In this document: positions 1 to 64,000 of the stretch, one piece after another
How positions within the stretch are numbered: the first letter of the stretch is position 1
How the letters are laid out: each line of letters begins with the position of its first letter
Source of the DNA: Candidatus Gastranaerophilales bacterium
Lineage (GTDB): Bacteria > Cyanobacteriota > Vampirovibrionia > Gastranaerophilales > Gastranaerophilaceae
Direction: 5' to 3'
NCBI GenBank assembly: GCA_944324405.1
Contig: CALUWF010000007.1
Coordinates: 1 to 64,000 of the forward strand
Length of the DNA stretch: 64,000 bases
Program-made: the position numbers and the translations under genes
Notes under the pieces: model-generated
The model's input: only the letters and a program-made list of their open reading frames with translations
Databases searched by the model: none
What the model was told of the DNA's origin: nothing

Positions 1-1
1 C

Positions 2-283
2 CTAGTGATAATCAACTATTTCAACATCAAAAGAATGATTGTCCAGCCACCTGAAACATATTCTAAACTGGTCATTAATGCGAATAGAATATTGTCCTTG
101 CCTGTCACCTGTTAAAACCTCAAGGCGATTACTGGGCGGAATTTTTAAATCATCAAGAACAGAAGCAACATGGAGCATTCTTAGTTTCTGTAGTGCACGT
201 TTTTGAATATCTTGAGGAAGTTTCTTCGAAAACTCTTCGTTCCATATCTTCTCAGTTTCTTTACATTTGAAAGATTTAATCAT
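2..283 (-). CDS. higB: HigB/RelE-family toxin
   Basis: A 93-residue protein with the size and C-terminal pattern of HigB-type members of the RelE/ParE toxin fold: a helical N-terminal half, then a beta-rich half containing GQYSIRINDQFRICFRW. RelE-fold toxins of this family cut mRNA on the ribosome and are held inactive by a cognate antitoxin. In higBA loci the toxin gene comes first, so the antitoxin would lie beyond the left edge of the window and cannot be checked. The start is ATG; the stop is at the second base of the window, so the gene is complete. The family is a confident call; that it is an active toxin is inference. Confidence 0.8.
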   Translation of the reverse strand: MIKSFKCKETEKIWNEEFSKKLPQDIQKRALQKLRMLHVASVLDDLKIPPSNRLEVLTGDRQGQYSIRINDQFRICFRWLDNHSFDVEIVDYH

Positions 284-318
284 AATAAGATTGTAACATA
301 TAAATAACCTGTGAATAG

Positions 319-347
319 TTGAAAATGCTGTAAAAATGGGTTAAAAT
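319..347 (+). promoter_or_regulatory. Sigma-70-type promoter for the candidate small RNA
   Basis: TTGAAA at 319-324 and TAAAAT at 342-347 are separated by exactly 17 bases. The expected transcription start, about 7 bases downstream, falls at 353-355, where the first stem of a folded element begins. No open reading frame of interest follows, which fits a non-coding transcript. Confidence 0.45.
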
Positions 348-353
348 GTAATT

Positions 354-480
354 GATAGTCTGATACGGTAAATCTCCCTACCGAGCCAACTGGCGACAGA
401 GGGGTGCGGGAGTCCTCATAATCAGGCTATTGTTTTATGGTATCGATGGCGGGTTGGCAGTCCGCCCATACCGATTTTTA
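354..480 (+). ncRNA. Candidate small structured RNA, unknown family
   Basis: This is a prediction from base pairing alone. A 10-bp closing stem pairs 355-364 with 421-430, with one pair being a G-U wobble on the plus strand. It encloses three hairpins: 366-370 with 379-383, 385-387 with 392-394, and 399-402 with 414-417. The loop of the first (CTCCC, 374-378) is complementary to GGGAG (408-412) in the loop of the third, allowing a kissing-loop pseudoknot. A promoter lies immediately upstream and a hairpin followed by a T-rich tract closes it. I do not recognise an Rfam family. The minus strand would keep most of the pairing, so orientation rests on the promoter, the wobble pair and the terminator. 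Confidence 0.4.
436..479 (+). terminator. Hairpin plus T-tract; possibly a tRNA 3'-end relic
   Basis: GGTAT (439-443) pairs with ATACC (468-472) and GGCGG (448-452) with CCGCC (462-466), followed by GATTTTTATT. This can serve as an intrinsic terminator for the RNA upstream. Read on the minus strand, the same bases CCCGCC-ATCGAT-A-CCA look like the 3' end of a tRNA with encoded CCA, resembling the relic at 547-706. Both readings may be true. Confidence 0.4.
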
Positions 481-520
481 TTGACAATAATTTGTAAGCT
501 GATAAATGCAAATAATAAAA

Positions 521-540
521 AAGACTCCTTACGGAGTCTT
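521..540 (-). terminator. Intrinsic terminator
   Basis: AAGACTCC and GGAGTCTT form an 8-bp stem around TTAC. On the minus strand the stem is followed by a T-rich run, so it ends transcripts coming from the tRNA side. It lies just past the broken tRNA copy and was probably that gene's terminator. Confidence 0.6.
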
Positions 541-546
541 GATATA

Positions 547-706
547 TGGTGTCGACGGCGGGACTTGTCTTGGATTTTACTGTCTCTCGGGCAAGTAATT
601 TGCTTCACTACGTTGCCGCAAATTTTGCCCTCACTTACTCGAGTTCGCTCGCTTTGCTCGACTCCACTCTTACGTAAAATCCGCTGAACCCGCCAAAGAC
701 GGATTA
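547..706 (-). pseudogene. Broken tRNA-Leu copy with interrupted T-arm
   Basis: On the minus strand 547-562 read as a tRNA 3' end: T-stem strand CCCGC, acceptor strand CGTCGAC (identical to the intact tRNA-Leu next door), A, and an encoded CCA. The matching 5' T-arm half, GCGGG-TTCA, is at 685-693, so the T-loop is split by about 117 foreign bases (568-684). Beyond it, bases 699-705 match the variable arm of the intact tRNA. No D-arm or anticodon arm is recognisable. The insert carries an imperfect inverted repeat (GGATTTTAC at 572-580 against GTAAAATCC at 674-682). It cannot yield a working tRNA without splicing. Confidence 0.5.
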
Positions 707-728
707 AAGCCCTCACCATTCATATATT

Positions 729-760
729 AAAAAAGGGATAACATATGTTATCCCTTTTTT
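729..760 (-). terminator. Terminator of tRNA-Leu
   Basis: A near-perfect palindrome, AAAAAAGGGATAAC and GTTATCCCTTTTTT around ATAT, lies two bases beyond the tRNA 3' end. It is symmetrical and could act in both directions, but only the tRNA gene feeds into it closely. Confidence 0.75.
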
Positions 761-762
761 AA

Positions 763-843
763 TGTCGACGGGGGGACTTGAACCCCCACGGATTGCTCCA
801 CATGCTCCTGAAACATGCGTGTCTACCATTTCACCACGTCGAC
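763..843 (-). tRNA. tRNA-Leu (anticodon CAG)
   Basis: Folded by hand on the minus strand: acceptor GTCGACG/CGTCGAC (7 bp), D-stem GTG/CAC with a loop containing GG, anticodon stem CATGT/GCATG with loop TTCAGGA (anticodon CAG, reading CUG), a 13-base variable arm with a GGA/TCC stem as expected of a class II tRNA, T-stem GGGGG/CCCCC with loop TTCAAGT, discriminator A. The 3' CCA is not encoded. At 81 bases it is slightly short for a leucine tRNA because of the short variable arm. Unlike this copy, the broken relic downstream does encode CCA. Confidence 0.92.
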
Positions 844-1036
844 AAAACCAAGAATACAATTTTCAAACCTGTTTTGTGAAATGGTAGATATATATTTTTG
901 CCCCTCGCAAGTCTCGAGGCAGTCACCACGTCGACAAAACCAAGAATACAATTTTCAAACCTGTTTTGTGAAATGGTAGATATATATTTTTTGCCCCTCG
1001 CAAGTCTCGAGGCAGTCACCACGTCGACAAAACCAA
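831..1036. repeat. Two 92/93-bp direct repeats carrying the tRNA-Leu 5' end and promoter
   Basis: The unit starting TCACCACGTCGACAAAACCA occurs at 831-922 and 923-1015, with a third partial copy from 1016 to about 1036. The two full copies differ by one base in a T-run. Each unit holds, on the minus strand, the first 13 bases of tRNA-Leu plus the bases upstream including the putative promoter. Each also carries GTGAAATGGTAGA, the tRNA-Leu D-arm, in inverted (plus) orientation, and a 5-bp stem with 7-base loop (CCTCG/CGAGG) shaped like a tRNA arm. No gene is seen between 844 and 1052. Confidence 0.85.
851..880 (-). promoter_or_regulatory. Putative tRNA-Leu promoter
   Basis: On the minus strand TTCACA (875-880) and TATTCT (851-856) are 18 bases apart. 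The -10 element ends 7 bases before the mature tRNA 5' end, so transcription would begin almost at the tRNA itself. The same bases are copied in the neighbouring direct repeat. Confidence 0.4.
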
Positions 1037-1052
1037 ATTTATTTTATAACAA

Positions 1053-2951
1053 TCAAGCTTTTTTGTCTAAATAATTTTTTATTTTCATATCAAATTTGCT
1101 CCAATAAAGCCGGATAAAAAAGCAGGCAACGTGCTGTATTGAATCTACGCGCACCCACTGTCTTGTTGCCTTAAAGCGAATTGAATCAAGCGATTTAGCC
1201 CAATTTTTATGGGCAAAATTAGATCTTTCATCATTGAACAAATGAAACTGGCACATTGCCGCCTTTTTGCAAGCGCATAATATTTGCTCTGCAAGTTCGT
1301 GACGGCCGGCCTTTTTTGCAAGGTAGTATGACGCAATAAGTCCTTCGCAGCGCGCACCGTCAGGATAATAATGATCACCGTATTCGTAATACATACCGCC
1401 TTCATAATCAATATAGGGGCTGTCATCTCGTTGGTACATTCTTTTCATCATTTCATTTGCATCGGTAAAGACAAAATTTAAATGATTTTCTTTGATAAAA
1501 CCTTTGCAATCATACCATTCCTCAATAGACTGCATAAGCCATGCATCTGAGGGAAGCGGGGTAAATAGGTGAGAATAGCGTTTTGGACGCTCATCAACAA
1601 TCCAGTCCATTGCAAGACGAGTTTTTTCAACTACAAACTCTTTAAGCTCATTATCATCCTCAAAATGATTTGCAAAAAGTCCGAGCCCTAAAAGCGCTTC
1701 GCCGGGGTAATAAAAGGAAAATGTTTCCATGCGCTCCTCATCGCTCATATTTAAAAGCGGCTCACCGTTATTATACCCGGGGTGAATGTAATATCCCATA
1801 AATTCGCCCTCTGGCGTAAGACGGGAAATTAAATGACGTACAAAGCCTTTAATATACTCATCGTAACACTTGTCACCGGTCACGATTCTATATTGCATCA
1901 TTGCAACAAGCGCCATTCCGCTTCCGCCTAACTTGCTTTTTTGATTATAATAGGCATGGTATGCCTTTTTGCCGTCAACCCAATGTTCCACAGCCGTTGT
2001 AACCGTAAAATCAAGTGCTTTTTTTGCGGCATTAATATACTTTTCATCCCCGCTGTAGCTGTATGCCCTGATAAGCGTAATTGCGCCGCCACAGTGCCTC
2101 AGATCATTATAATACCTGTCATGTTCCGGGCGTGTCGGGTGTTCATGATCTTTTGTAGAATCAGTGGTGCAATCATAATAATACAAAAATCTGCCGTCAT
2201 CCTGCATATTTTTAATCAGCCAATTTGCACTTCTTGTAAACTGATTGATTAAAATATCAAAATCAAAATCACAATATCTGACATTTGCACGATACAGCGC
2301 AATGCACTCATTTTTATAGCTAATAAAAGCACGCGTATTAAAAAGATAAAATTTCCAGTCTTTCAAAGTGCCAAATAGTTTTAAACGCTCTGATATTCTG
2401 TTTGTCATTTTTGCAATAGGGGTTTTTTTAAGGAGAGATGAAAATGCGTTTTTAAAACCCATATGCGACTGTACTATTGCATCTGTAGGCATATAATAAT
2501 AAGACTGGGTGCCGTCGTTAATTTCAATCCCGTCAATACCGATTTCAAAACGGAGCGAGTTAAATTTTGAACTTTGAATTTTTTTATAAGGCAACTCGCG
2601 TCTTGAAGTCACATACTCAAACATTATTCTGCATTTATCCGGGTTATTTATTTCAAATTTTGAAAAATTTTGATTTGATTTTAAACCGGAAATAATGCGC
2701 TCAAGTGTATGCTTCAATGTATCCCTTTTTGAGCCGAAACGAATCATTTCGGTTTCTGACTGGAATAGTGAAACATAAACAAAACTAAGGCCCGGAGTAA
2801 AGTTCATAAATTTTTCAAGAGCACAAAAATCAGCTTCCGGCTCACTTCCGTCGCAGAGAGATTTTCTTATGCATAAAATCAAATTGTTAACTAATGAAAA
2901 ATCCTGATTAAAAAATGCGCGTGCATTGTCATTTTGTTCTTTAAAATTCAC
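1053..2951 (-). CDS. Alpha/alpha-barrel (six-hairpin type) protein with AMMECR1-like N-terminus
   Basis: A 632-residue protein without a signal peptide or membrane segment. From about residue 225 onward it has repeated helix pairs and aromatic/acidic motifs typical of six-hairpin glycosidase-fold enzymes: WLIKNMQDDGRFLYYYD, GGAITLIRAYSYSGDEKYI, FYYPGEALLGLGLF and DGARCEGLIASYYLAKKAG. Residues about 10-190 resemble the AMMECR1 fold in their order (FEIGIDGIEIN followed by a YMPTDAIVQ segment), but this match is weak. The substrate is unknown; the fold also occurs in lyases, epimerases and non-catalytic proteins. It is transcribed toward the tRNA-Leu repeats and stands alone, divergent from gdhA. 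Confidence 0.5.
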   Translation of the reverse strand: MNFKEQNDNARAFFNQDFSLVNNLILCIRKSLCDGSEPEADFCALEKFMNFTPGLSFVYVSLFQSETEMIRFGSKRDTLKHTLERIISGLKSNQNFSKFEINNPDKCRIMFEYVTSRRELPYKKIQSSKFNSLRFEIGIDGIEINDGTQSYYYMPTDAIVQSHMGFKNAFSSLLKKTPIAKMTNRISERLKLFGTLKDWKFYLFNTRAFISYKNECIALYRANVRYCDFDFDILINQFTRSANWLIKNMQDDGRFLYYYDCTTDSTKDHEHPTRPEHDRYYNDLRHCGGAITLIRAYSYSGDEKYINAAKKALDFTVTTAVEHWVDGKKAYHAYYNQKSKLGGSGMALVAMMQYRIVTGDKCYDEYIKGFVRHLISRLTPEGEFMGYYIHPGYNNGEPLLNMSDEERMETFSFYYPGEALLGLGLFANHFEDDNELKEFVVEKTRLAMDWIVDERPKRYSHLFTPLPSDAWLMQSIEEWYDCKGFIKENHLNFVFTDANEMMKRMYQRDDSPYIDYEGGMYYEYGDHYYPDGARCEGLIASYYLAKKAGRHELAEQILCACKKAAMCQFHLFNDERSNFAHKNWAKSLDSIRFKATRQWVRVDSIQHVACFFIRLYWSKFDMKIKNYLDKKA

Positions 2952-3044
2952 TTTTTACTTAATTCCATAATACTGACATTAAGTTGATTATAGCATATTT
3001 GTAAAATTTTTATACAAAAAACTTAACAAAATCGCATCACGTGT

Positions 3045-3073
3045 TTGTTAGCTTGTAAAAAAAATGATATTAT
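3045..3073 (+). promoter_or_regulatory. gdhA promoter
   Basis: TTGTTA (3045-3050) and TATTAT (3068-3073) with a 17-base spacer lie about 28 bases before the gdhA start. The short leader carries an AGGAG ribosome-binding site. I see no riboswitch or operator in the leader. Confidence 0.5.
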
Positions 3074-3100
3074 TAATGCGACAATTAAATAGGAGTAAAT

Positions 3101-4453
3101 ATGACCAACTACATTGAAAGCGTGCTAAGCAAAACAAAAGAAAAAAACGCACATGAAAAAGAATTCATCCAAGCCGTAAGCGAAGTTTTAGAAACATTAA
3201 AACCAATTGTCGAGCGCCACGGTGAATTTGAGAAAACGGCATTACTTGAAAGACTTGTTGAACCGGAAAGAATTATCTCTTTTAGAGTACCCTGGATTGA
3301 TGATAATGGAAAAGTTCAAGTAAATCGAGGTTTCCGCGTACAATTTAACGGAAGTATCGGGCCTTACAAAGGCGGTCTGAGATTTCACCCGAGCGTAAAT
3401 CAAAGTATTATGAAATTTCTGGCTTTTGAGCAGATATTTAAAAACGCTTTAACAGGGCTTCCGATCGGCGGCGGCAAAGGCGGCTCCGATTTTGACCCAA
3501 AAGGCAAATCTGACAGAGAAATTATGGCTTTTTGCCAAAGTTTTATGAACGAACTTCAAAGACACATCGGCCACAACCTTGATGTTCCAGCAGGCGACAT
3601 CGGAGTTGGCGCAAGAGAAATAGGCTATCTTTTCGGCCAGTACAGAAAAATTAAAAACCAGTACGAAGCAGGTGTTTTAACAGGTAAAGGGCTAGAATAC
3701 GGAGGCTCTCTTGCAAGAAAAGAGGCAACCGGCTATGGCCTAATTTATTATATGAGAGAAATGCTAAAAGCAAATAACCTCGATTTCAAAGGGAAAGTCG
3801 TTACTATTTCAGGCTCAGGCAATGTAGCAATTTATGCTGCGGAAAAAATTGCGGAATACGGCGCTAAAGTCGTAGCCATGAGTGATTCTAACGGCTGCAT
3901 TTATGATAAAGACGGTATTGATCTTGACGAAATTAAACGTTTAAAAGAAGTTGAACGCTTAAGGATTAAAGAATACTTAAAAAAACATCCAACTGCGCAA
4001 TATATGGAAAACATCGCCGGACAAACGCCCGCCGTATACACAATCAAAGCTGATATTGCACTTCCTTGTGCAACCCAAAACGATATCAATGAAAAAACAG
4101 CGGAAATTATGGTTAAAAACGGAGTAATTGCTGTTGGTGAAGGAGCCAATATGCCTACCGACATTGACGCGATTAACTATTTCCTTAAAAACAAAGTACT
4201 TCTTGCACCGGCCAAGGCCGCAAATGCAGGCGGTGTTGCAACTTCCGCTCTTGAAATGTGCCAAAACAGTATGAGGTACTTCTGGACATTTGAAGAAGTA
4301 AATAAAAAGCTTGACGATATTATGACAAACATATTTAAAGCTTGTAAGGAAAATGCGGATGAATACGGACTTGGTACAAATTATGTTGCAGGTGCAAACA
4401 TTGCTGCATTCAAAAAAGTTGCCGCAGCTATGATGGCTCAAGGTATTATTTAA
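3101..4453 (+). CDS. gdhA: Glutamate dehydrogenase (NADP type)
   Basis: A 450-residue cytoplasmic enzyme that interconverts 2-oxoglutarate plus ammonium and glutamate, the entry of ammonium into amino acids. The length fits the hexameric bacterial small-subunit family. Visible landmarks are the substrate-binding segment GPYKGGLRFHPSV near residue 90, the catalytic lysine in PIGGGKGG (Lys126), Asp166 in DVPAGDIGVG, and the Rossmann glycine motif SGSGNVA at 237-243. The start is fixed by the AGGAG site 6-7 bases upstream. It is monocistronic, with its own promoter and terminator. NADP over NAD preference is inferred from resemblance to biosynthetic enzymes. Confidence 0.95.
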   Translation: MTNYIESVLSKTKEKNAHEKEFIQAVSEVLETLKPIVERHGEFEKTALLERLVEPERIISFRVPWIDDNGKVQVNRGFRVQFNGSIGPYKGGLRFHPSVNQSIMKFLAFEQIFKNALTGLPIGGGKGGSDFDPKGKSDREIMAFCQSFMNELQRHIGHNLDVPAGDIGVGAREIGYLFGQYRKIKNQYEAGVLTGKGLEYGGSLARKEATGYGLIYYMREMLKANNLDFKGKVVTISGSGNVAIYAAEKIAEYGAKVVAMSDSNGCIYDKDGIDLDEIKRLKEVERLRIKEYLKKHPTAQYMENIAGQTPAVYTIKADIALPCATQNDINEKTAEIMVKNGVIAVGEGANMPTDIDAINYFLKNKVLLAPAKAANAGGVATSALEMCQNSMRYFWTFEEVNKKLDDIMTNIFKACKENADEYGLGTNYVAGANIAAFKKVAAAMMAQGII

Positions 4454-4477
4454 GACCAAAAACCATTTAAGAATTTA

Positions 4478-4510
4478 GCCGCCCCTTTAAAATAAAGGAG
4501 CGGCTTTTTT
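4478..4510 (+). terminator. gdhA terminator
   Basis: GCCGCCCCTTTA and TAAAGGAGCGGC form a 12-bp stem with one mismatch, followed by six T residues. It lies between gdhA and the convergent gene at 4527. Confidence 0.85.
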
Positions 4511-4526
4511 AATTTATTTTAATACA

Positions 4527-6167
4527 TTATTTGAAACAATCTTGTGCAACGACCCTATAGACACCGTCTTTGCCCAAAGACTTGTTTGTTCTTAATTCTA
4601 TAATCAGCCTTGACTCGCTGCTGCTTTTGGCATTTTTAGCCTCAGCTTCCTTTTGCTTTGCCTGCATAACTTTTTTCTCCGTAACCCTTCTGTTGTATGC
4701 GGGAAGCAAAATTCCAAGCGAAATAATCGAAAATCCAAGGCTTGCAAGTTCGCAGATAGAGCGCATATTTTTATCCTTAGGTAAAACTTCATCAAAAGAT
4801 TTTACATAAGTATTTTTAATCCAATCGCCTGCGCGTTTTAGAAAAGAACTGTCAGGTGTGCTATTGCCTGTTCTGTTTAATAGTTTTACATCCGGTTTAA
4901 CTTTTTCAATTATGCTTGCGGCAGACTTTGCGGCATAATCGCCGAGAAAATAAAGTCCCGAGAAGGATGCCATATCCCGCACCGTACTTTCTCTTAATTC
5001 ATTCGGATCTTCCGAGGCAAACATTCTGCTTACAAAAGTACCGGTTGCAATCCATCTGCACTGATCAACCGTCGGAAACATTCCTTTAAACTGAAACATT
5101 TGAAGGCTCGGGCGTTTCATCATTGACAAAAGCGCAAGAGAAACCATTGAGCCGGCAGATAGAAGTTTTTGAGTGAAAAACTTTGACTTTTCTTGTGCAT
5201 TCATTTCTTTGTACGTATCACCCTTTTCAAAGTCTTTGTAAATGGGTGCGCCTTTTTGTTTATACTTATGTCTTGTTATCGCGCGGTTAATCGATTGAAC
5301 GGACATTGCAACGGGAAGAATAATCCCAAGGCCCAAAATACTTTTATAGTTAACAAGTTTTGTAGCCTGTTTTTTAAAGGCATCTAAATTGCCTCTCACG
5401 GCATCGTCTTTAAATTTACGTGCAATATCCACGCTGTCGCGCAATAGCTCCGATAAGTCAGAACCAAAATTTTTACCTGTCGTATCATACGTCAAAATTT
5501 CACTTGCATGTGTAGAATCCGTAATCATTGAAGACACTTTGGCAAGGGTATTTTTTAGCGTTTTTTTGTCTTTAGAATTATCAAGGACAGCATTTGTTAA
5601 AATGTCACTGACCTCACTAAGTTTATCTTTTCCGAGAGCTGAAGAAAACTCAACCCATTTATCACCGTCGCGGCCGTTTAACTCTCCTAAAAGCGAGGTG
5701 AAATAATTTTTAATTATTTTATCTTGTGAAGCACCCTCAGGAACAGATGCAATTGAATTTTTATAAGTTTCGACAAATTTTTCTATACTTTCACCATTTG
5801 CCCAGGATGAAGAAAGATTGACCCCTTTAAAATTCTTGCCCATAATCGGTTTGTTTAAAAGTTTGGCCACTCCTAAAACCACAAATGACGGAGCAAGGCA
5901 GTTGACGATAAGCCCCGAAAATTCTCTGCGCGCCGTTTCCATTGCCGCGGGTACACCTGTTTTTACAAGGTCAAAGATGGTTCTTGGAACATCGGTAGCA
6001 ACAGAATCCGTGACGGCAACTCCAATCATCGGATATTTATCGCACATTTGGAGCCCCTTTGTGGCAAGATTTAAAAAACTTCCCTTAAAATTCTGTTCTC
6101 CGGCGTCTTTGTTGTTGTTAACATATTTAGCTTTGGTATTAAATTTTTGTATTGCTTGTGTCTTCAT
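4527..6167 (-). CDS. Unrecognised protein with repeated FKG motifs and hydrophobic segments
   Basis: A 546-residue protein I cannot assign. It has no classical signal peptide: the N-terminus is polar (MKTQAIQKFNTKAKYVNNNK). The tripeptide FKG follows N or Q three times: QNFKG ending at residue 29, KNFKG ending at 115, and FQFKG in the central part. Hydrophobic stretches occur near residues 85-102 (LIVNCLAPSFVVLGVAKLL), mid-protein (ILGLGIILPVAMSV and AGSMVSLALLSMM) and near the C-terminus (LGFSIISLGILLPAY), so it may be a membrane protein. The tail after the last segment is Lys/Glu/Ala-rich and probably helical. I associate the NFKG style of N-terminus with Gastranaerophilales genomes, but this is recollection, not a search. 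Confidence 0.75.
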   Translation of the reverse strand: MKTQAIQKFNTKAKYVNNNKDAGEQNFKGSFLNLATKGLQMCDKYPMIGVAVTDSVATDVPRTIFDLVKTGVPAAMETARREFSGLIVNCLAPSFVVLGVAKLLNKPIMGKNFKGVNLSSSWANGESIEKFVETYKNSIASVPEGASQDKIIKNYFTSLLGELNGRDGDKWVEFSSALGKDKLSEVSDILTNAVLDNSKDKKTLKNTLAKVSSMITDSTHASEILTYDTTGKNFGSDLSELLRDSVDIARKFKDDAVRGNLDAFKKQATKLVNYKSILGLGIILPVAMSVQSINRAITRHKYKQKGAPIYKDFEKGDTYKEMNAQEKSKFFTQKLLSAGSMVSLALLSMMKRPSLQMFQFKGMFPTVDQCRWIATGTFVSRMFASEDPNELRESTVRDMASFSGLYFLGDYAAKSAASIIEKVKPDVKLLNRTGNSTPDSSFLKRAGDWIKNTYVKSFDEVLPKDKNMRSICELASLGFSIISLGILLPAYNRRVTEKKVMQAKQKEAEAKNAKSSSESRLIIELRTNKSLGKDGVYRVVAQDCFK

Positions 6168-6314
6168 GGTTGTTATTCTTAAAAGGATGACAAAAACTCA
6201 CAACATGTTATTTAATCACAAAAAAGACAGAAATGTTGTATTTTTATACATTCTTAATCTCAAAACAATATTGGTTCCGTATAGATAAAAATGATAAAAA
6301 TATTTTTTTGCGCT

Positions 6315-7337
6315 TTAATTTAATTTTTCTTTCAGTTCTTTAACGGTTTTTGCAACATCCTGCGAATTCATAATTGCCCTTACAAGTGCAATTCTTTTGC
6401 CCCCTAGGGATAAAACTTCATCAACTGTATTTAAATCAATTGAACCAATCGCATAATAAGGAATTGTAACATTTTGCACTGCCCACTTAAGATAATCAAG
6501 CCCCGCAGGTTCTCTGTTTGGTTTTGTGGGAGTTTTATAAACAGGCCCCACACCAATGTAGTCAGCGCCATTTTGCATGGCAAGAATTGCATCCTGCGGC
6601 TTGTGGGTTGAAATTCCTATTATCATTTTTTCGCCGAGAATTTTTCTTGCACTTAAAATATCAATGTCATCCTGTCCGAGATGTACCCCGTCCGCATTTA
6701 AAATTTGTGCAAGATCAACTCTGTCATTAACTATAAAAAGTGCGCCGTACTGACTTGTAATCTCACGGATAACCCTTCCGTACTCAATAATTTTTGAAGC
6801 AGGTTTTGATTTTTCTCTCAGCTGTACAATATCAACGCCGCTTTTTACCGCAAGTGCAACGGTGTCCAAGAATTCATCATCCGAATTAAAATTATCCGAA
6901 TTTGTAACAAGGTAGAGCTTTTTGTCTTTTAATAAATATTTTTTTATATCCATTTTTAATCTTTCATTCATTTCTTTTTCTATTGTATAAGTATTATAGC
7001 GGAATTCATCAGGCAATTTTGCATATTCATTTAGTACACGAAGCGCCTGTTCAAGTCGTTTAAAGTTGGAGCGAAAAATCATCTCAAGGCTCCTTGTTTG
7101 GGAATTTGCCTTTGTCGGATTTACTATATTAACCCCCACATCGTTACTTGTATCTCTTGAAGATAAAAGCTCATCGTAGTTACTGTCAAAAAAAGTACAT
7201 ATTTGATGCCTCATATTTTTGAGTTTTTCGGATTGATTTTTATCGTCAAATTCAAAACGTGCAATTTCTTCAAGCACCCTTAGCGCTTCTGTTGCGCGGT
7301 TTAAATTTGCATCGGTAATTCTTTTCAAAATTCGCAC
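6315..7337 (-). CDS. thiE: Thiamine phosphate synthase with N-terminal ThiD2-like domain
   Basis: A 340-residue two-domain protein. Residues 1 to about 125 (LNRATEALRVLEEIARFEF, then FKRLEQALRVLNEYAK) match the all-helical ThiD2 domain fused to ThiE in cyanobacteria and some other bacteria. The C-terminal part is the TIM-barrel ThiE that joins HMP pyrophosphate and thiazole phosphate to thiamine phosphate: DIVQLREKS, FIVNDRVDLA, DGVHLGQDD, IGISTH and DYIGVGPVYKTPTK. The start is GTG at 7337, or TTG at 7328, which sits better behind AAAGG. No THI-box riboswitch was recognised upstream, and no other thi gene is nearby. Confidence 0.92.
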   Translation of the reverse strand: MRILKRITDANLNRATEALRVLEEIARFEFDDKNQSEKLKNMRHQICTFFDSNYDELLSSRDTSNDVGVNIVNPTKANSQTRSLEMIFRSNFKRLEQALRVLNEYAKLPDEFRYNTYTIEKEMNERLKMDIKKYLLKDKKLYLVTNSDNFNSDDEFLDTVALAVKSGVDIVQLREKSKPASKIIEYGRVIREITSQYGALFIVNDRVDLAQILNADGVHLGQDDIDILSARKILGEKMIIGISTHKPQDAILAMQNGADYIGVGPVYKTPTKPNREPAGLDYLKWAVQNVTIPYYAIGSIDLNTVDEVLSLGGKRIALVRAIMNSQDVAKTVKELKEKLN

Positions 7338-7412
7338 CTTTTAAAATACTGCCTATGTGATTATATAACAAAGATTATGGTTTATTAAGGGCTTTAGTTT
7401 TAATTTTTGATT

Positions 7413-7994
7413 ATGAACTACAAAATTAAAACAAATAACCTAAATGAGCTTATCGAACTTGCGCAAAAAGGAGATTTGGAAGCGCTGGAAGAGATAATAA
7501 GACGCCAGCAGAAAAATGTTTTCGCAACTCTGTATTACCTTAATGCAAAGCCGGATGAGATTATGGATTTGACACAGGAAATACTGTTTAAAGTGGCAAA
7601 AAACATAAAAAAGCTTAAAAACCCGCGCACTTTTAAATCATGGCTAAATCAAATAATTATAAATCAGTTCTACGACACATTGAGAAAAAAACAAAAATCT
7701 GTCAAAAAAGTTTGTCTTGACAGTCCGGAGGAAAACAAAAAAGAATTTGATATTCCGGATCATGCTTCAAATCCATATCAGAAAGCACTCGATAAAGAAC
7801 TTGAACATGCAATCAAATGCTCAATACACAAACTGCCCGACCCTTTTAAAGCAGCAATAATTATGCGCGAACTGCAAGGCTTAAGTTACGAGGAAATTGC
7901 AAGGGCGACAAATTCGAACATAGGCACGGTAAAATCACGAATTGCACGGGCAAGACTCAAACTGCAAGAATATTTAAAACCCTATATAAGTTAA
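7413..7994 (+). CDS. ECF-type RNA polymerase sigma factor
   Basis: A small two-domain sigma factor of about 193 residues. Region 2 is seen in LTQEILFKVAKNIKKLKNPRTF and the following SWLNQIIINQFYDTLRK. Region 4 is seen in GLSYEEIARATNSNIGTVKSRIARARLKL, a helix-turn-helix for the -35 element. Region 3 is absent, as expected of ECF sigma factors. The gene begins at ATG 7413; a TTG two codons earlier (7407) is possible, and neither has a clear Shine-Dalgarno site. It is followed after 10 bases by an anti-sigma-like gene, so the pair should respond to one signal. The regulon is unknown. Confidence 0.88.
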   Translation: MNYKIKTNNLNELIELAQKGDLEALEEIIRRQQKNVFATLYYLNAKPDEIMDLTQEILFKVAKNIKKLKNPRTFKSWLNQIIINQFYDTLRKKQKSVKKVCLDSPEENKKEFDIPDHASNPYQKALDKELEHAIKCSIHKLPDPFKAAIIMRELQGLSYEEIARATNSNIGTVKSRIARARLKLQEYLKPYIS

Positions 7995-8004
7995 AGGAGA
8001 AAAA

Positions 8005-8478
8005 ATGCTCAAGGGAAACTTGACATGCGAGGATATATCAAGGCTAATTTTACCTTATATTGACGACAAATTAAATCAAAACAAAAGGAACAGAGTTGCG
8101 CTGCATCTTCGTAACTGCCCCTTTTGCATGGAAAAATACAGAATAATAAAATCACTTTTTGACTCAATAAAGCAAAGAAACATACAAAGAGCAAAAAAAT
8201 TTCAACAATACAGACTGCTGAGCGCATATTGTGACAATGAAGTATCGGCAAATACAAAAGAAAATATCGAAGCATCACTTGCGTTATCTTGCGAACTTGT
8301 ACAGAGAACACTCAAAATAAATGCGCTCAGAAAGGTGCTTAATTATACGTTTGAGCAAAAATTCAGCAGTCTGGATCTTAAACTTGAAAAGAAAATAATA
8401 GAAAGACTAAAAAACGATAATTTATTTTACAGAATAAAAAGATTGTTTAAAAATTCAAAAGAGAAAGCAATAAATTAA
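8005..8478 (+). CDS. Zinc-finger (ZAS) anti-sigma factor, apparently soluble
   Basis: A 157-residue protein directly behind the sigma gene, with an AAAGGAG site. It has the zinc-binding anti-sigma signature: His34-x3-Cys38-x2-Cys41 in LHLRNCPFCMEKY. A second stretch near residues 70-95 (LSAYCDNEVSANTKENIEAS) resembles another, degenerate copy of the same fold. No membrane segment follows, so the protein should stay in the cytoplasm, more like redox-sensing ZAS proteins than envelope-stress anti-sigmas. The stop codon shares four bases (TTAA) with that of the convergent gene at 8475. Confidence 0.75.
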   Translation: MLKGNLTCEDISRLILPYIDDKLNQNKRNRVALHLRNCPFCMEKYRIIKSLFDSIKQRNIQRAKKFQQYRLLSAYCDNEVSANTKENIEASLALSCELVQRTLKINALRKVLNYTFEQKFSSLDLKLEKKIIERLKNDNLFYRIKRLFKNSKEKAIN

Positions 8479-8813
8479 TTATGCTCTTGTTCAGTTATTT
8501 CAACAACAACGCCGTTGTCTCTGAGCGCCTGAATAAAGCTGTCAGCAGCCTGTTTCTGGACTGCCTGCGGCACAACTCTTAAAAGTTCAACTGTTTTTGA
8601 TATAACAGGATCTTTGTCATACCAACGGTTTCCGTTATACGGTTTTACCATCTCGTAAAATCTTTCAAGTGCTTCCCTTGAAACCTGCTCTTCTACCTTT
8701 TGAAGAAAAATCTCCGCTTGTGAGCGTAATTCGCTCTGATAATTCTTTAAAAGATTTATAACTTCAATCAACAAAGGATCATAGTCATACCAGCGTTTAT
8801 ATTTGTGAGTCAT
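8475..8813 (-). CDS. Small protein with two RWYDxDP repeats, function unknown
   Basis: A 112-residue protein made of two similar halves. RWYDYDP (7-13) and RWYDKDP (63-69) are each followed by about 30 residues predicted to be helical (LIEVINLLKNYQSELRSQAE against ISKTVELLRVVPQAVQKQAA). No signal peptide or membrane segment. It starts inside the 3' end of murA (17-base overlap), so it is translated from the murA mRNA. The duplication suggests a symmetrical binding module. I know of no described family with this motif. Confidence 0.75.
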   Translation of the reverse strand: MTHKYKRWYDYDPLLIEVINLLKNYQSELRSQAEIFLQKVEEQVSREALERFYEMVKPYNGNRWYDKDPVISKTVELLRVVPQAVQKQAADSFIQALRDNGVVVEITEQEHN

Positions 8814-10116
8814 TTATACCTCCCGCCGTCTTTAGCGCATTTGCATCTTCGCTGACTCTCGAAACACAAACACCAAGACCCTTTAATTTTTCCGTAAATT
8901 TTTCATAGCCTCTGTCTATGTGGTGAAGCCCATGGATTTCGCTTTCGCCGCGCGCCATAATCGCAGCCACAACAAGAGCAGCACCTGCGCGTAAATCCGG
9001 AGCGGTAACCGAAGTCCCGACAAGACATTCCACTCCCTTAATTATCGCATGGTTTTTGCTCTGTTTAATATTTGCACCCATTTTCCACAGCTCTGCAATG
9101 TGCATAAACCTGTTTTCATACAGACTCTCCGTTACAACGCTTATCCCGTTTGAGGTGGATAAAAGGGCCATTGCAAGAGCTTGCAAGTCAGTAGGGAAGC
9201 CCGGATACGGCTGGGTGATAAAATTCATCGGCAGAAGCCTTGAAGAAGAAGACACCTCCATTACATTAGGTTCAATAAGCTTTATTTTTGCGCCCATCTC
9301 CAGCAATTTACCCGTAAAGATCGTAAGATGGTTGGGGAATACATTTTTGATTATTCCATGACCCCTTGAAGCAATAATTGCACTCATATAAGTGCCGGCT
9401 TCAATTCTGTCTGATATTGTAGTATATTCAACACCGTGCAGGTCTTCCTGCTTTACTCCGCATATAGATATTTCATTTGTGCCCGCACCTTCAATTTGGG
9501 CTCCCATTGCTTTTAAAAAGTTTGCAAGGTCGACAATTTCCGGCTCCTGTGCAGCATTTTGAATACGAGTTGTGCCTTGTGCCAAAACGGCCGCAAGCAT
9601 AATATTTTCCGTTGCGCCGACAGATGGAATATCAAGACATATATCAGCGCCGACAAGTTCAAGCGCTTTTGCATGTACATATCCTTGTTCAATTTTACAT
9701 TTTGCGCCCAACGCTTCAAGGCCTTTTATATGAAAATTAACACGCCTTTCGCCGATTTTACAGCCGCCGGGAAGTGCAACCCTTGCCTCTTTTATTCTGC
9801 CCGTAAGTGCACCTAAAACTACAAAAGAGGCGCGCATTTTGCTTACAAATTTATCTGAAGCAACAAAGCTTGTAAGATTAGACGCATCAATTTCCACAAA
9901 TTTATTTGCTTTATCATAAGTACATTTTGCACCGAGGCATTCAAGCACATCTAGCATAATTTCAACGTCGGTAAGCTCCGGCACATTGTGGATTTTAGAA
10001 ACATCGGAGGCAAGCAGTGCAGCCGCCATAAGTTTCAGCACGGCATTTTTTGCCCCGCTGATACTAACTTCGCCCTCCAAGGGACGCGAGCCGCTTATTA
10101 TTAGTTTGTCGCTCAA
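8797..10116 (-). CDS. murA: UDP-N-acetylglucosamine 1-carboxyvinyltransferase
   Basis: The 439-residue enzyme that transfers enolpyruvate from PEP to UDP-GlcNAc, the first committed step of peptidoglycan synthesis. It carries the substrate lysine in SGAKNAVLKL (Lys23) and the fosfomycin-reactive cysteine in LPGGCKIGER (Cys119), so it should be fosfomycin-sensitive in principle. The start is TTG at 10116 behind GGAGG; no nearby ATG competes. It lies 64 bases downstream of murE in the same direction and overlaps the next gene by 17 bases. Confidence 0.96.
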   Translation of the reverse strand: MSDKLIISGSRPLEGEVSISGAKNAVLKLMAAALLASDVSKIHNVPELTDVEIMLDVLECLGAKCTYDKANKFVEIDASNLTSFVASDKFVSKMRASFVVLGALTGRIKEARVALPGGCKIGERRVNFHIKGLEALGAKCKIEQGYVHAKALELVGADICLDIPSVGATENIMLAAVLAQGTTRIQNAAQEPEIVDLANFLKAMGAQIEGAGTNEISICGVKQEDLHGVEYTTISDRIEAGTYMSAIIASRGHGIIKNVFPNHLTIFTGKLLEMGAKIKLIEPNVMEVSSSSRLLPMNFITQPYPGFPTDLQALAMALLSTSNGISVVTESLYENRFMHIAELWKMGANIKQSKNHAIIKGVECLVGTSVTAPDLRAGAALVVAAIMARGESEIHGLHHIDRGYEKFTEKLKGLGVCVSRVSEDANALKTAGGINDSQI

Positions 10117-10180
10117 GCTTCCTCCATTTCAACTTTTATTCTAATACAAGAATAAAAGTTTGAAAATACTTTTTTGTATT

Positions 10181-11647
10181 TTAGTGCTCGACACCAAAAA
10201 CTTTGGCGACTTCTTCCCTGTCATCAAAATGTATAGTGCGGTCTTTAAGGATTTGATAGTCCTCATGTCCCTTGCCCGCAACAATTACAACATCTTTTTT
10301 ATCGGCAAGATTTTTTAACATTTTAATTGCTTCCGCTCTGTCGGGCTCCACAAAAACGGTTTTCGGATTGATGAGTTTAAGCCCGGATAAAATATCGGTG
10401 ATAATCTGCTGAGGATCTTCAGAGCGCGGATTATCCGATGTTACAATTATTTTATCACTTAGAGATTGTGCAATTTTACCCATTTTTGGTCGTTTTGTGG
10501 CATCCCTGTCCCCGCCGCAGCCAAAAAGACAAATTAAGCTGCCGTCTTTTGGTGTGAGTTCTCTTGCTGCGCGCAAAATGTTTTCAAGGCCGTCTGGGGT
10601 ATGAGCATAGTCAACAATTACAAGAGGACTTGTGCATACAATTTCAAATCGGCCCGCAACGCTTTTGGTCTTTTCAAGGGCATCTTTTGCAACTTGAAGT
10701 GCTATAGAGTTTTTAAGCGCACAGCCAATAGCAGCAAGAGCATTGTAGACGCTAAACATACCATTTAACATTAATTTTATGTTTGTTGTTTCATCTTTAT
10801 AAACACAGTTGAAGCTGACGCCTGAAGAGGTGAATTCAATATCCTGCGCCATTAAGTCCGATTTATTTTTAATACCGTAAGTAAGCACCTCAACACCCTC
10901 AGGCACTTTTTCAATAAGCCTTTTTGCGTATTTATCATCGTTATTAATAACCGCGTAAGAACCCTCTTCAAGTCCTTCAAAGAGTTTAGCCTTTGCGTTA
11001 AAGTAATTATCCATTGTAACGTGAAAATCAAGGTGATCTTGCGTTAAATTTGTAAATACTGCACCTTGAAACTTGCATTTTCTAACTCTGTGCTGTTCCA
11101 AAGAATGAGAACTAACCTCTGTTACGACATTTAAAATATCGGATTTTAATATTTTTTGCAGGGTATGCTGCAACTCCGGAGCCTGCGGGGTCGTGTGTTT
11201 CGCTTCAAGGTATTCGCTTTTTGAAGACAACTTATAGCCCAATGTGCCGATAAGTGCGCATTTTTTGTTATCTTGTTCAAAAATTTTCTGAATTAAGTGA
11301 GTAACGGTAGTTTTTCCGTTTGTACCCGTAACACCTATTAAATTAAGTTCTCGCGACGGGTTATGATAAAAGCATGCAGAAAGGTCTGCAATTTTTTCCT
11401 GAGTTGATTTTACAATAAGCTGCGGTATTTCAATATTTAAAGGTTTTTCACACATAAGAGCAACCGCGCCTTTTTCAAATGCCATCTGTGCAAAATCATG
11501 TCCGTCAACATGTTCACCTTTTAAACATACAAAAATTTCATGCGAATTTATAGTATTTGAATTATAAGATATTCCAAGAATATCAACGTCTTTAAAATTT
11601 AAAACTTCGTCAGGGTTAATTTCCTTTATTATTTTACTTAATTCCAT
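10181..11647 (-). CDS. murE: UDP-MurNAc-tripeptide synthetase (meso-DAP adding)
   Basis: A 488-residue Mur ligase. The ATP loop is GVTGTNGKTTVTHL. The motif SDNPRSEDP near residue 400 contains DNPR, the signature for adding meso-diaminopimelate rather than lysine, so the organism has DAP-type peptidoglycan. Other Mur landmarks are VTEVSSHSLEQHR and VIVDYAHTPDGLEN. The start is ATG behind GAGG. It is 40 bases downstream of the ftsI-like gene, so the order is ftsL-ftsI-murE as in classical dcw clusters. Confidence 0.95.
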   Translation of the reverse strand: MELSKIIKEINPDEVLNFKDVDILGISYNSNTINSHEIFVCLKGEHVDGHDFAQMAFEKGAVALMCEKPLNIEIPQLIVKSTQEKIADLSACFYHNPSRELNLIGVTGTNGKTTVTHLIQKIFEQDNKKCALIGTLGYKLSSKSEYLEAKHTTPQAPELQHTLQKILKSDILNVVTEVSSHSLEQHRVRKCKFQGAVFTNLTQDHLDFHVTMDNYFNAKAKLFEGLEEGSYAVINNDDKYAKRLIEKVPEGVEVLTYGIKNKSDLMAQDIEFTSSGVSFNCVYKDETTNIKLMLNGMFSVYNALAAIGCALKNSIALQVAKDALEKTKSVAGRFEIVCTSPLVIVDYAHTPDGLENILRAARELTPKDGSLICLFGCGGDRDATKRPKMGKIAQSLSDKIIVTSDNPRSEDPQQIITDILSGLKLINPKTVFVEPDRAEAIKMLKNLADKKDVVIVAGKGHEDYQILKDRTIHFDDREEVAKVFGVEH

Positions 11648-11687
11648 AATTTCCTCTTTAAATTGGTGTATGACAAATATTTTACTC

Positions 11688-13406
11688 TTAAATGGTACTT
11701 TTGTTAACAGTTTTTTTCTTGTCCGGATTAAGATTCATTATTTTTACGAGTTCTGTTGTAATATCTTTAAATATAGGAGCAGCAACGGTAGAACCCCAGA
11801 TAGCTTCACCATTTGGACTGTCGACTACGACATAGACAAGAATTTTAGGATCGGTCGCAGGCAAAAAACCAACAATTGAAGTATAGAGCTTGTTTGAATA
11901 TCCGGCTCCGTTATCAAGCGGACGGCGCGAAGTACCAGTTTTTGCCGCGATATAGTACTCATCCATTTTAACCGTGCTCTTGCCGTTTTCAAGAGCCTGT
12001 ACAAGAAGCCAGGTTAAATCACGGGCAGATTGCTCACTCATGACCCTGCGCTTAATTACCTTCTGCTCAAGGATTTCGGGGGAATATTTTATTACATGCG
12101 GTGTAATCCAGACGCCGTCATTTGCAATTGCGGCTACAGCCGATGCCATTTGGATTGCCGTAACGGACGCGCCGTATCCATAGCCCATAGCGCCATGAGT
12201 TGCAACATCCCAGCTTTTTGGCAAGGGGAGAATACCTGAAGATTCACCGGGCAAATCAATTCCCGTTGTTTCGCCAAAGTTAAATGTCTTCAGAGTGTCG
12301 TAAAATTCCTGCGGACTCATCATTTGAGAAACTTTAGCACTTGCCACATTGCTCGAATGTTCAAAAAGATAAACTAAATCGATAAGTCCGGGGTTTTTAT
12401 TTCGATCATAGTCGTAATTTTTTATTTCCCACCAGCCGATTTTCATTTTACCGGTATCCAGAATTCTTGTATTTTTGTCAACCTTGCCGTTAACCATGGC
12501 GGAAGCTACCGTTATTACCTTAAAAGTAGAGCCAGGCGGGTATACATCCGTTATTGCCCAATTCTTCATCTCATTCATGGAATACTTTTGATAATTATTT
12601 GGGTCATAATAAGGGTAAGCGGCAAGTGCCAGTATTTCACCGGTTTTAGGATCAAGCACAATCACGGCACCGCGAAGTGCCTTTGTTTTTTGAACTGTTT
12701 TATTTAAATATTTCTCGCATATATGCTGCGCTGCGGAATCAAGAGTAAGAGTAAGAGTTTTTCCTTTTATGGGTGCTGCTATATCCTCGGGATTGGTATT
12801 AAAATTGTAAATAACATCTCCATTTGGAGTTTTTTCATAACTAATGTTTTTATCAAAATATTCAAGATAATCTTTTGCAACATATTCAATTCCGCCCGCA
12901 ACATCGGCATCTGAATTGTAATAGCCGAGAACATGTGAAGCAAGGGTGCCTTGCGGGTAGACCCTTTTGTTTTTAACTTCAAGCGAAAGTTCACGCAGCC
13001 GCTTTGCTTTTATTGCTTCCGCGGTTTTTCTGTCCAGAGTTTTTTTAATCAAAATAACACTTTCATCTTTTGCAAGTGTTTTTGAAAGAGAAGAAACCGG
13101 AATATTAACAAGGGGTGAAAGTATCCGGGCCAACTCATCGGGAGTGTGGTCGTAATACATCGGATGTGCATAAAGATTAAATGAAGTATTATCAGAGGCG
13201 AGTTTAAAACCGTTTCTGTCAAGGATTTCTCCCCTTAAAACAAAAAGTTTTGAAGAGCGCTGCTTCTTTGCACGGTCACGGTAGTGCCTAATGTCCATAA
13301 CCTGAATAAGAAAAAGATAAGCAAGAAGTATTGCAATAAAGGTGCTAAAGCCAAATTGCAGACAGCCTATCCTCTTTTCAAATTTTTTATACCTGTCTTT
13401 ACTCAT
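11688..13406 (-). CDS. ftsI: Class B penicillin-binding protein (FtsI/PBP3-like transpeptidase)
   Basis: A 572-residue inner-membrane transpeptidase. One membrane segment near residues 15-35 is followed by a PBP dimerisation domain. The active-site motifs are STFK (PPGSTFKVITVA), SSN (HSSNVASAKV) and KTG (AAKTGTSRRP). It crosslinks septal peptidoglycan in the periplasm. FtsI rather than the elongation PBP2 is inferred from its place right after rsmH and the ftsL-like gene. The start ATG lies 6 bases beyond the end of the ftsL-like gene. Confidence 0.92.
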   Translation of the reverse strand: MSKDRYKKFEKRIGCLQFGFSTFIAILLAYLFLIQVMDIRHYRDRAKKQRSSKLFVLRGEILDRNGFKLASDNTSFNLYAHPMYYDHTPDELARILSPLVNIPVSSLSKTLAKDESVILIKKTLDRKTAEAIKAKRLRELSLEVKNKRVYPQGTLASHVLGYYNSDADVAGGIEYVAKDYLEYFDKNISYEKTPNGDVIYNFNTNPEDIAAPIKGKTLTLTLDSAAQHICEKYLNKTVQKTKALRGAVIVLDPKTGEILALAAYPYYDPNNYQKYSMNEMKNWAITDVYPPGSTFKVITVASAMVNGKVDKNTRILDTGKMKIGWWEIKNYDYDRNKNPGLIDLVYLFEHSSNVASAKVSQMMSPQEFYDTLKTFNFGETTGIDLPGESSGILPLPKSWDVATHGAMGYGYGASVTAIQMASAVAAIANDGVWITPHVIKYSPEILEQKVIKRRVMSEQSARDLTWLLVQALENGKSTVKMDEYYIAAKTGTSRRPLDNGAGYSNKLYTSIVGFLPATDPKILVYVVVDSPNGEAIWGSTVAAPIFKDITTELVKIMNLNPDKKKTVNKSTI

Positions 13407-13412
13407 AAAGCA

Positions 13413-13940
13413 CTAATAGCCCATAGACCAGGCATTTTTCTGATTATTGTCGCGGTTTTCAAAATTAACACTCGGAATTTGAGCCGCCGATAATTCCACA
13501 ACTTTTGTCGCTCTTTGCAAAATATTTGATTTTGCAACTGCCATATCTACATTGTAATAAGATTGCAGATTGTCAAGCTTATTTTGCAAGTCCTCATTTT
13601 CATAGTTAAGCGCAAGTGTTTCTTTCCTGATTTGATTAAGCGAAACCTCGCCCATAGTAACAAAATAATAGCTTACAAGGCAAACCATAACAAGAAAGCC
13701 TAAAAGAGCGCATAAAAATGTGTTAACACGCGCGACTGCAAGCTCCTTATAAGATTTTTCCTTCACAAAATACCCGCTTATAATTTGATTTCCTTGATTT
13801 CTTCGGTAAGCACCCATGCCAAGCGTCAAATTTGAATCAATTGGAGGCACCTGTCTTTTTTGAACCCTGTGAAGCTGGGCTTGATGTGTATTATTTTTTT
13901 TATTATTTTTGTTGTTTTTATTAAAAGAAAGCGAACTCAA
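13413..13940 (-). CDS. ftsL: FtsL-like bitopic cell-division protein
   Basis: A 175-residue protein with an Asn/Lys-rich cytoplasmic tail, one membrane segment at about residues 76-98 (LCALLGFLVMVCLVSYYFV), and a heptad-like periplasmic region (LNQIRKETLALNYENEDLQNK, cut here in part) that can form a coiled coil. FtsL is poorly conserved in sequence, so the call rests on topology and position between rsmH and ftsI. FtsL partners FtsB and FtsQ (ftsQ is at 61905) to activate septal synthesis. The cytoplasmic tail of about 75 residues is long for FtsL. Confidence 0.72.
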   Translation of the reverse strand: MSSLSFNKNNKNNKKNNTHQAQLHRVQKRQVPPIDSNLTLGMGAYRRNQGNQIISGYFVKEKSYKELAVARVNTFLCALLGFLVMVCLVSYYFVTMGEVSLNQIRKETLALNYENEDLQNKLDNLQSYYNVDMAVAKSNILQRATKVVELSAAQIPSVNFENRDNNQKNAWSMGY

Positions 13941-13957
13941 GATATCTCTCCTGCAAT

Positions 13958-14881
13958 TTAAACTCGTCTTGCAATTCTAAGCTTTGCGCTCCTCGAAGGA
14001 GGATTAAGCTTAATTTCATCCTCTGATGCACAAATTGGCTTTTTATTAACCAATTCTACCAACTTTCCTTCACATCTGCAAACAGGGATACTTTTATCAC
14101 ATCTGCAATTCAGCGAAAAATTTTTAAGTATAGTTTTTGCCAGTCTGTCTTCCAGAGAATGGAAAGTTATTACACTTATTATAGCACCTGAGTCCAATAA
14201 TGTAACCACTTCTTTCAATGATTTTTCAAAATTTAACAACTCGCCGTTTACCTCAATTCTAATTGCCTGAAAAACCCTTGTGGCACAGTGTGTTTTAGTA
14301 TTTATCTTTGGGGTGGATTTTTTAATAATATCAACGAGCTCCAAAGTTGTATTAATGGGGCGCGAATTTACAATTGCACGCGCAATTCTTTTAGAATAAT
14401 GCTCTTCGCCGTATTTTGAAAAAATTTCAACAAGCTCATCTTCTTTATATTTATTTACAACATCCCATGCACTTATTCTTGAATTTTTATCAAAGCGCAT
14501 ATCTAAGGGCGAATCTTTTAAGAAACTAAAACCCCGCGTATCACTTGTCAGTTGGTGATAAGAGGCGCCAAGGTCGTATATTATTCCGCCTGTTATCTTT
14601 TCAATGCCGAGTTTTTCAAGGTTTTCTTTTATGTTTGTATAGCTGTCATGGACTATTGTAAGATTTTTATATCCTCCAAGGCGTTCTTTGGACGCTTCAA
14701 TCGCATCTTTATCAACATCAAAAGAAATTAGTCTTCCATTTTTTGAAATCTTTTTTAAAATAAGTCTGCTGTGTCCGCCGCCGCCAAGGGTTGCGTCAAC
14801 AAAAATTTTATCCGAATTATCACAGTTAAGCGCATTAACTGCTTCATTCAACATAACGGGAAAATGATTAAAATCTTTCAT
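13958..14881 (-). CDS. rsmH: 16S rRNA (cytosine-1402-N4)-methyltransferase
   Basis: An SAM-dependent methyltransferase of about 307 residues that modifies C1402 in the ribosomal P site. It shows the N-terminal FPVMLNEAV, the SAM loop VDATLGGGGHS, GIIYDLGASYHQLTS and the C-terminal HSLEDRLAK and NPPSRSAKLRIARR. I place the start at ATG 14881, matching the usual HxPVML start; a GTG at 14896 overlapping the upstream stop by one base would add five residues. It opens the rsmH-ftsL-ftsI-murE block. Confidence 0.94.
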   Translation of the reverse strand: MKDFNHFPVMLNEAVNALNCDNSDKIFVDATLGGGGHSRLILKKISKNGRLISFDVDKDAIEASKERLGGYKNLTIVHDSYTNIKENLEKLGIEKITGGIIYDLGASYHQLTSDTRGFSFLKDSPLDMRFDKNSRISAWDVVNKYKEDELVEIFSKYGEEHYSKRIARAIVNSRPINTTLELVDIIKKSTPKINTKTHCATRVFQAIRIEVNGELLNFEKSLKEVVTLLDSGAIISVITFHSLEDRLAKTILKNFSLNCRCDKSIPVCRCEGKLVELVNKKPICASEDEIKLNPPSRSAKLRIARRV

Positions 14882-14895
14882 AAGAAAATTATACA

Positions 14896-15588
14896 CTAAT
14901 CAAAAAATCTGTAGTAAAAAAGTGTAAAAATTGCTTGCAGCGCATCTTTTGCACCTACTTTTTTCCCTTCTTTATATTTTCTGGCATTATAAGAAACAGG
15001 TACTTCTTTTAATCTTAATTTATTTTTTACGATTTTTGCCGTAATTTCGGGTTCAAATTCAAATTTTTTAGCCTTTATCTCAAAATCTTTAATGCATTCT
15101 CGCTTAAATGCCTTGTAGCAGGTTTCCATATCGGTTAATTTTGTACCGTAGAGAATATTTGTAAGGGCCGTTAAAAATTTATTTGCAAAAAGACTCAAAA
15201 ACATAAAAGATTTTTTGCAAGAATTGTCTTTTAGTCTTGAACCGTACACAACATCCGCTTCATCGTTAATTAAAAGCGGCAGAAGTCTTGAATAGTCGTT
15301 TGGATTATACTCTAAATCCGCATCCTGAATAACGACAATATCCGCACTTGCATTTTTAATACCTGTTGCAACGGCGGCACCTTTTCCAAGGTTTTTTTCA
15401 TGCGATATTACCGTATGATTTTTATATTTTGATAAAATTTTACTTGAATTATCGCAAGATGCATCATCAACAAAAATAATTCTTTTTTCAAGAAAGCAGA
15501 ATTCGGCCTCCTCGAGCCTTTTAATAACCGCTTCAAGGGTTTTTTCCTCGTTGTATACGGGCACTATTATGTCAATTGATTTTAACAT
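14896..15588 (-). CDS. Family 2 glycosyltransferase (dolichol/undecaprenyl-phosphate type)
   Basis: A 230-residue GT2 enzyme: IIVPVYNEEKTLEAVIKRL, FVDDASCDNSSKIL, EKNLGKGAAVATGIKNA and the DxD-containing VIQDADLEYNP. It most resembles single-domain transferases that load a sugar on a polyprenyl phosphate carrier. It has no membrane segments of the kind fused to some DPM1-like enzymes. It sits directly upstream of rsmH, overlapping its possible GTG start by one base. Sugar and acceptor are unknown. Confidence 0.82.
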   Translation of the reverse strand: MLKSIDIIVPVYNEEKTLEAVIKRLEEAEFCFLEKRIIFVDDASCDNSSKILSKYKNHTVISHEKNLGKGAAVATGIKNASADIVVIQDADLEYNPNDYSRLLPLLINDEADVVYGSRLKDNSCKKSFMFLSLFANKFLTALTNILYGTKLTDMETCYKAFKRECIKDFEIKAKKFEFEPEITAKIVKNKLRLKEVPVSYNARKYKEGKKVGAKDALQAIFTLFYYRFFD

Positions 15589-15627
15589 AAGAAAATATTA
15601 ACAAATTTTGAAAAATTTGTCAGATTA

Positions 15628-16086
15628 TTAAAATTTTTGAATTGCTTGCACAGGGCCCGATGAAATCTCCCTGCCGTCTTGATATAAAAAAATCCCGCTG
15701 TAAATGTAAATAACGGCAGCGCTTATGTCGCCTCTTTCAAGGTTATTAATGTTAATCAGGGCAACAAGAGCACTTTTGCCTTTTTTTTGAAAAGAACAGG
15801 TAATTTTATAGCTGCCTGATGAACCGTCGATGGTATAATTCTCGTTTGCAAGATTGAGCAGACCGGCACTTTTTTTAAAAGCGTTTAAAGCAGAATTAAC
15901 AATTTGCGATTCGGTTTTTGTATTTTGTGCTTCAATTTGCATATTTGCAACTATTTCATTTGCAATATTTGAAACGCTGTGCCTTGCACGCCAGTATAGC
16001 GAAAGCTCAATAATAGAAAGAAATATTGACATTATGACAAGAAAAACAAAAGCAAATTCAATAACATTTTGGGCATATTTTTTCAT
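15628..16086 (-). CDS. TadE-like pilus-assembly or pseudopilin protein
   Basis: A 152-residue protein starting MKKYAQNVIEFAFVFLVIMSIFLSI, the TadE pattern: a short basic N-terminus, a Glu, then one membrane helix, with the remainder outside. TadE proteins accompany Flp/Tad pili, but no tadA, tadB, tadC or secretin gene lies in the window. The start overlaps the upstream gene by four bases, making it the last gene of a small operon. A role in a remote Tad system or another envelope function are both possible. Confidence 0.7.
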   Translation of the reverse strand: MKKYAQNVIEFAFVFLVIMSIFLSIIELSLYWRARHSVSNIANEIVANMQIEAQNTKTESQIVNSALNAFKKSAGLLNLANENYTIDGSSGSYKITCSFQKKGKSALVALININNLERGDISAAVIYIYSGIFLYQDGREISSGPVQAIQKF

Positions 16087-16466
16087 AAATTTATCATTTT
16101 CTTTAAACGCTTAAATACTGTTTTTCTGTCGATATTCGGATAAATAAGAGATTCTTTATGATATTTGTTGTACTCTTCAATAATATTGTAAGGAAGTGCG
16201 CTGCCGTCCGAGAGAATATTTGCAATATCTTCAAGGTAAGCGTCCTGTTCATCACGATATAGGACATCGCTGTTTCTTAAATCTTCATCGGCCTCAAAGT
16301 GCACAAGGGCATGGAATGCGGCGTTAAGGGTTGGATCCGCAAGATTTCTCGGATAATCCTTAAGTGCGTCAAGAACGCTCATTTTTTGTGTAAGAACATT
16401 CAAAATAAGCGACGAAACTTTCTTTCTATCCTTAATATATTGAGCATCTATGTTTGAATTTTGCAT
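16083..16466 (-). CDS. Conserved-looking protein of unknown function
   Basis: A 127-residue, probably all-helical, soluble protein with no motif I recognise. It contains LADPTLNAAFHALVHFEADEDL, which recalls helical repeat proteins, and a basic C-terminus (RKTVFKRLKKMINL). It begins one base after the BlaI-like stop and overlaps the TadE-like start by four bases, so it is translationally coupled to both. A link between the regulator and the TadE protein is a reasonable guess but unsupported. Confidence 0.65.
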   Translation of the reverse strand: MQNSNIDAQYIKDRKKVSSLILNVLTQKMSVLDALKDYPRNLADPTLNAAFHALVHFEADEDLRNSDVLYRDEQDAYLEDIANILSDGSALPYNIIEEYNKYHKESLIYPNIDRKTVFKRLKKMINL

Positions 16467-16832
16467 TTATTTTACCAGAGCGGCGGCCGTAGTTTCATTT
16501 TCACACATTGACTTTGTAATATGCATAAGCTTTGACATATCACCGTTACAGTATTGAGTTGCGATTTTTTTCAATGAAGTGATTATGATATCCGAATTTG
16601 AATAAGCTGTTCTGTAAAAAAATTTTTTACCCTGTTTAATTCTGAGCAAGACTTCTTTTTCAAACAGCCTGTCCATAACTGTTTTAATTGTTGTATAAGC
16701 ACGTTTTGTGCTGTCGGTTTTTGATAAAAATTCCCATACGTCCTTAACGGAATTTTTATAAATTCCTGATTTTTCCAATTCCCACATTGCGTTTAATATT
16801 ATACTTTCAAGTGATCCGTGTTTAAAGTTCAT
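16467..16832 (-). CDS. BlaI/MecI/CopY-family transcriptional repressor
   Basis: A 121-residue winged-helix protein. SLESIILNAMWELEKSG opens the DNA-binding domain and TKRAYTTIKTVMDRLFEKE matches the recognition-helix region of BlaI/MecI (normally YTTVxTxLxRLxxKG). The C-terminal dimerisation part is present. In classical systems a BlaR/MecR sensor protease cuts such a repressor; none is encoded here, and the beta-lactamase-like gene is 34 kb away. It may instead control its own operon (lipoprotein, unknown protein, TadE-like protein). Confidence 0.82.
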   Translation of the reverse strand: MNFKHGSLESIILNAMWELEKSGIYKNSVKDVWEFLSKTDSTKRAYTTIKTVMDRLFEKEVLLRIKQGKKFFYRTAYSNSDIIITSLKKIATQYCNGDMSKLMHITKSMCENETTAAALVK

Positions 16833-16852
16833 TTCATTTTTTCCTTTTAAGT

Positions 16853-17200
16853 CTAGTATCTTGTCCTGAAGTGTTCCGCGTCAAATCTGACATCCGACGG
16901 GCCTAAATCTGTTTTATCCTTTATGTGAAATTTATATCCCGAGGTATTCACAACGGATTCATCTTTATAGATATAAACTCCCGACTTTGTACGCGTAAGA
17001 GGAGAATGAGCATCATTTTTAGTCGCTTTAGAAGGCGTAGTTTTGTTTAGCATCTCCTTTATCTTGTGCCCGGGCATTTTATGTGTATTTATAACATTTT
17101 GAGAATTACTGCAGCCGCAAAAACAAAGCACTGCACACATGCTAAGCAAACAGCACGACACACGAAATATTGTTTTTTTAAATACAACTGCTTCAAACAT
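16853..17200 (-). CDS. Small putative lipoprotein
   Basis: A 115-residue protein with a basic start, a hydrophobic segment (VSCCLLSMCAVLCF) and a cysteine at CGCSNS that could be lipidated. The lipobox is unusual because of the many cysteines. The mature part is short, polar and Lys/Thr-rich. No family recognised. It is the first gene of the operon that continues with the BlaI-like repressor, 20 bases downstream. Confidence 0.6.
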   Translation of the reverse strand: MFEAVVFKKTIFRVSCCLLSMCAVLCFCGCSNSQNVINTHKMPGHKIKEMLNKTTPSKATKNDAHSPLTRTKSGVYIYKDESVVNTSGYKFHIKDKTDLGPSDVRFDAEHFRTRY

Positions 17201-17315
17201 GTTTATTACTACTATTATAACACTTTATATAATTTTTTAAACCCGTATAAAATGATTTTTACAAATATTGCAAAATATTGTAAAATACTATAAAACAAGA
17301 CGGTTGGAGGGGCTG

Positions 17316-18110
17316 ATGAACATCGGTATTTTGTGTATGGCAACAGGCAGATATATTTGTTTTTGGGAGGAATTTTACAAAAGCGCCAAAGAATTTCTTT
17401 TTCCAAATCATAATGTGCATTTTTTTATATATACCGACGCCCCAAAAATCAGCTTTGAGGATAGTAAAGATGTTACAAAACTCTTTGCCCAATCTTCAAA
17501 ATGGCCCATAAGCGTGTGCGATAAATTTGCAATTTTATTAAGCGGAAAAAAATTTTACAAAGATTTTGATTATCTGTTTCATTTCAATATCAATATGAAA
17601 TTTATTGCCCCCATAGGCGACGAAATTTTACCGGGCAAGGATAACGGCTATCTTTGCGCCTGCGAGTGGCTAAACCATAAACTAAAAGGCGTGGTTGATA
17701 ATTTCCCCTACGAAAGAAATCCTGACTCGCTTGCATATATCCCGAAAGGACAGGGTAAACACTATTTTATGAGCGGGGTGCACGGCGCAAGGACAAAAGA
17801 ATATCTAAGCATGTGCGCAGAGATTGAGGACAATATAAGGCGGGATTTTAAAAACGGAATTATAGCAATCTGGCATGATGAAAGCCATTTTAACAAGTAT
17901 ATGCTGGATAAAAATCCGCTTATTATACCGAGCGAGTACGCAATTCCCGAGAATTGGAAGATTAAAGGCTACAGAAAAAACCGCAAAGGGCTGCTTTTAG
18001 ATAAAAAACACTGGAAATACGGCGGGCACAGCTATTTAAGAGGAATTAGCGACAAGAAAATAACGCCGGTTAAATACTGGATTTCAAAGCTGTTTAATGT
18101 GAAATATTAG
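17316..18110 (+). CDS. Family 6 glycosyltransferase (ABO-like, bacterial type)
   Basis: A 264-residue protein resembling GT6, the family of the mammalian blood-group A/B transferases and alpha-1,3-galactosyltransferase. Landmarks are IGILCMATGRY at the N-terminus, FHFNINMKF with Asn91-x-Asn93, FMSGVHGARTKEY, and WHDESHFNKY at 186-195. Bacterial GT6 enzymes characteristically carry NxN where the vertebrate ones carry the metal-binding DxD, as here. There is no membrane anchor. These enzymes add alpha-1,3-linked GalNAc or Gal, in bacteria probably to surface glycans; donor and acceptor here are unknown. I chose ATG 17316 because GGAGGGG precedes it. The stop shares TTAG with the convergent GT8 gene. 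Confidence 0.85.
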   Translation: MNIGILCMATGRYICFWEEFYKSAKEFLFPNHNVHFFIYTDAPKISFEDSKDVTKLFAQSSKWPISVCDKFAILLSGKKFYKDFDYLFHFNINMKFIAPIGDEILPGKDNGYLCACEWLNHKLKGVVDNFPYERNPDSLAYIPKGQGKHYFMSGVHGARTKEYLSMCAEIEDNIRRDFKNGIIAIWHDESHFNKYMLDKNPLIIPSEYAIPENWKIKGYRKNRKGLLLDKKHWKYGGHSYLRGISDKKITPVKYWISKLFNVKY

Positions 18111-19036
18111 CCCTTGTATTCAATATTTTTAATTATCCGCATTAAATCCGTGCGTCTGTTTTCTTTTAAAAAGAAACACGGGTACATTTTGATGTGCCAG
18201 AAAATCTGGCAGAGCCTGTTGTGCATAAAATGAACCATATTTTTTATACGGATTTGTTTTTTATCGTCCGCAAAAGGGGTCTGTATAAAATATTCCCAGA
18301 ATTTTTCCCGATAAATGTTATAAAAGCCTATTTTCCAGGGTTTAACTCCGGCAAAGTGCGCTATTACAGGATGCAGGTCGTTTGAGAAATAAAAATTTAT
18401 CGTAATAAAGTTATATTTTTTCTCCATTTTTTTTACATGCCCGAGAAGCGTTGCATTCATTACATCCTGATCGCTGTAACTTAACTTTTGCCAGTTTGCC
18501 TTCAGGTAATCAAACATTTTTTTCTCAATGTTGTTGCGGCGCATTTTTTCTAAATCCAAAAGGCAAACACCTGCGTTAAAGTAAAAATTCTCAGGCTTTT
18601 GCTCAAAACCCATGCGCGCCATATGTAGATTTGCACCCATATCCTCAACGCATGCGGCGTATTGTGCAGGGGATAATTCGGTATTAAATAAATCCGATAA
18701 ACTATCCAAAACAATTAAATCGCAATCAAGATATAAAATTCTATTAACCTCCGGCAGAAGAGAGGGGAGCATAAGCCTGTAGAGTGTCGGTATTGTTACG
18801 TTTTTGCACACGCCGTTATTAAAATAAGGTTCAAAAAGCGAATTGTCAATTTTGTGAAAGATAACATTTCCGCACTGTTTTAGTTTTTTCATGTTATCAT
18901 GCCCTAAATGCGAGTGCAGAATGTGAAAAACAAGTTCTTCGTCCCTGTTTTTATTCTCCTGTGCGCTTTTTATAACAACCGCCGCATACTTTGCGTAATT
19001 ATCATCTGTCGATAAACATATCTGTAGATTTTTCAT
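18107..19036 (-). CDS. Family 8 glycosyltransferase
   Basis: A 309-residue GT8 enzyme of the LgtC/GspA type: ICLSTDDNYAKYAAVVIKSA, VTIPTLYRLMLPSLLP, the metal-binding LYLDCDLIVLDSL, NAGVCLLDLEKMR, DQDVMNATLLG, and the C-terminal HFAGVKPW. Such enzymes transfer galactose or glucose to lipooligosaccharide or other surface glycans on the cytoplasmic face. Together with the GT6 and GT2 genes on either side it suggests a small surface-glycan locus. The acceptor is unknown. Confidence 0.9.
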   Translation of the reverse strand: MKNLQICLSTDDNYAKYAAVVIKSAQENKNRDEELVFHILHSHLGHDNMKKLKQCGNVIFHKIDNSLFEPYFNNGVCKNVTIPTLYRLMLPSLLPEVNRILYLDCDLIVLDSLSDLFNTELSPAQYAACVEDMGANLHMARMGFEQKPENFYFNAGVCLLDLEKMRRNNIEKKMFDYLKANWQKLSYSDQDVMNATLLGHVKKMEKKYNFITINFYFSNDLHPVIAHFAGVKPWKIGFYNIYREKFWEYFIQTPFADDKKQIRIKNMVHFMHNRLCQIFWHIKMYPCFFLKENRRTDLMRIIKNIEYKG

Positions 19037-19086
19037 GCTCTTTATACTATCATAAACACAAGGGTTGAAAAAGGGAATACTTTAAG

Positions 19087-20067
19087 ATGAAACCGTTAGT
19101 AAGCATTATAATGCCGGTATACAATACGCCTGAGTCTGAACTAAGAGAAGCGATAGAGAGTATTTTAAACCAAACTTTCAAAGATTTTGAATTCATAATA
19201 ATCGACGACTGTTCAAAACACAGTATAAAAGATATTGTTGAAAGTTATGGCGACCCCAGGATTATTTTTATAAGAAACAAAGAAAACCTTGGGGTTACGG
19301 GTGCCCCAAATATCGGAATTAAAATTGCCCGAGGCAAATATATTGCAAGAATGGATTCGGATGACATATCACTTCCCGAAAGACTTGAAAAACAGGTTAA
19401 TTTCCTTAATTCAAATAAAGATACAGATGTCTTAGGCTGCGCTTTTGAGAAATTTCCAAAAAAACATACTATACACTACCCGCTGCATGACAGTGAAATT
19501 AAAAACACACTATTGTTTAGCCACAATGCAATATGTCACCCAACCACAATGATAAGAAAATCAACATTTGATGTGCTTAAAATCAAATACAATAAAGCTC
19601 ACGAAGTGTGCGAAGATTACGGTTTATGGCTGACTTATATAAATGATATTAAATTTGCAAACCTTGATGATGTACTTTTAAAATACCGTTGGAACGGAAA
19701 AAACATTTCAAAAAGAAAAACATACATACAAAGCATAAACTCTCAAATACTCATGTTTGAAGCACAAGGCAAGCATTTCGGACTTGATTACAAGCCGGCG
19801 GTTGATATTGTAAATAAATTTAAGGAAAATAAAATCGTTACTTCTAAAGATTTAAATGCTATGAATGGCTATATCCTGGAAGTAAAAAAATTTTTAAGTA
19901 AAGAGTATCCTAAATGCGCATACAATGTAAACAGGGTTTTCTATAAAAACTTTTTAAAAAAATGTGTAAGCGATGTTGTGTTTATTAAAACCCTCTTTTC
20001 TGAAGAATTTAATGACATTGTAAAGCTGTCACTCTTTGAAAAACTCGGTATGATAATTGGAATTTAG
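19087..20067 (+). CDS. Family 2 glycosyltransferase
   Basis: A 326-residue GT2 enzyme: VSIIMPVYNTPESELREAIESI, FIIIDDCS, NLGVTGAPNIGIKIARGKYIA and ARMDSDDISLPERLEKQ (DxD type), then CHPTTMIRKS and EDYGLWLTY. The last 90 residues are unrelated to the catalytic fold and unassigned. The stop is one base from the stop of uvrC on the other strand. Probably part of surface polysaccharide synthesis with the adjacent transferases. Confidence 0.88.
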   Translation: MKPLVSIIMPVYNTPESELREAIESILNQTFKDFEFIIIDDCSKHSIKDIVESYGDPRIIFIRNKENLGVTGAPNIGIKIARGKYIARMDSDDISLPERLEKQVNFLNSNKDTDVLGCAFEKFPKKHTIHYPLHDSEIKNTLLFSHNAICHPTTMIRKSTFDVLKIKYNKAHEVCEDYGLWLTYINDIKFANLDDVLLKYRWNGKNISKRKTYIQSINSQILMFEAQGKHFGLDYKPAVDIVNKFKENKIVTSKDLNAMNGYILEVKKFLSKEYPKCAYNVNRVFYKNFLKKCVSDVVFIKTLFSEEFNDIVKLSLFEKLGMIIGI

Positions 20068-20068
20068 G

Positions 20069-21736
20069 CTATTTTGTCATATTTTTTGAGCGCAGCTGTC
20101 TGTGGTAAGTGATTGCAAACCTGTGTGCTTCATCCCTTATGCGCTGAAAAAGATGCAGCGCGGGCGAATTTAGCGCAAAAATAACGGGTTCTTTGTTATT
20201 TGGCAAAAAGACTTCTTCTTCCCGTTTTGCAAGAGAAACAATATCTAAATCCAGCCCCATTTCTTTCATAACTTCAATAACGCTTGAGAGCTGTCCCTTG
20301 CCGCCGTCTATTATTATTAAATCCGCAGGCTCAATCTCTGCGCTTTTTATTCTTTTAAATCTTCGCCTCAGGATTTCGCGCATGCTTTTAAAGTCGTCCA
20401 CCTCGCCTTTTTGAAGGGTTTTTAGCTTATATTTTCGATATTTTGATTTTTTGGGCATACCGTTTTCAAAATACACGCCCGAAGCAACCGTGTTTGTTCC
20501 CTGAATATGCGAAATGTCATAGCATTCAATTGTGTGGGGGAATTTTTTAAGGTTAAGTTTTTCCATTAAATATGTGCCGACTTCGTTGTAATCGTTCTGT
20601 ATTTGCGTTAGTTCTTTTAATTTTGCCTGTTCAAGGTTGAACTCTGCGGTATTTTGGGCCATAAGGAGCATTTCCTTATCACGCTGCGACTTTGCCTCAT
20701 TGATTGTAACTTTTTTGCCGAGCCTTGCACTCAGCCATTTTTCATACAGCTCTACATCGTCAAGTTTTGCACCGAGAGTAATTTTAGAAGGTATTTCGGT
20801 ATCCGTAATAATTGCGTAATATTCCCTTAAAACTGCCTGTATTATTTCGTTTATGTCATTTACTTTTGAATTTGCAAGATGGGAAAATGTAAAATCTTTT
20901 TTGTTTATGAGCCTGCCTTGTCTTACTTGCAGTATTGTTGCGCAATACAGGCTGTCAGATTTAACAATGCCGATAAAATCCTGATTAATGCGTGTGTTTT
21001 CGCTAACGACTTTTTGTTTTTCCATTGTTTTTTTAATGTCGTTGTAGCTGTCACGGTAGCGCGCGGCTTTTTCAAACTCCAAATTATCGCTTGCGCGCTT
21101 CATTTGTTCTTCAAGAATTTTTAAAAGCTCATTTTGCTTGCCTGATAAAAAAAGTTCAACATCTTTTAATATTTTTTTATAGTCTTCGCTTGATATCAGC
21201 TTCTGACATGGCGCACTGCACTGCCCGATGTCATAATATAAACACGGGCGTGATTTAAACTTTGGCGTTTTGCACTTTTTCAGCGGAAAAATTTTACCAA
21301 GCATTTCAAGAGTACAATACATGGCGCGAGAATCTGTGTAGGGGCCGAAATATTTGCCCTTTTGCATATTTCTGTTTGCTTTTCTTACAACGGTAATCCT
21401 CGGGTATTCTTCATCAGTTATTAAAAAGTAGGGAAATTTTTTATCGTCTTTTAATAAAATATTGTACTTTGGTTTGTATTTTTTAATAAGTTCAGACTCT
21501 AAAATCAGTGCCTCAACCTCTGTATTTACAACAATACATTCAACACGCACAATTTGAGGCACCATTACCTGCAATTTGGGGGAGTCTTTTTTATCGCCGA
21601 CAAAATAACTGTTAACTCGATTGTAAAGATTTTTTGCTTTTCCGATATAAATAATTTCTCCGGTCTTATCAAAATATTGATAACAGCCCGGAAGCTTTGG
21701 CATAAGCTTAATTTGCTTCTTAATATCAGTATTCAT
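20069..21736 (-). CDS. uvrC: Excinuclease ABC subunit C lacking the HhH domain
   Basis: A 555-residue nucleotide-excision-repair nuclease. In order: GIY-YIG domain (GCYQYFDKTGEIIYIGKAKNL), a central Cys segment (CLYYDIGQCSAPC), a UVR helix pair (LEEQMKRASDNLEFEKAARYR), and the RNase H-like 5' nuclease (IECYDISHIQGTNTVAS, LIIIDGGKGQLS). The protein stops right after RDEAHRFAITYHRQLRSK. The tandem helix-hairpin-helix domain that normally follows (about 50-60 residues, IPGIG-type motif) is absent. I start at MNTDIKK, whose ATG overlaps the DUF192 stop by 11 bases. Confidence 0.93.
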   Translation of the reverse strand: MNTDIKKQIKLMPKLPGCYQYFDKTGEIIYIGKAKNLYNRVNSYFVGDKKDSPKLQVMVPQIVRVECIVVNTEVEALILESELIKKYKPKYNILLKDDKKFPYFLITDEEYPRITVVRKANRNMQKGKYFGPYTDSRAMYCTLEMLGKIFPLKKCKTPKFKSRPCLYYDIGQCSAPCQKLISSEDYKKILKDVELFLSGKQNELLKILEEQMKRASDNLEFEKAARYRDSYNDIKKTMEKQKVVSENTRINQDFIGIVKSDSLYCATILQVRQGRLINKKDFTFSHLANSKVNDINEIIQAVLREYYAIITDTEIPSKITLGAKLDDVELYEKWLSARLGKKVTINEAKSQRDKEMLLMAQNTAEFNLEQAKLKELTQIQNDYNEVGTYLMEKLNLKKFPHTIECYDISHIQGTNTVASGVYFENGMPKKSKYRKYKLKTLQKGEVDDFKSMREILRRRFKRIKSAEIEPADLIIIDGGKGQLSSVIEVMKEMGLDLDIVSLAKREEEVFLPNNKEPVIFALNSPALHLFQRIRDEAHRFAITYHRQLRSKNMTK

Positions 21737-22076
21737 CAATATACATTTTATCACCAATTTTAACTCTTGGGCACCCGTTTACAAATTCCAAAACATATTT
21801 TGCACCAAAAACAGGTTTTAAAATTGAAAATGGTGGAATATTAAATTTATAGGCAATAATTTTAAAGTCATCATCTAAAAATATTGCATCAAATCTAAAA
21901 AACACAAATAACGAATGTATCCAAAAGGCATTTTTAAAAATAAGGATTTTTTGCCCTTTGGGTTTTACTTGAAACATTAACCCCAAAAATCTTTTAAGAA
22001 AGGAGTCTTGCACACAGGCATCATCACTCAATAATTTATTATTAAAAAATATTTTTGTTTTTTTTCTCATAAACAC
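21726..22076 (-). CDS. DUF192 family protein
   Basis: A 116-residue protein matching DUF192: a SFLKRFLGLMF motif, IHSLFVFFRFDAIFLDDDFKII, and the closing YVLEFVNGCP. Members are usually exported and bind an unknown ligand; this one has no evident signal peptide (MFMRKKTKIFFNNK). It overlaps uvrC by 11 bases and is probably in the same transcript. The function of the family is not known to me. Confidence 0.85.
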   Translation of the reverse strand: MFMRKKTKIFFNNKLLSDDACVQDSFLKRFLGLMFQVKPKGQKILIFKNAFWIHSLFVFFRFDAIFLDDDFKIIAYKFNIPPFSILKPVFGAKYVLEFVNGCPRVKIGDKMYIDEY

Positions 22077-22209
22077 TGGTATTTTTTAAAACATCTGATA
22101 TAATGAATATATAATACTATAAAAGTAGTAAATAATCAACGCATACTCTTATCTTAAACTAAAGGAATTTATAAAGCGGCTGTTAACATTGCCAAGGAGG
22201 CACAAATAT

Positions 22210-22491
22210 ATGATACTGGAATATAAAATAGACGAACTCAATGTGCAGAGCGCATGGCTAAAAACGCTCTATGATCTTGTGGATGAACTGAACTGCAAGT
22301 GTCAGACTTTTTTTGAGGAATGTTACAATCCAAAAATGAAATGTTTTGGATCAGTCCGCGTTGTAAAAATCATAGGTTCAAATTCAATGCTCGGCTGGCT
22401 GAAGCTGAGAATGGAGCGCTATACTCACTTTGTAGATTCGCTCAATTCTCAAAATACAAACTTTACAACCTCCTTCAATGACGACGAATAA
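22210..22491 (+). CDS. Small protein of unknown function
   Basis: A 93-residue soluble protein with no recognised motif, rich in aromatic and charged residues, with four Cys (CKC, EECYNP, KMKC). I place the start at ATG 22210 because a strong AAGGAGG lies nine bases before it. A clear terminator follows, so it is a single-gene transcription unit; a TATAAT-like box lies in the 130-base upstream gap. The strong Shine-Dalgarno site suggests substantial expression. Confidence 0.65.
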   Translation: MILEYKIDELNVQSAWLKTLYDLVDELNCKCQTFFEECYNPKMKCFGSVRVVKIIGSNSMLGWLKLRMERYTHFVDSLNSQNTNFTTSFNDDE

Positions 22492-22498
22492 AGCACGC

Positions 22499-22530
22499 AA
22501 AAAGCCGCTAATTTAACTTTAGCGGCTTTT
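22499..22530 (+). terminator. Intrinsic terminator
   Basis: AAAGCCGCTAA and TTAGCGGCTTT pair around a short AT loop, with a T-run on the plus side and an A-run before it. It can serve both the small gene at 22210 and, weakly, the convergent bL25 gene. Confidence 0.8.
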
Positions 22531-22547
22531 TAGTAAGTAAAAATATT

Positions 22548-22835
22548 TTACGCTAACTTAAACTCAATGTTTAAAACTTGATTTGTGGAGTAATTTTTTT
22601 GTAATTCTTGTATTACAACATTATATTTTTCACTTCCGACATTCAGTTCAAATACTGCATCTTTGTTGTTTCTTGTAGACATTTCAAACTCATGAGCACA
22701 GATTTGAACATTTTTTGATTCCATTCCTTTGCCGTAAACGGTTGCGGGAATAAAACCTTCCGCTCTTATCTGGCGCGGATTTTTATCTGTTTCGCGTTCT
22801 TTAGCGTTTAATTTGATGATGGTAGATTCTGCCAT
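22548..22835 (-). CDS. rplY: Ribosomal protein bL25, short form
   Basis: A 95-residue protein matching the N-terminal, 5S-rRNA-binding domain of bL25/CTC: RQIRAEGFIPATVYGKG is the family hallmark, with QICAHEFEMSTRN and VVIQELQKNYSTNQVLNIEF following. The longer CTC form has an extra C-terminal domain of about 100 residues; this one is the short E. coli-like form. It is alone in its transcription unit and starts behind GGAG. Confidence 0.9.
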   Translation of the reverse strand: MAESTIIKLNAKERETDKNPRQIRAEGFIPATVYGKGMESKNVQICAHEFEMSTRNNKDAVFELNVGSEKYNVVIQELQKNYSTNQVLNIEFKLA

Positions 22836-22862
22836 TTTATTTTTTCTCCTAAATTTATTACT

Positions 22863-22891
22863 TTGATGTTATTCTATTATATGTGTAAAAT
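22863..22891 (+). promoter_or_regulatory. folP promoter giving a leaderless mRNA
   Basis: TTGATG (22863-22868) and TAAAAT (22886-22891) have a 17-base spacer. The folP ATG follows after only six bases, so transcription would start at or next to the start codon. No Shine-Dalgarno site precedes that ATG. Confidence 0.45.
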
Positions 22892-22897
22892 CTTAAA

Positions 22898-24052
22898 ATG
22901 CAATTTAGTATGAGAATAATTTCAAAAAACTTTATAGAAAATGAAATAAAAAATACGGGCTTTAGCGCAGATTACCTTGCGGCGGGATTAAACAAACATA
23001 AATTCTTATCCCTTAAAATTCAGGATTTAAAGGCAGTTGAGGCAAATATCCTAAAGCAGACGGCATTATCTTGCGATTGTGATTGCGCTCTGCACAGGCA
23101 TTCAATTGATTGCAAGGTTGAAAAAACGGACTGCGTACTCTCGGGAAGTTACTCGCAGCTTAAAGAGGTATCTAAAAAGCTTAAAATACAGCCTTTTTCA
23201 CTACCAAAGGTCGGCTGTGAAATTTTAAATATGATAAATTGCGATAAAAAACAAAATAATGCAAAAATTATGGGTATTTTAAACCTCACTCAAAACTCTT
23301 TTTCCGACGGCGGCGAATATTTTGACTTTCCAAATGCCTGCAAAAGAGCAGATGAATTAATTGAACAGGGCGCGGATATTATTGATATAGGTGCAGAGAG
23401 CACCCGCCCGGGCTCTAAAGCGGTTGAGAGCGATTTTGAAATACAAAAAATCACCCCCGTTTTAAACTATTTAAAAGAGAATTACCCGAAAATTCCCGTA
23501 AGCATTGACACAAGAAACGCGCAAACCGCAGCGGAAATGCTTAATCTTGGGGTGCAGATAATAAATGACGTATCGGGCTTAAGGTATGATAAAAATATGG
23601 CAAAAATTGCCGCCGATTTCGGCTGCAAAATTGTAATAATGCACTCGCGCTCAAATCCTTGCGATATGGATGATTATTGCAACTATAAAAATCTTTTGGA
23701 TGAAGTGTACAATGAACTTCAAAAATGCTGTGACAGCGCTCTTAATGCCGGAGTAAAACCTGAAAATATAATTATCGACCCCGGTTTTGGCTTTGCAAAA
23801 AATTATGAACAGAATATCGAAATGCTCTCGCGCATTGAGGAATTTAAAAGTATGGGCTATGAGCTTCTTGCGGGAGTTTCAAGAAAGCGATTTCTGCAAA
23901 GACTTGCAGGTGTTGACACTCCAAAAGACGCGGACGACATAAGCGCCATTTCAGGGGCATATCTTGCGCTAAAAGGTGTTAATTATCTTCGGGTGCACAA
24001 TGTTGAAAAAACTCTCTGCGCGCTCAAATTCGCGCGGGCGATAAATGTGTAG
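22898..24052 (+). CDS. folP: Dihydropteroate synthase with N-terminal extension
   Basis: The C-terminal 270 residues are the TIM barrel that condenses 6-hydroxymethyl-dihydropterin pyrophosphate with p-aminobenzoate, the sulfonamide target: MGILNLTQNSFSDGGEYF, IDIGAESTRPGSK, SIDTRNAQTA, INDVSGLRYD, IDPGFGFAKN, GVSRKRF and RVHNV. About 120 extra N-terminal residues precede it, with a Cys/His cluster (Cys59, 61, 63, His66, 68, Cys72, 79). Elongated FolP proteins also exist in some other bacteria. An alternative start is ATG 22910. Confidence 0.92.
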   Translation: MQFSMRIISKNFIENEIKNTGFSADYLAAGLNKHKFLSLKIQDLKAVEANILKQTALSCDCDCALHRHSIDCKVEKTDCVLSGSYSQLKEVSKKLKIQPFSLPKVGCEILNMINCDKKQNNAKIMGILNLTQNSFSDGGEYFDFPNACKRADELIEQGADIIDIGAESTRPGSKAVESDFEIQKITPVLNYLKENYPKIPVSIDTRNAQTAAEMLNLGVQIINDVSGLRYDKNMAKIAADFGCKIVIMHSRSNPCDMDDYCNYKNLLDEVYNELQKCCDSALNAGVKPENIIIDPGFGFAKNYEQNIEMLSRIEEFKSMGYELLAGVSRKRFLQRLAGVDTPKDADDISAISGAYLALKGVNYLRVHNVEKTLCALKFARAINV

Positions 24053-24057
24053 CGGAT

Positions 24058-24477
24058 TTATTTTGCCTTTTTCATAACTTTTTCAAGAACTTCGCTAAAA
24101 GGAACAATGGGGGTAAATTTATAGCCGCATTCTTCGCTCAGGCTTGCGCCCATCATAAATATTTCTTCCTGAGGGTAATCTCTGCATATTCTGTCGCGTT
24201 TTTTGTGGGTTTTGCACAGTTTTGTTTCTGGGTCAAGGTTGTTGCAGCGAAATATAAGTCCTGTTTCATCCCTTCCGACGACTTCAAGGTCATTATAGAA
24301 ATAATGCATTTTTTTGAGTTTATTAAATACTTCCTCATCGGTCAGGATGTTTTTACCGTGTTTTACATATATTTTTTCACAACATTTCCCGCAGCAATTA
24401 CACTTCCCGCTGCGGTAATATTTTCTTTTCAGGATATAGAGGTAGTAAAACCTTTTTAGCTTATGAAGCAATTTCAT
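24058..24477 (-). CDS. YkgJ-type cysteine-cluster protein
   Basis: A 139-residue protein of the zinc/iron-chelating cysteine cluster family (UPF0153/YkgJ): CNCCGKCCEKIY near the N-terminus, then LCKTHKKRDRICRDYP and ECGYKF. The cysteine spacing suggests a bound metal or Fe-S cluster. The biochemical role of the family is unsettled. It overlaps the upstream gene by 17 bases. Confidence 0.82.
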   Translation of the reverse strand: MKLLHKLKRFYYLYILKRKYYRSGKCNCCGKCCEKIYVKHGKNILTDEEVFNKLKKMHYFYNDLEVVGRDETGLIFRCNNLDPETKLCKTHKKRDRICRDYPQEEIFMMGASLSEECGYKFTPIVPFSEVLEKVMKKAK

Positions 24478-24793
24478 TTAAAAAATCATCATTTGATAAC
24501 AGCGAAAATATCGCCTCATCATCATCTATTGAAATTTCGCCGTTCATAACTTTTGATATTACAAGACTGTCGGCGCTTTTATCATCCTCATCACTCAGAG
24601 CCAAATCAGTAAATCTTTTAATATCCTGCTCTCTTTCATAGAGTTTTAATGCGGTATCGGAGATAGTTGACTCATCTACAAACAAACCGTTGTCATCGGT
24701 ATTATAAACGCCCGATGTGCCCAACGAAGATATTTTGCTAATACTGTTTTGAGATATAGCTTCATTATGCTCATTGGAAATTCTATCCAGCAT
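24461..24793 (-). CDS. Small acidic protein of unknown function
   Basis: A 110-residue acidic, Ser/Asp-rich protein with no signal peptide. The middle (STISDTALKLYEREQDIKRF) and C-terminal part (VMNGEISIDDDEAIFSLL) faintly recall FlgM-type anti-sigma factors, which have an 'xNGxYxIDxxxIAxxLL' ending. No flagellar gene is in the window, so I give this little weight. It precedes and overlaps the cysteine-cluster gene. Confidence 0.6.
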   Translation of the reverse strand: MLDRISNEHNEAISQNSISKISSLGTSGVYNTDDNGLFVDESTISDTALKLYEREQDIKRFTDLALSDEDDKSADSLVISKVMNGEISIDDDEAIFSLLSNDDFLNEIAS

Positions 24794-24959
24794 GACCCAA
24801 GTCCTTATTCATTCACATGTATAGTATCCAATATTTAGAAGAAAATTGTATCAATCTTTAGGTCTATTTTTTCCCGCCCTTTTATAACAATATAGACTAT
24901 AATCAATGTAAAATGCAAATTTTTATGATATATTTATCTTGATAAGAGAGGATAAAATT

Positions 24960-26489
24960 ATGGAAAATCAAAAACGCGTATTACTTTGCATCCTTGACGG
25001 ATGGGGCATTTCAAACGACACAAAATACAATGCTATAGCAGTCGGCAACACGCCAAATTACGATAATTTTCTAAAAACCATGCCGCATACAAAAATCCAT
25101 GCCGACGGCAATTTTGTAGGACTTCCCAAAGGTCAGATGGGAAATTCCGAAGTCGGACACTTAAACATCGGCGCGGGAAGAATTGTTTATCAGGAATTAA
25201 CAAGAATTAACAAAGCGATTGAAGAAGGTAAATTTTTTGAAAATCAAGAATTTTTAAATGCAATTAACCACGTAAAGAAAAACAACTCCTCGCTTCATAT
25301 ATACGGTCTTGTTTCAACAGGAGGCGTACACAGCTCCATTGAGCATTTAAAAGCACTTATAAAAATGGCTGCGCAAAACGGCTTAAAAGACGTTTATGTC
25401 CACGCTTTTCTTGACGGCAGGGACACTCCTCCGCAAAGCGCGGGAGAATTTTTAAATGAAATCGAAAACACTCTGAGCGAATATAATCTGCCTCCCATCG
25501 CTTCTGTTATTGGCAGGTACTGGGTAATGGACAGGGATAAACGCTGGGAGAGAGTAGAGAGAGCGTATAATGCACTGCTCTTGGGTGAAGGTAACAGCGC
25601 TAAAACTGCTTTAGAAGGTCTTGAAAACTCATACAAAAACGGCAAAAATGATGAATTTGTGGAACCTGTTGTCGTTGGCGGCAAGAGAATAGAAGATAAC
25701 GACGCGATAATATTCTTTAACTACAGACCCGACAGGGCAAGGGAAATTACAAGCGCCATAGCGCTTGATAACTTTAGCGGTTTTGAGAGAAAAGTTAAAA
25801 GAGAAAATATTTATTATGTCTGCATGACACAATATGATGAAACTTTCCCGCTCCCCGTTGCCTTTAAGCCCGAAAGACTCACAAATATTTTAGGTCAGGT
25901 GCTCGATGATAACAATGTTAAAGAATTTAGAACGGCAGAAACGGAAAAATACGCCCATATTACATTTTTCTTTAACGGCGGCGAGGAAGTTCCCTTTAAG
26001 CTTGAAACAAGAAAACTCGTTGCTTCGCCAAAAGTCGCAACTTATGACTTAAAGCCCGAGATGAGCGCGTATGAAGTCTGTGATAATGTAGTAGAAGCGC
26101 TTAATAATAAAGAGTACGGTTTTATACTTGTTAACTTTGCAAACCCTGATATGGTAGGTCATACAGGCGTTATGGAGGCTGCCGTTAAAGCTGTTGAAGC
26201 GGTTGATAAGTGTGTCGGAAAAATTGCAAAGACTGCACTTGAAAACAATGTCGAGATGATTGTAACAGCTGACCATGGCAACGCCGAGTGGATGTATAAT
26301 GAGCAAACGCACGCACCTCAAACCGCACACACTACAAATCAGGTGCCCTTTATACTTGTAACGAGTGATATGAAAAATGTAAAACTGAAACAAACAGGCG
26401 CCCTGTGCGATATTGCGCCGACCGTGCTTGATTTGCTCGGTATTAAAAAACCGCAGGAAATGAGCGGCGAAAGTCTGATTGAGCATTAA
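24960..26489 (+). CDS. gpmI: Phosphoglycerate mutase, cofactor-independent
   Basis: The 509-residue, two-metal (Mn-type) enzyme that interconverts 3- and 2-phosphoglycerate in glycolysis. It has the alkaline-phosphatase-fold LCILDGWG at the N-terminus, the catalytic serine in GQMGNSEVGHLNIGAG, HAFLDGRDTPP, NYRPDRARE, and the metal-binding MIVTADHGNAE near the C-terminus. I start at ATG 24960 behind AGAGAGG; an upstream TTG at 24939 is in frame but has no site. It is a single-gene unit closed by a hairpin. Confidence 0.95.
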   Translation: MENQKRVLLCILDGWGISNDTKYNAIAVGNTPNYDNFLKTMPHTKIHADGNFVGLPKGQMGNSEVGHLNIGAGRIVYQELTRINKAIEEGKFFENQEFLNAINHVKKNNSSLHIYGLVSTGGVHSSIEHLKALIKMAAQNGLKDVYVHAFLDGRDTPPQSAGEFLNEIENTLSEYNLPPIASVIGRYWVMDRDKRWERVERAYNALLLGEGNSAKTALEGLENSYKNGKNDEFVEPVVVGGKRIEDNDAIIFFNYRPDRAREITSAIALDNFSGFERKVKRENIYYVCMTQYDETFPLPVAFKPERLTNILGQVLDDNNVKEFRTAETEKYAHITFFFNGGEEVPFKLETRKLVASPKVATYDLKPEMSAYEVCDNVVEALNNKEYGFILVNFANPDMVGHTGVMEAAVKAVEAVDKCVGKIAKTALENNVEMIVTADHGNAEWMYNEQTHAPQTAHTTNQVPFILVTSDMKNVKLKQTGALCDIAPTVLDLLGIKKPQEMSGESLIEH

Positions 26490-26503
26490 TTTTATTAATT
26501 TTT

Positions 26504-26539
26504 AAAATTGCCCCCGGTTTAATCTTGGGGGCAATTTTT
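26504..26539 (+). terminator. Shared terminator of gpmI and lgt
   Basis: AAAATTGCCCCC and GGGGGCAATTTT form a 12-bp stem with T-runs on either strand, so it can stop both convergent genes. The lgt stop codon lies inside its loop. Confidence 0.85.
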
Positions 26540-27319
26540 ATATCTGTTTATTACCCAAATGCAGCCGATGGCACCCGTTATAAAAAGTAAAACGCTTGCA
26601 ATCTGCGCTATGGGGATTGAACCTATATCCAAAACGCTGTCTGTTCTTATTCCTTCGATTAAAAATCTGCCGATTGAATAGAGCATAAAATATGAGTAAA
26701 AAACAAGTCCGCAGCGTCCGTTTTGTATTTTTCTTACGCCAAAGAGCAAAATTAAAAACACTAAAATGCACCACAGTGATTCATATAGAAATGTAGGGTG
26801 AAAATAGCTGTAAGAGCAGTATTCAACAGGCCGATAAGCAGGTGCGATGTATAATTTCCAAGGTAAATTGCAAGGGGTGCCAAAGGCTTCGGAGTTAAAA
26901 AAGTTCCCCCATCTGCCTATTACCTGTCCAACTACAAGTCCGTAGGTTATTACATCCGCGTATTTTAAAATACTGAGTTTATTCTTTTTAAAGTAAATAA
27001 CACCTGCAATTATGCCGCCCAAAATTGCCCCGTGGATTGAAATTCCGCCATGGTGCAGGGCAATAATCTCGCTTGGCTTTAAAATGTAGTAATCAAAATT
27101 TAAAATTACATAATAAAGCCGTGCAAAAATAATGCCGAATATAATAAGCACCGGATAAAAATCGAAAAGTACGTCCGTATCAATTTCTTTATAATATTTT
27201 TTTGTAACAAAATTAATTGTCAAAATAGAGCAAATGATTGCAATAAAAATCATTACTCCATACATTTTAATTTCAAATCCGCCTATTTCAAAAGCTGTTG
27301 AAAAAGGAGAAGTAAACAT
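26519..27319 (-). CDS. lgt: Prolipoprotein diacylglyceryl transferase
   Basis: A 266-residue polytopic inner-membrane enzyme that moves a diacylglyceryl group from phosphatidylglycerol to the lipobox cysteine of prolipoproteins. The signature GQVIGRWGNFFNSEAFG is present, with HGGISIHGAILGGIIAG and the C-terminal GRFLIEGIRTDS. It begins two bases after the TPR lipoprotein gene, so the enzyme and a likely substrate share a transcript. Confidence 0.95.
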   Translation of the reverse strand: MFTSPFSTAFEIGGFEIKMYGVMIFIAIICSILTINFVTKKYYKEIDTDVLFDFYPVLIIFGIIFARLYYVILNFDYYILKPSEIIALHHGGISIHGAILGGIIAGVIYFKKNKLSILKYADVITYGLVVGQVIGRWGNFFNSEAFGTPCNLPWKLYIAPAYRPVEYCSYSYFHPTFLYESLWCILVFLILLFGVRKIQNGRCGLVFYSYFMLYSIGRFLIEGIRTDSVLDIGSIPIAQIASVLLFITGAIGCIWVINRYKNCPQD

Positions 27320-27321
27320 TT

Positions 27322-27945
27322 CTAGCCTTCATCATCCGGGACTTCGATTGAATTCTTTACCAGTTTATATTTTTTTGCATAGTTATATGAGGTTTCTTCA
27401 AGATATTTAATCTGTGCCGCAACTTCATCTCTATCATCGCTCTGCGGTTTAAGTTCAAGATATTTTTTGTAGTAATCAACAGCGGCATTTAAAGTATTTA
27501 CCAAATATTTTGCATCTTCTTCGCTTATATTTTTGAGATTATCGGTTTCATCGCCCTGACTGTCGACAACTTCAACCTCAACATTTGTTTCGTCGTTTTC
27601 ATCATCTTCTAAAATTTTTAGCGCATCGCTCTCTAATGCCACAGCTAAAGAATAATAGGAATCGGCAAAATCAGGCTTAATTTTAATTGCTTCTTCAAGC
27701 TGGGTGCGTGCTTTTTTAAAATCTTGTGCACTTATATATGCAACGCCAAGATTATATCTTGTTTCAAAGACACTGCCGTCAAGGTCAACACTTGATTCAA
27801 GACGGCTTATTGCGCTTTGTATATCGCCTTTTTGCATAAATTCCTGAGCTTTGTTATTCAGCTCCTGGATTGCAATATTGTTTATACATGCACTGCAAAG
27901 TACACTAACAAATAATATAGCCAGAAATAATGTCAATTTTTTCAT
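27322..27945 (-). CDS. TPR-repeat lipoprotein
   Basis: A 207-residue exported protein. The signal sequence MKKLTLFLAILFVSVLCSAC ends in a good lipobox (LCSAC). It is followed by two or three tetratricopeptide repeats (AQEFMQKGDIQSAISRLESS, TRYNLGVAYISAQDFKKA, YSLAVALESDALKI), an acidic insert, and a last helical pair. TPR lipoproteins usually act as scaffolds for envelope assembly. It sits between the 1522-residue AsmA-like gene and lgt. Confidence 0.82.
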   Translation of the reverse strand: MKKLTLFLAILFVSVLCSACINNIAIQELNNKAQEFMQKGDIQSAISRLESSVDLDGSVFETRYNLGVAYISAQDFKKARTQLEEAIKIKPDFADSYYSLAVALESDALKILEDDENDETNVEVEVVDSQGDETDNLKNISEEDAKYLVNTLNAAVDYYKKYLELKPQSDDRDEVAAQIKYLEETSYNYAKKYKLVKNSIEVPDDEG

Positions 27946-28025
27946 ATTTTATTCCTTTTGATATAAATTTTATAATTAAAATTTATGTGTTGCAAGTATG
28001 TAAAGTTGAAAATTAATCTTAAGGA

Positions 28026-31000
28026 TTAGTTTAGCCAGTTAAAGCTTTTTACATAATCCTCCGAATTAAGCTTCCCTTTTATCTTTGCAAGAAACAGGCG
28101 GTAATCTTGCGATGATATTTCAATAAGCGGGATTTTATTAACATTGTCAATTATTTGTGATTTCGCGCCCGCTTTAAGTTTGCTTCCCGTAAGTGTATTT
28201 ATGAGCGAATTAAGGGAAGCATTGCCCGCAGCACCCAAAAGATTGCTTATATTTTTTGAAAGTCTGCCTAAAATTTCAATATCCGCATTATCATTTACAA
28301 TGTCATAGCCGCCGTATATAAAAAGGCTCAAATTGCCGCCCTTTGAAAATATTTCAAGCGCTTTTATTTTTCCTTCTTCTAGGTTAAAACTGCCTCTAAT
28401 TGTTGAGAATTCACCCGTTTTATAGGGCGTTAATACTTCAATAAGGTTGTTTAAAGTAAATCCTAAAATACCGCTTTTAATAAGATTTCCTGCTCTTAAA
28501 AGATATTCAAGCGACCCGAGTTTTGGCATTTTTCCGTTGTTTACGCTAAAATTTACCATGCCTGTCACAAGTCTTATTTCCTGCGCATTTTGCGGAATTT
28601 TTCCTTTAAGATTAATATCGGCATTCATTCTGCCATAGATTTGATTATCAAGCCCCAAAAAATTCTTGCTTAGCGTATTTGCATCACAATCGCTAAGCGT
28701 TGAGTCAATATCGAAAAGCATTGAATCGACATCAAAATTTCCCCTTGAAACAACACTTCCGCCCGCAATATCAAATCTTAGATCATCAATATTAAACATA
28801 TAGCCGCTCGGATTTGAAAAATTCATAGCAAGATTTTGAGCTTTTATGTCGTAAAGTTCTACATCTTGCGCTTGTGCACTGCCCTTCAATATAACCAAAT
28901 CCTGAGGCCTAAAGACAATAGGCTGCCCGGGAACAATGTCAGATGAGCCCTTCTGAAACTGGGAAATTCCTTCAAAAAGCCTTGAAAGGCTAGTATTTTT
29001 AGATTTTATATCAAGATTTTCAACAACAATAGGAAAAGTTTGTTTATTTTTAACAACGGCACTTATCTCGACATCGGAATCAAAGCTTTTTCCTTGCATA
29101 AGAGCCTTTATTGTATTTTTCCCGACGTCAATATTCATATCGCTGATTCTTGTATTATAAAGAGGCATGTCTATATTTTGAAAAGATATTTTACCCTGCG
29201 CCAAAGGAAGCGTTACATTTCCGAAAAGACGTAAGTCGCAGGTAAAAAGGCCCTGCTTTAAAACCGATTTTTTAAATATCACATTAAAAATTTTTGCGGT
29301 AACCGGATTTTGCGTCACAATACGGAAATTATCAAAATCCAAATTTTTCCCTTTTGATACGACCTTGCCGTAAGCTTTTAGCATAACAACAGGGGTTGGC
29401 TTATTGTTTTGAGAATGGACATATTTTATATATTTGACGGAATTTACTTTTGCACAATTCCTCGTAAAGTCTGATTTAATCTCAAACTCTCTGTCATATT
29501 CCGTATCTCCCGCATTTGCCCCCATATAGGTTATGTCAGTATCTTTCGGAAGATTAAGATAAGAAATAACCGAATAGTTATTTAAATCGCCTCTTATTCT
29601 CCCCTTTAATCGCAATTCGCCTCTTACCTTAAGCGGATAAGTAAGGTACGGGTTTATTAGCCTGTCGGCAGCAACCTCATCGATATTTGTACTCAACATC
29701 GCATTAAAATTCGGGTTTTGTGAAAGGTAATTTTTTAAACTGGCATCAAAATAAATCGGGGTTGTTCCGTATGTAAAATTCAGCGCATCAAGGTACATTT
29801 TCTCGCCCGCAAATTTTATTGAACCGCTTTTTAAAAGCAGCCGGATTTGCTGCTTGAGGTTAACTGCACCTGCATCACTAAAAGATATTTTGCCATAGGG
29901 AAGATTTTTTTTGATATTTAAATCCAAATTAACTTCCCCGCTGTAATCGCCAAAATCCTTAAGGATTTCATTAAACGGGGCAAGACTTGTATAATTTTTT
30001 AAATTTTGAACATCTGCAAGCTTAATTCCGTTTGCCTTTATTTTTAAATCCGCCCGCGGTTTTTTAAATAAATTATCCGCAACTCCGTCCATATAAAAAT
30101 TCGCACCGAATAGAGAGATTTTTGAAGAACGGATATTAAATCTTGAATTTTCCAATTCGTAGCTGCCCGAATTAAAAACAATATTTTTTGATTTATCGGA
30201 ATTTTTCGGAATAAACTTGCCGTTTAAATTAATTTTTGATAAATCCGCTTTTTTATAATCAGCAGGAATTTCTCCTTTTGCATTCAAATTCACGTCAAAA
30301 AGGAAATCAATGGCACTGAGCGGTGTATTTGTCATTACAAATTTTAAGTCCTGATTACCAAAATATTTCATATTTTCGGCTTCTTTTGCAATATAAGAAA
30401 AAAGCACGGATTTTGCGCTTGTTTTTACGTCAAATTTTATTTTTGTATTTTTATCGGTTAAATCCCTTGCGGACGGGCTTAAAATACCGCTCAGCGAAAT
30501 ATTTGAACCTCTGTAAACAGTATTTAGGTTTATATTAAAATCTTTTGAAAAATCAATACTGCCGTTTGTACGATTAACTTGCAAAGAAGGTTCCAATAAT
30601 GCATTTACTGAATTTAAAACAATTTTTCCATACGGATGAATATCATCAAGAAAACCCATTCCCTCAAGGCTTTTTGCCTTACCCTTAAAAACAACCGTTA
30701 AATCGGTCTTACCCTCGGCCGATTTTATAAAGCTTAAATCTCCGCTAATAGGCTTAACAAGCGGGCTTGTCTTTGCAATTTTGAGTGCGTCTGATGCGGA
30801 AATGTTTTTTATTTGAGCTGTTATATCAAGATTGTTATAATCATCCGCCCTGCCTTTTAAAATAAAATCACCGTCGTATAGCTTTGCGGAGGTATCTTTT
30901 ATATCAATAACTTTGCCGTTAAAGTCAAGTTCAATTCTGCCATTAAGTAAAGGGGCATTTAATCCTGCCATTGAAGCATTTATGCCTGTTCCGAAAAACT

Positions 31001-32594
31001 TGCCGTTAACAATTGCGTCATAAATTGTTCCGACGGCACGAATGTGAATTCTGCCCTTTCCTGAAATTTTCATACAAGGAAGGGGGCCAAGCTTAAAACC
31101 GATAACCCTTTGTACCGGAATAAGATATTTATGAGCAAAAGCTAAGTCTACCGAATTTGAAGATATGACATCATAATCGCCGGCTTGTCTGCCGTAGAGT
31201 TCCGAAAAGCCTCTAACATCAACAAATTGATTATCGGGCCCCGGAACATGCACATCCACATTAACCTTATCTCCGATAAAATCACACTTAACGTTTGCCG
31301 TTTTAAAGGTTTTAGGTCTTTCAAAAAGGTAAATATCTTCTACAAAAAGCTCACCCTTAACATCGGGTTTTTTGTAATTACCGGAAATGTTTAAAAGTCC
31401 GTGCATTTTTGCAAACGGATTTGCTGCAATAAGCTCATTTATTACATCGGTTTTATATACAACAAAGCCTGCGGGCACAAGGTGAATAAATTTCATAAAA
31501 TCGCTTTGCGCAATTTTTATGTTTATATCAGGAACAGGATTTTTCGTTTTGTAATTTTTTATTTTTCCGTAAAAACTTACATCAATGCCCGAAGCCTTAA
31601 AGGAAGAGGGTAAAATTTCTAAAGCTTGGCTTTGCGCAATAAAATCCACATTTGATACAGCCTCGCCCGCAAGTTTAAATTCGCTGTTCTTTTTATTATA
31701 TAAAAACTTGCCAAAAACATCTTTTGAAGTAACGTTCAACAAAAACTCGTTTTTTTGTTTATCTTTTGTCTTTAAAAGAGAAACATCCAATAAACCTGTA
31801 AGATTATCAAATTTAATTTTTCCCGATTCGTTAATATATGGAGCCAAATTTGCCAAATTAAAGCCGTTTAGTGCAAGCGAAAGCTCGGTATTTTTTGAAT
31901 TTGAATATTTAACAAAAGGCAATCTCGTATTTATAAATGCGGTAAAATCCGTATTTGCACAGTTGTTTTGGTTGTTCAAATCGCAAAATTTAACAACTCC
32001 TTTTGTATCAAAAATTAAGTTTTTAGGTCTTTTTGAAGTGCTGAGCAAAAATTTATCGCAATTAAGAATTATTATTTTTAAATTCTTTTCATCAAAAAAT
32101 TTCATTTCGCTTTTTAGGGTTTTAAAAGCCGTCTTCTCAAAATTTAATTGAAAAGGAAACTTGTTTGAATTTTTAACATATTTTTCAAAATTAAAAACAC
32201 CGTTTTTATCCCTGCGCACCGATATTTTAATATCATTTGCTTCAAAGTGTTTAATTGATATTTTTTTAAAGAGTAACGGGATAATTTTTACCCTTAACTC
32301 CAGATTATCACCCTCAAAAATGCTCTCGTTTTTAGCATTGTTTGAGCCGGGCAGGGATATCTCAAGACATTTTGCACTCAATAACATTGATAAATCAGGC
32401 ATGGCTGAAATTTTAGAATTACACAGCTTGAGTTCAAGTCCTGTTTGATCTTTTACAATTTGACTGATTTTTTGGGCAGTCAAAATGTGGCCGACGAAAA
32501 AACCGGACAAAAAATACAAACAAACGCAAAGTGCCGCGAATGCCAAAATTACGGCCGTTAGTTTTTTATTCAAAATTTTGGTTAATCGAACCAT
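28026..32594 (-). CDS. Giant AsmA-like envelope protein
   Basis: A 1522-residue protein anchored by one N-terminal membrane segment (about residues 11-33, LTAVILAFAALCVCLYFLSGF), with the whole remainder in the periplasm. It is a long series of beta-rich repeats as in the AsmA/TamB/YhdP group, thought to form a hydrophobic groove carrying phospholipid to the outer membrane. The AsmA N-terminal pattern (ISQIVKDQTGLELKL) and a conserved C-terminal block (LLRAGNLIKSGILGFTLNNLI, then LSLFIYGGYDI and LGRLSKNISNLLG) are seen. The same blocks occur in the 1200-residue protein at 36709, so the two are paralogues. YhdP-type is my best subfamily guess. Confidence 0.85.
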   Translation of the reverse strand: MVRLTKILNKKLTAVILAFAALCVCLYFLSGFFVGHILTAQKISQIVKDQTGLELKLCNSKISAMPDLSMLLSAKCLEISLPGSNNAKNESIFEGDNLELRVKIIPLLFKKISIKHFEANDIKISVRRDKNGVFNFEKYVKNSNKFPFQLNFEKTAFKTLKSEMKFFDEKNLKIIILNCDKFLLSTSKRPKNLIFDTKGVVKFCDLNNQNNCANTDFTAFINTRLPFVKYSNSKNTELSLALNGFNLANLAPYINESGKIKFDNLTGLLDVSLLKTKDKQKNEFLLNVTSKDVFGKFLYNKKNSEFKLAGEAVSNVDFIAQSQALEILPSSFKASGIDVSFYGKIKNYKTKNPVPDINIKIAQSDFMKFIHLVPAGFVVYKTDVINELIAANPFAKMHGLLNISGNYKKPDVKGELFVEDIYLFERPKTFKTANVKCDFIGDKVNVDVHVPGPDNQFVDVRGFSELYGRQAGDYDVISSNSVDLAFAHKYLIPVQRVIGFKLGPLPCMKISGKGRIHIRAVGTIYDAIVNGKFFGTGINASMAGLNAPLLNGRIELDFNGKVIDIKDTSAKLYDGDFILKGRADDYNNLDITAQIKNISASDALKIAKTSPLVKPISGDLSFIKSAEGKTDLTVVFKGKAKSLEGMGFLDDIHPYGKIVLNSVNALLEPSLQVNRTNGSIDFSKDFNINLNTVYRGSNISLSGILSPSARDLTDKNTKIKFDVKTSAKSVLFSYIAKEAENMKYFGNQDLKFVMTNTPLSAIDFLFDVNLNAKGEIPADYKKADLSKINLNGKFIPKNSDKSKNIVFNSGSYELENSRFNIRSSKISLFGANFYMDGVADNLFKKPRADLKIKANGIKLADVQNLKNYTSLAPFNEILKDFGDYSGEVNLDLNIKKNLPYGKISFSDAGAVNLKQQIRLLLKSGSIKFAGEKMYLDALNFTYGTTPIYFDASLKNYLSQNPNFNAMLSTNIDEVAADRLINPYLTYPLKVRGELRLKGRIRGDLNNYSVISYLNLPKDTDITYMGANAGDTEYDREFEIKSDFTRNCAKVNSVKYIKYVHSQNNKPTPVVMLKAYGKVVSKGKNLDFDNFRIVTQNPVTAKIFNVIFKKSVLKQGLFTCDLRLFGNVTLPLAQGKISFQNIDMPLYNTRISDMNIDVGKNTIKALMQGKSFDSDVEISAVVKNKQTFPIVVENLDIKSKNTSLSRLFEGISQFQKGSSDIVPGQPIVFRPQDLVILKGSAQAQDVELYDIKAQNLAMNFSNPSGYMFNIDDLRFDIAGGSVVSRGNFDVDSMLFDIDSTLSDCDANTLSKNFLGLDNQIYGRMNADINLKGKIPQNAQEIRLVTGMVNFSVNNGKMPKLGSLEYLLRAGNLIKSGILGFTLNNLIEVLTPYKTGEFSTIRGSFNLEEGKIKALEIFSKGGNLSLFIYGGYDIVNDNADIEILGRLSKNISNLLGAAGNASLNSLINTLTGSKLKAGAKSQIIDNVNKIPLIEISSQDYRLFLAKIKGKLNSEDYVKSFNWLN

Positions 32595-32690
32595 ACGCTA
32601 ATTATACTATTTGATTATGCAGTAGCAAAAATTCTTCATATTTTTTAATTTCTTTTGGCAAAATTAAAAAAATGGCTTAATATTATAATT
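32595..32690. promoter_or_regulatory. Divergent promoters, both apparently leaderless
   Basis: Plus strand: TTGGCA (32655-32660), 17 bases, TAATAT (32678-32683), then the ATG at 32691 after seven bases. Minus strand: TATAAT (complement of 32601-32606) lies six bases before the ATG at 32594, with a weaker TTGCTA 16 bases upstream. Neither gene has a Shine-Dalgarno site in front of its start. Confidence 0.4.
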
Positions 32691-33239
32691 ATGAAAAGAA
32701 TAGTTTTGACAATAGCCGTTGCGGCCGTTTTTATAATTACCTGCACATATTCATCTTTCGCGGGAAACGACTGTCTTAAAAAGGGGGCATTTATACTTGT
32801 TCAAGCACCAAAGATATACTCCACTCAAACACTTGAAGAAGGCGACAGTGTTTATTTTATTGCACCATCCGATGTTTGGGTAAATGAAACAAATATTGTG
32901 CCTAAAAATTCAATTTTTATCGGATATGTGAGTATGCTCAAAATGCCGATTAAAGGCATTAACGCCGCAATGAGTATAAAAATTACCAAAATAAGACTTC
33001 CTTCGGGCGAAATAAGAGAATTCAGCGGAAAACTTTCAACCGGAAAAAGCGATATAATAGGCGGGGAATTAGCTCCGCCGGCATCGTACAACAAAATGAC
33101 GCATCCCTATAAATCAAGATGGCTCTGGTCAGGGACAACACAATGGGTTCCAAGCGGAGATTATGAATACGGACAACACAGAGGGGTAAAACCGGGACAA
33201 AATCTTTTTGTTGTGGTTGAAGAACCATATTACGATTAG
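32691..33239 (+). CDS. Small exported protein, paralogue of its neighbour
   Basis: A 182-residue protein with a signal peptide (MKRIVLTIAVAAVFIITC, then a cut near SSFAGN). The mature part has a compact beta-rich core: NIVPKNSIFIGYVSMLKMPI and MSIKITKIRLPSGEIREF. The pattern 'P-x-x-S-x-x-x-G-x-V ... I-x-x-x-R-x-P-x-G' recurs in the next gene. I cannot name the family; the core recalls the 'LPAGT' beta-barrel parts of TrbI/VirB10-like proteins, but weakly. I chose the ATG at 32691 because it starts the signal peptide. Confidence 0.65.
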   Translation: MKRIVLTIAVAAVFIITCTYSSFAGNDCLKKGAFILVQAPKIYSTQTLEEGDSVYFIAPSDVWVNETNIVPKNSIFIGYVSMLKMPIKGINAAMSIKITKIRLPSGEIREFSGKLSTGKSDIIGGELAPPASYNKMTHPYKSRWLWSGTTQWVPSGDYEYGQHRGVKPGQNLFVVVEEPYYD

Positions 33240-33306
33240 CCATCTAAAAATATTGAACTTTACTAACAAAATTTATAGTGTATAGTAAAAAAGGATAAGG
33301 AGGAGC

Positions 33307-33891
33307 ATGGAAAAAAATTGTATAAAATACGGTTTGTTTACCTTGTGCACGCTTGTGTCCTTTTGCACTTGTGCTGCTTTTGCCGCTCCCGATTATTCTT
33401 ATGATGCCATAACAAATAAAAACTATAGCTCGCAACAGGGAAAAATTGTCTATGTTCCGCAGGGGACTACTTGCAGCGCAATGCTTTTGCAAGATATTAA
33501 TTCAAAAACCTGTTCAAAAGGCATGAATATATATGCTACACTTGATAAAGATTTCGTATATAAAAATAATAAAATCGCTCCGGCAGGCTCAACGCTTAAC
33601 GGAACAATAACACAATGCCAAACCGCGGACAGGCAAGGCAGAAACGGACTTATCGAAGTGCGCTTTGCTTCGCTTAGAACCCCGCAGGGGTATAATATCC
33701 CGATAAACGCAATAATTTTAACACAAGATAAAACAGGAGTACTAAAAGCTAATTCCGCACAAGATAAAACGGAGAAAAAAGACGAAAAACAAGAAAAGCA
33801 GCCGGGCTGTGATTTATTGATACCCTCAAACACACACATTGACATATATTTTGTCCAGCCCGTAACACTAAGCGCGCCTAACGGTTATTAA
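33307..33891 (+). CDS. Small exported protein
   Basis: A 194-residue protein with a signal peptide ending near CAAFA-AP and a strong AAGGAGG site. The core (KIAPAGSTLNGTITQC, IEVRFASLRTPQGYNIPINAI) matches the pattern of the preceding gene, so the two are probably paralogues. A Lys/Glu/Asp-rich linker (DKTEKKDEKQEKQ) leads to a final hydrophobic strand. Five cysteines in the mature part could form disulfides, fitting the VKOR-DsbA protein elsewhere in the window. It lies 78 bases before tonB. Confidence 0.65.
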   Translation: MEKNCIKYGLFTLCTLVSFCTCAAFAAPDYSYDAITNKNYSSQQGKIVYVPQGTTCSAMLLQDINSKTCSKGMNIYATLDKDFVYKNNKIAPAGSTLNGTITQCQTADRQGRNGLIEVRFASLRTPQGYNIPINAIILTQDKTGVLKANSAQDKTEKKDEKQEKQPGCDLLIPSNTHIDIYFVQPVTLSAPNGY

Positions 33892-33969
33892 TAAAAATAG
33901 TAGACCGGCTAATTTAAAATAACGTCTTTTATTTAACAATTATGCCAAAGAATACAAAAATGGAAAATT

Positions 33970-35157
33970 ATGAAACAATTGAGAGACAGATTTAATATTG
34001 ATGAACAGGATGAAGAGATAAAAACGCTTCCTAACAACTTTGAGGATGACAGCGATGAGCTGCCCCTTAAAAATTCCATCATATTATCACTACTGCTGCA
34101 CCCGCTGGTATTTTTTATTGTGTGGGCTCTTGTTGCATACGCAATAAGCCTTAATTTCTTACAAAAACCCGCACTTAAAACAAGAGATATCGAATTTGTA
34201 ATTACACAAAATGAAGCTCCGCCTATTAATAAAAATACAAAGTATCGCTCGGATAAAAATTCAAGAGCGGGCGGGAAACACGACCCAAAAAGAGCGGTAT
34301 CCATGCCCAGCGCACCTTCAAAACCTTCTAAAAAAGCGGTTTCATCACCCTCTGTGGCTCCAAAAAAAGTAACCAAGCCAAAAAGCAGCCCGACTGTACA
34401 GAAAACCACACCCAAGAAAACCGTAACACAGGCTCCAAAAACAGTACAAAAGGCCCCGAGCAAACCTCAACCGGTTAAAGCTCCGTCGCCGCTGTTTAAA
34501 CCAAGCCTTAAACCTGCAACGACTCCGCCCAAAACACAGGCACCAAAAATTACACAGGCACCAAAAAGTCCGTTCTCGGTGGCCGTACCTAAAAGTAATG
34601 CCCCTGTCGGGCCGGCACCTACGTATGGTTCGGGAACTTCTAAAGCAACCCAGGGCGCAAGCGGTTCATCATCAGGTGCCTCCCGCGGAAGCGGTATGCC
34701 TGCGCCTCAATTTTCCGCTTCAAGGGGCGGTTCATCATCAGGTGCTTCCCGCGGTTCAACAGGCTCAACTGGTTCAAGAGGTTCGGGCTATTCGGGAGGA
34801 AATATCGGAAATCCGGGCCCCGGAAATCCTTCGGGCCCTCCGGGGATTGATGCAATAAAACAGCCCAATTGGGGCCCATATATGCGTGATTTGGAAGCCA
34901 GAATTAAACGAAATTGGAATCCGCCAAAAGGCGACCAAAGCAAGCGCGTTATCCTGTTATTTACAATAGGACGCGACGGCAGACTGCTTTCAATTAAAAC
35001 GGTAAAAAGCTCCGGACAGCCGCTTTCCGATGTGGCCGCAAAAACAGCGGTTGAGCTGACGGCACCCTTTAAACCGCTGCCGCCCGAATACAAAGGAAAC
35101 AGTATAGATATTGAATTCAGATTTGACTACAACGTACTTGGCGCAAGCTACAGATAA
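33970..35157 (+). CDS. TonB-like energy transducer
   Basis: A 395-residue protein with TonB architecture: an acidic cytoplasmic start, one membrane helix (about 36-60) containing the conserved Ser40-x3-His44 that contacts ExbB/ExbD, a Pro/Lys/Thr-rich then Gly/Ser-rich spacer of over 200 residues, and a C-terminal TonB/TolA domain (RDLEARIKRNWNPPKGDQ, FTIGRDGRLLSIKTVKSSG, FKPLPPEYKGNSIDIEFRF). The adjacent ExbB and ExbD genes complete the motor. It spans the periplasm to energise outer-membrane receptors, or, if TolA-like, envelope constriction. No TonB-dependent receptor is encoded nearby. Confidence 0.87.
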   Translation: MKQLRDRFNIDEQDEEIKTLPNNFEDDSDELPLKNSIILSLLLHPLVFFIVWALVAYAISLNFLQKPALKTRDIEFVITQNEAPPINKNTKYRSDKNSRAGGKHDPKRAVSMPSAPSKPSKKAVSSPSVAPKKVTKPKSSPTVQKTTPKKTVTQAPKTVQKAPSKPQPVKAPSPLFKPSLKPATTPPKTQAPKITQAPKSPFSVAVPKSNAPVGPAPTYGSGTSKATQGASGSSSGASRGSGMPAPQFSASRGGSSSGASRGSTGSTGSRGSGYSGGNIGNPGPGNPSGPPGIDAIKQPNWGPYMRDLEARIKRNWNPPKGDQSKRVILLFTIGRDGRLLSIKTVKSSGQPLSDVAAKTAVELTAPFKPLPPEYKGNSIDIEFRFDYNVLGASYR

Positions 35158-35185
35158 GCAAATACAGAAATGAGGAAAATAAATT

Positions 35186-35833
35186 ATGGAACTATTTTTA
35201 GAATCAATTAAAATGGATTGGCCGGTTTTAACCCCCATATTCATTTGCTCAATTCTTACAATTGCGGTTGCGATAAACAGATTTTATTATTACAAAAAAA
35301 ATGACCGCAACATTGGAGAATTCATTCAAACGCTGCAAAGAGCACTTGTTAAAAACAATATTGGTGCGGCGCAAAGAGCGTCCGTTCAATTAGGCGGCAT
35401 TATAAGCGAAATGGTAGACGAAGGCCTTAGAATTTATACAGAACAGCGCACAGGCTTTTCAAGAGCTTATGACATCTCGGCAAGCCTTGCAACAAGAAAA
35501 CTTGAAAAAGGTCTTACGGTTCTTGGTACAATAGGCGGTGTGGCTCCGTTTTTGGGTCTTTTTGGTACGGTTGTACGTATTCTTTATACTTTCCAAGACT
35601 TGGCACTGCAAGGCAACCAATCTTCCGCTGTTGCAACAGGTATTGCATCAGCACTTATTGCGACAGCTTTCGGTCTTGGAGTCGCAATTGTTGCGGTAGT
35701 ATTATACAACTATTTCCAAACTGTGGTATCACGTTTTGAAAGCGATTTTAAATTAATTAAACTCGTATTCTTAAGCTTTATAGACTCTGACGAAGAAGTA
35801 AAAGTTGATGAATCGGGCTCCATTGCGCTGTAA
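35186..35833 (+). CDS. exbB: MotA/TolQ/ExbB proton-channel protein
   Basis: A 215-residue inner-membrane protein with three membrane segments (PIFICSILTIAVAINRFYY; GTIGGVAPFLGLFGTVVRI; GIASALIATAFGLGVAIVAVV). The second and third carry the pore signatures GLFGTV and ALIATAFGL of the TolQ/ExbB family. It forms the pentameric proton channel around an ExbD dimer. It lies between tonB (28 bases) and the first exbD (11 bases). ExbB or TolQ cannot be told apart from sequence alone. Confidence 0.92.
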   Translation: MELFLESIKMDWPVLTPIFICSILTIAVAINRFYYYKKNDRNIGEFIQTLQRALVKNNIGAAQRASVQLGGIISEMVDEGLRIYTEQRTGFSRAYDISASLATRKLEKGLTVLGTIGGVAPFLGLFGTVVRILYTFQDLALQGNQSSAVATGIASALIATAFGLGVAIVAVVLYNYFQTVVSRFESDFKLIKLVFLSFIDSDEEVKVDESGSIAL

Positions 35834-35844
35834 TTGAGGTAAAA

Positions 35845-36300
35845 ATGGCAATAAAACTAAATGCTGACGGTAAAAAACCTGTATTCAACGAAATAAATAT
35901 CACGCCTCTAACGGATATTTTCCTTGTGTTATTAATCATCATGATGGTTATTGCGCCGAGTTTCCAATCGCTTGATAAAAATATCACAATACCTGAAATT
36001 AATTCCGGTATAAGCATCGAGGAGAAAAACTCCACCGTATCGCTTACAAAAGAAGGTGAATTATTTTTAAACGGCCAAAAAACAGACTACGACCGATTGG
36101 AAGGCGAACTTGCTTCGCTTGTGGGAAGTTTAGAGAAAAAAGAAGTCGTTGTAAAGGCGGATGAAAAAGCAAAGAGCTCGGACATTTTAAAAATTATGCA
36201 TTGCGCACAATCGGCAGGCTTTGAAAAACTCGTAGTAGCAGGGGAACCGCTGAGCAAAAAAGAGCAGAAAGAACTCAAAAAGCAAGGTGAACTACAATGA
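35845..36300 (+). CDS. exbD: ExbD/TolR-family protein (first copy)
   Basis: A 151-residue bitopic protein: FNEINITPLTDIFLVLLII with the proton-carrying aspartate in LTDIFL, one membrane helix, then a periplasmic TolR-like domain (FLNGQKTDYDRLEGELASL). The C-terminus is an extra Lys/Glu-rich tail (SKKEQKELKKQGELQ). The stop overlaps the start of the second copy by four bases (ATGA). Confidence 0.92.
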   Translation: MAIKLNADGKKPVFNEINITPLTDIFLVLLIIMMVIAPSFQSLDKNITIPEINSGISIEEKNSTVSLTKEGELFLNGQKTDYDRLEGELASLVGSLEKKEVVVKADEKAKSSDILKIMHCAQSAGFEKLVVAGEPLSKKEQKELKKQGELQ

Positions 36301-36386
36301 AAAGACAAACTTTTAACGAAATAAATATCACGCCTCTGACGGATATTTTCCTTGTATTATTAATCATCATGATGGTTATTGCACCT
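35884..36386 (+). repeat. 75-bp near-identical block in the two exbD genes
   Basis: Bases 35884-35958 and 36312-36386 match at 70 of 75 positions, and all five differences are silent third-position changes. The flanking coding sequence of the two genes is not similar at the DNA level. This points to recent gene conversion, or to unusually strong constraint on codons in the membrane segment. Confidence 0.85.
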
Positions 36387-36683
36387 ATGCTTGATCAACA
36401 GGGATTAAACCTTGCGATTCCGGATTATGTGGAAAAAGCCCAAAACCAAAACGATGATAATAAAATTCTTACCGTAACCGTGAGTGCCGATAATAAATAC
36501 TATATAGACGGCAGCGAAGTTGCACAAAGCGAACTTTTTAACACAATAAAAGAAAAATCACAGACTTTGACGGAAGGACTTATGATTCAAGCCGAAGGCG
36601 ACAGTGAACACGGCTGCGTTGTTAAATTGATGGATACCGCAAGAAATGCCGGAGTAAAAAGTATTTCCATAACCGAAATATAA
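36297..36683 (+). CDS. exbD: ExbD/TolR-family protein (second copy)
   Basis: A 128-residue paralogue of the preceding gene. The first 25 residues from FNEINITPL to VIAP are identical to it; the periplasmic parts differ strongly. Two different ExbD subunits next to one ExbB could form a heterodimer in the pore, or serve alternative partners. It is translationally coupled to the first copy, and the AsmA-like gene follows 25 bases later. Confidence 0.9.
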   Translation: MKRQTFNEINITPLTDIFLVLLIIMMVIAPMLDQQGLNLAIPDYVEKAQNQNDDNKILTVTVSADNKYYIDGSEVAQSELFNTIKEKSQTLTEGLMIQAEGDSEHGCVVKLMDTARNAGVKSISITEI

Positions 36684-36708
36684 AAACAAAAAAGCGGGAG
36701 GATTGAAA

Positions 36709-39700
36709 ATGATTTTTAAAAAAATTAAAAACAACCCTGAATTTTTAAAAATTTCGGCATATATTTTATCAACCCTTGCCGGCATTTTAGCCTTTTTATA
36801 TCTCGCTTTTTTGTTAATACTTCCAAATATTATTGATATAAATAAATTCACCCCTCAAATAAATGAACAAGTCGAAAAGCTTACCGGGTTTAAGTTTACG
36901 CTTGAAAATCCGGCGCTTAAAACAACCCCGCGCCTTGGGATAAAACTTAGTGCAAAAAAAGTCAGCCTTAAGTATAAAGATGGCAAAGATTTTATATATC
37001 TGCTTGAACCCGGAATTGAAATTAACCTGCCTACTCTTATTTTTAGGCATTTAAATCTCGATAAAATCTATGTCAGCGAAGCCAATATGGCTCTTGTTTT
37101 CACAAAAGATAAAAAGTACACTCTTGAAGAATATGTACAAAATATCCTTAAAAATACCGCTGACGGTCAAGATCAGGCAAAAGAGGATGCATCACTCCCG
37201 ATTGAACTTAGAAATATAAATATTGATGCAAAAAAAGCAACAATAACACTTGAAGATGAAAATATATCAAAAACCTTTATAGCGCAGGCAAATAACTCAA
37301 AAATTTCGCTTTCATCTCTTAAGGGCCCGCTAAAAATAAGCACAAACGGGTATCTTGGAGCAATTGAAAATAAAAACAACTTTGTTGATTTTAATATAAA
37401 ATTGCAAACAAAACTGCCGGAAATGCAAGCCGATGACAACAAAAAGGAAACACAACCTCTTGAATTTGATTTTAATTTTAATCCGCTTGCAACGCTTGAT
37501 ATGTTCTCGCCTCAATCCAAGCTTAATGTTGACTTAAAAATATCGGATTTAGGGGAAAAATTCAGCGCAAAAGGTTATTTAAACTTAGAAGATTTAACGC
37601 TTAAAATCAACAACTATCAGCTTCCAAAAGGCTATATAAAAACAAGCTTCAATAAAAACACAATAAAAACCGTATCAAATATTTACATTTCAAAAGACGA
37701 ATTTATACAAGCTGATAATTCAATCACCGCGGGCAAAAATAATAAGATTGATTTAAATGTTAAATCGGATAAAATCAGCCTTAATAACCTAAAAATTCTC
37801 ACATATTCGCTTCTTGAAATGTTTGCAATTAAAAACGACTTAAAATCCGCAAGCGCAAACGGCACTTTGGAATGCGATTTTAATTTAAAAAGCGATTTTA
37901 AAAAGGTTCAATCCGCAGGAAAACTAATTCTCAAAGACGGAAATATAACTTACCCCAAAGTATCATTGAAACTAAGCTCCATAAATGCCCTTTTGGACTT
38001 TGGCGGGAATAAAATAACAATAAAAGACACAAGCGCGCTTTTAAACGGCTCTAAATTCTCTTTGACAGGCACAATTGATACTGATACCAAAACAGATATT
38101 AAAATCCAATCAGACCCGCTTAAAATTGCGGATATTGTAAAACTTGCAAAAGAATTCGGAATTGTAAAAGAAAAAGATATAAAAGACTACTCATTTAACA
38201 ACGGGACACTTAGTGCCGTTATAAAAATTAACGGAAAACTGCAAAACATTGTGCCCAGTGCAAATATTTCGCTCGATAAACTTGCGATGAATATTAAAAG
38301 TCTTAAAATGCCCGTAAACCTTGAAAAACTTACGATTGTGGCAAATCCGGATGACAAAAATAAAAACGATTTTATCGCAAAAATAGAAGCGGCAAACTTC
38401 AAGGCTGCAATGAAAAACCCCGTTTTTAACATAAATGCGCCTAAATGTACGCTTGAAGCAAATTCAAAAGATTTGAAAATTTTGCCGTTCAACCTAATGC
38501 TGCAAGGTACAAATATAAATATATCCGGCGATATTAAAGATTACATGACAAAACCCGACTTGCTTTTCAACATAGACGGAAAACTTAATCCAAACACACT
38601 TTTAAGCTTTATACCCGCGCAAAATAAAAAACTTGTTGCATATCAGGGTCAAATGCCGCTGAGTGCAAAAATAAGCGGCAATATGCAAGACATAAAAATA
38701 AACGGAACACTTTCTTCGGATGCAAAAAATTATATAAGTATAATTGATGTAAAAAACATTAAAGATGCTGCAAACCAACTTATTTTAAATGCGAATATAA
38801 AAGGCGACACGCTTATAATTAACAATATTGCACTTAATTCTAAAGGTACAGACATTGCAACGGTTACGGGCAAAATAAATAAAATGTATTCAACATCGCC
38901 GACTCTGTCGCCGCTCAATATCGTAACTGCGCGCCCGCTTGCAATAGCGGTTCCGGTTTTGGATAATTTATCTTTAGAAGTTGAGAGCAACCTGGCCCTG
39001 ACGGGAAATACGCAATCACCTCAAATAAACGGAAGTGTGGATATTTCAAATCTTAATTGGTCAAAATACGGAGTAAGTGCTAAAAACGCCGTCTTGGATT
39101 TTAAAAAATCCGTAATTAACGCCCAGGCTTCGGAAATAAAAGTTGCAGGCTCAGATTTTGCAGGGAGTGCGGAAATATCTTCAAAATTCGGGAAAATTAT
39201 TACAATAAACTCACTGAATTTTACTTCCGGCTATATTGATGCTGACGGGCTTATGAAGCTTACTGCATCAATGCCCAACACTCAAACAACCGCGGGCCCG
39301 AGCCTCCCGCTTGAAATAAAAAAAGGCACTGCCAAAATTTCAAAATTAAAATCCGGAACAATAACCGCACAAAGTATTACATCCGATTTTAATTTAAAAA
39401 ACAATCTTTTTACACTTTCCAATATTAATGCAATCTTCGCTGACGGCAAAATAACGGCAGATGCAACGTATAACATCGCAAGCACAAAAGTTACGGTGGA
39501 TGGAGTAGGCAAGGCCATAAACGCAAGAAAAGCCGCCTCCTGCTTTGTGGGGGGAAGTTCCGTTATAGTCGGAGGTACGTTAAATGGCATTGCGAAATTA
39601 AACCTGCTCGGCACAACTTATGAACAGCAAATGAAAACTTTAAACGGACAGGTTATTTTTGATATTACAAACGGACAATACGGCGAAGCTGCCCGTTTTG

Positions 39701-40311
39701 AAAGCTTTTTACATGCCGGCAATTTGCTCACCCAGAGCCTTTTGAACTTAAACCTTAACCAGACAATTTCGGCCGTAACAAGCAGAAATACGGGTGAATT
39801 CAAAAGTATGGAAGGAAAAATCTCGCTTTCAAACGGCTGGGCAAATATTATAAGCTTTGAATCTTCAGGGCCGAATATGAGCCTTTATGCAACAGGGAAA
39901 TACAATATCCTAACGTCAAACTGCGATCTAAAGGTGCTTGGCAGAATATCTTCAACGATTGTAAATGTCCTTGGGCCGCTTGGCTCTTTCTCGCTTAATA
40001 ACGTTGTAAGCAAACTGCCGGAAAAAGGCCTTGCGATTTTAAACACAATAAAATCAATTGCGCCGTCAAATTCTCTGTTTGCAGACATCAAACAAAGCGA
40101 CCTTGATAAAATACCGGCATTAAGCGCGGTTTCTGACAATGCTGCTTCAAAAGACTTTCAGGTTTTGATAAACGGCCCAATAACAAAAACTACATCCATA
40201 AAATCATTCAAATGGGCCAACAAAGAAACTCCTCAAAATACTACAACTACAAGCACAACTCAAACAAATACCGCAGCGGAAGTTCCAAATGTACAAAGCA
40301 CTGCAAATTAA
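36709..40311 (+). CDS. Large AsmA-like envelope protein
   Basis: A 1200-residue protein with one membrane segment near residues 17-40 (ISAYILSTLAGILAFLYLAF) and an AsmA N-terminal region (INEQVEKLTGFKFTLENPAL), then a long periplasmic beta-repeat body. The C-terminal block (FLHAGNLLTQSLLNLNLN, TGEFKSMEGKISL, LYATGKYNI, LGRISSTIVNVLGPLG) is shared with the 1522-residue protein at 28026. The tail is Thr/Asn-rich. ATG 36709 has GGGAGG seven bases before it, so I reject the TTG at 36703. Being the last gene of tonB-exbB-exbD-exbD, it may be driven or regulated by that motor; this is inference. The stop shares TTAA with the M16 gene. Confidence 0.85.
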   Translation: MIFKKIKNNPEFLKISAYILSTLAGILAFLYLAFLLILPNIIDINKFTPQINEQVEKLTGFKFTLENPALKTTPRLGIKLSAKKVSLKYKDGKDFIYLLEPGIEINLPTLIFRHLNLDKIYVSEANMALVFTKDKKYTLEEYVQNILKNTADGQDQAKEDASLPIELRNINIDAKKATITLEDENISKTFIAQANNSKISLSSLKGPLKISTNGYLGAIENKNNFVDFNIKLQTKLPEMQADDNKKETQPLEFDFNFNPLATLDMFSPQSKLNVDLKISDLGEKFSAKGYLNLEDLTLKINNYQLPKGYIKTSFNKNTIKTVSNIYISKDEFIQADNSITAGKNNKIDLNVKSDKISLNNLKILTYSLLEMFAIKNDLKSASANGTLECDFNLKSDFKKVQSAGKLILKDGNITYPKVSLKLSSINALLDFGGNKITIKDTSALLNGSKFSLTGTIDTDTKTDIKIQSDPLKIADIVKLAKEFGIVKEKDIKDYSFNNGTLSAVIKINGKLQNIVPSANISLDKLAMNIKSLKMPVNLEKLTIVANPDDKNKNDFIAKIEAANFKAAMKNPVFNINAPKCTLEANSKDLKILPFNLMLQGTNINISGDIKDYMTKPDLLFNIDGKLNPNTLLSFIPAQNKKLVAYQGQMPLSAKISGNMQDIKINGTLSSDAKNYISIIDVKNIKDAANQLILNANIKGDTLIINNIALNSKGTDIATVTGKINKMYSTSPTLSPLNIVTARPLAIAVPVLDNLSLEVESNLALTGNTQSPQINGSVDISNLNWSKYGVSAKNAVLDFKKSVINAQASEIKVAGSDFAGSAEISSKFGKIITINSLNFTSGYIDADGLMKLTASMPNTQTTAGPSLPLEIKKGTAKISKLKSGTITAQSITSDFNLKNNLFTLSNINAIFADGKITADATYNIASTKVTVDGVGKAINARKAASCFVGGSSVIVGGTLNGIAKLNLLGTTYEQQMKTLNGQVIFDITNGQYGEAARFESFLHAGNLLTQSLLNLNLNQTISAVTSRNTGEFKSMEGKISLSNGWANIISFESSGPNMSLYATGKYNILTSNCDLKVLGRISSTIVNVLGPLGSFSLNNVVSKLPEKGLAILNTIKSIAPSNSLFADIKQSDLDKIPALSAVSDNAASKDFQVLINGPITKTTSIKSFKWANKETPQNTTTTSTTQTNTAAEVPNVQSTAN

Positions 40312-43181
40312 GCGGCCTGCACAACTTCTCCGAGCGTTTGAATATAATCAGTCTGATTTTCAATGGTATCAGGGCTTGCAAGTATTGATATAGTGGGTTT
40401 GTTTTTAAAAATGTGCTTTGCAGCCTGTGTAATATCATCTATTGTAATTAAATCAATCGCTTTTACATATTCATCTATTCTTTTAATACCGTAGGGTTGA
40501 GTCATATTCATTGCAAGCAGACTTGTTTCGGATGAAGGAAGCTCAGTTTGTTTTGCAATTCGCTGCTTAAGCTGCATTTTTGCACAATCAAGCTCTTCCT
40601 GCGTTACAGGTTCATTTAAAAGCTTTTGAACATGTGCATCAAAGCCATCAATGGATTTTTGCAGATTATCGTACTTTATATCATTTTGTGCTTTATCATC
40701 AGTCGTAGACATAATAAACATTGTCAAAATACCGGTATCTTCAAATGACTGCACTTGCGAAGAGACTCTGTAGGCGAGTTTTTGCTTTTCTCTTAAATCT
40801 TGAAAGAGTCTGGACGCAGGCGAGCCGCCAAGAATTTCATTCAAAAGTTCAAATTTAACTTCATCTTTAATATTGCCCGACATTTTAAATGAATAAGTTT
40901 TATAAATCTGCGCCTGATTTAGCTCTGCCGTATCCACAACAACCTTGGTTGTTTTATTTGGCCGGTACACACTTGTAAATTTGGGAACAAAATCTTTAAA
41001 AACAACCGGACTGTTTGAAATTTTTACCATGGACTCACTTTTAAGTTCCTGATATTTTTCAAAAGGAGCAGTTATAACAAAATTTGAAGAGGACATATAT
41101 AACATATCGTTGTAATGTTTTATGACGTCATTCAAACTCATATTTTTAAGCCCCTTGAGAATTTCTTTTGGCGAACCGAAATAACCGGGGTACAATTGAA
41201 CAAGCATATTGTCCGAACCGTCTTTATCTACGGATTTGAAATAATTTTCCACTTTTGCTTTTGCGGCTTCAAAATCTTCTTGTGAAAAATTCGGATGATA
41301 CATAACTTCTTTTAAAAGTTCCAATGTTTCGGGTAAATTCTGCACCATGCAGTCTGCATTTGCACTGATTTTAAAACCGTTTGAGTCAAAATCATAGGAT
41401 ATGCCTTTTGAGTTTACATCCATACTGAGCTGCTCTTTTTGACGCAATGCCGAGCCGGAATTTAAAAGCTCGGTTAAAATATATGGAACCGCAAGATTTT
41501 TCGGCATGGCATTAATTGCATTTAAATCCCAATTTATATAACAAATATCCGATTTATCGGAATTATTTAAAACAATGTGAGTATTGTTTTGAAGTTTATA
41601 CTCCTCAACTCCGCTTGTATCAATCTTTCTGGAAGTAAAAGATATGGAAGATGAGGGTGAATAGGAGGTTTTTGTTAAAAATTTTGATTTTTGATAATTA
41701 TTGTAAATCTGTTCATCACTTACTGTCGCGGGGTGTACAACAGCCATTGAAACTTTGTTTAAATCAACATATTTTTGTGCTGCAGATACTATATCATAAG
41801 GCGTGAGTGAGTTAATTATATTCTGCATTTGGGAAATATCGGGCAAGTTGCCGTCAAGATAGCCGCTTCCGATTGTTTCGCATATTGATTCCGCACTTTC
41901 AAAATTCATTGCCAGAGCTTTTGAAAGAGTGCTCTTAATGGTATTCATTTCATATTCGCTTGGGGGATTATTTTGTAAATTTAAAATAACGTCATAAAAA
42001 GCATCAATTGCTTTCTGTTCGCCTTGTGCAGGAGTGTTAATCTGGACAAAAAGTGCCTGCGGGTCATCCTTTTTAAGGCCTACTTTTTGCATGCTTAAAT
42101 AACTGTAAGAATTAATTCCTGATAAAGCTTTTGAAAGTCTTGAATCAGAATTGCCTTCAAGAAGCACATCCAGCGCTTCAAGTGCAATTGAATCCTTTAG
42201 ATTGTTTGATGGCGGAGCTGCAAATCCCATAATGACATTTGTCGAATTTGTAACAGGTGATTTCAAATCAATTCTTACTGATTTGTCGATTGGTGTCAGA
42301 GTTTCTTTAGTGACGTCATTTGAGCGTACTCTTGCATTCTGATTAAACTCTTTTGCAAGGATTTCAATCGTTTCTGCCGGATCAACATCGCCCACAACTA
42401 CCGTATACAAGGAATCGGGCGTATAGTGCTTAGACCAGTAGTCAACAACGTCACCGCGGCCCAGATTATTAACGGTTTCAATTGAGCCCGCAACAAGATT
42501 TTTTGACTCAGATTTTATTTGAAAAAGATTTCTTACGACTTCATTTGCCGCAACCGTTGTAACATCATCGTTAATCATACTTATCTCCGATGTAACGGGG
42601 CCTTTTTCTTTTTCAAGCATTTCATCATAGAATTTCGGCCGCAATATCATATCCGCATGCATCATCGCAGCTTGCTTAAAATCTTTAATATCCATTATGC
42701 CGGATGAAATGTAATAGTCTGTCTGCGCATAGTCGGTTGAGGCATTTGTACTTGCGCCCATTTTTGTTACATCTTTAAAAAATTGTCCCGGAGCAAGCTT
42801 TTCACTGCCGTTAAAAAGATTGTGCTCGATAAAGTGGCTTATACCCCTTATTCTGTCATTTTCATTCATTGAGCCGGAATCAACAAAAGTCTTTAAAATT
42901 GTTGTACCTTCCCTTGGTAAAATTGCAACTCTTTGACCGCTTTTTAGCATATAGGTGTAAATATCATCGCCAAATGGCGTTTTAATTGTTCCAAGATAAG
43001 CATAATTACCTGTAATCTTTGGATTAACAAGCGTGGGGTTAATCGGATTTGTAAGATACATCGGCATAAGCGCATAAGGCGCAGTCGTATAAAAATTTTG
43101 ACGCACCGAAGTATTGGGCACGCTTTGAGAATATTTCGGAATATAATTGTAATTGTAGTTATAGTTTATATTTGGCAGCAT
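40308..43181 (-). CDS. M16 family (insulinase/pitrilysin-type) metallopeptidase
   Basis: A 957-residue protein with two M16 half-pairs. The zinc motif HFIEH is at 116-120, with a downstream glutamate in PVTSEISMINDD. The second half has the YRVSSQV and QELDCAKMQLK segments of the inactive partner domains. Such clam-shell peptidases degrade peptides. There is no signal peptide; instead a low-complexity Asn/Tyr start (NINYNYNYNYIPKYSQS) and about 50 unassigned residues precede the first domain. Whether it is cytoplasmic or exported by another route is open. Confidence 0.9.
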   Translation of the reverse strand: MLPNINYNYNYNYIPKYSQSVPNTSVRQNFYTTAPYALMPMYLTNPINPTLVNPKITGNYAYLGTIKTPFGDDIYTYMLKSGQRVAILPREGTTILKTFVDSGSMNENDRIRGISHFIEHNLFNGSEKLAPGQFFKDVTKMGASTNASTDYAQTDYYISSGIMDIKDFKQAAMMHADMILRPKFYDEMLEKEKGPVTSEISMINDDVTTVAANEVVRNLFQIKSESKNLVAGSIETVNNLGRGDVVDYWSKHYTPDSLYTVVVGDVDPAETIEILAKEFNQNARVRSNDVTKETLTPIDKSVRIDLKSPVTNSTNVIMGFAAPPSNNLKDSIALEALDVLLEGNSDSRLSKALSGINSYSYLSMQKVGLKKDDPQALFVQINTPAQGEQKAIDAFYDVILNLQNNPPSEYEMNTIKSTLSKALAMNFESAESICETIGSGYLDGNLPDISQMQNIINSLTPYDIVSAAQKYVDLNKVSMAVVHPATVSDEQIYNNYQKSKFLTKTSYSPSSSISFTSRKIDTSGVEEYKLQNNTHIVLNNSDKSDICYINWDLNAINAMPKNLAVPYILTELLNSGSALRQKEQLSMDVNSKGISYDFDSNGFKISANADCMVQNLPETLELLKEVMYHPNFSQEDFEAAKAKVENYFKSVDKDGSDNMLVQLYPGYFGSPKEILKGLKNMSLNDVIKHYNDMLYMSSSNFVITAPFEKYQELKSESMVKISNSPVVFKDFVPKFTSVYRPNKTTKVVVDTAELNQAQIYKTYSFKMSGNIKDEVKFELLNEILGGSPASRLFQDLREKQKLAYRVSSQVQSFEDTGILTMFIMSTTDDKAQNDIKYDNLQKSIDGFDAHVQKLLNEPVTQEELDCAKMQLKQRIAKQTELPSSETSLLAMNMTQPYGIKRIDEYVKAIDLITIDDITQAAKHIFKNKPTISILASPDTIENQTDYIQTLGEVVQAA

Positions 43182-43336
43182 AAAAAATTCCCACCTATGT
43201 TTTTTATAAAAAACAATAACACAAATTAATTGCTTTATGTATATACAAAACTTAAACTATTGTTACAAAGAAATGTGCAAAAAAATATTGTTTCAAGTAT
43301 TATATAAGTAATAAATCAAACGGAGCATTCCATATT

Positions 43337-44416
43337 ATGGCAGAAAAAAAACAAATAGGCATAGCAAGGGCCCTGTCTTATTACAATTATTTCCCTTATT
43401 ATTGGGGCTTTTTTAACCATCTCGGAATAGAAATTGTATTAAGTTCACCTACAACAAAAAAGACTCTCTCTGACGGCTCATCGCTTGTTGTAACAGAAAC
43501 ATGCCTGCCAATTAAAGTTTATGTGGGACATATTGTAGACCTTGTAAACAAAGGCATTAAAAAGATATTTGTACCTTCAATTCAATCAATTGCGCCAAAA
43601 ATCTATAACTGCTCCAAAATACGCGGCTTGCCCGATTTAATAAGAAATGTGGTAAAAGGTGATTTTGAAATTATCGAAGCAACTCTTGATAAATCCGAAA
43701 AAAATCTGGGTCTGTATGAATTTTTAAAACAGGCCGTAAAAACTTTCGGGATTTACGATGAAAAACTTATAAAAGAAGCCTCCAAGGCAGGCTTTGTGGT
43801 TCAAAACAATTTCAGAGTCATGATGCAGCAAGGACTTGACTTTGAAGAAGCGCTTAAAAATGCAAAAAGCGGCAAAGTTGTAATAGCGCCCAAGCAGGAG
43901 GATGCACCCGGAGCAATAAATGTTGCACTTGTTGCGCATGGTTACAATATTTACGACAAAAAAGCAAGCATGGATATATTTAAAAAACTTAAAAACATGG
44001 GTGTAAAAGTCCACAGTGCCTATCAACTTACTGACGGAGAACTGCAAAGCGGTATAAGAGCGCTTGATACAACGGAATACTGGGCAAACCAAATGGAAGT
44101 AACGGGCTGTGCGGGGCATTATCTAAAAAGCGATAAAATCGACGGAATAATAACAATTACGGCATTTGGCTGCGGGCCTGATTCGCTAATGATTGAGGAT
44201 ATAAAAAGAAAAGCAAAAAACTTTTCAAAGCCCCTGTTAAATCTTTCAATTGATGAACACACAGGTGAAGCAGGCTTTGTTACAAGGCTTGAAGCTTTTT
44301 GTGATATGTTGTTCAGAAATAAAAGAGTTAAGCTAACTCGCGCACTTGATAATAACATTGAAACAAATACAAAAACATTTGAAAATATAAGCAGTGTACT
44401 TTCACTGGGCAAGTAG
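43337..44416 (+). CDS. DUF2229 / acyl-CoA dehydratase activase-related protein
   Basis: A 359-residue protein resembling the C-terminal (DUF2229) part of large 2-hydroxyacyl-CoA dehydratase activase-like proteins (COG3580): IGIARALSYYNYFPYYWGFFNHLG, ETCLPIKVYVGHI, FVPSIQSIAPKIYNCSKI and TITAFGCGPDSLMIEDI. Conserved cysteines (TETCLP, YNCSK, FGCGPD) could hold an Fe-S cluster. The ASKHA-fold ATPase half usually fused to it is absent here. Its substrate is unknown. It is a single gene with GGAG before ATG; the stop is one base from that of the convergent DUF1292 gene. Confidence 0.75.
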   Translation: MAEKKQIGIARALSYYNYFPYYWGFFNHLGIEIVLSSPTTKKTLSDGSSLVVTETCLPIKVYVGHIVDLVNKGIKKIFVPSIQSIAPKIYNCSKIRGLPDLIRNVVKGDFEIIEATLDKSEKNLGLYEFLKQAVKTFGIYDEKLIKEASKAGFVVQNNFRVMMQQGLDFEEALKNAKSGKVVIAPKQEDAPGAINVALVAHGYNIYDKKASMDIFKKLKNMGVKVHSAYQLTDGELQSGIRALDTTEYWANQMEVTGCAGHYLKSDKIDGIITITAFGCGPDSLMIEDIKRKAKNFSKPLLNLSIDEHTGEAGFVTRLEAFCDMLFRNKRVKLTRALDNNIETNTKTFENISSVLSLGK

Positions 44417-44417
44417 C

Positions 44418-44696
44418 TTAATCTTCATCGTCCTCTGCTTCAATAATAGCTTGCGAAACAAGCTCGAATTCATCTTCGTCTTCAATTGTTTCAAAAATAT
44501 AATCGGAATTATCCTGCTTTAAGCGCATAAGGACTATTTCACATTCTTCTTCGTTTTCAACGTCCGCGTCAACCGGCAGCAAAAGCGCATAATCGACATT
44601 GTTGACATTTACAATATCCAAAAGCTTAAGCTCTATTTCCTCACCCTTTTCGCCCACAGTCTTGATTATTTCAAATTCATTATCTTTCATATTCAT
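44418..44696 (-). CDS. DUF1292 family protein
   Basis: A 92-residue, very acidic protein of the DUF1292 (YrzB) family: ELKLLDIVNVNNVDYALLLP then ECEIVLMRLKQD. The start overlaps the ruvX stop as ATGA, a common coupling. In Firmicutes the same pair (yrrK-yrzB) is adjacent, which supports both calls. Function unknown. Confidence 0.85.
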   Translation of the reverse strand: MNMKDNEFEIIKTVGEKGEEIELKLLDIVNVNNVDYALLLPVDADVENEEECEIVLMRLKQDNSDYIFETIEDEDEFELVSQAIIEAEDDED

Positions 44697-45121
44697 CTCT
44701 TTTCGTTTAAGTAATCTTGCAAAATAAGGCAAGCGCTTTTTATGTCAACGAGTCCCTTATTTTTTGTATATTTCTTTCCTTCTTTCTTTAAAATTTCTTC
44801 CGCTTCAAAAGAACTTAACCTTTCATCATGATATAAAATTTTATACTTTCCATCAAGCGGTTTTATAAAATCTATGCAATTTTGCGCCTGTGGGCCCAAT
44901 GTGCCGTCCATATTATAAGGAACACCTATTAAAATTGTATCGGTATTATATTTTTCGCATATTTTCTTAATTTCATCAAGCGCCGATTTATCACCCCCTT
45001 TTGTATTTATTCTCTCAACAAGACCCTCGGGCGAGGCAATAATATGCATGGGATCGCAGACTGCGACACCTATTCTTTTTGTACCTATATCAAGCGCTAC
45101 AATTCGTTTTTTAATTTCCAT
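44693..45121 (-). CDS. ruvX: YqgF/RuvX RNase H-fold nuclease
   Basis: A 142-residue RNase H-fold protein: VALDIGTKRIGVAVCDP, ILIGVPYNMDGTLG, and YHDERLSSFEAEEIL. The family is linked to 16S rRNA 5'-end maturation and was first proposed as a Holliday junction resolvase. The acidic catalytic residues in DIGT, and in DERLSS, are present. It starts one base inside the stop of the upstream 542-residue gene. Confidence 0.92.
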   Translation of the reverse strand: MEIKKRIVALDIGTKRIGVAVCDPMHIIASPEGLVERINTKGGDKSALDEIKKICEKYNTDTILIGVPYNMDGTLGPQAQNCIDFIKPLDGKYKILYHDERLSSFEAEEILKKEGKKYTKNKGLVDIKSACLILQDYLNEKR

Positions 45122-46749
45122 TACATCCAGTTATTTTCTATAATCTTTACAACGTTTTTTGCGATTTCAGCCTTTTTAATGTCACTGCTCTTGTTTTTAG
45201 AAAAAATACTCTCCGAAATCTTTGTTTCATTTTGCAGCAAGGATAAAAAATTAAAATACACACTCTTTTTAAGCAAACACTCAAGGAGCAATTTAAAAAG
45301 ATTATCGTCCAATAGTGCACTATAGAGTGCATTAGCGCTGTTTTGCATATCGGAATTTTTCAATATATACGCTTGGAAAGAAATTTTTTCTTTCAGCTCG
45401 GCGCAAAATTTTGCATCCGAAAGAAGTATTTGCAGGGCATTGTTTAATAATTTATTAATGTCATTGATATTAAAGTCAGCGTTCTTCTCAATATTCATTA
45501 TTAAATTACAAAATTCAGCAGGCTCACTGCCTTTATAAAACCAGCTTGAAAAAATATCCGAATTCAAAATTTCAAAAATCATTTCTTTTGCTTTTCCGGT
45601 CTTTTCAAGCCCTTTTATTAAAATATCAGGCATCTTTCCATTATAAGATTCAATGTCATAAGTAAGCTGGCGCCAACAGATAAATTCATAAGGCACATTT
45701 ATTGAATTTTGCCAACCGCGGGCACTTAGTGTATCAAAAATAAGCTTGCCCTCGCCCGCGGATACTTTTGCATGCAGGGAAGACTTGAAAAAACGAAGAA
45801 GAATTATTTTAAAATCTTCCCTTCCGACCTCATCAAACCCAAAAGAACTTATTGGCCCCCTGTGCAAATTAAAAACCGTAAAAAACGACTGCACAAGTCC
45901 GTTTTCTTTTTCTCTTGCAAATACACAGGAAATATTGGAATTACCGTCCGCGCAAGAATACCAAAAACCCAGCGGAGTTGATTTTGAAAGAAGCTGTGAA
46001 TATATTTGCGCATTTTTAATTTCACTATCAAAGCCGCCTAATATCATTTTTTTATACGCTTTATCTGCTGACTTTGCAAGCTTTTTATCCGGACAATTAT
46101 TTGCACACCACTTTAGTGCGGGCAGTGCGAAATATGATTTTGACTCAAAGAGCGCTTGAATGATATCTTCATTAATATAAACTTCAGGATAAAAATATGC
46201 AAATGGCGCAAGGATATTGGCAAGGCTTTCTCCCTTGTAATCATCAACAATAGAGTTTATAAGCATATTTCTGTCATCAGGACTTACTGCAAAGTAAAAA
46301 TCAAAAAAATCAATCTGTGTTTCGGGACTCACCCTTGCTTCATCCAGAAATTTCTTTGTTTCGGCATCAATCACTTCATCCGGATTTGAAATATGTGACT
46401 GGATGAAATTATAATCAACATTTTGGCCTTGCTCTCTTAAAAGGTTTATTAAAAAAAGTTTTTTTGCATCCGGGACATTACAGTCACAAAGCAGCTTAAA
46501 AATACACTCGGAAAGCGTTTGGGTATCAGAGAGATTGAACATTATCAAAACAAGGACATTGTCATAGATACTGTTTACGCCGCTTACTTCTTTTAACAGT
46601 AAATTGATTACAAATTCTTTGTCTTCAATTTCGCTTAAAGCTTTAATGCAGCTTTCAACTTCGCGGTCGGACGGAATTTTTGTACTTTTAAACTTTAATA
46701 CAGACTGCAAAACCTGGGCACGGATTTGAATTTTATTTGAAGCGTTCAT
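45121..46749 (-). CDS. Large helical protein of unknown function
   Basis: A 542-residue soluble protein that appears almost wholly helical in the first 230 residues (HEAT-like: CIKALSEIEDKEFVINLLLKE, LANILAPFAYFYPEVYINED). A different central part contains short beta strands (NISCVFAREKENGLVQSFFTV). I recognise no catalytic motif. It is coupled to the ClpX-type zinc-finger gene upstream by a four-base overlap and to ruvX downstream by one base, so the three belong together. Confidence 0.65.
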   Translation of the reverse strand: MNASNKIQIRAQVLQSVLKFKSTKIPSDREVESCIKALSEIEDKEFVINLLLKEVSGVNSIYDNVLVLIMFNLSDTQTLSECIFKLLCDCNVPDAKKLFLINLLREQGQNVDYNFIQSHISNPDEVIDAETKKFLDEARVSPETQIDFFDFYFAVSPDDRNMLINSIVDDYKGESLANILAPFAYFYPEVYINEDIIQALFESKSYFALPALKWCANNCPDKKLAKSADKAYKKMILGGFDSEIKNAQIYSQLLSKSTPLGFWYSCADGNSNISCVFAREKENGLVQSFFTVFNLHRGPISSFGFDEVGREDFKIILLRFFKSSLHAKVSAGEGKLIFDTLSARGWQNSINVPYEFICWRQLTYDIESYNGKMPDILIKGLEKTGKAKEMIFEILNSDIFSSWFYKGSEPAEFCNLIMNIEKNADFNINDINKLLNNALQILLSDAKFCAELKEKISFQAYILKNSDMQNSANALYSALLDDNLFKLLLECLLKKSVYFNFLSLLQNETKISESIFSKNKSSDIKKAEIAKNVVKIIENNWM

Positions 46750-47027
46750 CTCTTTGTGCCCCAGAGCATGTCAATTATCCTCTGCGCTTCCGCTGAAAGC
46801 GCACCGTCTTGCAGGATAAGATATTGCACTGCTATAAGTGTGCACTCCGAACAAATATTTACCCCGGGACCCTTAACAAGTTTTGGCACCATAGTATTTG
46901 GTCTGCCGCAAAAACTACAGTACTCCAATTCTGCTTTTGGCGGCTGTTTTTGTGTTTTTTCCTGCTCTTGTGCATGTTTCTTTGCTTTTGCGCCTATTGA
47001 TACAACTTTTTGTTCTTTGTCACTCAT
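46746..47027 (-). CDS. Stand-alone ClpX-type zinc-binding domain protein
   Basis: A 93-residue protein whose C-terminal half is the C4 zinc finger found at the N-terminus of ClpX: Cys37-x2-Cys40 (YCSFCGRPN) and Cys59-x2-Cys62 (ICSECT). The AAA+ ATPase of ClpX is entirely absent. In ClpX this domain dimerises and binds adaptors and substrates. The first 30 residues are Lys/Gln-rich and disordered. It could be an adaptor or competitor for ClpXP; that is inference. Confidence 0.8.
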   Translation of the reverse strand: MSDKEQKVVSIGAKAKKHAQEQEKTQKQPPKAELEYCSFCGRPNTMVPKLVKGPGVNICSECTLIAVQYLILQDGALSAEAQRIIDMLWGTKR

Positions 47028-47090
47028 AAAAACCTTCTACTGCCTGTACTTCTAACATTTTATACGTTTTTTAAAATCAATACAAGAAAT

Positions 47091-47603
47091 TTACATAAGG
47101 CGAAGCCTTTTTGCCTTTTGCAGCTTTATAATTCTCTCTTTAAATTTCCGCTTTTGCTCATCGTTTAAGTATTCGCTGTTGTCAATATTTATAAAAACAT
47201 TTTTAAAATCATCTTCGCATATATCAATATTTAAAAGGCGCTCATCCGTATAAAAATCCGGAAAATCATCAGGCAGAGGCACTTTTTTATGCTCATTCCA
47301 GCTCTTATAGTCAAAGGCAATATCATTAATAACAATCTCGAGCGGCCGAGTATAGGGGATAAGCTTTTGAAGAAGTATTTTTTTATACATAATAAGTTCC
47401 TGCATGACATAAGGATTTTCGCAGGAAACATACAATTTCATCCCCTTAATCGCATAGGGCTTTGAGGACTGTTCAAATTTTTTACCTGCAATCTGTCCCC
47501 AAAAAGAAAAAATCGTTACACACTTAAGGGCTATTTTTGCTTTGTTGGAGTTAAAAAGCCCGTTGTTCAAAATATCCGAAATTAATAAAGGTTCATTTTC
47601 CAT
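47091..47603 (-). CDS. dciA: DciA/DUF721-family protein
   Basis: A 170-residue protein whose N-terminal half fits DUF721 (DciA), the ancestral loader of the replicative helicase DnaB: LISDILNNGL, then FSFWGQIAGKKFEQSSKPYAIKG and LYVSCENPYVMQEL. The C-terminal half is charged and unassigned. I start at ATG 47603; an upstream ATG at 47624 lies inside the metK terminator. It is about 40 bases downstream of metK. Confidence 0.7.
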   Translation of the reverse strand: MENEPLLISDILNNGLFNSNKAKIALKCVTIFSFWGQIAGKKFEQSSKPYAIKGMKLYVSCENPYVMQELIMYKKILLQKLIPYTRPLEIVINDIAFDYKSWNEHKKVPLPDDFPDFYTDERLLNIDICEDDFKNVFINIDNSEYLNDEQKRKFKERIIKLQKAKRLRLM

Positions 47604-47612
47604 ATTTTTAAA

Positions 47613-47636
47613 AAGGCGACACATATGTGTCGCCTT
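47613..47636 (-). terminator. metK terminator
   Basis: A perfect 24-base palindrome (AAGGCGACACAT and its complement), followed on the minus strand by TTTTTAAAAA. It separates metK from dciA and overlaps the ATG that would otherwise extend dciA. Confidence 0.75.
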
Positions 47637-47644
47637 ATAAATTG

Positions 47645-48910
47645 TTATTTAGTGCAGGCAAGAGCCTCATCTTTCAATTTTGCAGCCATTGAAGTATCTT
47701 CCCAAGGCACGTCAAAATCAACCCTGCCGATATGACCGTATGCGGCAAGCTTTTGATAAAATTTACCGCCGTTTTTAGCAGGCAGATTTCTTAAATCAAA
47801 CTGTTTAATAATTGCCGCGGGTCTTAGGTCAAAGTGCTTTTCAACAAGTTTTGCAAGGCATTCATCATCAATTTTACCCGTATTGAAGGTGTCGACAAGC
47901 ACGGATACCGGACGGCTCACGCCTATTGCGTACGCAAGTTCAACTTCACATTTGCTTGCCAGCCCTGAGGCGACAATATTTTTTGCCACCCAGCGAGCGG
48001 CATATGCAGCCGAGCGGTCAACTTTTGTCGGATCTTTGCCGGAAAATGCACCGCCGCCATGACGAGCATAACCGCCATATGTATCGACAATTATTTTTCT
48101 GCCGGTGACGCCGGCATCACCTTGGGGCCCGCCTATAACAAATCTTCCCGAGGGGTTAATTAAATATTTTGTTGTAGAATCCGGCTTAATTTTCTCATTT
48201 TCAAAAACAGGCTCAATAACATATTTTATCATATCCTCTCTTATTTGCGCCTGAACCTTGTCATTATCATTCACGCCGTTAATTTCAGGATCATGTTGTG
48301 TTGAAATCACAATTGTATCTATTCTTGCAGGCTTTCCTTCAATGTATTCAACAGTAACCTGAGATTTGCCATCCGGTCTTAAATAGCTTACTGTCTTGTT
48401 TTTTCTTACTTTTGAAAGCTGGAAAGCAAGCCTGTGTGCTAAAGATATCGGGAGAGGCATAAGCTCTGGTGTCTCATCACATGCAAAGCCGAACATAATG
48501 CCCTGATCGCCCGCGCCAATATCAAGCGTTTCATCTTTTGAAGTGTCAGTATTACTGCTTCTTGATTCAAGAGCCTTATTGACACCACCTGCAATATCTG
48601 AGGACTGTTCATCAATGCTTGTCAAGACAGCACATGTTTTATAGTCAAACCCGCCGCCTTCTTCACCGTTGTATCCGATTGATTTTATTGTATTTCTGAC
48701 AACGGACGGAATATCAACGTAGCAATTTGACGTAATTTCACCGCAAACAAGAGCCATACCGGTTGTAACGGTAGTTTCAGCTGCCACTCTTGACTTAGGG
48801 TCTTTTGTTAAAAATTCATCCAAAATTGCGTCTGAAATCTGGTCGCAAACCTTATCAGGGTGACCTTCGGTAACAGATTCGGATGTAAATAAAAAATTCT
48901 TTAATGCCAT
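47645..48910 (-). CDS. metK: S-adenosylmethionine synthetase
   Basis: The 421-residue enzyme making SAM from methionine and ATP. Landmarks: [33 protein letters not shown], the phosphate loop [21 protein letters not shown], and [19 protein letters not shown]. It supplies the methyl donor for RsmH and other enzymes here. It has its own promoter; I saw no SAM riboswitch in the 60-base leader, which carries a GGAG site. Confidence 0.96.
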
Positions 48911-48948
48911 TTAATACTCACTCCAATTTTAAAAATAATAACAATACC

Positions 48949-48976
48949 AGTGTAGCTTAAAAAAAATCGTGGTCAA
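48949..48976 (-). promoter_or_regulatory. metK promoter
   Basis: On the minus strand TTGACC (48971-48976) and TACACT (48949-48954) are 16 bases apart, upstream of a leader of about 30 bases. The divergent aspS gene has a TATAAT-like box in the same 122-base gap. Confidence 0.45.
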
Positions 48977-49032
48977 ATAATATTTTTATTTTATAATTAC
49001 TCTATAAAGAGATTTTAAGAGGATTAAAAAGT

Positions 49033-50811
49033 ATGGAATTGTCTTACAAAAAACAAAACTGCACGCAGATAAACGAAGAATACCTGGGACGCGAGTGTAC
49101 TCTTGCCGGCTGGGTATCAACAGTCAGAGATTTAGGCGGAATAATTTTTGTCGAAGTGCGTGACAGAAGCGGACTTTTTCAAGTTGTTGCAGACCCGAGT
49201 GTAAATCCCCAGGTCTATGAAAAATTTCAGGAACTCAGAAACGAATTTGTAATACAAGTTAGCGGAAAAATTTCAAAACGCCCTGATGATACAATTAACG
49301 AAAAATTACAAACGGGCACAATTGAAATGTATCCCGATAATATTGAAATCCTCTCGCGTGCGATTGCACTTCCTTTTGTACTTGACGATGAAAGCGTATC
49401 GGAAGAAGTAAGGCTTAAATATCGCTATCTTGACTTAAGGCGGGAAAAAATGCTTTCAAATCTGACCTTAAGACATAAAATCGTTACCGCAATAAGAAAT
49501 TATTTAAATAAAGAGGACTTTCTTGAAGTAGAAACGCCAAACCTTACAAAGGCAACGCCTGAAGGTGCACGTGATTATCTTGTTCCAAGCAGAGTTCATG
49601 ACGGAAAATTTTACGCGCTCCCTCAATCTCCACAGATTTTTAAACAGCTTTTAATGGTCGGAGGTATAGAAAAATACTATCAAATAGCACGCTGCTTCAG
49701 GGATGAAGACCTCAGAGCAGACAGGCAGCCCGAGTTTACCCAGGTTGATATTGAAATGAGTTTTGTTAAACAGGATGACGTTATAAATATGGCGGAAGGC
49801 CTGATAGTTGATGCATTTAAAGCGGCAGGCGTTGAAGTTAAAGCTCCGTTTAAGAGATTAACTTGGAAAGAAGCAATGGAAAGATACGGCTCCGACAAAC
49901 CCGACACGCGTTTTGGTCTTGAATTATTTGATGTTTCAGACATTATGGCCGCATCAACATTTGAAGCCTTTAAATCAGTTGTTGAAAAAGGCGGCACAGT
50001 ACGTGCAATTAAAATCCCGGGCATTGCGCATTATTCAAGAAAAGAGATGGATGATGTAAGAAATCTTGCAATTTCATTCGGCGCAAAAGGGCTCGCCTGG
50101 GTCACTTATATGGAAGACGGCACGGTAAAATCACCTGTATTTAAATTCTTAACACAAGAACAAATTGATGAAATACAAAGACGCGCTGACGCTCAAAAGG
50201 GTGATATAGTATTCTTTGTAGCTGATACTCATAAAATCGTTTTTGATGTACTTGGCAGATTTAGACTCTATTTCGGCGACAGACTCAATATGATTGATAA
50301 ATCAAAACACGATTTACTCTGGGTTGTTGATTTTCCGCTTTTTGAGTACTCGGCCGAAGAAGACCGCTATGTAAGCGTTCACCACCCGTTTACAATGCCC
50401 GCTTATGAAGATTTGGATAAACTTGAAACAGATAAAGCGCACGTTAAATCAATCGCATATGACGTTGTATACAACGGAAATGAACTTGGCGGCGGCTCAA
50501 TCAGAATTCATGACCCCGAAATTCAACAAAAAGCCTTCAGGGCGCTTGGGTTATCCGAAGATGACATACATAATAAATTTGAATTTATGATTAACGCATT
50601 TAAATACGGAACACCTCCGCACGGTGGTATCGCACTTGGCTTAGACAGACTTGTGGCACTACTTGTAAGGGCAAACTCAATAAGAGATGTTATTGCATTT
50701 CCTAAAAATGCTCAGGCTAAATGCGTTATGACGCAGGCTCCGTCAGATGTTACAGAAGAACAACTAAGAGAGCTTCATATAAAATTGAGAAATCTTCCAA
50801 AGATACACTAA
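49033..50811 (+). CDS. aspS: Aspartyl-tRNA synthetase, bacterial type
   Basis: A 592-residue class IIb synthetase. In order: OB-fold anticodon domain (LAGWVSTVRDLGGIIFVEVRD), motif 2 (IARCFRDEDLRADRQPEFTQ), the bacterial GAD insertion (from about residue 285), and motif 3 (HGGIALGLDRLVALL). It charges tRNA-Asp; whether it also charges tRNA-Asn cannot be told without the gat genes. A hairpin terminator follows at once. Confidence 0.97.
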   Translation: MELSYKKQNCTQINEEYLGRECTLAGWVSTVRDLGGIIFVEVRDRSGLFQVVADPSVNPQVYEKFQELRNEFVIQVSGKISKRPDDTINEKLQTGTIEMYPDNIEILSRAIALPFVLDDESVSEEVRLKYRYLDLRREKMLSNLTLRHKIVTAIRNYLNKEDFLEVETPNLTKATPEGARDYLVPSRVHDGKFYALPQSPQIFKQLLMVGGIEKYYQIARCFRDEDLRADRQPEFTQVDIEMSFVKQDDVINMAEGLIVDAFKAAGVEVKAPFKRLTWKEAMERYGSDKPDTRFGLELFDVSDIMAASTFEAFKSVVEKGGTVRAIKIPGIAHYSRKEMDDVRNLAISFGAKGLAWVTYMEDGTVKSPVFKFLTQEQIDEIQRRADAQKGDIVFFVADTHKIVFDVLGRFRLYFGDRLNMIDKSKHDLLWVVDFPLFEYSAEEDRYVSVHHPFTMPAYEDLDKLETDKAHVKSIAYDVVYNGNELGGGSIRIHDPEIQQKAFRALGLSEDDIHNKFEFMINAFKYGTPPHGGIALGLDRLVALLVRANSIRDVIAFPKNAQAKCVMTQAPSDVTEEQLRELHIKLRNLPKIH

Positions 50812-50826
50812 AAACAAAACTATATA

Positions 50827-50856
50827 AATGCGGTAACAATAAGTTACCGCATTTTT
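50827..50856 (+). terminator. aspS terminator
   Basis: AATGCGGTAAC and GTTACCGCATT form an 11-bp stem around AATAA, with a T-run on the plus side. The convergent beta-lactamase-like gene ends 13 bases further and may use the same hairpin, with the A-run giving T on its strand. Confidence 0.85.
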
Positions 50857-50869
50857 GCTTTAATATTTC

Positions 50870-52042
50870 TTACATCTTTAAAATATTATCATAAATTATT
50901 TTTGATGCCTGTTGTATCATATCACGTGCACTATAATCGTTAAATGGGCGTTTTACAAGAATAACCACTATATATTTTCTGCCGTTTTGAGCATAGACAA
51001 CACCGGCATCTCCCAACATTGTGCCAATATCCCCTGTTTTATGGATTAAAATAGCTTCGGGGGGAAGTCCTGCTTGCAGAAGTCTCCTGTTTTCAACATT
51101 TGCCATGTATTCTTTTATGGTAATTTTACTTTTATCGCTTAAAAAGTTCGGATTATCAATATTGTATAAAAGTGTAGCCACCTGTCTGGCACTGATTTTG
51201 TTAGTACCTTCAAGGTCCGGAAGCCTGTTTTCGAGTCTTATTTTATCCATGCCCAAAGAGCGAAGAGAAGAGTTTATGGCGCCCTTTCCGCCTGCTTCCT
51301 CTATTAGCATATTTGTTGCCGAGTTGTCCGAGTGTGTAATCATAATTTTGGCCAAATAATCAACGCTATAATAGCGATTTAGCGGCGAATACTGCAATTC
51401 GCCCGACCCGGAGGTTTTATTTCTGGAATTATAAAGAAGCTTTTTAGATAATATTGTTGAATTAGAACCGTCCTGTTCGCTCCTGTCAATTTTTCTGAAA
51501 AGTTCAAAAAGGATGGGAAGTTTAATTATACTTGCTGCTGGAAAAACTTCATCAGCATTAATTGCAACCTCATTGGCACTTGAATATTCCCAAACGTAAA
51601 CCGCAGGGTGCATTTTCGGATACTTTGCAAAAAGATTTAAAAGCTGGGATTTAAGAGAAGTAAACTCGCCCGAAGTAATAATCGGAACTATAGTTTTTGT
51701 AGATTTTTGATTTGGTACGATTAAATTTTGTCCAAACAGATGAGAGTTGTGAAGATAATTTAAATGCGGAGAAACATAAGGTTCTATATTTAGTTTTAAA
51801 TTTCTGTTTAGAATATGATTTAATACAAGAGGCTCAAAATATTTTGTAAAAAGATGAGGAGCTGCAAAATACACAAAAAGGGATAAAAAAGCACTTGCTA
51901 TTATAAATCTTATAAAAACAAGAAATACGTTCTTTTTCTTTTTGCGAATTTTTTGCTGTGCCTTGCACCCCGGATACACCCTTACGGTACCGTAGGAAGC
52001 CTCATCATAAATATACTGTTGTTTTTTAAGGGGGGCGGGCAA
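50870..52042 (-). CDS. Membrane-anchored class A beta-lactamase-like serine hydrolase
   Basis: A 390-residue protein with a basic cytoplasmic tail, one membrane helix (about 39-60) and a periplasmic beta-lactamase2-fold domain. The motifs are Ser171-x-x-Lys174 (ASIIKLP), Ser238-Asp-Asn (HSDNSATN) and Lys335-Thr-Gly (HKTGDIG). At the omega-loop position it reads Glu271-x-x-Leu-Pro, where true class A enzymes have Glu-x-x-Leu-Asn, so the deacylating glutamate may be kept but Asn170 is replaced. It could be a weak beta-lactamase or a peptidoglycan hydrolase. It is not linked to the BlaI-like gene. Confidence 0.82.
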   Translation of the reverse strand: MPAPLKKQQYIYDEASYGTVRVYPGCKAQQKIRKKKKNVFLVFIRFIIASAFLSLFVYFAAPHLFTKYFEPLVLNHILNRNLKLNIEPYVSPHLNYLHNSHLFGQNLIVPNQKSTKTIVPIITSGEFTSLKSQLLNLFAKYPKMHPAVYVWEYSSANEVAINADEVFPAASIIKLPILFELFRKIDRSEQDGSNSTILSKKLLYNSRNKTSGSGELQYSPLNRYYSVDYLAKIMITHSDNSATNMLIEEAGGKGAINSSLRSLGMDKIRLENRLPDLEGTNKISARQVATLLYNIDNPNFLSDKSKITIKEYMANVENRRLLQAGLPPEAILIHKTGDIGTMLGDAGVVYAQNGRKYIVVILVKRPFNDYSARDMIQQASKIIYDNILKM

Positions 52043-52141
52043 ACTAACTCTCCATCACTCTACACTTACATTTTAGCCAATATACAACAAAAAAACATAG
52101 TATATTCATATGAAAAAAAACAAATAACGCAAAAAGTATGC

Positions 52142-52150
52142 TATACTATC
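52142..52150 (+). promoter_or_regulatory. Extended -10 promoter, leaderless start
   Basis: TGC-TATACT reads as an extended -10 element (the TG at 52139-52140). The ATG follows TATACT after seven bases at 52155. No good -35 is present, as is usual for extended -10 promoters. Confidence 0.35.
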
Positions 52151-52154
52151 TGCC

Positions 52155-52547
52155 ATGAGGATTAAAAAGCTTGCCAAACACCTTTTTATTCAACCCGTAA
52201 TTATGAGCGTATTTATTATGCTTCAAGGCTGTGCATTTGCCGACACCGTTATTTCGCCACACGCACAATCCGAAGGAAGAATAAAAACGGTAAGCGCAGG
52301 GCTTATTATAATAAGAGAAAACGGCTCGGATTTAACCTATCGAAGAGAAGTAAACAACGAATATTTCGGCGATGCCGTTATGTATAAAAAAACTTTTTTT
52401 TCAAAGCGCGTAATGGAACTTATGGGCAGAATTGAAAGCCTGGACAGGCAAAATGCAATAATTTATACTCCTGCGGGCAAAATTGAAATTCAAAGATATA
52501 AAATTAAAGATATAGTTATGCAAGTACCTACGAAGGATATAAAATAG
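52155..52547 (+). CDS. Small exported protein
   Basis: A 130-residue protein with a signal sequence (LFIQPVIMSVFIMLQGCAFAD). The cysteine in LQGC could be a lipobox, or cleavage could follow AFA. The mature domain is beta-rich (GRIKTVSAGLIIIRENGSDL, AIIYTPAGKIEIQRYKIKDIV) and unassigned. It is immediately followed, with no gap, by the GGDEF gene, so the two may work together. Confidence 0.65.
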   Translation: MRIKKLAKHLFIQPVIMSVFIMLQGCAFADTVISPHAQSEGRIKTVSAGLIIIRENGSDLTYRREVNNEYFGDAVMYKKTFFSKRVMELMGRIESLDRQNAIIYTPAGKIEIQRYKIKDIVMQVPTKDIK

Positions 52548-53426
52548 ATGAACATTATTTTTTACAGCCAAAGCGGCAGCAGCGAATACGCACAGATGGT
52601 AACGGATGTTAATGATGAATTTGCAGTCCGTGAGATTAATTTTGATGAAATCAGAAACTACAAAGAAGTAAACCCCGGCGTTATTGTTATGGATGCACCG
52701 TATGATGCAATTAAAGACGCCTGTGCGGTAACAAAATTTGAAACCTCACTTTTGATTATCGCGGACGAAATCCCGCAAGATTTAACTGTAAGAGCGGATG
52801 CCTACGACTTTATTCTAAGGCCTGTAAACCAAAAAGAGTTAAATGTAAGGATTGAGGCACTGGCAAAAACTTCGAAATACCGTATTAACCTAAAAAAACA
52901 ATCGGTAACGGATGAACTTACAGGTCTTTACAACAGAAAATATCTGCACCACAGGCTTGAAGCCGAAATGTCAAGAGCAAAAAGGTACGGCACACCCTTG
53001 TCCTGTCTTTTAATTGATATTGACTTTTTCAAAACGGTTAATGATATGTACGGATACGACTGGGGCGACGTTCTTTTAAAGAAAATAGCTCAAATGCTTG
53101 AAGCGCTCATAAGAAAAGAAGATATTTTAACAAGATACGGCGATGAAGAATTTATTCTTATACTACCCAACACGTCAGAAGATAACGCCTTTATCTTTGC
53201 TGAAAGATTTAGACGCGACATTGAAAAAATGGAATTTATACCCGCAAACGAAGACGAAAGACATCCGATTACAATATCGGGCGGAATTTCTTCTTATCCG
53301 TTTCTTGAAAATGTCGAAGAAAACGCCAATACAATAATAAGATATGCCGAACATGCGCTTTATGCCGCAAAGAAACACGGCAAAAACCAAATAGTGGAAT
53401 TTTCAAAAATGAACCTGGACTACTAA
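52548..53426 (+). CDS. Receiver-like/GGDEF protein with variant motif
   Basis: A 292-residue protein. Residues 1-110 have the alternating strand/helix pattern of a response-regulator receiver, with Asp49 (VIVMDA) a candidate phosphorylation site, but the acidic pair at the start is missing. Residues 120-290 are a GGDEF domain for c-di-GMP synthesis: [25 protein letters not shown]. The signature reads Gly198-Asp-Glu-Glu-Phe instead of GG(D/E)EF, so the second glycine is lost. The inhibitory RxxD site (189-192) five residues upstream is intact. The start directly abuts the upstream stop, and the stop overlaps the hisF start by one base. Confidence 0.85.
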
Positions 53427-54187
53427 TGCTGACAAAAAGGATTATCCCTTGTCTGGATATAAAAGACGGACAAACCGTAAAGGGTGTAAACTTTGAAAAT
53501 CTAAAATACGCAGGCGACCCTGTGCAATTGGCAAAAAAATATTCCGACCAGGGGGCAGACGAGCTTGTTTTTCTTGACATAACAGCGACAAACGAAAAAA
53601 GAAAAACAGTGGTTGAGTTGGTTGAGCGGGTAGCTAAAAATGTATTTATACCATTTACCGTTGGCGGAGGAATAAATTCCGTTGAAGACATAGGCGCAAT
53701 ATTAAATGCGGGCGCAGATAAAGTATCAATAAATTCAGCAGGCGTTAAAAATCCTGAACTTATTAGCGAGTGTGTAAATTACTTCGGCTCGCAATGCATT
53801 GTCGCAGCACTGGACGCTAAACGCTGCGATGACGATTATTATATTTTTATAAACGCAGGAAAAGTTAATACCGGCAAAAAGCTTGTCGATTGGGCAAAAG
53901 AAGTTGAAATGAGGGGCGCAGGCGAAATTCTTTTGACCTCTATGGACTTTGACGGCACACAAAAAGGCTTTGATATCGAAATGAATAAGCTTGTGTCAAA
54001 CCTTGTTAAAATTCCGGTCATAGCCTCCGGCGGAGCAGGGGCAAATTCAAAACATTTTAGAGACGTCTTTGAAAAAACAAATGTTGATGCGGCACTTGCA
54101 GCCTCGATATTTCATTTTGATACATTGCCTGTTAAAAAATTAAAAGAAGAACTTAAAAATTTCAATATAATAACAAGAAAAGTATAA
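53426..54187 (+). CDS. hisF: Imidazole glycerol phosphate synthase, cyclase subunit
   Basis: The 253-residue TIM-barrel subunit that makes IGP and AICAR with ammonia from HisH. It shows both half-barrel phosphate signatures and catalytic aspartates: [19 protein letters not shown] and [16 protein letters not shown], plus [12 protein letters not shown] and [12 protein letters not shown]. No other his gene is in the window, so it is detached from the pathway and co-transcribed with a GGDEF gene. Confidence 0.95.
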
Positions 54188-54189
54188 AG

Positions 54190-54223
54190 CTCTTAGAGCC
54201 GGTCATCTGACCGGCTCTAAGAG
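54190..54223. repeat. Perfect 16-bp inverted repeat between hisF and the convergent gene
   Basis: CTCTTAGAGCCGGTCA and its exact complement flank only two bases. There is no T-run after it on either strand, so it is not a classical intrinsic terminator, though the stem is strong enough to stall or protect transcript ends of the two convergent genes. Confidence 0.75.
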
Positions 54224-54256
54224 TGATTACAATGGTATTAATGGGGGCATTTTGGA

Positions 54257-55105
54257 TTAGCTGAACATTTTGAAAGAATTTTCAATGTTGCTTTGGATAA
54301 CTTTTTGTACTGATTCAAATTCTGTTTCTACTGCCTTATGTTGAGTTTCAATTTGTTTTTGGTCTGTTTCAAGTTTTTTATCTTGAGCTTGAACTCTTGC
54401 GGAAGCTGTTTGATATTCCGCTTGTGCGTTGGCATCATCATCGGTATAAGGCGCGTCAACAATTTCTTCCATACCGGACCAGCCGATAGATTTCCATTCG
54501 CTTCCGTCAGCATCTTCGCTGCCGTCCAAGTTTGTATTGGTAAGTTGTTCGATGATAAATTTACCATCTCTTAGGCCTTCTTGGAAGTAGTTTTCTGTTT
54601 CTGAAGTATCCGAGAGAAGCGGGTCAACAACATAAACTTCGTAAATATCGCCTGATGTATCGTTGGCATCTGTTGTTCCGTTTTGTTTTGATTGGATAAT
54701 TACTCTGCCGTCTTCAATTTTTACATCAACTTCATCAGAGCTGTATCCTGCTTCTTCTGCAGTTTTAGGCAATTCGCTTTGATCTGATACAACTATTTGA
54801 CCGCGTGCATTTTTAATACGATACAAAGATGAAGAATCGTCTTTAGAATAGTCTTTTCCGCCGTATATCATTAAATTTTTGTAAGTTAAATTTCTTGTAG
54901 AAGTTTGGTTTGCTTCGCCTTGTTTAACTTTCATCGTAAGTGTCATTTGTCTGTTTGCAGTTTTACGCGCATATTTTGCAGACACCGTTTCAAGTTCAGT
55001 TGCGAGCAGAAGTCTTCTTTGAGAAATTTCTTGAGCGCGATATTCTAAATCGCTTTTTCTTGCTGTGAGAAGTAATAATCTACCTTGGCTTGCTGCTAGT
55101 CCCAT
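54257..55105 (-). CDS. Coiled-coil protein of unknown function, possibly exported
   Basis: A 282-residue protein. The N-terminus (MGLAASQGRLLLLTARKSDLE) continues into a helix rich in Arg/Glu/Leu, the middle is Asp/Ser/Thr-rich with a few beta strands (GQIVVSDQSELP, VDVKIEDGRVIIQS, IYEVYVVD), and the last 60 residues are a long helix (VQAQDKKLETDQKQIETQH, ending SFKMFS). A helical N- and C-terminus around a variable centre recalls flagellin-like or other self-assembling filament proteins, but no homologous motif is evident. I recall similar MGxAASQxRLLxLTARK starts in Gastranaerophilales. There is no Sec signal. Confidence 0.65.
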   Translation of the reverse strand: MGLAASQGRLLLLTARKSDLEYRAQEISQRRLLLATELETVSAKYARKTANRQMTLTMKVKQGEANQTSTRNLTYKNLMIYGGKDYSKDDSSSLYRIKNARGQIVVSDQSELPKTAEEAGYSSDEVDVKIEDGRVIIQSKQNGTTDANDTSGDIYEVYVVDPLLSDTSETENYFQEGLRDGKFIIEQLTNTNLDGSEDADGSEWKSIGWSGMEEIVDAPYTDDDANAQAEYQTASARVQAQDKKLETDQKQIETQHKAVETEFESVQKVIQSNIENSFKMFS

Positions 55106-55383
55106 ATTATACCACCTTTACATTTCTTACTTATATAAAAACATGCAATATATACAAAATTCATAAAAAGTATATATCTTTACGTTTCTTTACATAAGTA
55201 GTTTTCGTAATCCTTTCTGGTTTTACTATTCCCATATTGTAACCTTGTTACTCATTAATTCGGCAAAGTTATTTAAAAACTTTAGAAAAGTATAATATTT
55301 TGTAAAGAATTGTTACATGGTCTAATAAATATTTAGTTAATGCATTTTTAAAGAATTTGCGATAAAATAGTCTTGAGGGAATT

Positions 55384-56574
55384 ATGGATAAGAAAAAGAC
55401 GATTATTATTGCGATTTTGGCGCTAATTGGGTTTATACTTACAATTGAACTTGCGCTTATATATTTTAAGGTTAATTTTAACGAAAGCTACAGTGCGAGT
55501 TTTTGTTCGGTCAACAACCTGATAGACTGCGACGGAGTTGCAAAAACAAACTACTCTTTATTTTTAGGAATTCCGCTTGCGCTTTGGGGTATGTTTTTCT
55601 ACACCCTTACGCTCTTTTTAAATTTTGTACATCTGATACAAAATAAATTTAAAAATACGATTTTTGACGTTTTTAAAAATCCAAAAAGCTATATTGCAGC
55701 CCTTGGACTTCTTTCTTTTGGTATTTCGATATGTCTTGCGACAATTTCAATATTTAAAATTAATAAAATTTGTATACTTTGCTTTGTAACTTACTTTATA
55801 GACTTATTTATAGCCTTTGCCGCAAAAAGCAAAGGAAGCTTTTTTGTTCAAGATGTTAAAAATACAATTTTAGACTTTGCCGCAGGAGTTAAAAAATATA
55901 CTCTGCTTTTTATAATTGTACTAATGGCATTTATCGGCATGCTTTGCTATACAAGCACATCGCTTGTTTTTTCTCCGCAAATGAAAATGCAAAAATCTTT
56001 TGAAGAATTTATGAAAATGGAGAAAAATAAATACGCTGTTTCCGGAAATGTAATGGGTGACCCAAATGGTGATAAAATCTATGTATACAGCGATTTTATG
56101 TGCCCGTTTTGCCGCGTAACAAACATTATGGCATCAAAATTTGCCCACGAGCAAAAGGGTGTATTGGTAATTCATAAAAACTTTCCGCTTGATGCGAGTT
56201 GTAATAAGTATGTGCCAAATACGGTTCATCCCGGAGCTTGTACACTTGCCAGGTACGCACTTGCCGCCGAAAAACAGAATAAATACTGGGATATGGCAAA
56301 TTTAATTTTTGACGAGCATCCGTCAAGTGAAGCCGATATTATTTATTTAAGCGAAAAAATAAATATTGACATTGCAAAACTCGTTGAAGACGTTAATTCG
56401 CCGGAAATAGAGCAGGAACTGCAAAACCAGATTGAAACCGCGCACCAAAAAGGAATATACGGAACGCCTACGATTGTAATAGATGACATACCCTACATCA
56501 GTGCAATGCCGTACTATAAAATAAAAACACTCTACGCACAAGCGCTAAAACGCCATAAGAGGTCGCAAAAATAA
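55384..56574 (+). CDS. VKOR-DsbA fusion (disulfide-bond formation)
   Basis: A 396-residue fusion. The first 175 residues form a four-to-five-helix VKOR domain with the outer cysteines in ASFCSVNNLIDCDG and the quinone-side pair Cys-x2-Cys in KICILCFV. The rest is a thioredoxin-like DsbA/DsbG domain with YSDFMCPFC and a cis-proline in YGTPTIVID. It oxidises exported proteins and passes electrons to quinone. A fused VKOR-thioredoxin is typical of cyanobacteria and some others. It sits 278 bases from the divergent coiled-coil gene, a gap in which I see only an AT-rich promoter region and no gene. Confidence 0.92.
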   Translation: MDKKKTIIIAILALIGFILTIELALIYFKVNFNESYSASFCSVNNLIDCDGVAKTNYSLFLGIPLALWGMFFYTLTLFLNFVHLIQNKFKNTIFDVFKNPKSYIAALGLLSFGISICLATISIFKINKICILCFVTYFIDLFIAFAAKSKGSFFVQDVKNTILDFAAGVKKYTLLFIIVLMAFIGMLCYTSTSLVFSPQMKMQKSFEEFMKMEKNKYAVSGNVMGDPNGDKIYVYSDFMCPFCRVTNIMASKFAHEQKGVLVIHKNFPLDASCNKYVPNTVHPGACTLARYALAAEKQNKYWDMANLIFDEHPSSEADIIYLSEKINIDIAKLVEDVNSPEIEQELQNQIETAHQKGIYGTPTIVIDDIPYISAMPYYKIKTLYAQALKRHKRSQK

Positions 56575-57125
56575 TGCGCAAGGTACTTTTGCATGCCTGC
56601 TGTGCACCATGTGCCGCTTATCCCGTTAACTTGCTCAAAAATGAAGGGTATGAGCCTGTTGTGTATTTTTACAATCCGAATATTTTCCCAAAAGATGAGC
56701 ATGATTTAAGATTGGACGAGATTATCAAATATTCAAAAAAAGAAAGTTTTGCACTTGTTTATGAGCCCTATAGCCCCGATGACTTTGAAAACATTGCGCG
56801 CGGGCTTGAAAATGAGCCGGAAAAGGGCAAAAGGTGTGAAAAATGCATTTTATTAAGACTTAATAAGACTGCACAAAAGGCTTGTGAACTTAAAATAAAA
56901 TATTTTACAAGCGCTCTTACTATAAGTCCTCATAAAATATCAAAAATGATTTTTGAAGCAGGTGAGTTTGCCGCAAAGAGTTCCGGTATAGAATTTTTAA
57001 AATATGACTTTAAAAAACGCGACGGTTTTAAAATTGCACAACAAATAGCACGCCAAAACAATATGTACAAGCAAAACTACTGCGGGTGTAAATATTCTAT
57101 AAGAGCGAACGAACAGCAGAGTTAA
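56574..57125 (+). CDS. queH: Epoxyqueuosine reductase QueH
   Basis: A 183-residue DUF208/QueH protein that performs the last step of queuosine tRNA modification without cobalamin. The cysteines that bind Fe-S and metal are visible: HACCAPCA at the N-terminus, GKRCEKCILLRL, and NYCGCKYS near the end. It begins on the last base of the VKOR-DsbA stop. The last 29 bases overlap the end of rpe on the other strand. Confidence 0.92.
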   Translation: MRKVLLHACCAPCAAYPVNLLKNEGYEPVVYFYNPNIFPKDEHDLRLDEIIKYSKKESFALVYEPYSPDDFENIARGLENEPEKGKRCEKCILLRLNKTAQKACELKIKYFTSALTISPHKISKMIFEAGEFAAKSSGIEFLKYDFKKRDGFKIAQQIARQNNMYKQNYCGCKYSIRANEQQS

Positions 57126-57747
57126 TATCGTCGGCACCGAAAATATAACTGCCTGCAACAAGAGAATTTACACCCATTTTTGTGCAAATTTTTGCCGTTT
57201 TATCATTTATTCCGCCATCAACTTGAATATATAAATTATCTTTCTTATAAATTCTTGCAAACTCTTTTACGTCAGCAATTTTTTGCACACATTCATGCAT
57301 AAACTTCTGCCCGCCAAACCCCGGCTCCACGGTCATTATAAGCACCAAATCAAGATAGGGAATAAAATCCTTAAGCACATCTGTGGGGGTATTTGGCTTA
57401 ATTGAAAGTCCTGCCAAAACATTATGCGCCTTTATCTTTTTTATAATATCAAGTGTTTGATTTATTTGTGCTTCATAATGAAAAGTTATTATATCAGAGC
57501 CCGCCTCGATAAAATCTTGAATGTATTTATCCGGTTCACTTATCATTAAATGCACATCAAGCTTTAGGTCGGTAACTTTCCTTAGCGATTTTACAACAGG
57601 CGCGCCGATTGTTATATTCGGGACAAAATGCCCGTCCATAACATCAACATGTACCCATTTTGCACCGGCATTTTTTACCCTCAAAATTTCGTGTTCTAAG
57701 TTGGCAAAATCCGCAGAAAGTATGGAGGGTGAAATTACTGTTTCCAT
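57097..57747 (-). CDS. rpe: Ribulose-phosphate 3-epimerase
   Basis: A 216-residue TIM-barrel epimerase linking ribulose-5-P and xylulose-5-P in the pentose phosphate pathway: SPSILSADFANLEHE, WVHVDVMDGHFVPNI, LMISEPDKYI, MTVEPGFGGQKF and VDGGIND. It is the last gene of the pyrH-frr-cdsA-rnc-rpe chain, starting 13 bases inside rnc. Confidence 0.96.
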   Translation of the reverse strand: METVISPSILSADFANLEHEILRVKNAGAKWVHVDVMDGHFVPNITIGAPVVKSLRKVTDLKLDVHLMISEPDKYIQDFIEAGSDIITFHYEAQINQTLDIIKKIKAHNVLAGLSIKPNTPTDVLKDFIPYLDLVLIMTVEPGFGGQKFMHECVQKIADVKEFARIYKKDNLYIQVDGGINDKTAKICTKMGVNSLVAGSYIFGADDINSAVRSLL

Positions 57748-58472
57748 AAGCCCTCGCTTTTTAAATATTCAAGCGCATTTTTTGCGGCATCCTGCTGGGC
57801 AAGTTTTTTTGAACTCCCAAAGCCTTTTGATAGCATTTTGCCTTCAAAATAAACAGCTACTTCAAAAGTACATTTATGCTCCGAGCCTGTTTTTGAGATA
57901 AGAACATATTCAGGCAGTGTATGATTTTTTTCCTGCGTATACTCTTGCAGCTGCTGTTTAGGGTTAATTTTTTCCAAATTCTCCTCAATCTCGCACATAT
58001 CACAGGAAAAATTTGTTACAATGAAATCTTCAACGTTTTTAAATCCCGTATCAGCGCAGCTTAGATATATTGCCGCCAAAAAAGCTTCAAAGGCACAAGC
58101 AAGGATTGATTGTTTCATCTCGCCGCCGGTTTTTCGCTCGTTTTCAGAAAGCAGTATAAAGTTATTCAGCCCTATTTTTATTGCAAATCTTGCAAGGGTT
58201 TTGTCCGCAACGATTTCTCCTCTTAATTTAGACAAAATTCCCTCTTTATAATCAGGGTATTTTGAATACAGATATTTACTGATTACCAGCTTTAATACCG
58301 CATCACCTAAAAACTCCAATCGTTCATAAGAACACTCAGGCGCAATATCTGCCTCGTGTATATATGAAGTATGCCGCATTGCCTTCTCAAAAAGCGTAAA
58401 ATCTCTCTCGCCGCCATAGCCAAGCTTATCAAGAAATTCACAATACAGGCGTTCTCTATCCGAAATAAACAT
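57735..58472 (-). CDS. rnc: Ribonuclease III
   Basis: A 245-residue double-strand-specific RNase that cuts rRNA precursors and other duplexes. The catalytic signature YERLEFLGDAVLKLV is followed by a second catalytic region (ACAFEAFLAAIYLS, lined up with the D/E pair), then a C-terminal dsRNA-binding domain (NPKQQLQEYTQEKNHTLPEY, AAKNALEYL). It overlaps cdsA by 17 bases and rpe by 13. Confidence 0.95.
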   Translation of the reverse strand: MFISDRERLYCEFLDKLGYGGERDFTLFEKAMRHTSYIHEADIAPECSYERLEFLGDAVLKLVISKYLYSKYPDYKEGILSKLRGEIVADKTLARFAIKIGLNNFILLSENERKTGGEMKQSILACAFEAFLAAIYLSCADTGFKNVEDFIVTNFSCDMCEIEENLEKINPKQQLQEYTQEKNHTLPEYVLISKTGSEHKCTFEVAVYFEGKMLSKGFGSSKKLAQQDAAKNALEYLKSEGLWKQ

Positions 58473-59361
58473 TTATGGCACCTTGTATATATTTAAAAAA
58501 TTCTAAAATAATATTATGTCCGCAGGCAAAGTTAACAAAATAATAATAGGCAACCGGCAGTGCAAAAAGGTAGCCGTCAGTTCTGTCCAATATGCCGCCA
58601 TGACCCGGTAAAATATTACTTGAATCCTTAACACCCGCATCTCTTTTAACGAGTGATTCGGATAAATCACCCAATTGAGAAGATACCGTAATTAAAAAAC
58701 CGGCAAACAGTGCATGAAACAGAGTAAGTTTTGTATAAAATACTCCGAAAGAAGCGACAATAAGAGCAAGAGCAGTCGCCCCGAGTGCCCCTTCTATTGT
58801 TTTCTTGGGACTAATAACCGGTGACAATTTATGTTTACCGAATTTTGAGCCGAAATAATATCCTCCGATATCTGTTGCAACAACGATTAAAAACACAAAT
58901 ATTACAAGCCACAGACCCTCATTGGTGCCGATTTGAAAAGCGTTAATTCTATCCGCACTAATCTGTCTTATTAAAAGCAGGTGACATGGCAGCCAGCCGC
59001 AGTATAAAAACCCTAAAACCGTCGTTGCAACGTTTACTATATACGGCTGTCTTCCCATAAAAAGCACTACGAGAAAAGATGCCATTATAGACAGAGAAAT
59101 AATCGAAGGCAGAAGGTCAAACCTTCTAAAGAAGATTAAAACCGCAAAAACAAGGTCTGAGAGCAAAATAAGCGATAAGCTCGGGTGAAAACCTTTTGTT
59201 TTAAGAATTTTGACGTATTCAACAGAGCCCAAGAAAATAATTACGAGCAAAAATCCCAAAATCGGCAGCCCGCCCATAAAAAGACAGGCGAGTGCCACGA
59301 TTGAAAATATTACACCCGTAATGACACGCATTATTTTATTTTGTTTTTGCGTTTCATCCAC
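58456..59361 (-). CDS. cdsA: Phosphatidate cytidylyltransferase
   Basis: A 301-residue polytopic membrane enzyme making CDP-diacylglycerol, the precursor of phosphatidylglycerol that Lgt uses. The signature region is SQLGDLSESLVKRDAGVKDSS and LPGHGGILDRTDG, with SPKKTIEGALGA before it. It shares one base with frr. No uppS gene lies between frr and cdsA here, unlike many genomes. Confidence 0.95.
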   Translation of the reverse strand: MDETQKQNKIMRVITGVIFSIVALACLFMGGLPILGFLLVIIFLGSVEYVKILKTKGFHPSLSLILLSDLVFAVLIFFRRFDLLPSIISLSIMASFLVVLFMGRQPYIVNVATTVLGFLYCGWLPCHLLLIRQISADRINAFQIGTNEGLWLVIFVFLIVVATDIGGYYFGSKFGKHKLSPVISPKKTIEGALGATALALIVASFGVFYTKLTLFHALFAGFLITVSSQLGDLSESLVKRDAGVKDSSNILPGHGGILDRTDGYLFALPVAYYYFVNFACGHNIILEFFKYIQGAINVYFG

Positions 59362-59921
59362 TATACTGTTAAGACCTCTTTTTCTTTTTCACTTACAACA
59401 TCTTCGACAATATTAATGTATTTATCCGTAAGTTTTTGCACCTCATCCTGTGCATCTTTTACCGCATCCTCCGGCATATTTTCGGATTTTTCAAGTTTTT
59501 TTACATCATCTGTCATATCGCGGCGCACATTTCTTATTGCAACTTTTGCATTTTCGCCCATTGCCTTAACATCTTTTGAAAGCTGTTTACGTCTGTCTTC
59601 CGTTAAAGGCGGAAATGTAAGACGAACCACAATACCATCCGAATTTGGGGTAATGCCAAGTTCAGCCTTGACAATAGCTTTTTCGATTTCTTTAATAATT
59701 GATTTATCAAAAGGAGTTATAACAAGCGTTGTACCCTCGGATACGCTTACCTGCGCCATCTGGCGAAGCGGGGTGGGTGCTCCGTAATAATCAACCGTAA
59801 CTTTATCAAGGATTAAGGGGTTGGCTCTTCCCGTTCTGACTGTTGCAAGCTCTTTTTTAAGCTGGGCAATACATTTTTCCATTTTATCCTTGCCTGAATT
59901 TTTAATCTCGTCAACTGACAT
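59361..59921 (-). CDS. frr: Ribosome recycling factor
   Basis: A 186-residue two-domain protein that splits post-termination ribosomes with EF-G: TVRTGRANPLILDKVTVDYYG, PLRQMAQVSV, LGITPNSDGIVVRLTFPPLTE and the basic helix RKQLSKDVKAM. It starts two bases after pyrH, the order seen in most bacteria. Confidence 0.96.
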   Translation of the reverse strand: MSVDEIKNSGKDKMEKCIAQLKKELATVRTGRANPLILDKVTVDYYGAPTPLRQMAQVSVSEGTTLVITPFDKSIIKEIEKAIVKAELGITPNSDGIVVRLTFPPLTEDRRKQLSKDVKAMGENAKVAIRNVRRDMTDDVKKLEKSENMPEDAVKDAQDEVQKLTDKYINIVEDVVSEKEKEVLTV

Positions 59922-59923
59922 TT

Positions 59924-60646
59924 TTACTCTCCTACATATGTTCCTATATTTTCGTTTTTCAAGATTTTTATAATACTGTCTTTTTGTGCAAAATCAAATA
60001 CAAAAATGGGTATATTATTTTGCTTACAAAGAGAACACGAGGTTAAATCCATCACTTTTAAATTGTTTATAATGATATCATCATAAGTGATTTTATCATA
60101 TTTTTTCGCGTTTGGGTTAATTCTCGGATCATCGTCATACACGCCGTCAACTCCGTTTTTTGCCATCAGCATGGCCTCAGCACCAATTTCAGCTGCACGA
60201 AGGGCGGCTGCCGTATCAGTAGTAAAGAAGGGATTACCCGTGCCCGCAGCAAAAATTACAACTCTACCCTTTTCAAGATGTCTTATTGCTTTAAATCTTA
60301 TATAAGGTTCGGCAACTTTATGAATATCAAGGGCAGATTGCACCCTGCATGGGACGCCGATTTTTCTGAGTTCGCTTTGAAGCGCTATTGCATTCATAAT
60401 AGTTGCAAGCATGCCTACATAATCGCCTGATGCCTGATCCATGCCGAGCTTTTGCGAATTTTTCATGCCGCGAAAGATATTTCCCCCGCCCACAACAACA
60501 GCAAGCTGTACACCCAGTTCATGCGCATTTTTAATTTCGTTTGAAATCATCTCGACCTGCTTGGGGTCAATTCCAAACTCCTGTTCACCTAACAACGCTT
60601 CTCCGCTAATTTTTAGGAGTATCTTTTTATATTTTAATTCCGACAT
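59924..60646 (-). CDS. pyrH: UMP kinase
   Basis: A 240-residue amino-acid-kinase-fold enzyme phosphorylating UMP to UDP: ILLKISGEALLG, VVGGGNIFRG, GTGNPFFTTDTAAALRA, and AKNGVDGVYDDDPR. It opens the operon; an AAGG site and a TATAAT-like box on the minus strand (about 60677-60682) precede it. Confidence 0.96.
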   Translation of the reverse strand: MSELKYKKILLKISGEALLGEQEFGIDPKQVEMISNEIKNAHELGVQLAVVVGGGNIFRGMKNSQKLGMDQASGDYVGMLATIMNAIALQSELRKIGVPCRVQSALDIHKVAEPYIRFKAIRHLEKGRVVIFAAGTGNPFFTTDTAAALRAAEIGAEAMLMAKNGVDGVYDDDPRINPNAKKYDKITYDDIIINNLKVMDLTSCSLCKQNNIPIFVFDFAQKDSIIKILKNENIGTYVGE

Positions 60647-60678
60647 AATTTAGCCTTACAAAACTAACTTAAATTAAT

Positions 60679-60707
60679 TATACACAAAAGTCAATTCGAT
60701 GTATAAT
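60679..60707 (+). promoter_or_regulatory. Promoter of a leaderless gene
   Basis: TATACA (60679-60684) and TATAAT (60702-60707) have a 17-base spacer, and the ATG at 60715 follows after seven bases. There is no Shine-Dalgarno site. It is back to back with the pyrH promoter. Confidence 0.45.
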
Positions 60708-60714
60708 TGTAAAT

Positions 60715-61908
60715 ATGAACTTAAACACGCAAAATGCCAGAAATATTATATCAAAGGACAATACGCTTTCAAAAGAAGCCGCGCAAAATATTATTAACAA
60801 TTGCGATGTTGAAAGTTTTTCTTCTCTGTGTGAAAATTCGTCACAGATTTTTGATTTTATTGCGCAAAAAGTTATAAATAATTTGCTTAATGCAACAAAT
60901 AAGACAAATCTTAATTCTGCTTTTGAGTTTGCAAAGTGTTACGATTTAATTTTTGGCGAATATATTCTAAAGAGCTGGTTTAAATATGCTGATGAAGATT
61001 TGACGGATAAAATTCTTGAACTGTTTGAAAATGGCAGTGAAGCGCAAAAAATATACTGTGCCAAATATTTTAAAAAAATTAACGACCCTCTTGCACTTGA
61101 CTATTTAAATAAATATGCCTTTTGTGATAACGAAGAATTATCACAGGCTTGCGCAAGCACCCTTGCGGAATTTGAGGATAACACATCAAAAAAAATTTCT
61201 TATGAGATGCTAAAAAGTGATGATGATTTTTGCAAACTCAAAGGCGCGACTTTTTTAATAAATTACGGTTGCAAGGATGATATCTGTCATATTGTTAAAA
61301 TCCTCAATTCAACAGGACTTGCGGCAAATATCGCGCAAGAGGTTTTATATAAGTACACTTTTGATGAACTTTTGGAATTACTCAATGAAGACGATTTAAC
61401 GGCACTCTATGATGAAATTATAAATGCATACCCCGAGGATGTCCCGCTTGAAACGGTTTTAGACTTTAATCTGGAAAAATTTGCACAAAAACTTATGACA
61501 AGCAAAAGTTCATATCACGCAAGGTTTCTTGCTGATTTAAAAAACACTATGGAGCTTGTAAATTCTGACAATATCTACACCTACGATTTAGGGGGCGAGT
61601 ATTTAAACGCCGTAAAATCACTGGGCAAAATGCTTTCAAAAGTAAATATAAACGCGGATATAATTACACATGAGCTTGAGCAAGGAGAAAAAAGAATTCT
61701 AAGGGCATTAAGTACGCTTTCAAACTTAAAAAGCACTCCTGTAGTTTGCGAAGCAATTACAAAGCTCTATAAAAATACTACAAGCTGTCTTATTCTTTGC
61801 GAGTGCGCAAGAGCGGCAAAAGCGCTGGGCATTTCGCTTGATATTAATTTAGGGCTTGAAAAAATTACGGACAAAAACGCACTTGAACTTTTTAAAAGCT
61901 ATTTTTAA
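60715..61908 (+). CDS. Helical-repeat (HEAT-like) protein of unknown function
   Basis: A 397-residue soluble protein made of helix pairs of about 30 residues, e.g. AQKIYCAKYFKKINDPLALDY, LSQACASTLAEFEDN and CKLKGATFLINYGCKDDI. This is typical of HEAT repeats, which bind proteins. No catalytic motif is seen. It recalls in style the 542-residue helical protein at 45121, but I cannot show homology by eye. The stop shares TTAA with that of ftsQ. Confidence 0.7.
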   Translation: MNLNTQNARNIISKDNTLSKEAAQNIINNCDVESFSSLCENSSQIFDFIAQKVINNLLNATNKTNLNSAFEFAKCYDLIFGEYILKSWFKYADEDLTDKILELFENGSEAQKIYCAKYFKKINDPLALDYLNKYAFCDNEELSQACASTLAEFEDNTSKKISYEMLKSDDDFCKLKGATFLINYGCKDDICHIVKILNSTGLAANIAQEVLYKYTFDELLELLNEDDLTALYDEIINAYPEDVPLETVLDFNLEKFAQKLMTSKSSYHARFLADLKNTMELVNSDNIYTYDLGGEYLNAVKSLGKMLSKVNINADIITHELEQGEKRILRALSTLSNLKSTPVVCEAITKLYKNTTSCLILCECARAAKALGISLDINLGLEKITDKNALELFKSYF

Positions 61909-62837
61909 TTCTCGGGCACTTCTTGCGCATGTAAAGATTCACTTTGACTTTGTTTTTCTTTATTGTCTTTTTCCTGCTGCGCCGCAGATTGTGCCGAAGG
62001 ATCATCGAGCTTAATGTAGTGTGCGTCTTCCCATCTTAAATCAATATATTTAATTTTTTGTTTGAATTTTTGTGTTTCAGGTAAAATCGTCGCTATCCAT
62101 TTTGCTCTTTTTAGCGCTGTGTCATTAATTTCGCCAAACCTTATTAAAACTTTATCGAGTTTTATATAAACGTCTGACGGGTTACGAAGGTCAATATATT
62201 GAACGTTTTGACCGCTGTATGTTTCAAACGCCTTTGTGAGGCATAAAATTTCATCCACTCTTTTTTTATTCCACTTCTCGTAATCGTCACCCCTTATGCC
62301 GTAGGTTAAAATTCTATATGTCTTAAATTTAGGACTTATAGGCATATATTCTCTGTCAATAAAAACTCCATCGGTCGTAATCGCATATATAGGAGCGGCA
62401 TCAATTGAAGGTGCAATCAAAAACACTGGCGTGCGCTCCTCAACTATTATATTAATCCTGGCGGGAAGCCAAAAACGTCTTATATAAACTTTTTTAACAG
62501 GCTGAAGACGCAAAATGTTTTTTTCCATCTCTGTCGTATCGAGTCTGAAAATCTGAACATTGGGAAGCTGAACCTGGCGCACAAGGTCAATTATTTTATA
62601 TTTTGGAGTTATAACATTGCCTTCAATTTTTATAACTCTTTCATCCGCAATCGAGAGTAAGTCCTGATTTAAATACCATCCGCCGAGCCTCAGAACTTTT
62701 ATAATAAAAAGGACAACCAGGACGATAAGAACAAGACGCAAAAGCCTGCGAAAGTTTCTGATTGACGCGCGGCGCGAAGCAATCATCCTCTTCATTTTAT
62801 TTGCTTTTAGGCGTCTTCTGTAATACTCCTGACCCAT
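61905..62837 (-). CDS. ftsQ: FtsQ/DivIB cell-division protein
   Basis: A 310-residue bitopic protein: Arg/Lys-rich cytoplasmic start, a membrane helix at about 33-50 (LLRLVLIVLVVLFIIKVL), a POTRA domain (VIKIEGNVITPKYKIIDLV, VKKVYIRRFWLPARINIIVEE), and a beta domain (TPVFLIAPS onward). A Gln/Glu-rich tail ends it. It bridges FtsL/FtsB with the divisome. It lies immediately after ddl (one-base gap in coordinates), as in the murC-murB-ddl-ftsQ order. Confidence 0.92.
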   Translation of the reverse strand: MGQEYYRRRLKANKMKRMIASRRASIRNFRRLLRLVLIVLVVLFIIKVLRLGGWYLNQDLLSIADERVIKIEGNVITPKYKIIDLVRQVQLPNVQIFRLDTTEMEKNILRLQPVKKVYIRRFWLPARINIIVEERTPVFLIAPSIDAAPIYAITTDGVFIDREYMPISPKFKTYRILTYGIRGDDYEKWNKKRVDEILCLTKAFETYSGQNVQYIDLRNPSDVYIKLDKVLIRFGEINDTALKRAKWIATILPETQKFKQKIKYIDLRWEDAHYIKLDDPSAQSAAQQEKDNKEKQSQSESLHAQEVPEN

Positions 62838-63800
62838 CTAAAACTCCGAAGTTTTTAATATCAGCTCCACAAGCGAATTATAGTCTATACCCATATGATT
62901 TGCTTGTGCGGGTAAATCGCTTAAATCTGTCATGCCCGGGTTTGTATTTATTTCAAGCACATAAGGCGTATTATTATACACAAGAAAGTCAACCCGCGCA
63001 ACACCTCGGCATTCACACGCCTCAAAAGCTTTTATTGCAATATTTTGCATATTTTTTGTCATTTCTTCATCAAAATCGGCAGGCAAGATAAATCTTGTAA
63101 GCCCTTTTGTGTATTTTGCCTCATAATCGTACCATTGCGTTTTTGTTTCAAAACCGAGTATTGGTGTTGCAAAAGTTTCAATGCCGTTTTGGGTTTTCTT
63201 CTGCAAAACTCCGATTGTAGCGCTTTTTCCTTGATAATATTCTTCTATTAAAATTTTATTATCGGATTTTTTTGCCAATTTAAAAGCTTCTTTTAATTCA
63301 TCGAAATTCTCAACCCTGCTCATGCCAATGCTTGAACCCTCTTTTACAGGCTTTACCATAAGCGGATAATCAAGCCCTGATACAATCTGTTCAAGGTTTT
63401 CAAGGTTGTAAGCACAAACGGATGAAATCAAAGGAATATCACAGGTCGCAAGAATATTTTTTGTTGTTTCTTTATCCATACAAAGGGCAGAAGATTTGAC
63501 ATCACATCCCGTGTATTTTATTCCCATAATCTCCAATAAACCCTGTATACAGCCATCTTCGCCATATCTACCATGGAGCACATTGAAGGCAAATTCATAT
63601 TCACCCTCATGTAATTTTTGTGCAACATCACGCCCCACATCAAGAATTTGAGCATTTTTGTATCCCAATTCCAAAAGCGCACGATGGACGTTTTTTCCGC
63701 TTCTTAAAGACACTTCGCGCTCTGCGGACATTCCACCGCAAAGCACCGCTATTTTAGACTCTTTATTTAATTCGCTTAATCTTTTTTTATCACTCTCCAT
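62838..63800 (-). CDS. ddl: D-alanine-D-alanine ligase
   Basis: A 320-residue ATP-grasp enzyme making the D-Ala-D-Ala end of the peptidoglycan stem: VLCGGMSAEREVSLRSG, LHGRYGEDGCIQGLLE, PLMVKPVKEGSSIGMSRV, and VLEINTNPGMTDLSDLP. It starts 25 bases inside the end of murB, so the two are coupled. Confidence 0.96.
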   Translation of the reverse strand: MESDKKRLSELNKESKIAVLCGGMSAEREVSLRSGKNVHRALLELGYKNAQILDVGRDVAQKLHEGEYEFAFNVLHGRYGEDGCIQGLLEIMGIKYTGCDVKSSALCMDKETTKNILATCDIPLISSVCAYNLENLEQIVSGLDYPLMVKPVKEGSSIGMSRVENFDELKEAFKLAKKSDNKILIEEYYQGKSATIGVLQKKTQNGIETFATPILGFETKTQWYDYEAKYTKGLTRFILPADFDEEMTKNMQNIAIKAFEACECRGVARVDFLVYNNTPYVLEINTNPGMTDLSDLPAQANHMGIDYNSLVELILKTSEF

Positions 63801-64000
63801 ATTTCATCCTCAGCTTCGCTAAATTCTCCCGCGCGAACAATTTCACATTGTAATTCTATATTAAACTTTTCTTTCACTGATGTATACATTTTGTAAAGCA
63901 CTTGTAAATACTCATACGACGTGCAATTTAAAAAATTTATGACAAAATTGCCATGCCGGGCCCATACACCCGCATTTCCGACATGAAAATCCTTAAGTCC
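63776..64000 (-). CDS. murB: UDP-N-acetylenolpyruvoylglucosamine reductase, C-terminal part
   Basis: The last 74 codons of a gene that continues beyond the right edge. Translating the minus strand gives GLKDFHVGNAGVWARHGNFV, then LNCTSYEYLQVLYKMYTSVKE and FNIELQCEIVRAG, which matches the C-terminus of MurB (normally GLxGxxxGxAxVSxxHANFIVN and LExEVxxxG). MurB reduces enolpyruvyl-UDP-GlcNAc, the product of MurA. It was identified directly from the bases because the reading frame has no start in the window. Confidence 0.85.
   Translation of the reverse strand, partial: GLKDFHVGNAGVWARHGNFVINFLNCTSYEYLQVLYKMYTSVKEKFNIELQCEIVRAGEFSEAEDEIWRVIKKD

What the first reader, a model, noticed from the sequence alone, without database searches (positions are those of the whole stretch)
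319..480. Possible new small RNA with a kissing-loop fold, own promoter and terminator
Seen: a consensus-like promoter with a 17-base spacer whose expected start coincides with a 10-bp closing stem (355-364/421-430). Inside are three hairpins, and the loop of the first (CTCCC 374-378) is complementary to the loop of the third (GGGAG 408-412). A hairpin with a T-rich tail follows at 439-479. Promoter, multi-branch fold, long-range pairing and terminator all line up on one strand with no protein gene. I do not recognise a known riboswitch or sRNA family. It lies between a toxin gene and tRNA fragments, so it could also be a mobile-element end.
Basis: partly seen in the sequence, partly recalled or inferred. 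Interest (0 to 1): 0.6.

Follow-up and report, generated by a model that had tools for sequence, protein, structure and literature searches.

The report
Phage-toxin partner RNA, orphan copy
A new family of small, knotted, tRNA-shaped RNAs sits directly beside a ribonuclease toxin that phages carry on a capsid protein, and probably acts as the antidote; the window holds an orphan copy of that RNA without the toxin.

Summary
Window 352-433 (+) is one of about 70 distinct copies, in the order Gastranaerophilales, of an RNA family absent from Rfam. Four stems and a loop-loop pseudoknot are proven by compensatory change. In 30 of 70 copies the RNA lies convergent at the 3' end of a PBECR ribonuclease domain, the C-terminal part of a phage capsid protein (MuF) or a free remnant. 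All 26 evaluable toxin genes have the RNA; 40 copies, the window's included, lack the toxin. Pasteurellaceae Mu-like phages show the same architecture beside MuF-PBECR genes, also with covariation, and a model built only from those finds the window RNA as its sole hit in 64 kb. There the RNA tracks the toxin domain, not the capsid domain or the next gene. Best explanation: a cognate RNA antitoxin/immunity factor for a virion-borne RNase, perhaps a tRNA mimic; the window copy is an orphan. The window's 'terminator' hairpin is a decayed second module. Expression and neutralisation are untested.

The parts
319..347 (+). promoter: -35 TTGAAA (319-324), 17-nt spacer, -10 TAAAAT (342-347)
   Evidence: promoters at this distance occur in 29/29 scorable toxin-linked copies and 19/40 orphan copies, 19/600 control positions
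352..433 (+). the RNA (module 1), about 80 nt; model R1 86.9 bits
   Evidence: independently found by model R2 from Pasteurellaceae phages at 353-432, E 0.025, only hit in the 64-kb window
353..364 (+). P1 closing stem, 5' arm (pairs with 421-432)
   Evidence: 12 of 13 P1 pairs with changes on both sides across copies
366..383 (+). P2 hairpin CGGT/ACCG; its loop carries the invariant AAATCT and the pseudoknot strand
374..378 (+). pseudoknot strand CTCCC, pairs with 408-412
   Evidence: 96.8% of cells paired, three of five pairs covary; five pairing variants
385..394 (+). P3 hairpin GCC/GGC
   Evidence: all three pairs have changes on both sides
399..417 (+). P4 hairpin GAGG/CCTC, T-arm-like; loop carries the pseudoknot strand GGGAG
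408..412 (+). pseudoknot strand GGGAG
421..432 (+). P1 closing stem, 3' arm
437..479 (+). decayed second RNA module (intact in relatives as P1 ATCGGTATG/CATACCGAT, pseudoknot CTGCC/GGCAG); in the window P2 and P3 are deleted at the junction 443/444, leaving a hairpin plus T-run
2..283 (-). HigB-like (RelE family) toxin gene, divergent from the RNA; the higB-RNA order recurs in seven further loci
   Evidence: PF05015 E 1e-17

Best explanation
The RNA family is the cognate immunity factor (RNA antitoxin) of a ribonuclease toxin that temperate phages fuse to, or keep beside, their MuF minor capsid protein. Shown from sequence: (1) an 80-100-nt RNA with a closing stem P1, hairpins P2-P4 and a P2-loop/P4-loop pseudoknot, covarying throughout; (2) a sigma-70-like promoter immediately before P1, and at toxin loci a T-run immediately after it, so the RNA is its own transcription unit; (3) convergent placement just after the PBECR (RelE/HigB-like fold) toxin domain in every evaluable case; (4) exchange of toxin domain and RNA as one cassette inside otherwise near-identical phages; (5) RNA copies without toxin, single or in tandem arrays, as in the window. 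Inferred: the resident prophage makes the RNA all the time; it binds the PBECR domain and blocks it, probably by presenting a tRNA-shaped decoy to a tRNase-like active site, so lysogens survive toxin made late in the lytic cycle or injected by related phages. Orphan copies such as the window's would then be retained host immunity against such phages.
For: Covariation: A1 90.8% paired, 160 double-change cells, 0/500 shuffles; A3 (Pasteurellaceae phages) 99.3% paired, 136 double-change cells, 0/500 shuffles on the covariation score. Toxin never without RNA: 27 PBECR hits in 383 genomes; 25 have an R1 hit at the gene end, one gene is cut by a contig end, one has a strongly diverged RNA of the same architecture with promoter and T-run. 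RNA without toxin in 40 of 70 copies; the window's genome has no PBECR hit. Promoter 29/29 and T-run 27/30 at toxin loci. Pasteurellaceae: the architecture is found in the antisense flank of 36 of 42 long MuF genes, 0 of 11 short MuF genes without toxin domain, 7 of 350 shuffles. Model R2 from those phages hits Gastranaerophilales RNAs with no false hit in 192 kb. Cassette: partial Mantel RNA~toxin domain given capsid domain r 0.63, p 1e-4; RNA~capsid domain given toxin domain r -0.22; next gene~toxin domain given capsid domain r 0.05, p 0.27; e.g. L246/L239 capsid part 98%, toxin 38%, RNA 39% identical. In Gastranaerophilales RNA and toxin distances correlate, r 0.75, p 1e-4, and pseudoknot class follows toxin clade. 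Domain: PBECR3 in 16 of 18 members; model pLDDT 93, top Foldseek rows HigB/RelE. Second modules after 18/38 orphans, 0/30 toxin-linked copies.
Against: No expression, binding or toxicity data exist here; everything is comparative. The RNA lies beside the toxin domain, so part of the correlation could be hitch-hiking, though the next gene does not follow. G-U pairs outnumber A-C mismatches only modestly (37 v 23 in A1, 11 v 2 in A3), so the coding strand rests mainly on promoter and T-run. The tRNA-decoy part is weak for this family: ARAGORN does not exceed shuffles for the SuMu type (4/42 v 56/840) and Rfam tRNA does not match. Fold matches are weak statistically (best E 0.08). SuMu-type toxins carry arginine where the Gastranaerophilales domain has histidine; activity is unproven.
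Confidence: 0.7

Rival explanations
1. The RNA is a partner of the toxin but not its inhibitor: it is packaged with the MuF-PBECR protein in the virion, as a folding cofactor, guide or targeting RNA that acts on the recipient cell.
For: Strict pairing and co-exchange with the toxin domain fit any cognate partner; MuF proteins are head components that are likely injected (PMC5512222).
Against: RNA without toxin is common and often multiplied (40/70 copies, second modules in 18/38 orphans), which a toxin cofactor would not explain. The RNA has its own housekeeping-type promoter instead of sharing the late capsid operon.
Confidence: 0.12
2. The RNA is a regulator in cis: a convergent terminator or antisense element that limits expression of the capsid-toxin gene, as in type I toxin-antitoxin systems.
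For: It lies convergent, usually 3-16 nt past the toxin stop codon, and ends in a T-run.
Against: At most loci it does not overlap the toxin mRNA; a multi-stem pseudoknot with invariant loop bases is not needed for antisense or termination; it is conserved at loci without the toxin.
Confidence: 0.08
3. The RNA serves the phage for another purpose (a tRNA-like decoy against host RNases, a packaging or integration signal) and is near PBECR only because both belong to the same morphogenesis cassette.
For: Orphans also sit beside other RNA-related genes: HigBA, a RelE-like toxin and RlaP, an RNA-repair nucleotidyltransferase; Pmp9-type MuF genes without a PBECR match carry near-tRNA RNAs.
Against: Short MuF genes without a toxin domain lack the RNA (0 of 11); phage Mu, whose PBECR domain is reported inactive, has no gap for it (PMC5512222); the RNA follows the toxin domain and not its other neighbours.
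Confidence: 0.08

Closest known systems
Type III toxin-antitoxin systems (ToxIN, CptIN)
   Same: A pseudoknotted RNA paired with an endoribonuclease toxin; RNA units can be in tandem (PMC5772629, PMC4627078, abstracts; tandem repeats from own knowledge).
   Different: Here the RNA is convergent to the toxin with its own promoter, not co-transcribed upstream of it; it is a four-stem cloverleaf-like fold of 80-100 nt, single at toxin loci; the toxin has a PBECR/RelE-like domain fused to a phage capsid protein.
AbiF / RCd22 (phage-encoded Abi_2 protein with an RNA antitoxin)
   Same: Prophage-borne toxic protein neutralised by direct binding of an adjacent structured RNA, active in trans (PMC12373285).
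   Different: Unrelated protein family (Abi_2/AbiF); not virion-borne; our RNA matches no Rfam family.
MuF polymorphic toxins of temperate phages
   Same: MuF capsid domain with an exchangeable C-terminal toxin domain and an adjacent protective element (PMC5576092).
   Different: The described protective elements are proposed small immunity proteins encoded just downstream of the toxin gene; here it is an RNA on the opposite strand.
PBECR domains of polyvalent phage proteins
   Same: The toxin domain is PBECR3 by Pfam; predicted RNase (PMC5512222).
   Different: No RNA partner was described in the passages read; the RNase target was left open there.
tRNA
   Same: P1/P2/P3/P4 layout like acceptor, D, anticodon and T arms, loop-loop contact between the D-like and T-like arms, T-arm-like GTTCGAGYCC; Pmp9-type relatives score 27 bits against Rfam tRNA.
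   Different: No anticodon arm of normal size, a five-pair pseudoknot instead of the D/T-loop contact, not detected as tRNA by ARAGORN.

Membership tests
Any Rfam 15 family | match at or above the gathering score | tested here: not met
   window and homologous loci; SuMu-type
Type III toxin-antitoxin | RNA neutralises the toxin protein by direct binding | not testable with these tools
   needs an experiment
Type III toxin-antitoxin | antitoxin RNA encoded upstream of and co-transcribed with the toxin | tested here: not met
   convergent in all 30 toxin-linked copies, own promoter 29/29
Type III toxin-antitoxin | toxin of the ToxN/AbiQ family | tested here: inconclusive
   Pfam gives PBECR3/PBECR2 and no ToxN-type family; nearest solved structures are HigB/RelE but weak
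MuF polymorphic toxin | MuF domain joined to a variable C-terminal toxin domain in a phage capsid gene | tested here: met
   Phage_Mu_F or Phage_min_cap2 plus PBECR; toxin domain exchanged under near-identical capsid domain
MuF polymorphic toxin | small immunity ORF directly downstream | tested here: not met
   an antisense RNA lies in the gap between MuF and the next gene in SuMu and Mannheimia phages; SuMu has an annotated small ORF only 148 nt further on
PBECR (PF18812) | Pfam domain match | tested here: met
   SuMu E 3.9e-17, above the curated cut-off; 16 of 18 members of A5, though single Gastranaerophilales members can fall just below the cut-off (27.3 v 30 bits)
tRNA | detected by tRNA models | tested here: not met
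   ARAGORN and Rfam find none for this family; Pmp9-type relatives are just below the gathering score

The most novel reading that the evidence does not exclude
A widespread class of virion-borne polymorphic toxins uses RNA instead of protein for immunity: tRNA-shaped, pseudoknotted RNAs that neutralise capsid-delivered tRNases. Bacteria collect orphan copies and arrays of them, the window being one, as defence against phages, and different toxin folds (PBECR, Pmp9-type) have independently acquired tRNA-mimicking antidotes.
Probability: 0.4. Interest if true: 0.95.

Novelty: categorically new. Interest (0 to 1): 0.86.

Why it matters
In the papers searched here immunity to polymorphic toxins is a protein. 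An RNA that is exchanged together with its toxin domain would be a new kind of immunity factor, would explain what protects lysogens carrying MuF-PBECR genes, and would point to the target of PBECR nucleases, left open in 2017 (PMC5512222). It gives specialists a directly testable pair (toxin domain plus an 80-100-nt RNA with known pairs to break and mend), occurs in at least two distant host groups, and suggests orphan RNA arrays as an anti-phage defence.

Tried and rejected
Known riboswitch, sRNA or ribozyme family: no Rfam match even at E 10 beyond chance. Protein-coding or transposon end: relatives conserve base pairs, not reading frames; antisense ORFs over the RNA that first clustered with the toxin were spurious and were removed by a profile search. 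Eight of the 64 pattern matches in genome contigs were chance hits in unrelated genes and were dropped. Widening to the phylum gave no hit outside the family already found. The search for related loci with the Gastranaerophilales toxin found nothing in viral contigs; the diverged gene in L199 and phage SuMu opened the way. The tRNA-mimic idea was tested: significant for Pmp9-type RNAs only (5/9 v 0/180 shuffles), not for this family. Profile search of the toxin domain in PDB sequences gave only a proteasome subunit at E 0.02, disregarded. Helicobacter, Alteromonadaceae and Ochrobactrum MuF genes have gaps but no clear RNA of this type. Working notes gave 39/45 and 0/13; recounting gives 36/42 (three more found by R2) and 0/11.

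Full report
What was checked. Thermodynamics alone is modest (z -2.5 for 350-435), so the claim was put to comparative test. Rfam finds nothing there.

A conserved RNA family. A DNA search of 98 related genomes found clear homologues in six other genomes at E below 1e-9, in up to four copies per genome and in tandem, and one in a phage genome, Dulem virus 31. A pattern search added 64 stretches in species genomes (eight of them chance) and one viral contig with two tandem copies. Alignment A1 of 35 RNAs gives 90.8% of pair cells standard against 34-47% for slid partners; 20 of 29 pairs change on both sides; no shuffle reaches the covariation score. The pseudoknot is kept by five different sequence pairs. 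Model R1 finds the RNA in 55 of 383 genomes of the order and in no other order in a phylum-wide sample. The window's species has one copy; its congeners tested have none, as expected of something mobile.

A toxin partner. In 30 of 70 distinct copies a gene runs towards the RNA on the other strand and stops beside it (-43 to +93 nt, mostly 3-16 nt; one of the 30, L084, is only a gene remnant). Full-length versions are phage minor capsid proteins (Phage_Mu_F E 6e-19, Phage_min_cap2 E 1e-8) with a C-terminal PBECR domain; shorter ones are free copies of about 155 residues. [quoted passage not shown] The domain model is confident (pLDDT 93), and its best though weak structural neighbours are HigB, RelE and BrnT toxins.

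The pairing is one-sided. A profile search for the toxin domain in the same 383 genomes gave 27 places. Twenty-five coincide with an RNA found independently by R1. One gene is cut by its contig end. The last, from another family (G062), has no R1 hit, but directly after its stop codon stands a promoter, a twelve-pair P1, a P2 with loop sequence CTCCC, a P4 with GGGAG, and a T-run: the same architecture with almost no sequence left in common. So no evaluable toxin gene lacks the RNA, while 40 RNA copies lack the toxin. That asymmetry is the usual mark of toxin and antidote. At toxin loci the RNA has its own promoter in 29 of 29 scorable cases and a T-run in 27 of 30.

Beyond this order. The diverged gene led to Haemophilus phage SuMu and Mannheimia phage 3927AP2, whose MuF genes carry PBECR3 (E 4e-17 and 3e-12). 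The gap after each gene encodes, antisense, an RNA with the same plan. Related viral contigs gave 22 distinct RNAs for alignment A3: 99.3% of cells paired, 136 double-change cells, 0 of 500 shuffles on the covariation score. A blind descriptor of the architecture finds it beside 36 of 42 long MuF genes, beside none of 11 short MuF genes without the toxin domain, and in 7 of 350 shuffles. Model R2, built only from these proteobacterial phages, was run over 192 kb: every hit was a known RNA site, including window 353-432 as the only hit in the 64-kb window (E 0.025) and Dulem virus 31 (E 0.001). This independent cross-phylum recovery is the strongest single argument that the window feature belongs to a real class.

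Toxin and RNA move as one cassette. Among 33 SuMu-type phages RNA distances follow the toxin domain (r 0.645) and do so after removing the capsid domain (partial r 0.63, p 1e-4); the reverse partial correlation is negative. The gene beyond the RNA does not follow the toxin domain (partial r 0.05, p 0.27), so this is not only linkage. Pairs with 98% identical capsid parts and 38% identical toxin domains have RNAs 39% identical. In Gastranaerophilales the correlation is 0.75 and pseudoknot class sorts with toxin clade. MuF proteins are known as polymorphic toxins with exchangeable C-terminal domains, and small immunity proteins were proposed for them (PMC5576092).

Orphans and arrays. Eighteen of 38 scorable toxin-less copies are followed by a second module of the same architecture with another sequence; none of the 30 toxin-linked copies is (Fisher p 3e-6). 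The window belongs to such a group: relatives have an intact second module (P1 ATCGGTATG/CATACCGAT, pseudoknot CTGCC/GGCAG), and the window's 437-479 is that module with P2 and P3 deleted. Orphans of this group stand next to a divergent HigBA pair (eight loci); others stand beside RlaP, an RNA-repair nucleotidyltransferase, or a RelE-like toxin.

Mechanism. Shown: fold, transcription signals, exclusive convergent pairing with a predicted RNase, co-exchange, orphan copies. Inferred: the RNA binds and silences the toxin domain (0.7 for an RNA antitoxin/immunity role). More speculative: the decoy is a tRNA mimic. In favour are the cloverleaf-like layout, the T-arm-like GTTCGAGYCC, and the near-tRNAs that accompany another MuF toxin type (Rfam tRNA 27 bits; 5/9 against 0/180 shuffles). 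Against, this family itself is not above shuffles in the same test. Literature searches found no RNA partner of MuF or PBECR; only open-access papers and no preprints could be searched.

Limits. No transcript, binding or toxicity data; most genomes are metagenome assemblies, and several copies lie at contig ends. 'Categorically new' refers to an RNA immunity factor exchanged with a virion-borne polymorphic toxin and to the RNA family itself; the presumed way of working (RNA silencing an RNase) resembles type III toxin-antitoxin systems.

Noticed in passing
window 831-1036: Two nearly identical copies of about 92 nt repeat the 5' part of the tRNA-Leu gene (762-844, minus) and its flank, next to the intact gene: tandem tRNA-fragment duplications.
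   Followed up: no
window 550-567 and 763-780: An 18-nt piece matching the 3' end of the tRNA-Leu gene recurs 213 nt away, a possible old integration scar.
   Followed up: no
L288, L290, L291, L293, L295, L298 (antisense after the MuF gene): Pmp9-type MuF proteins (no PBECR match) carry near-tRNA genes with abnormal anticodon loops at the same convergent place; Rfam tRNA 27 bits, ARAGORN relaxed 5/9 against 0/180 shuffles. L295 and L296 have two in a row.
   Followed up: partly
L034, L038, L142-L144, L148 downstream of module 1: Arrays seem to hold a third, different module (GACAAGTC...GACTTGTC with conserved CGTTTCGGACGTAA) after the second one.
   Followed up: no
L142, L143, L144, L146, L148, L150: Orphan RNAs lie 14-96 nt from a gene for RlaP (PF10127, RNA-repair nucleotidyltransferase, E 8e-52); four of these loci also have an unknown ~302-aa gene before it.
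   Followed up: partly
L215 (Helicobacter prophage), antisense after the MuF gene, about 2685-2841: A candidate RNA with P1 GTTTGAATG/CATTCAAAC and a possible GTGCGA/TCGCAC loop-loop pairing beside a MuF with weak PBECR3 match.
   Followed up: no
L040 (PP511318.1, Dulem virus 31): The 35.8-kb record encodes tail sheath, tape measure and portal proteins but is classified under Microviridae, probably a taxonomy error.
   Followed up: no
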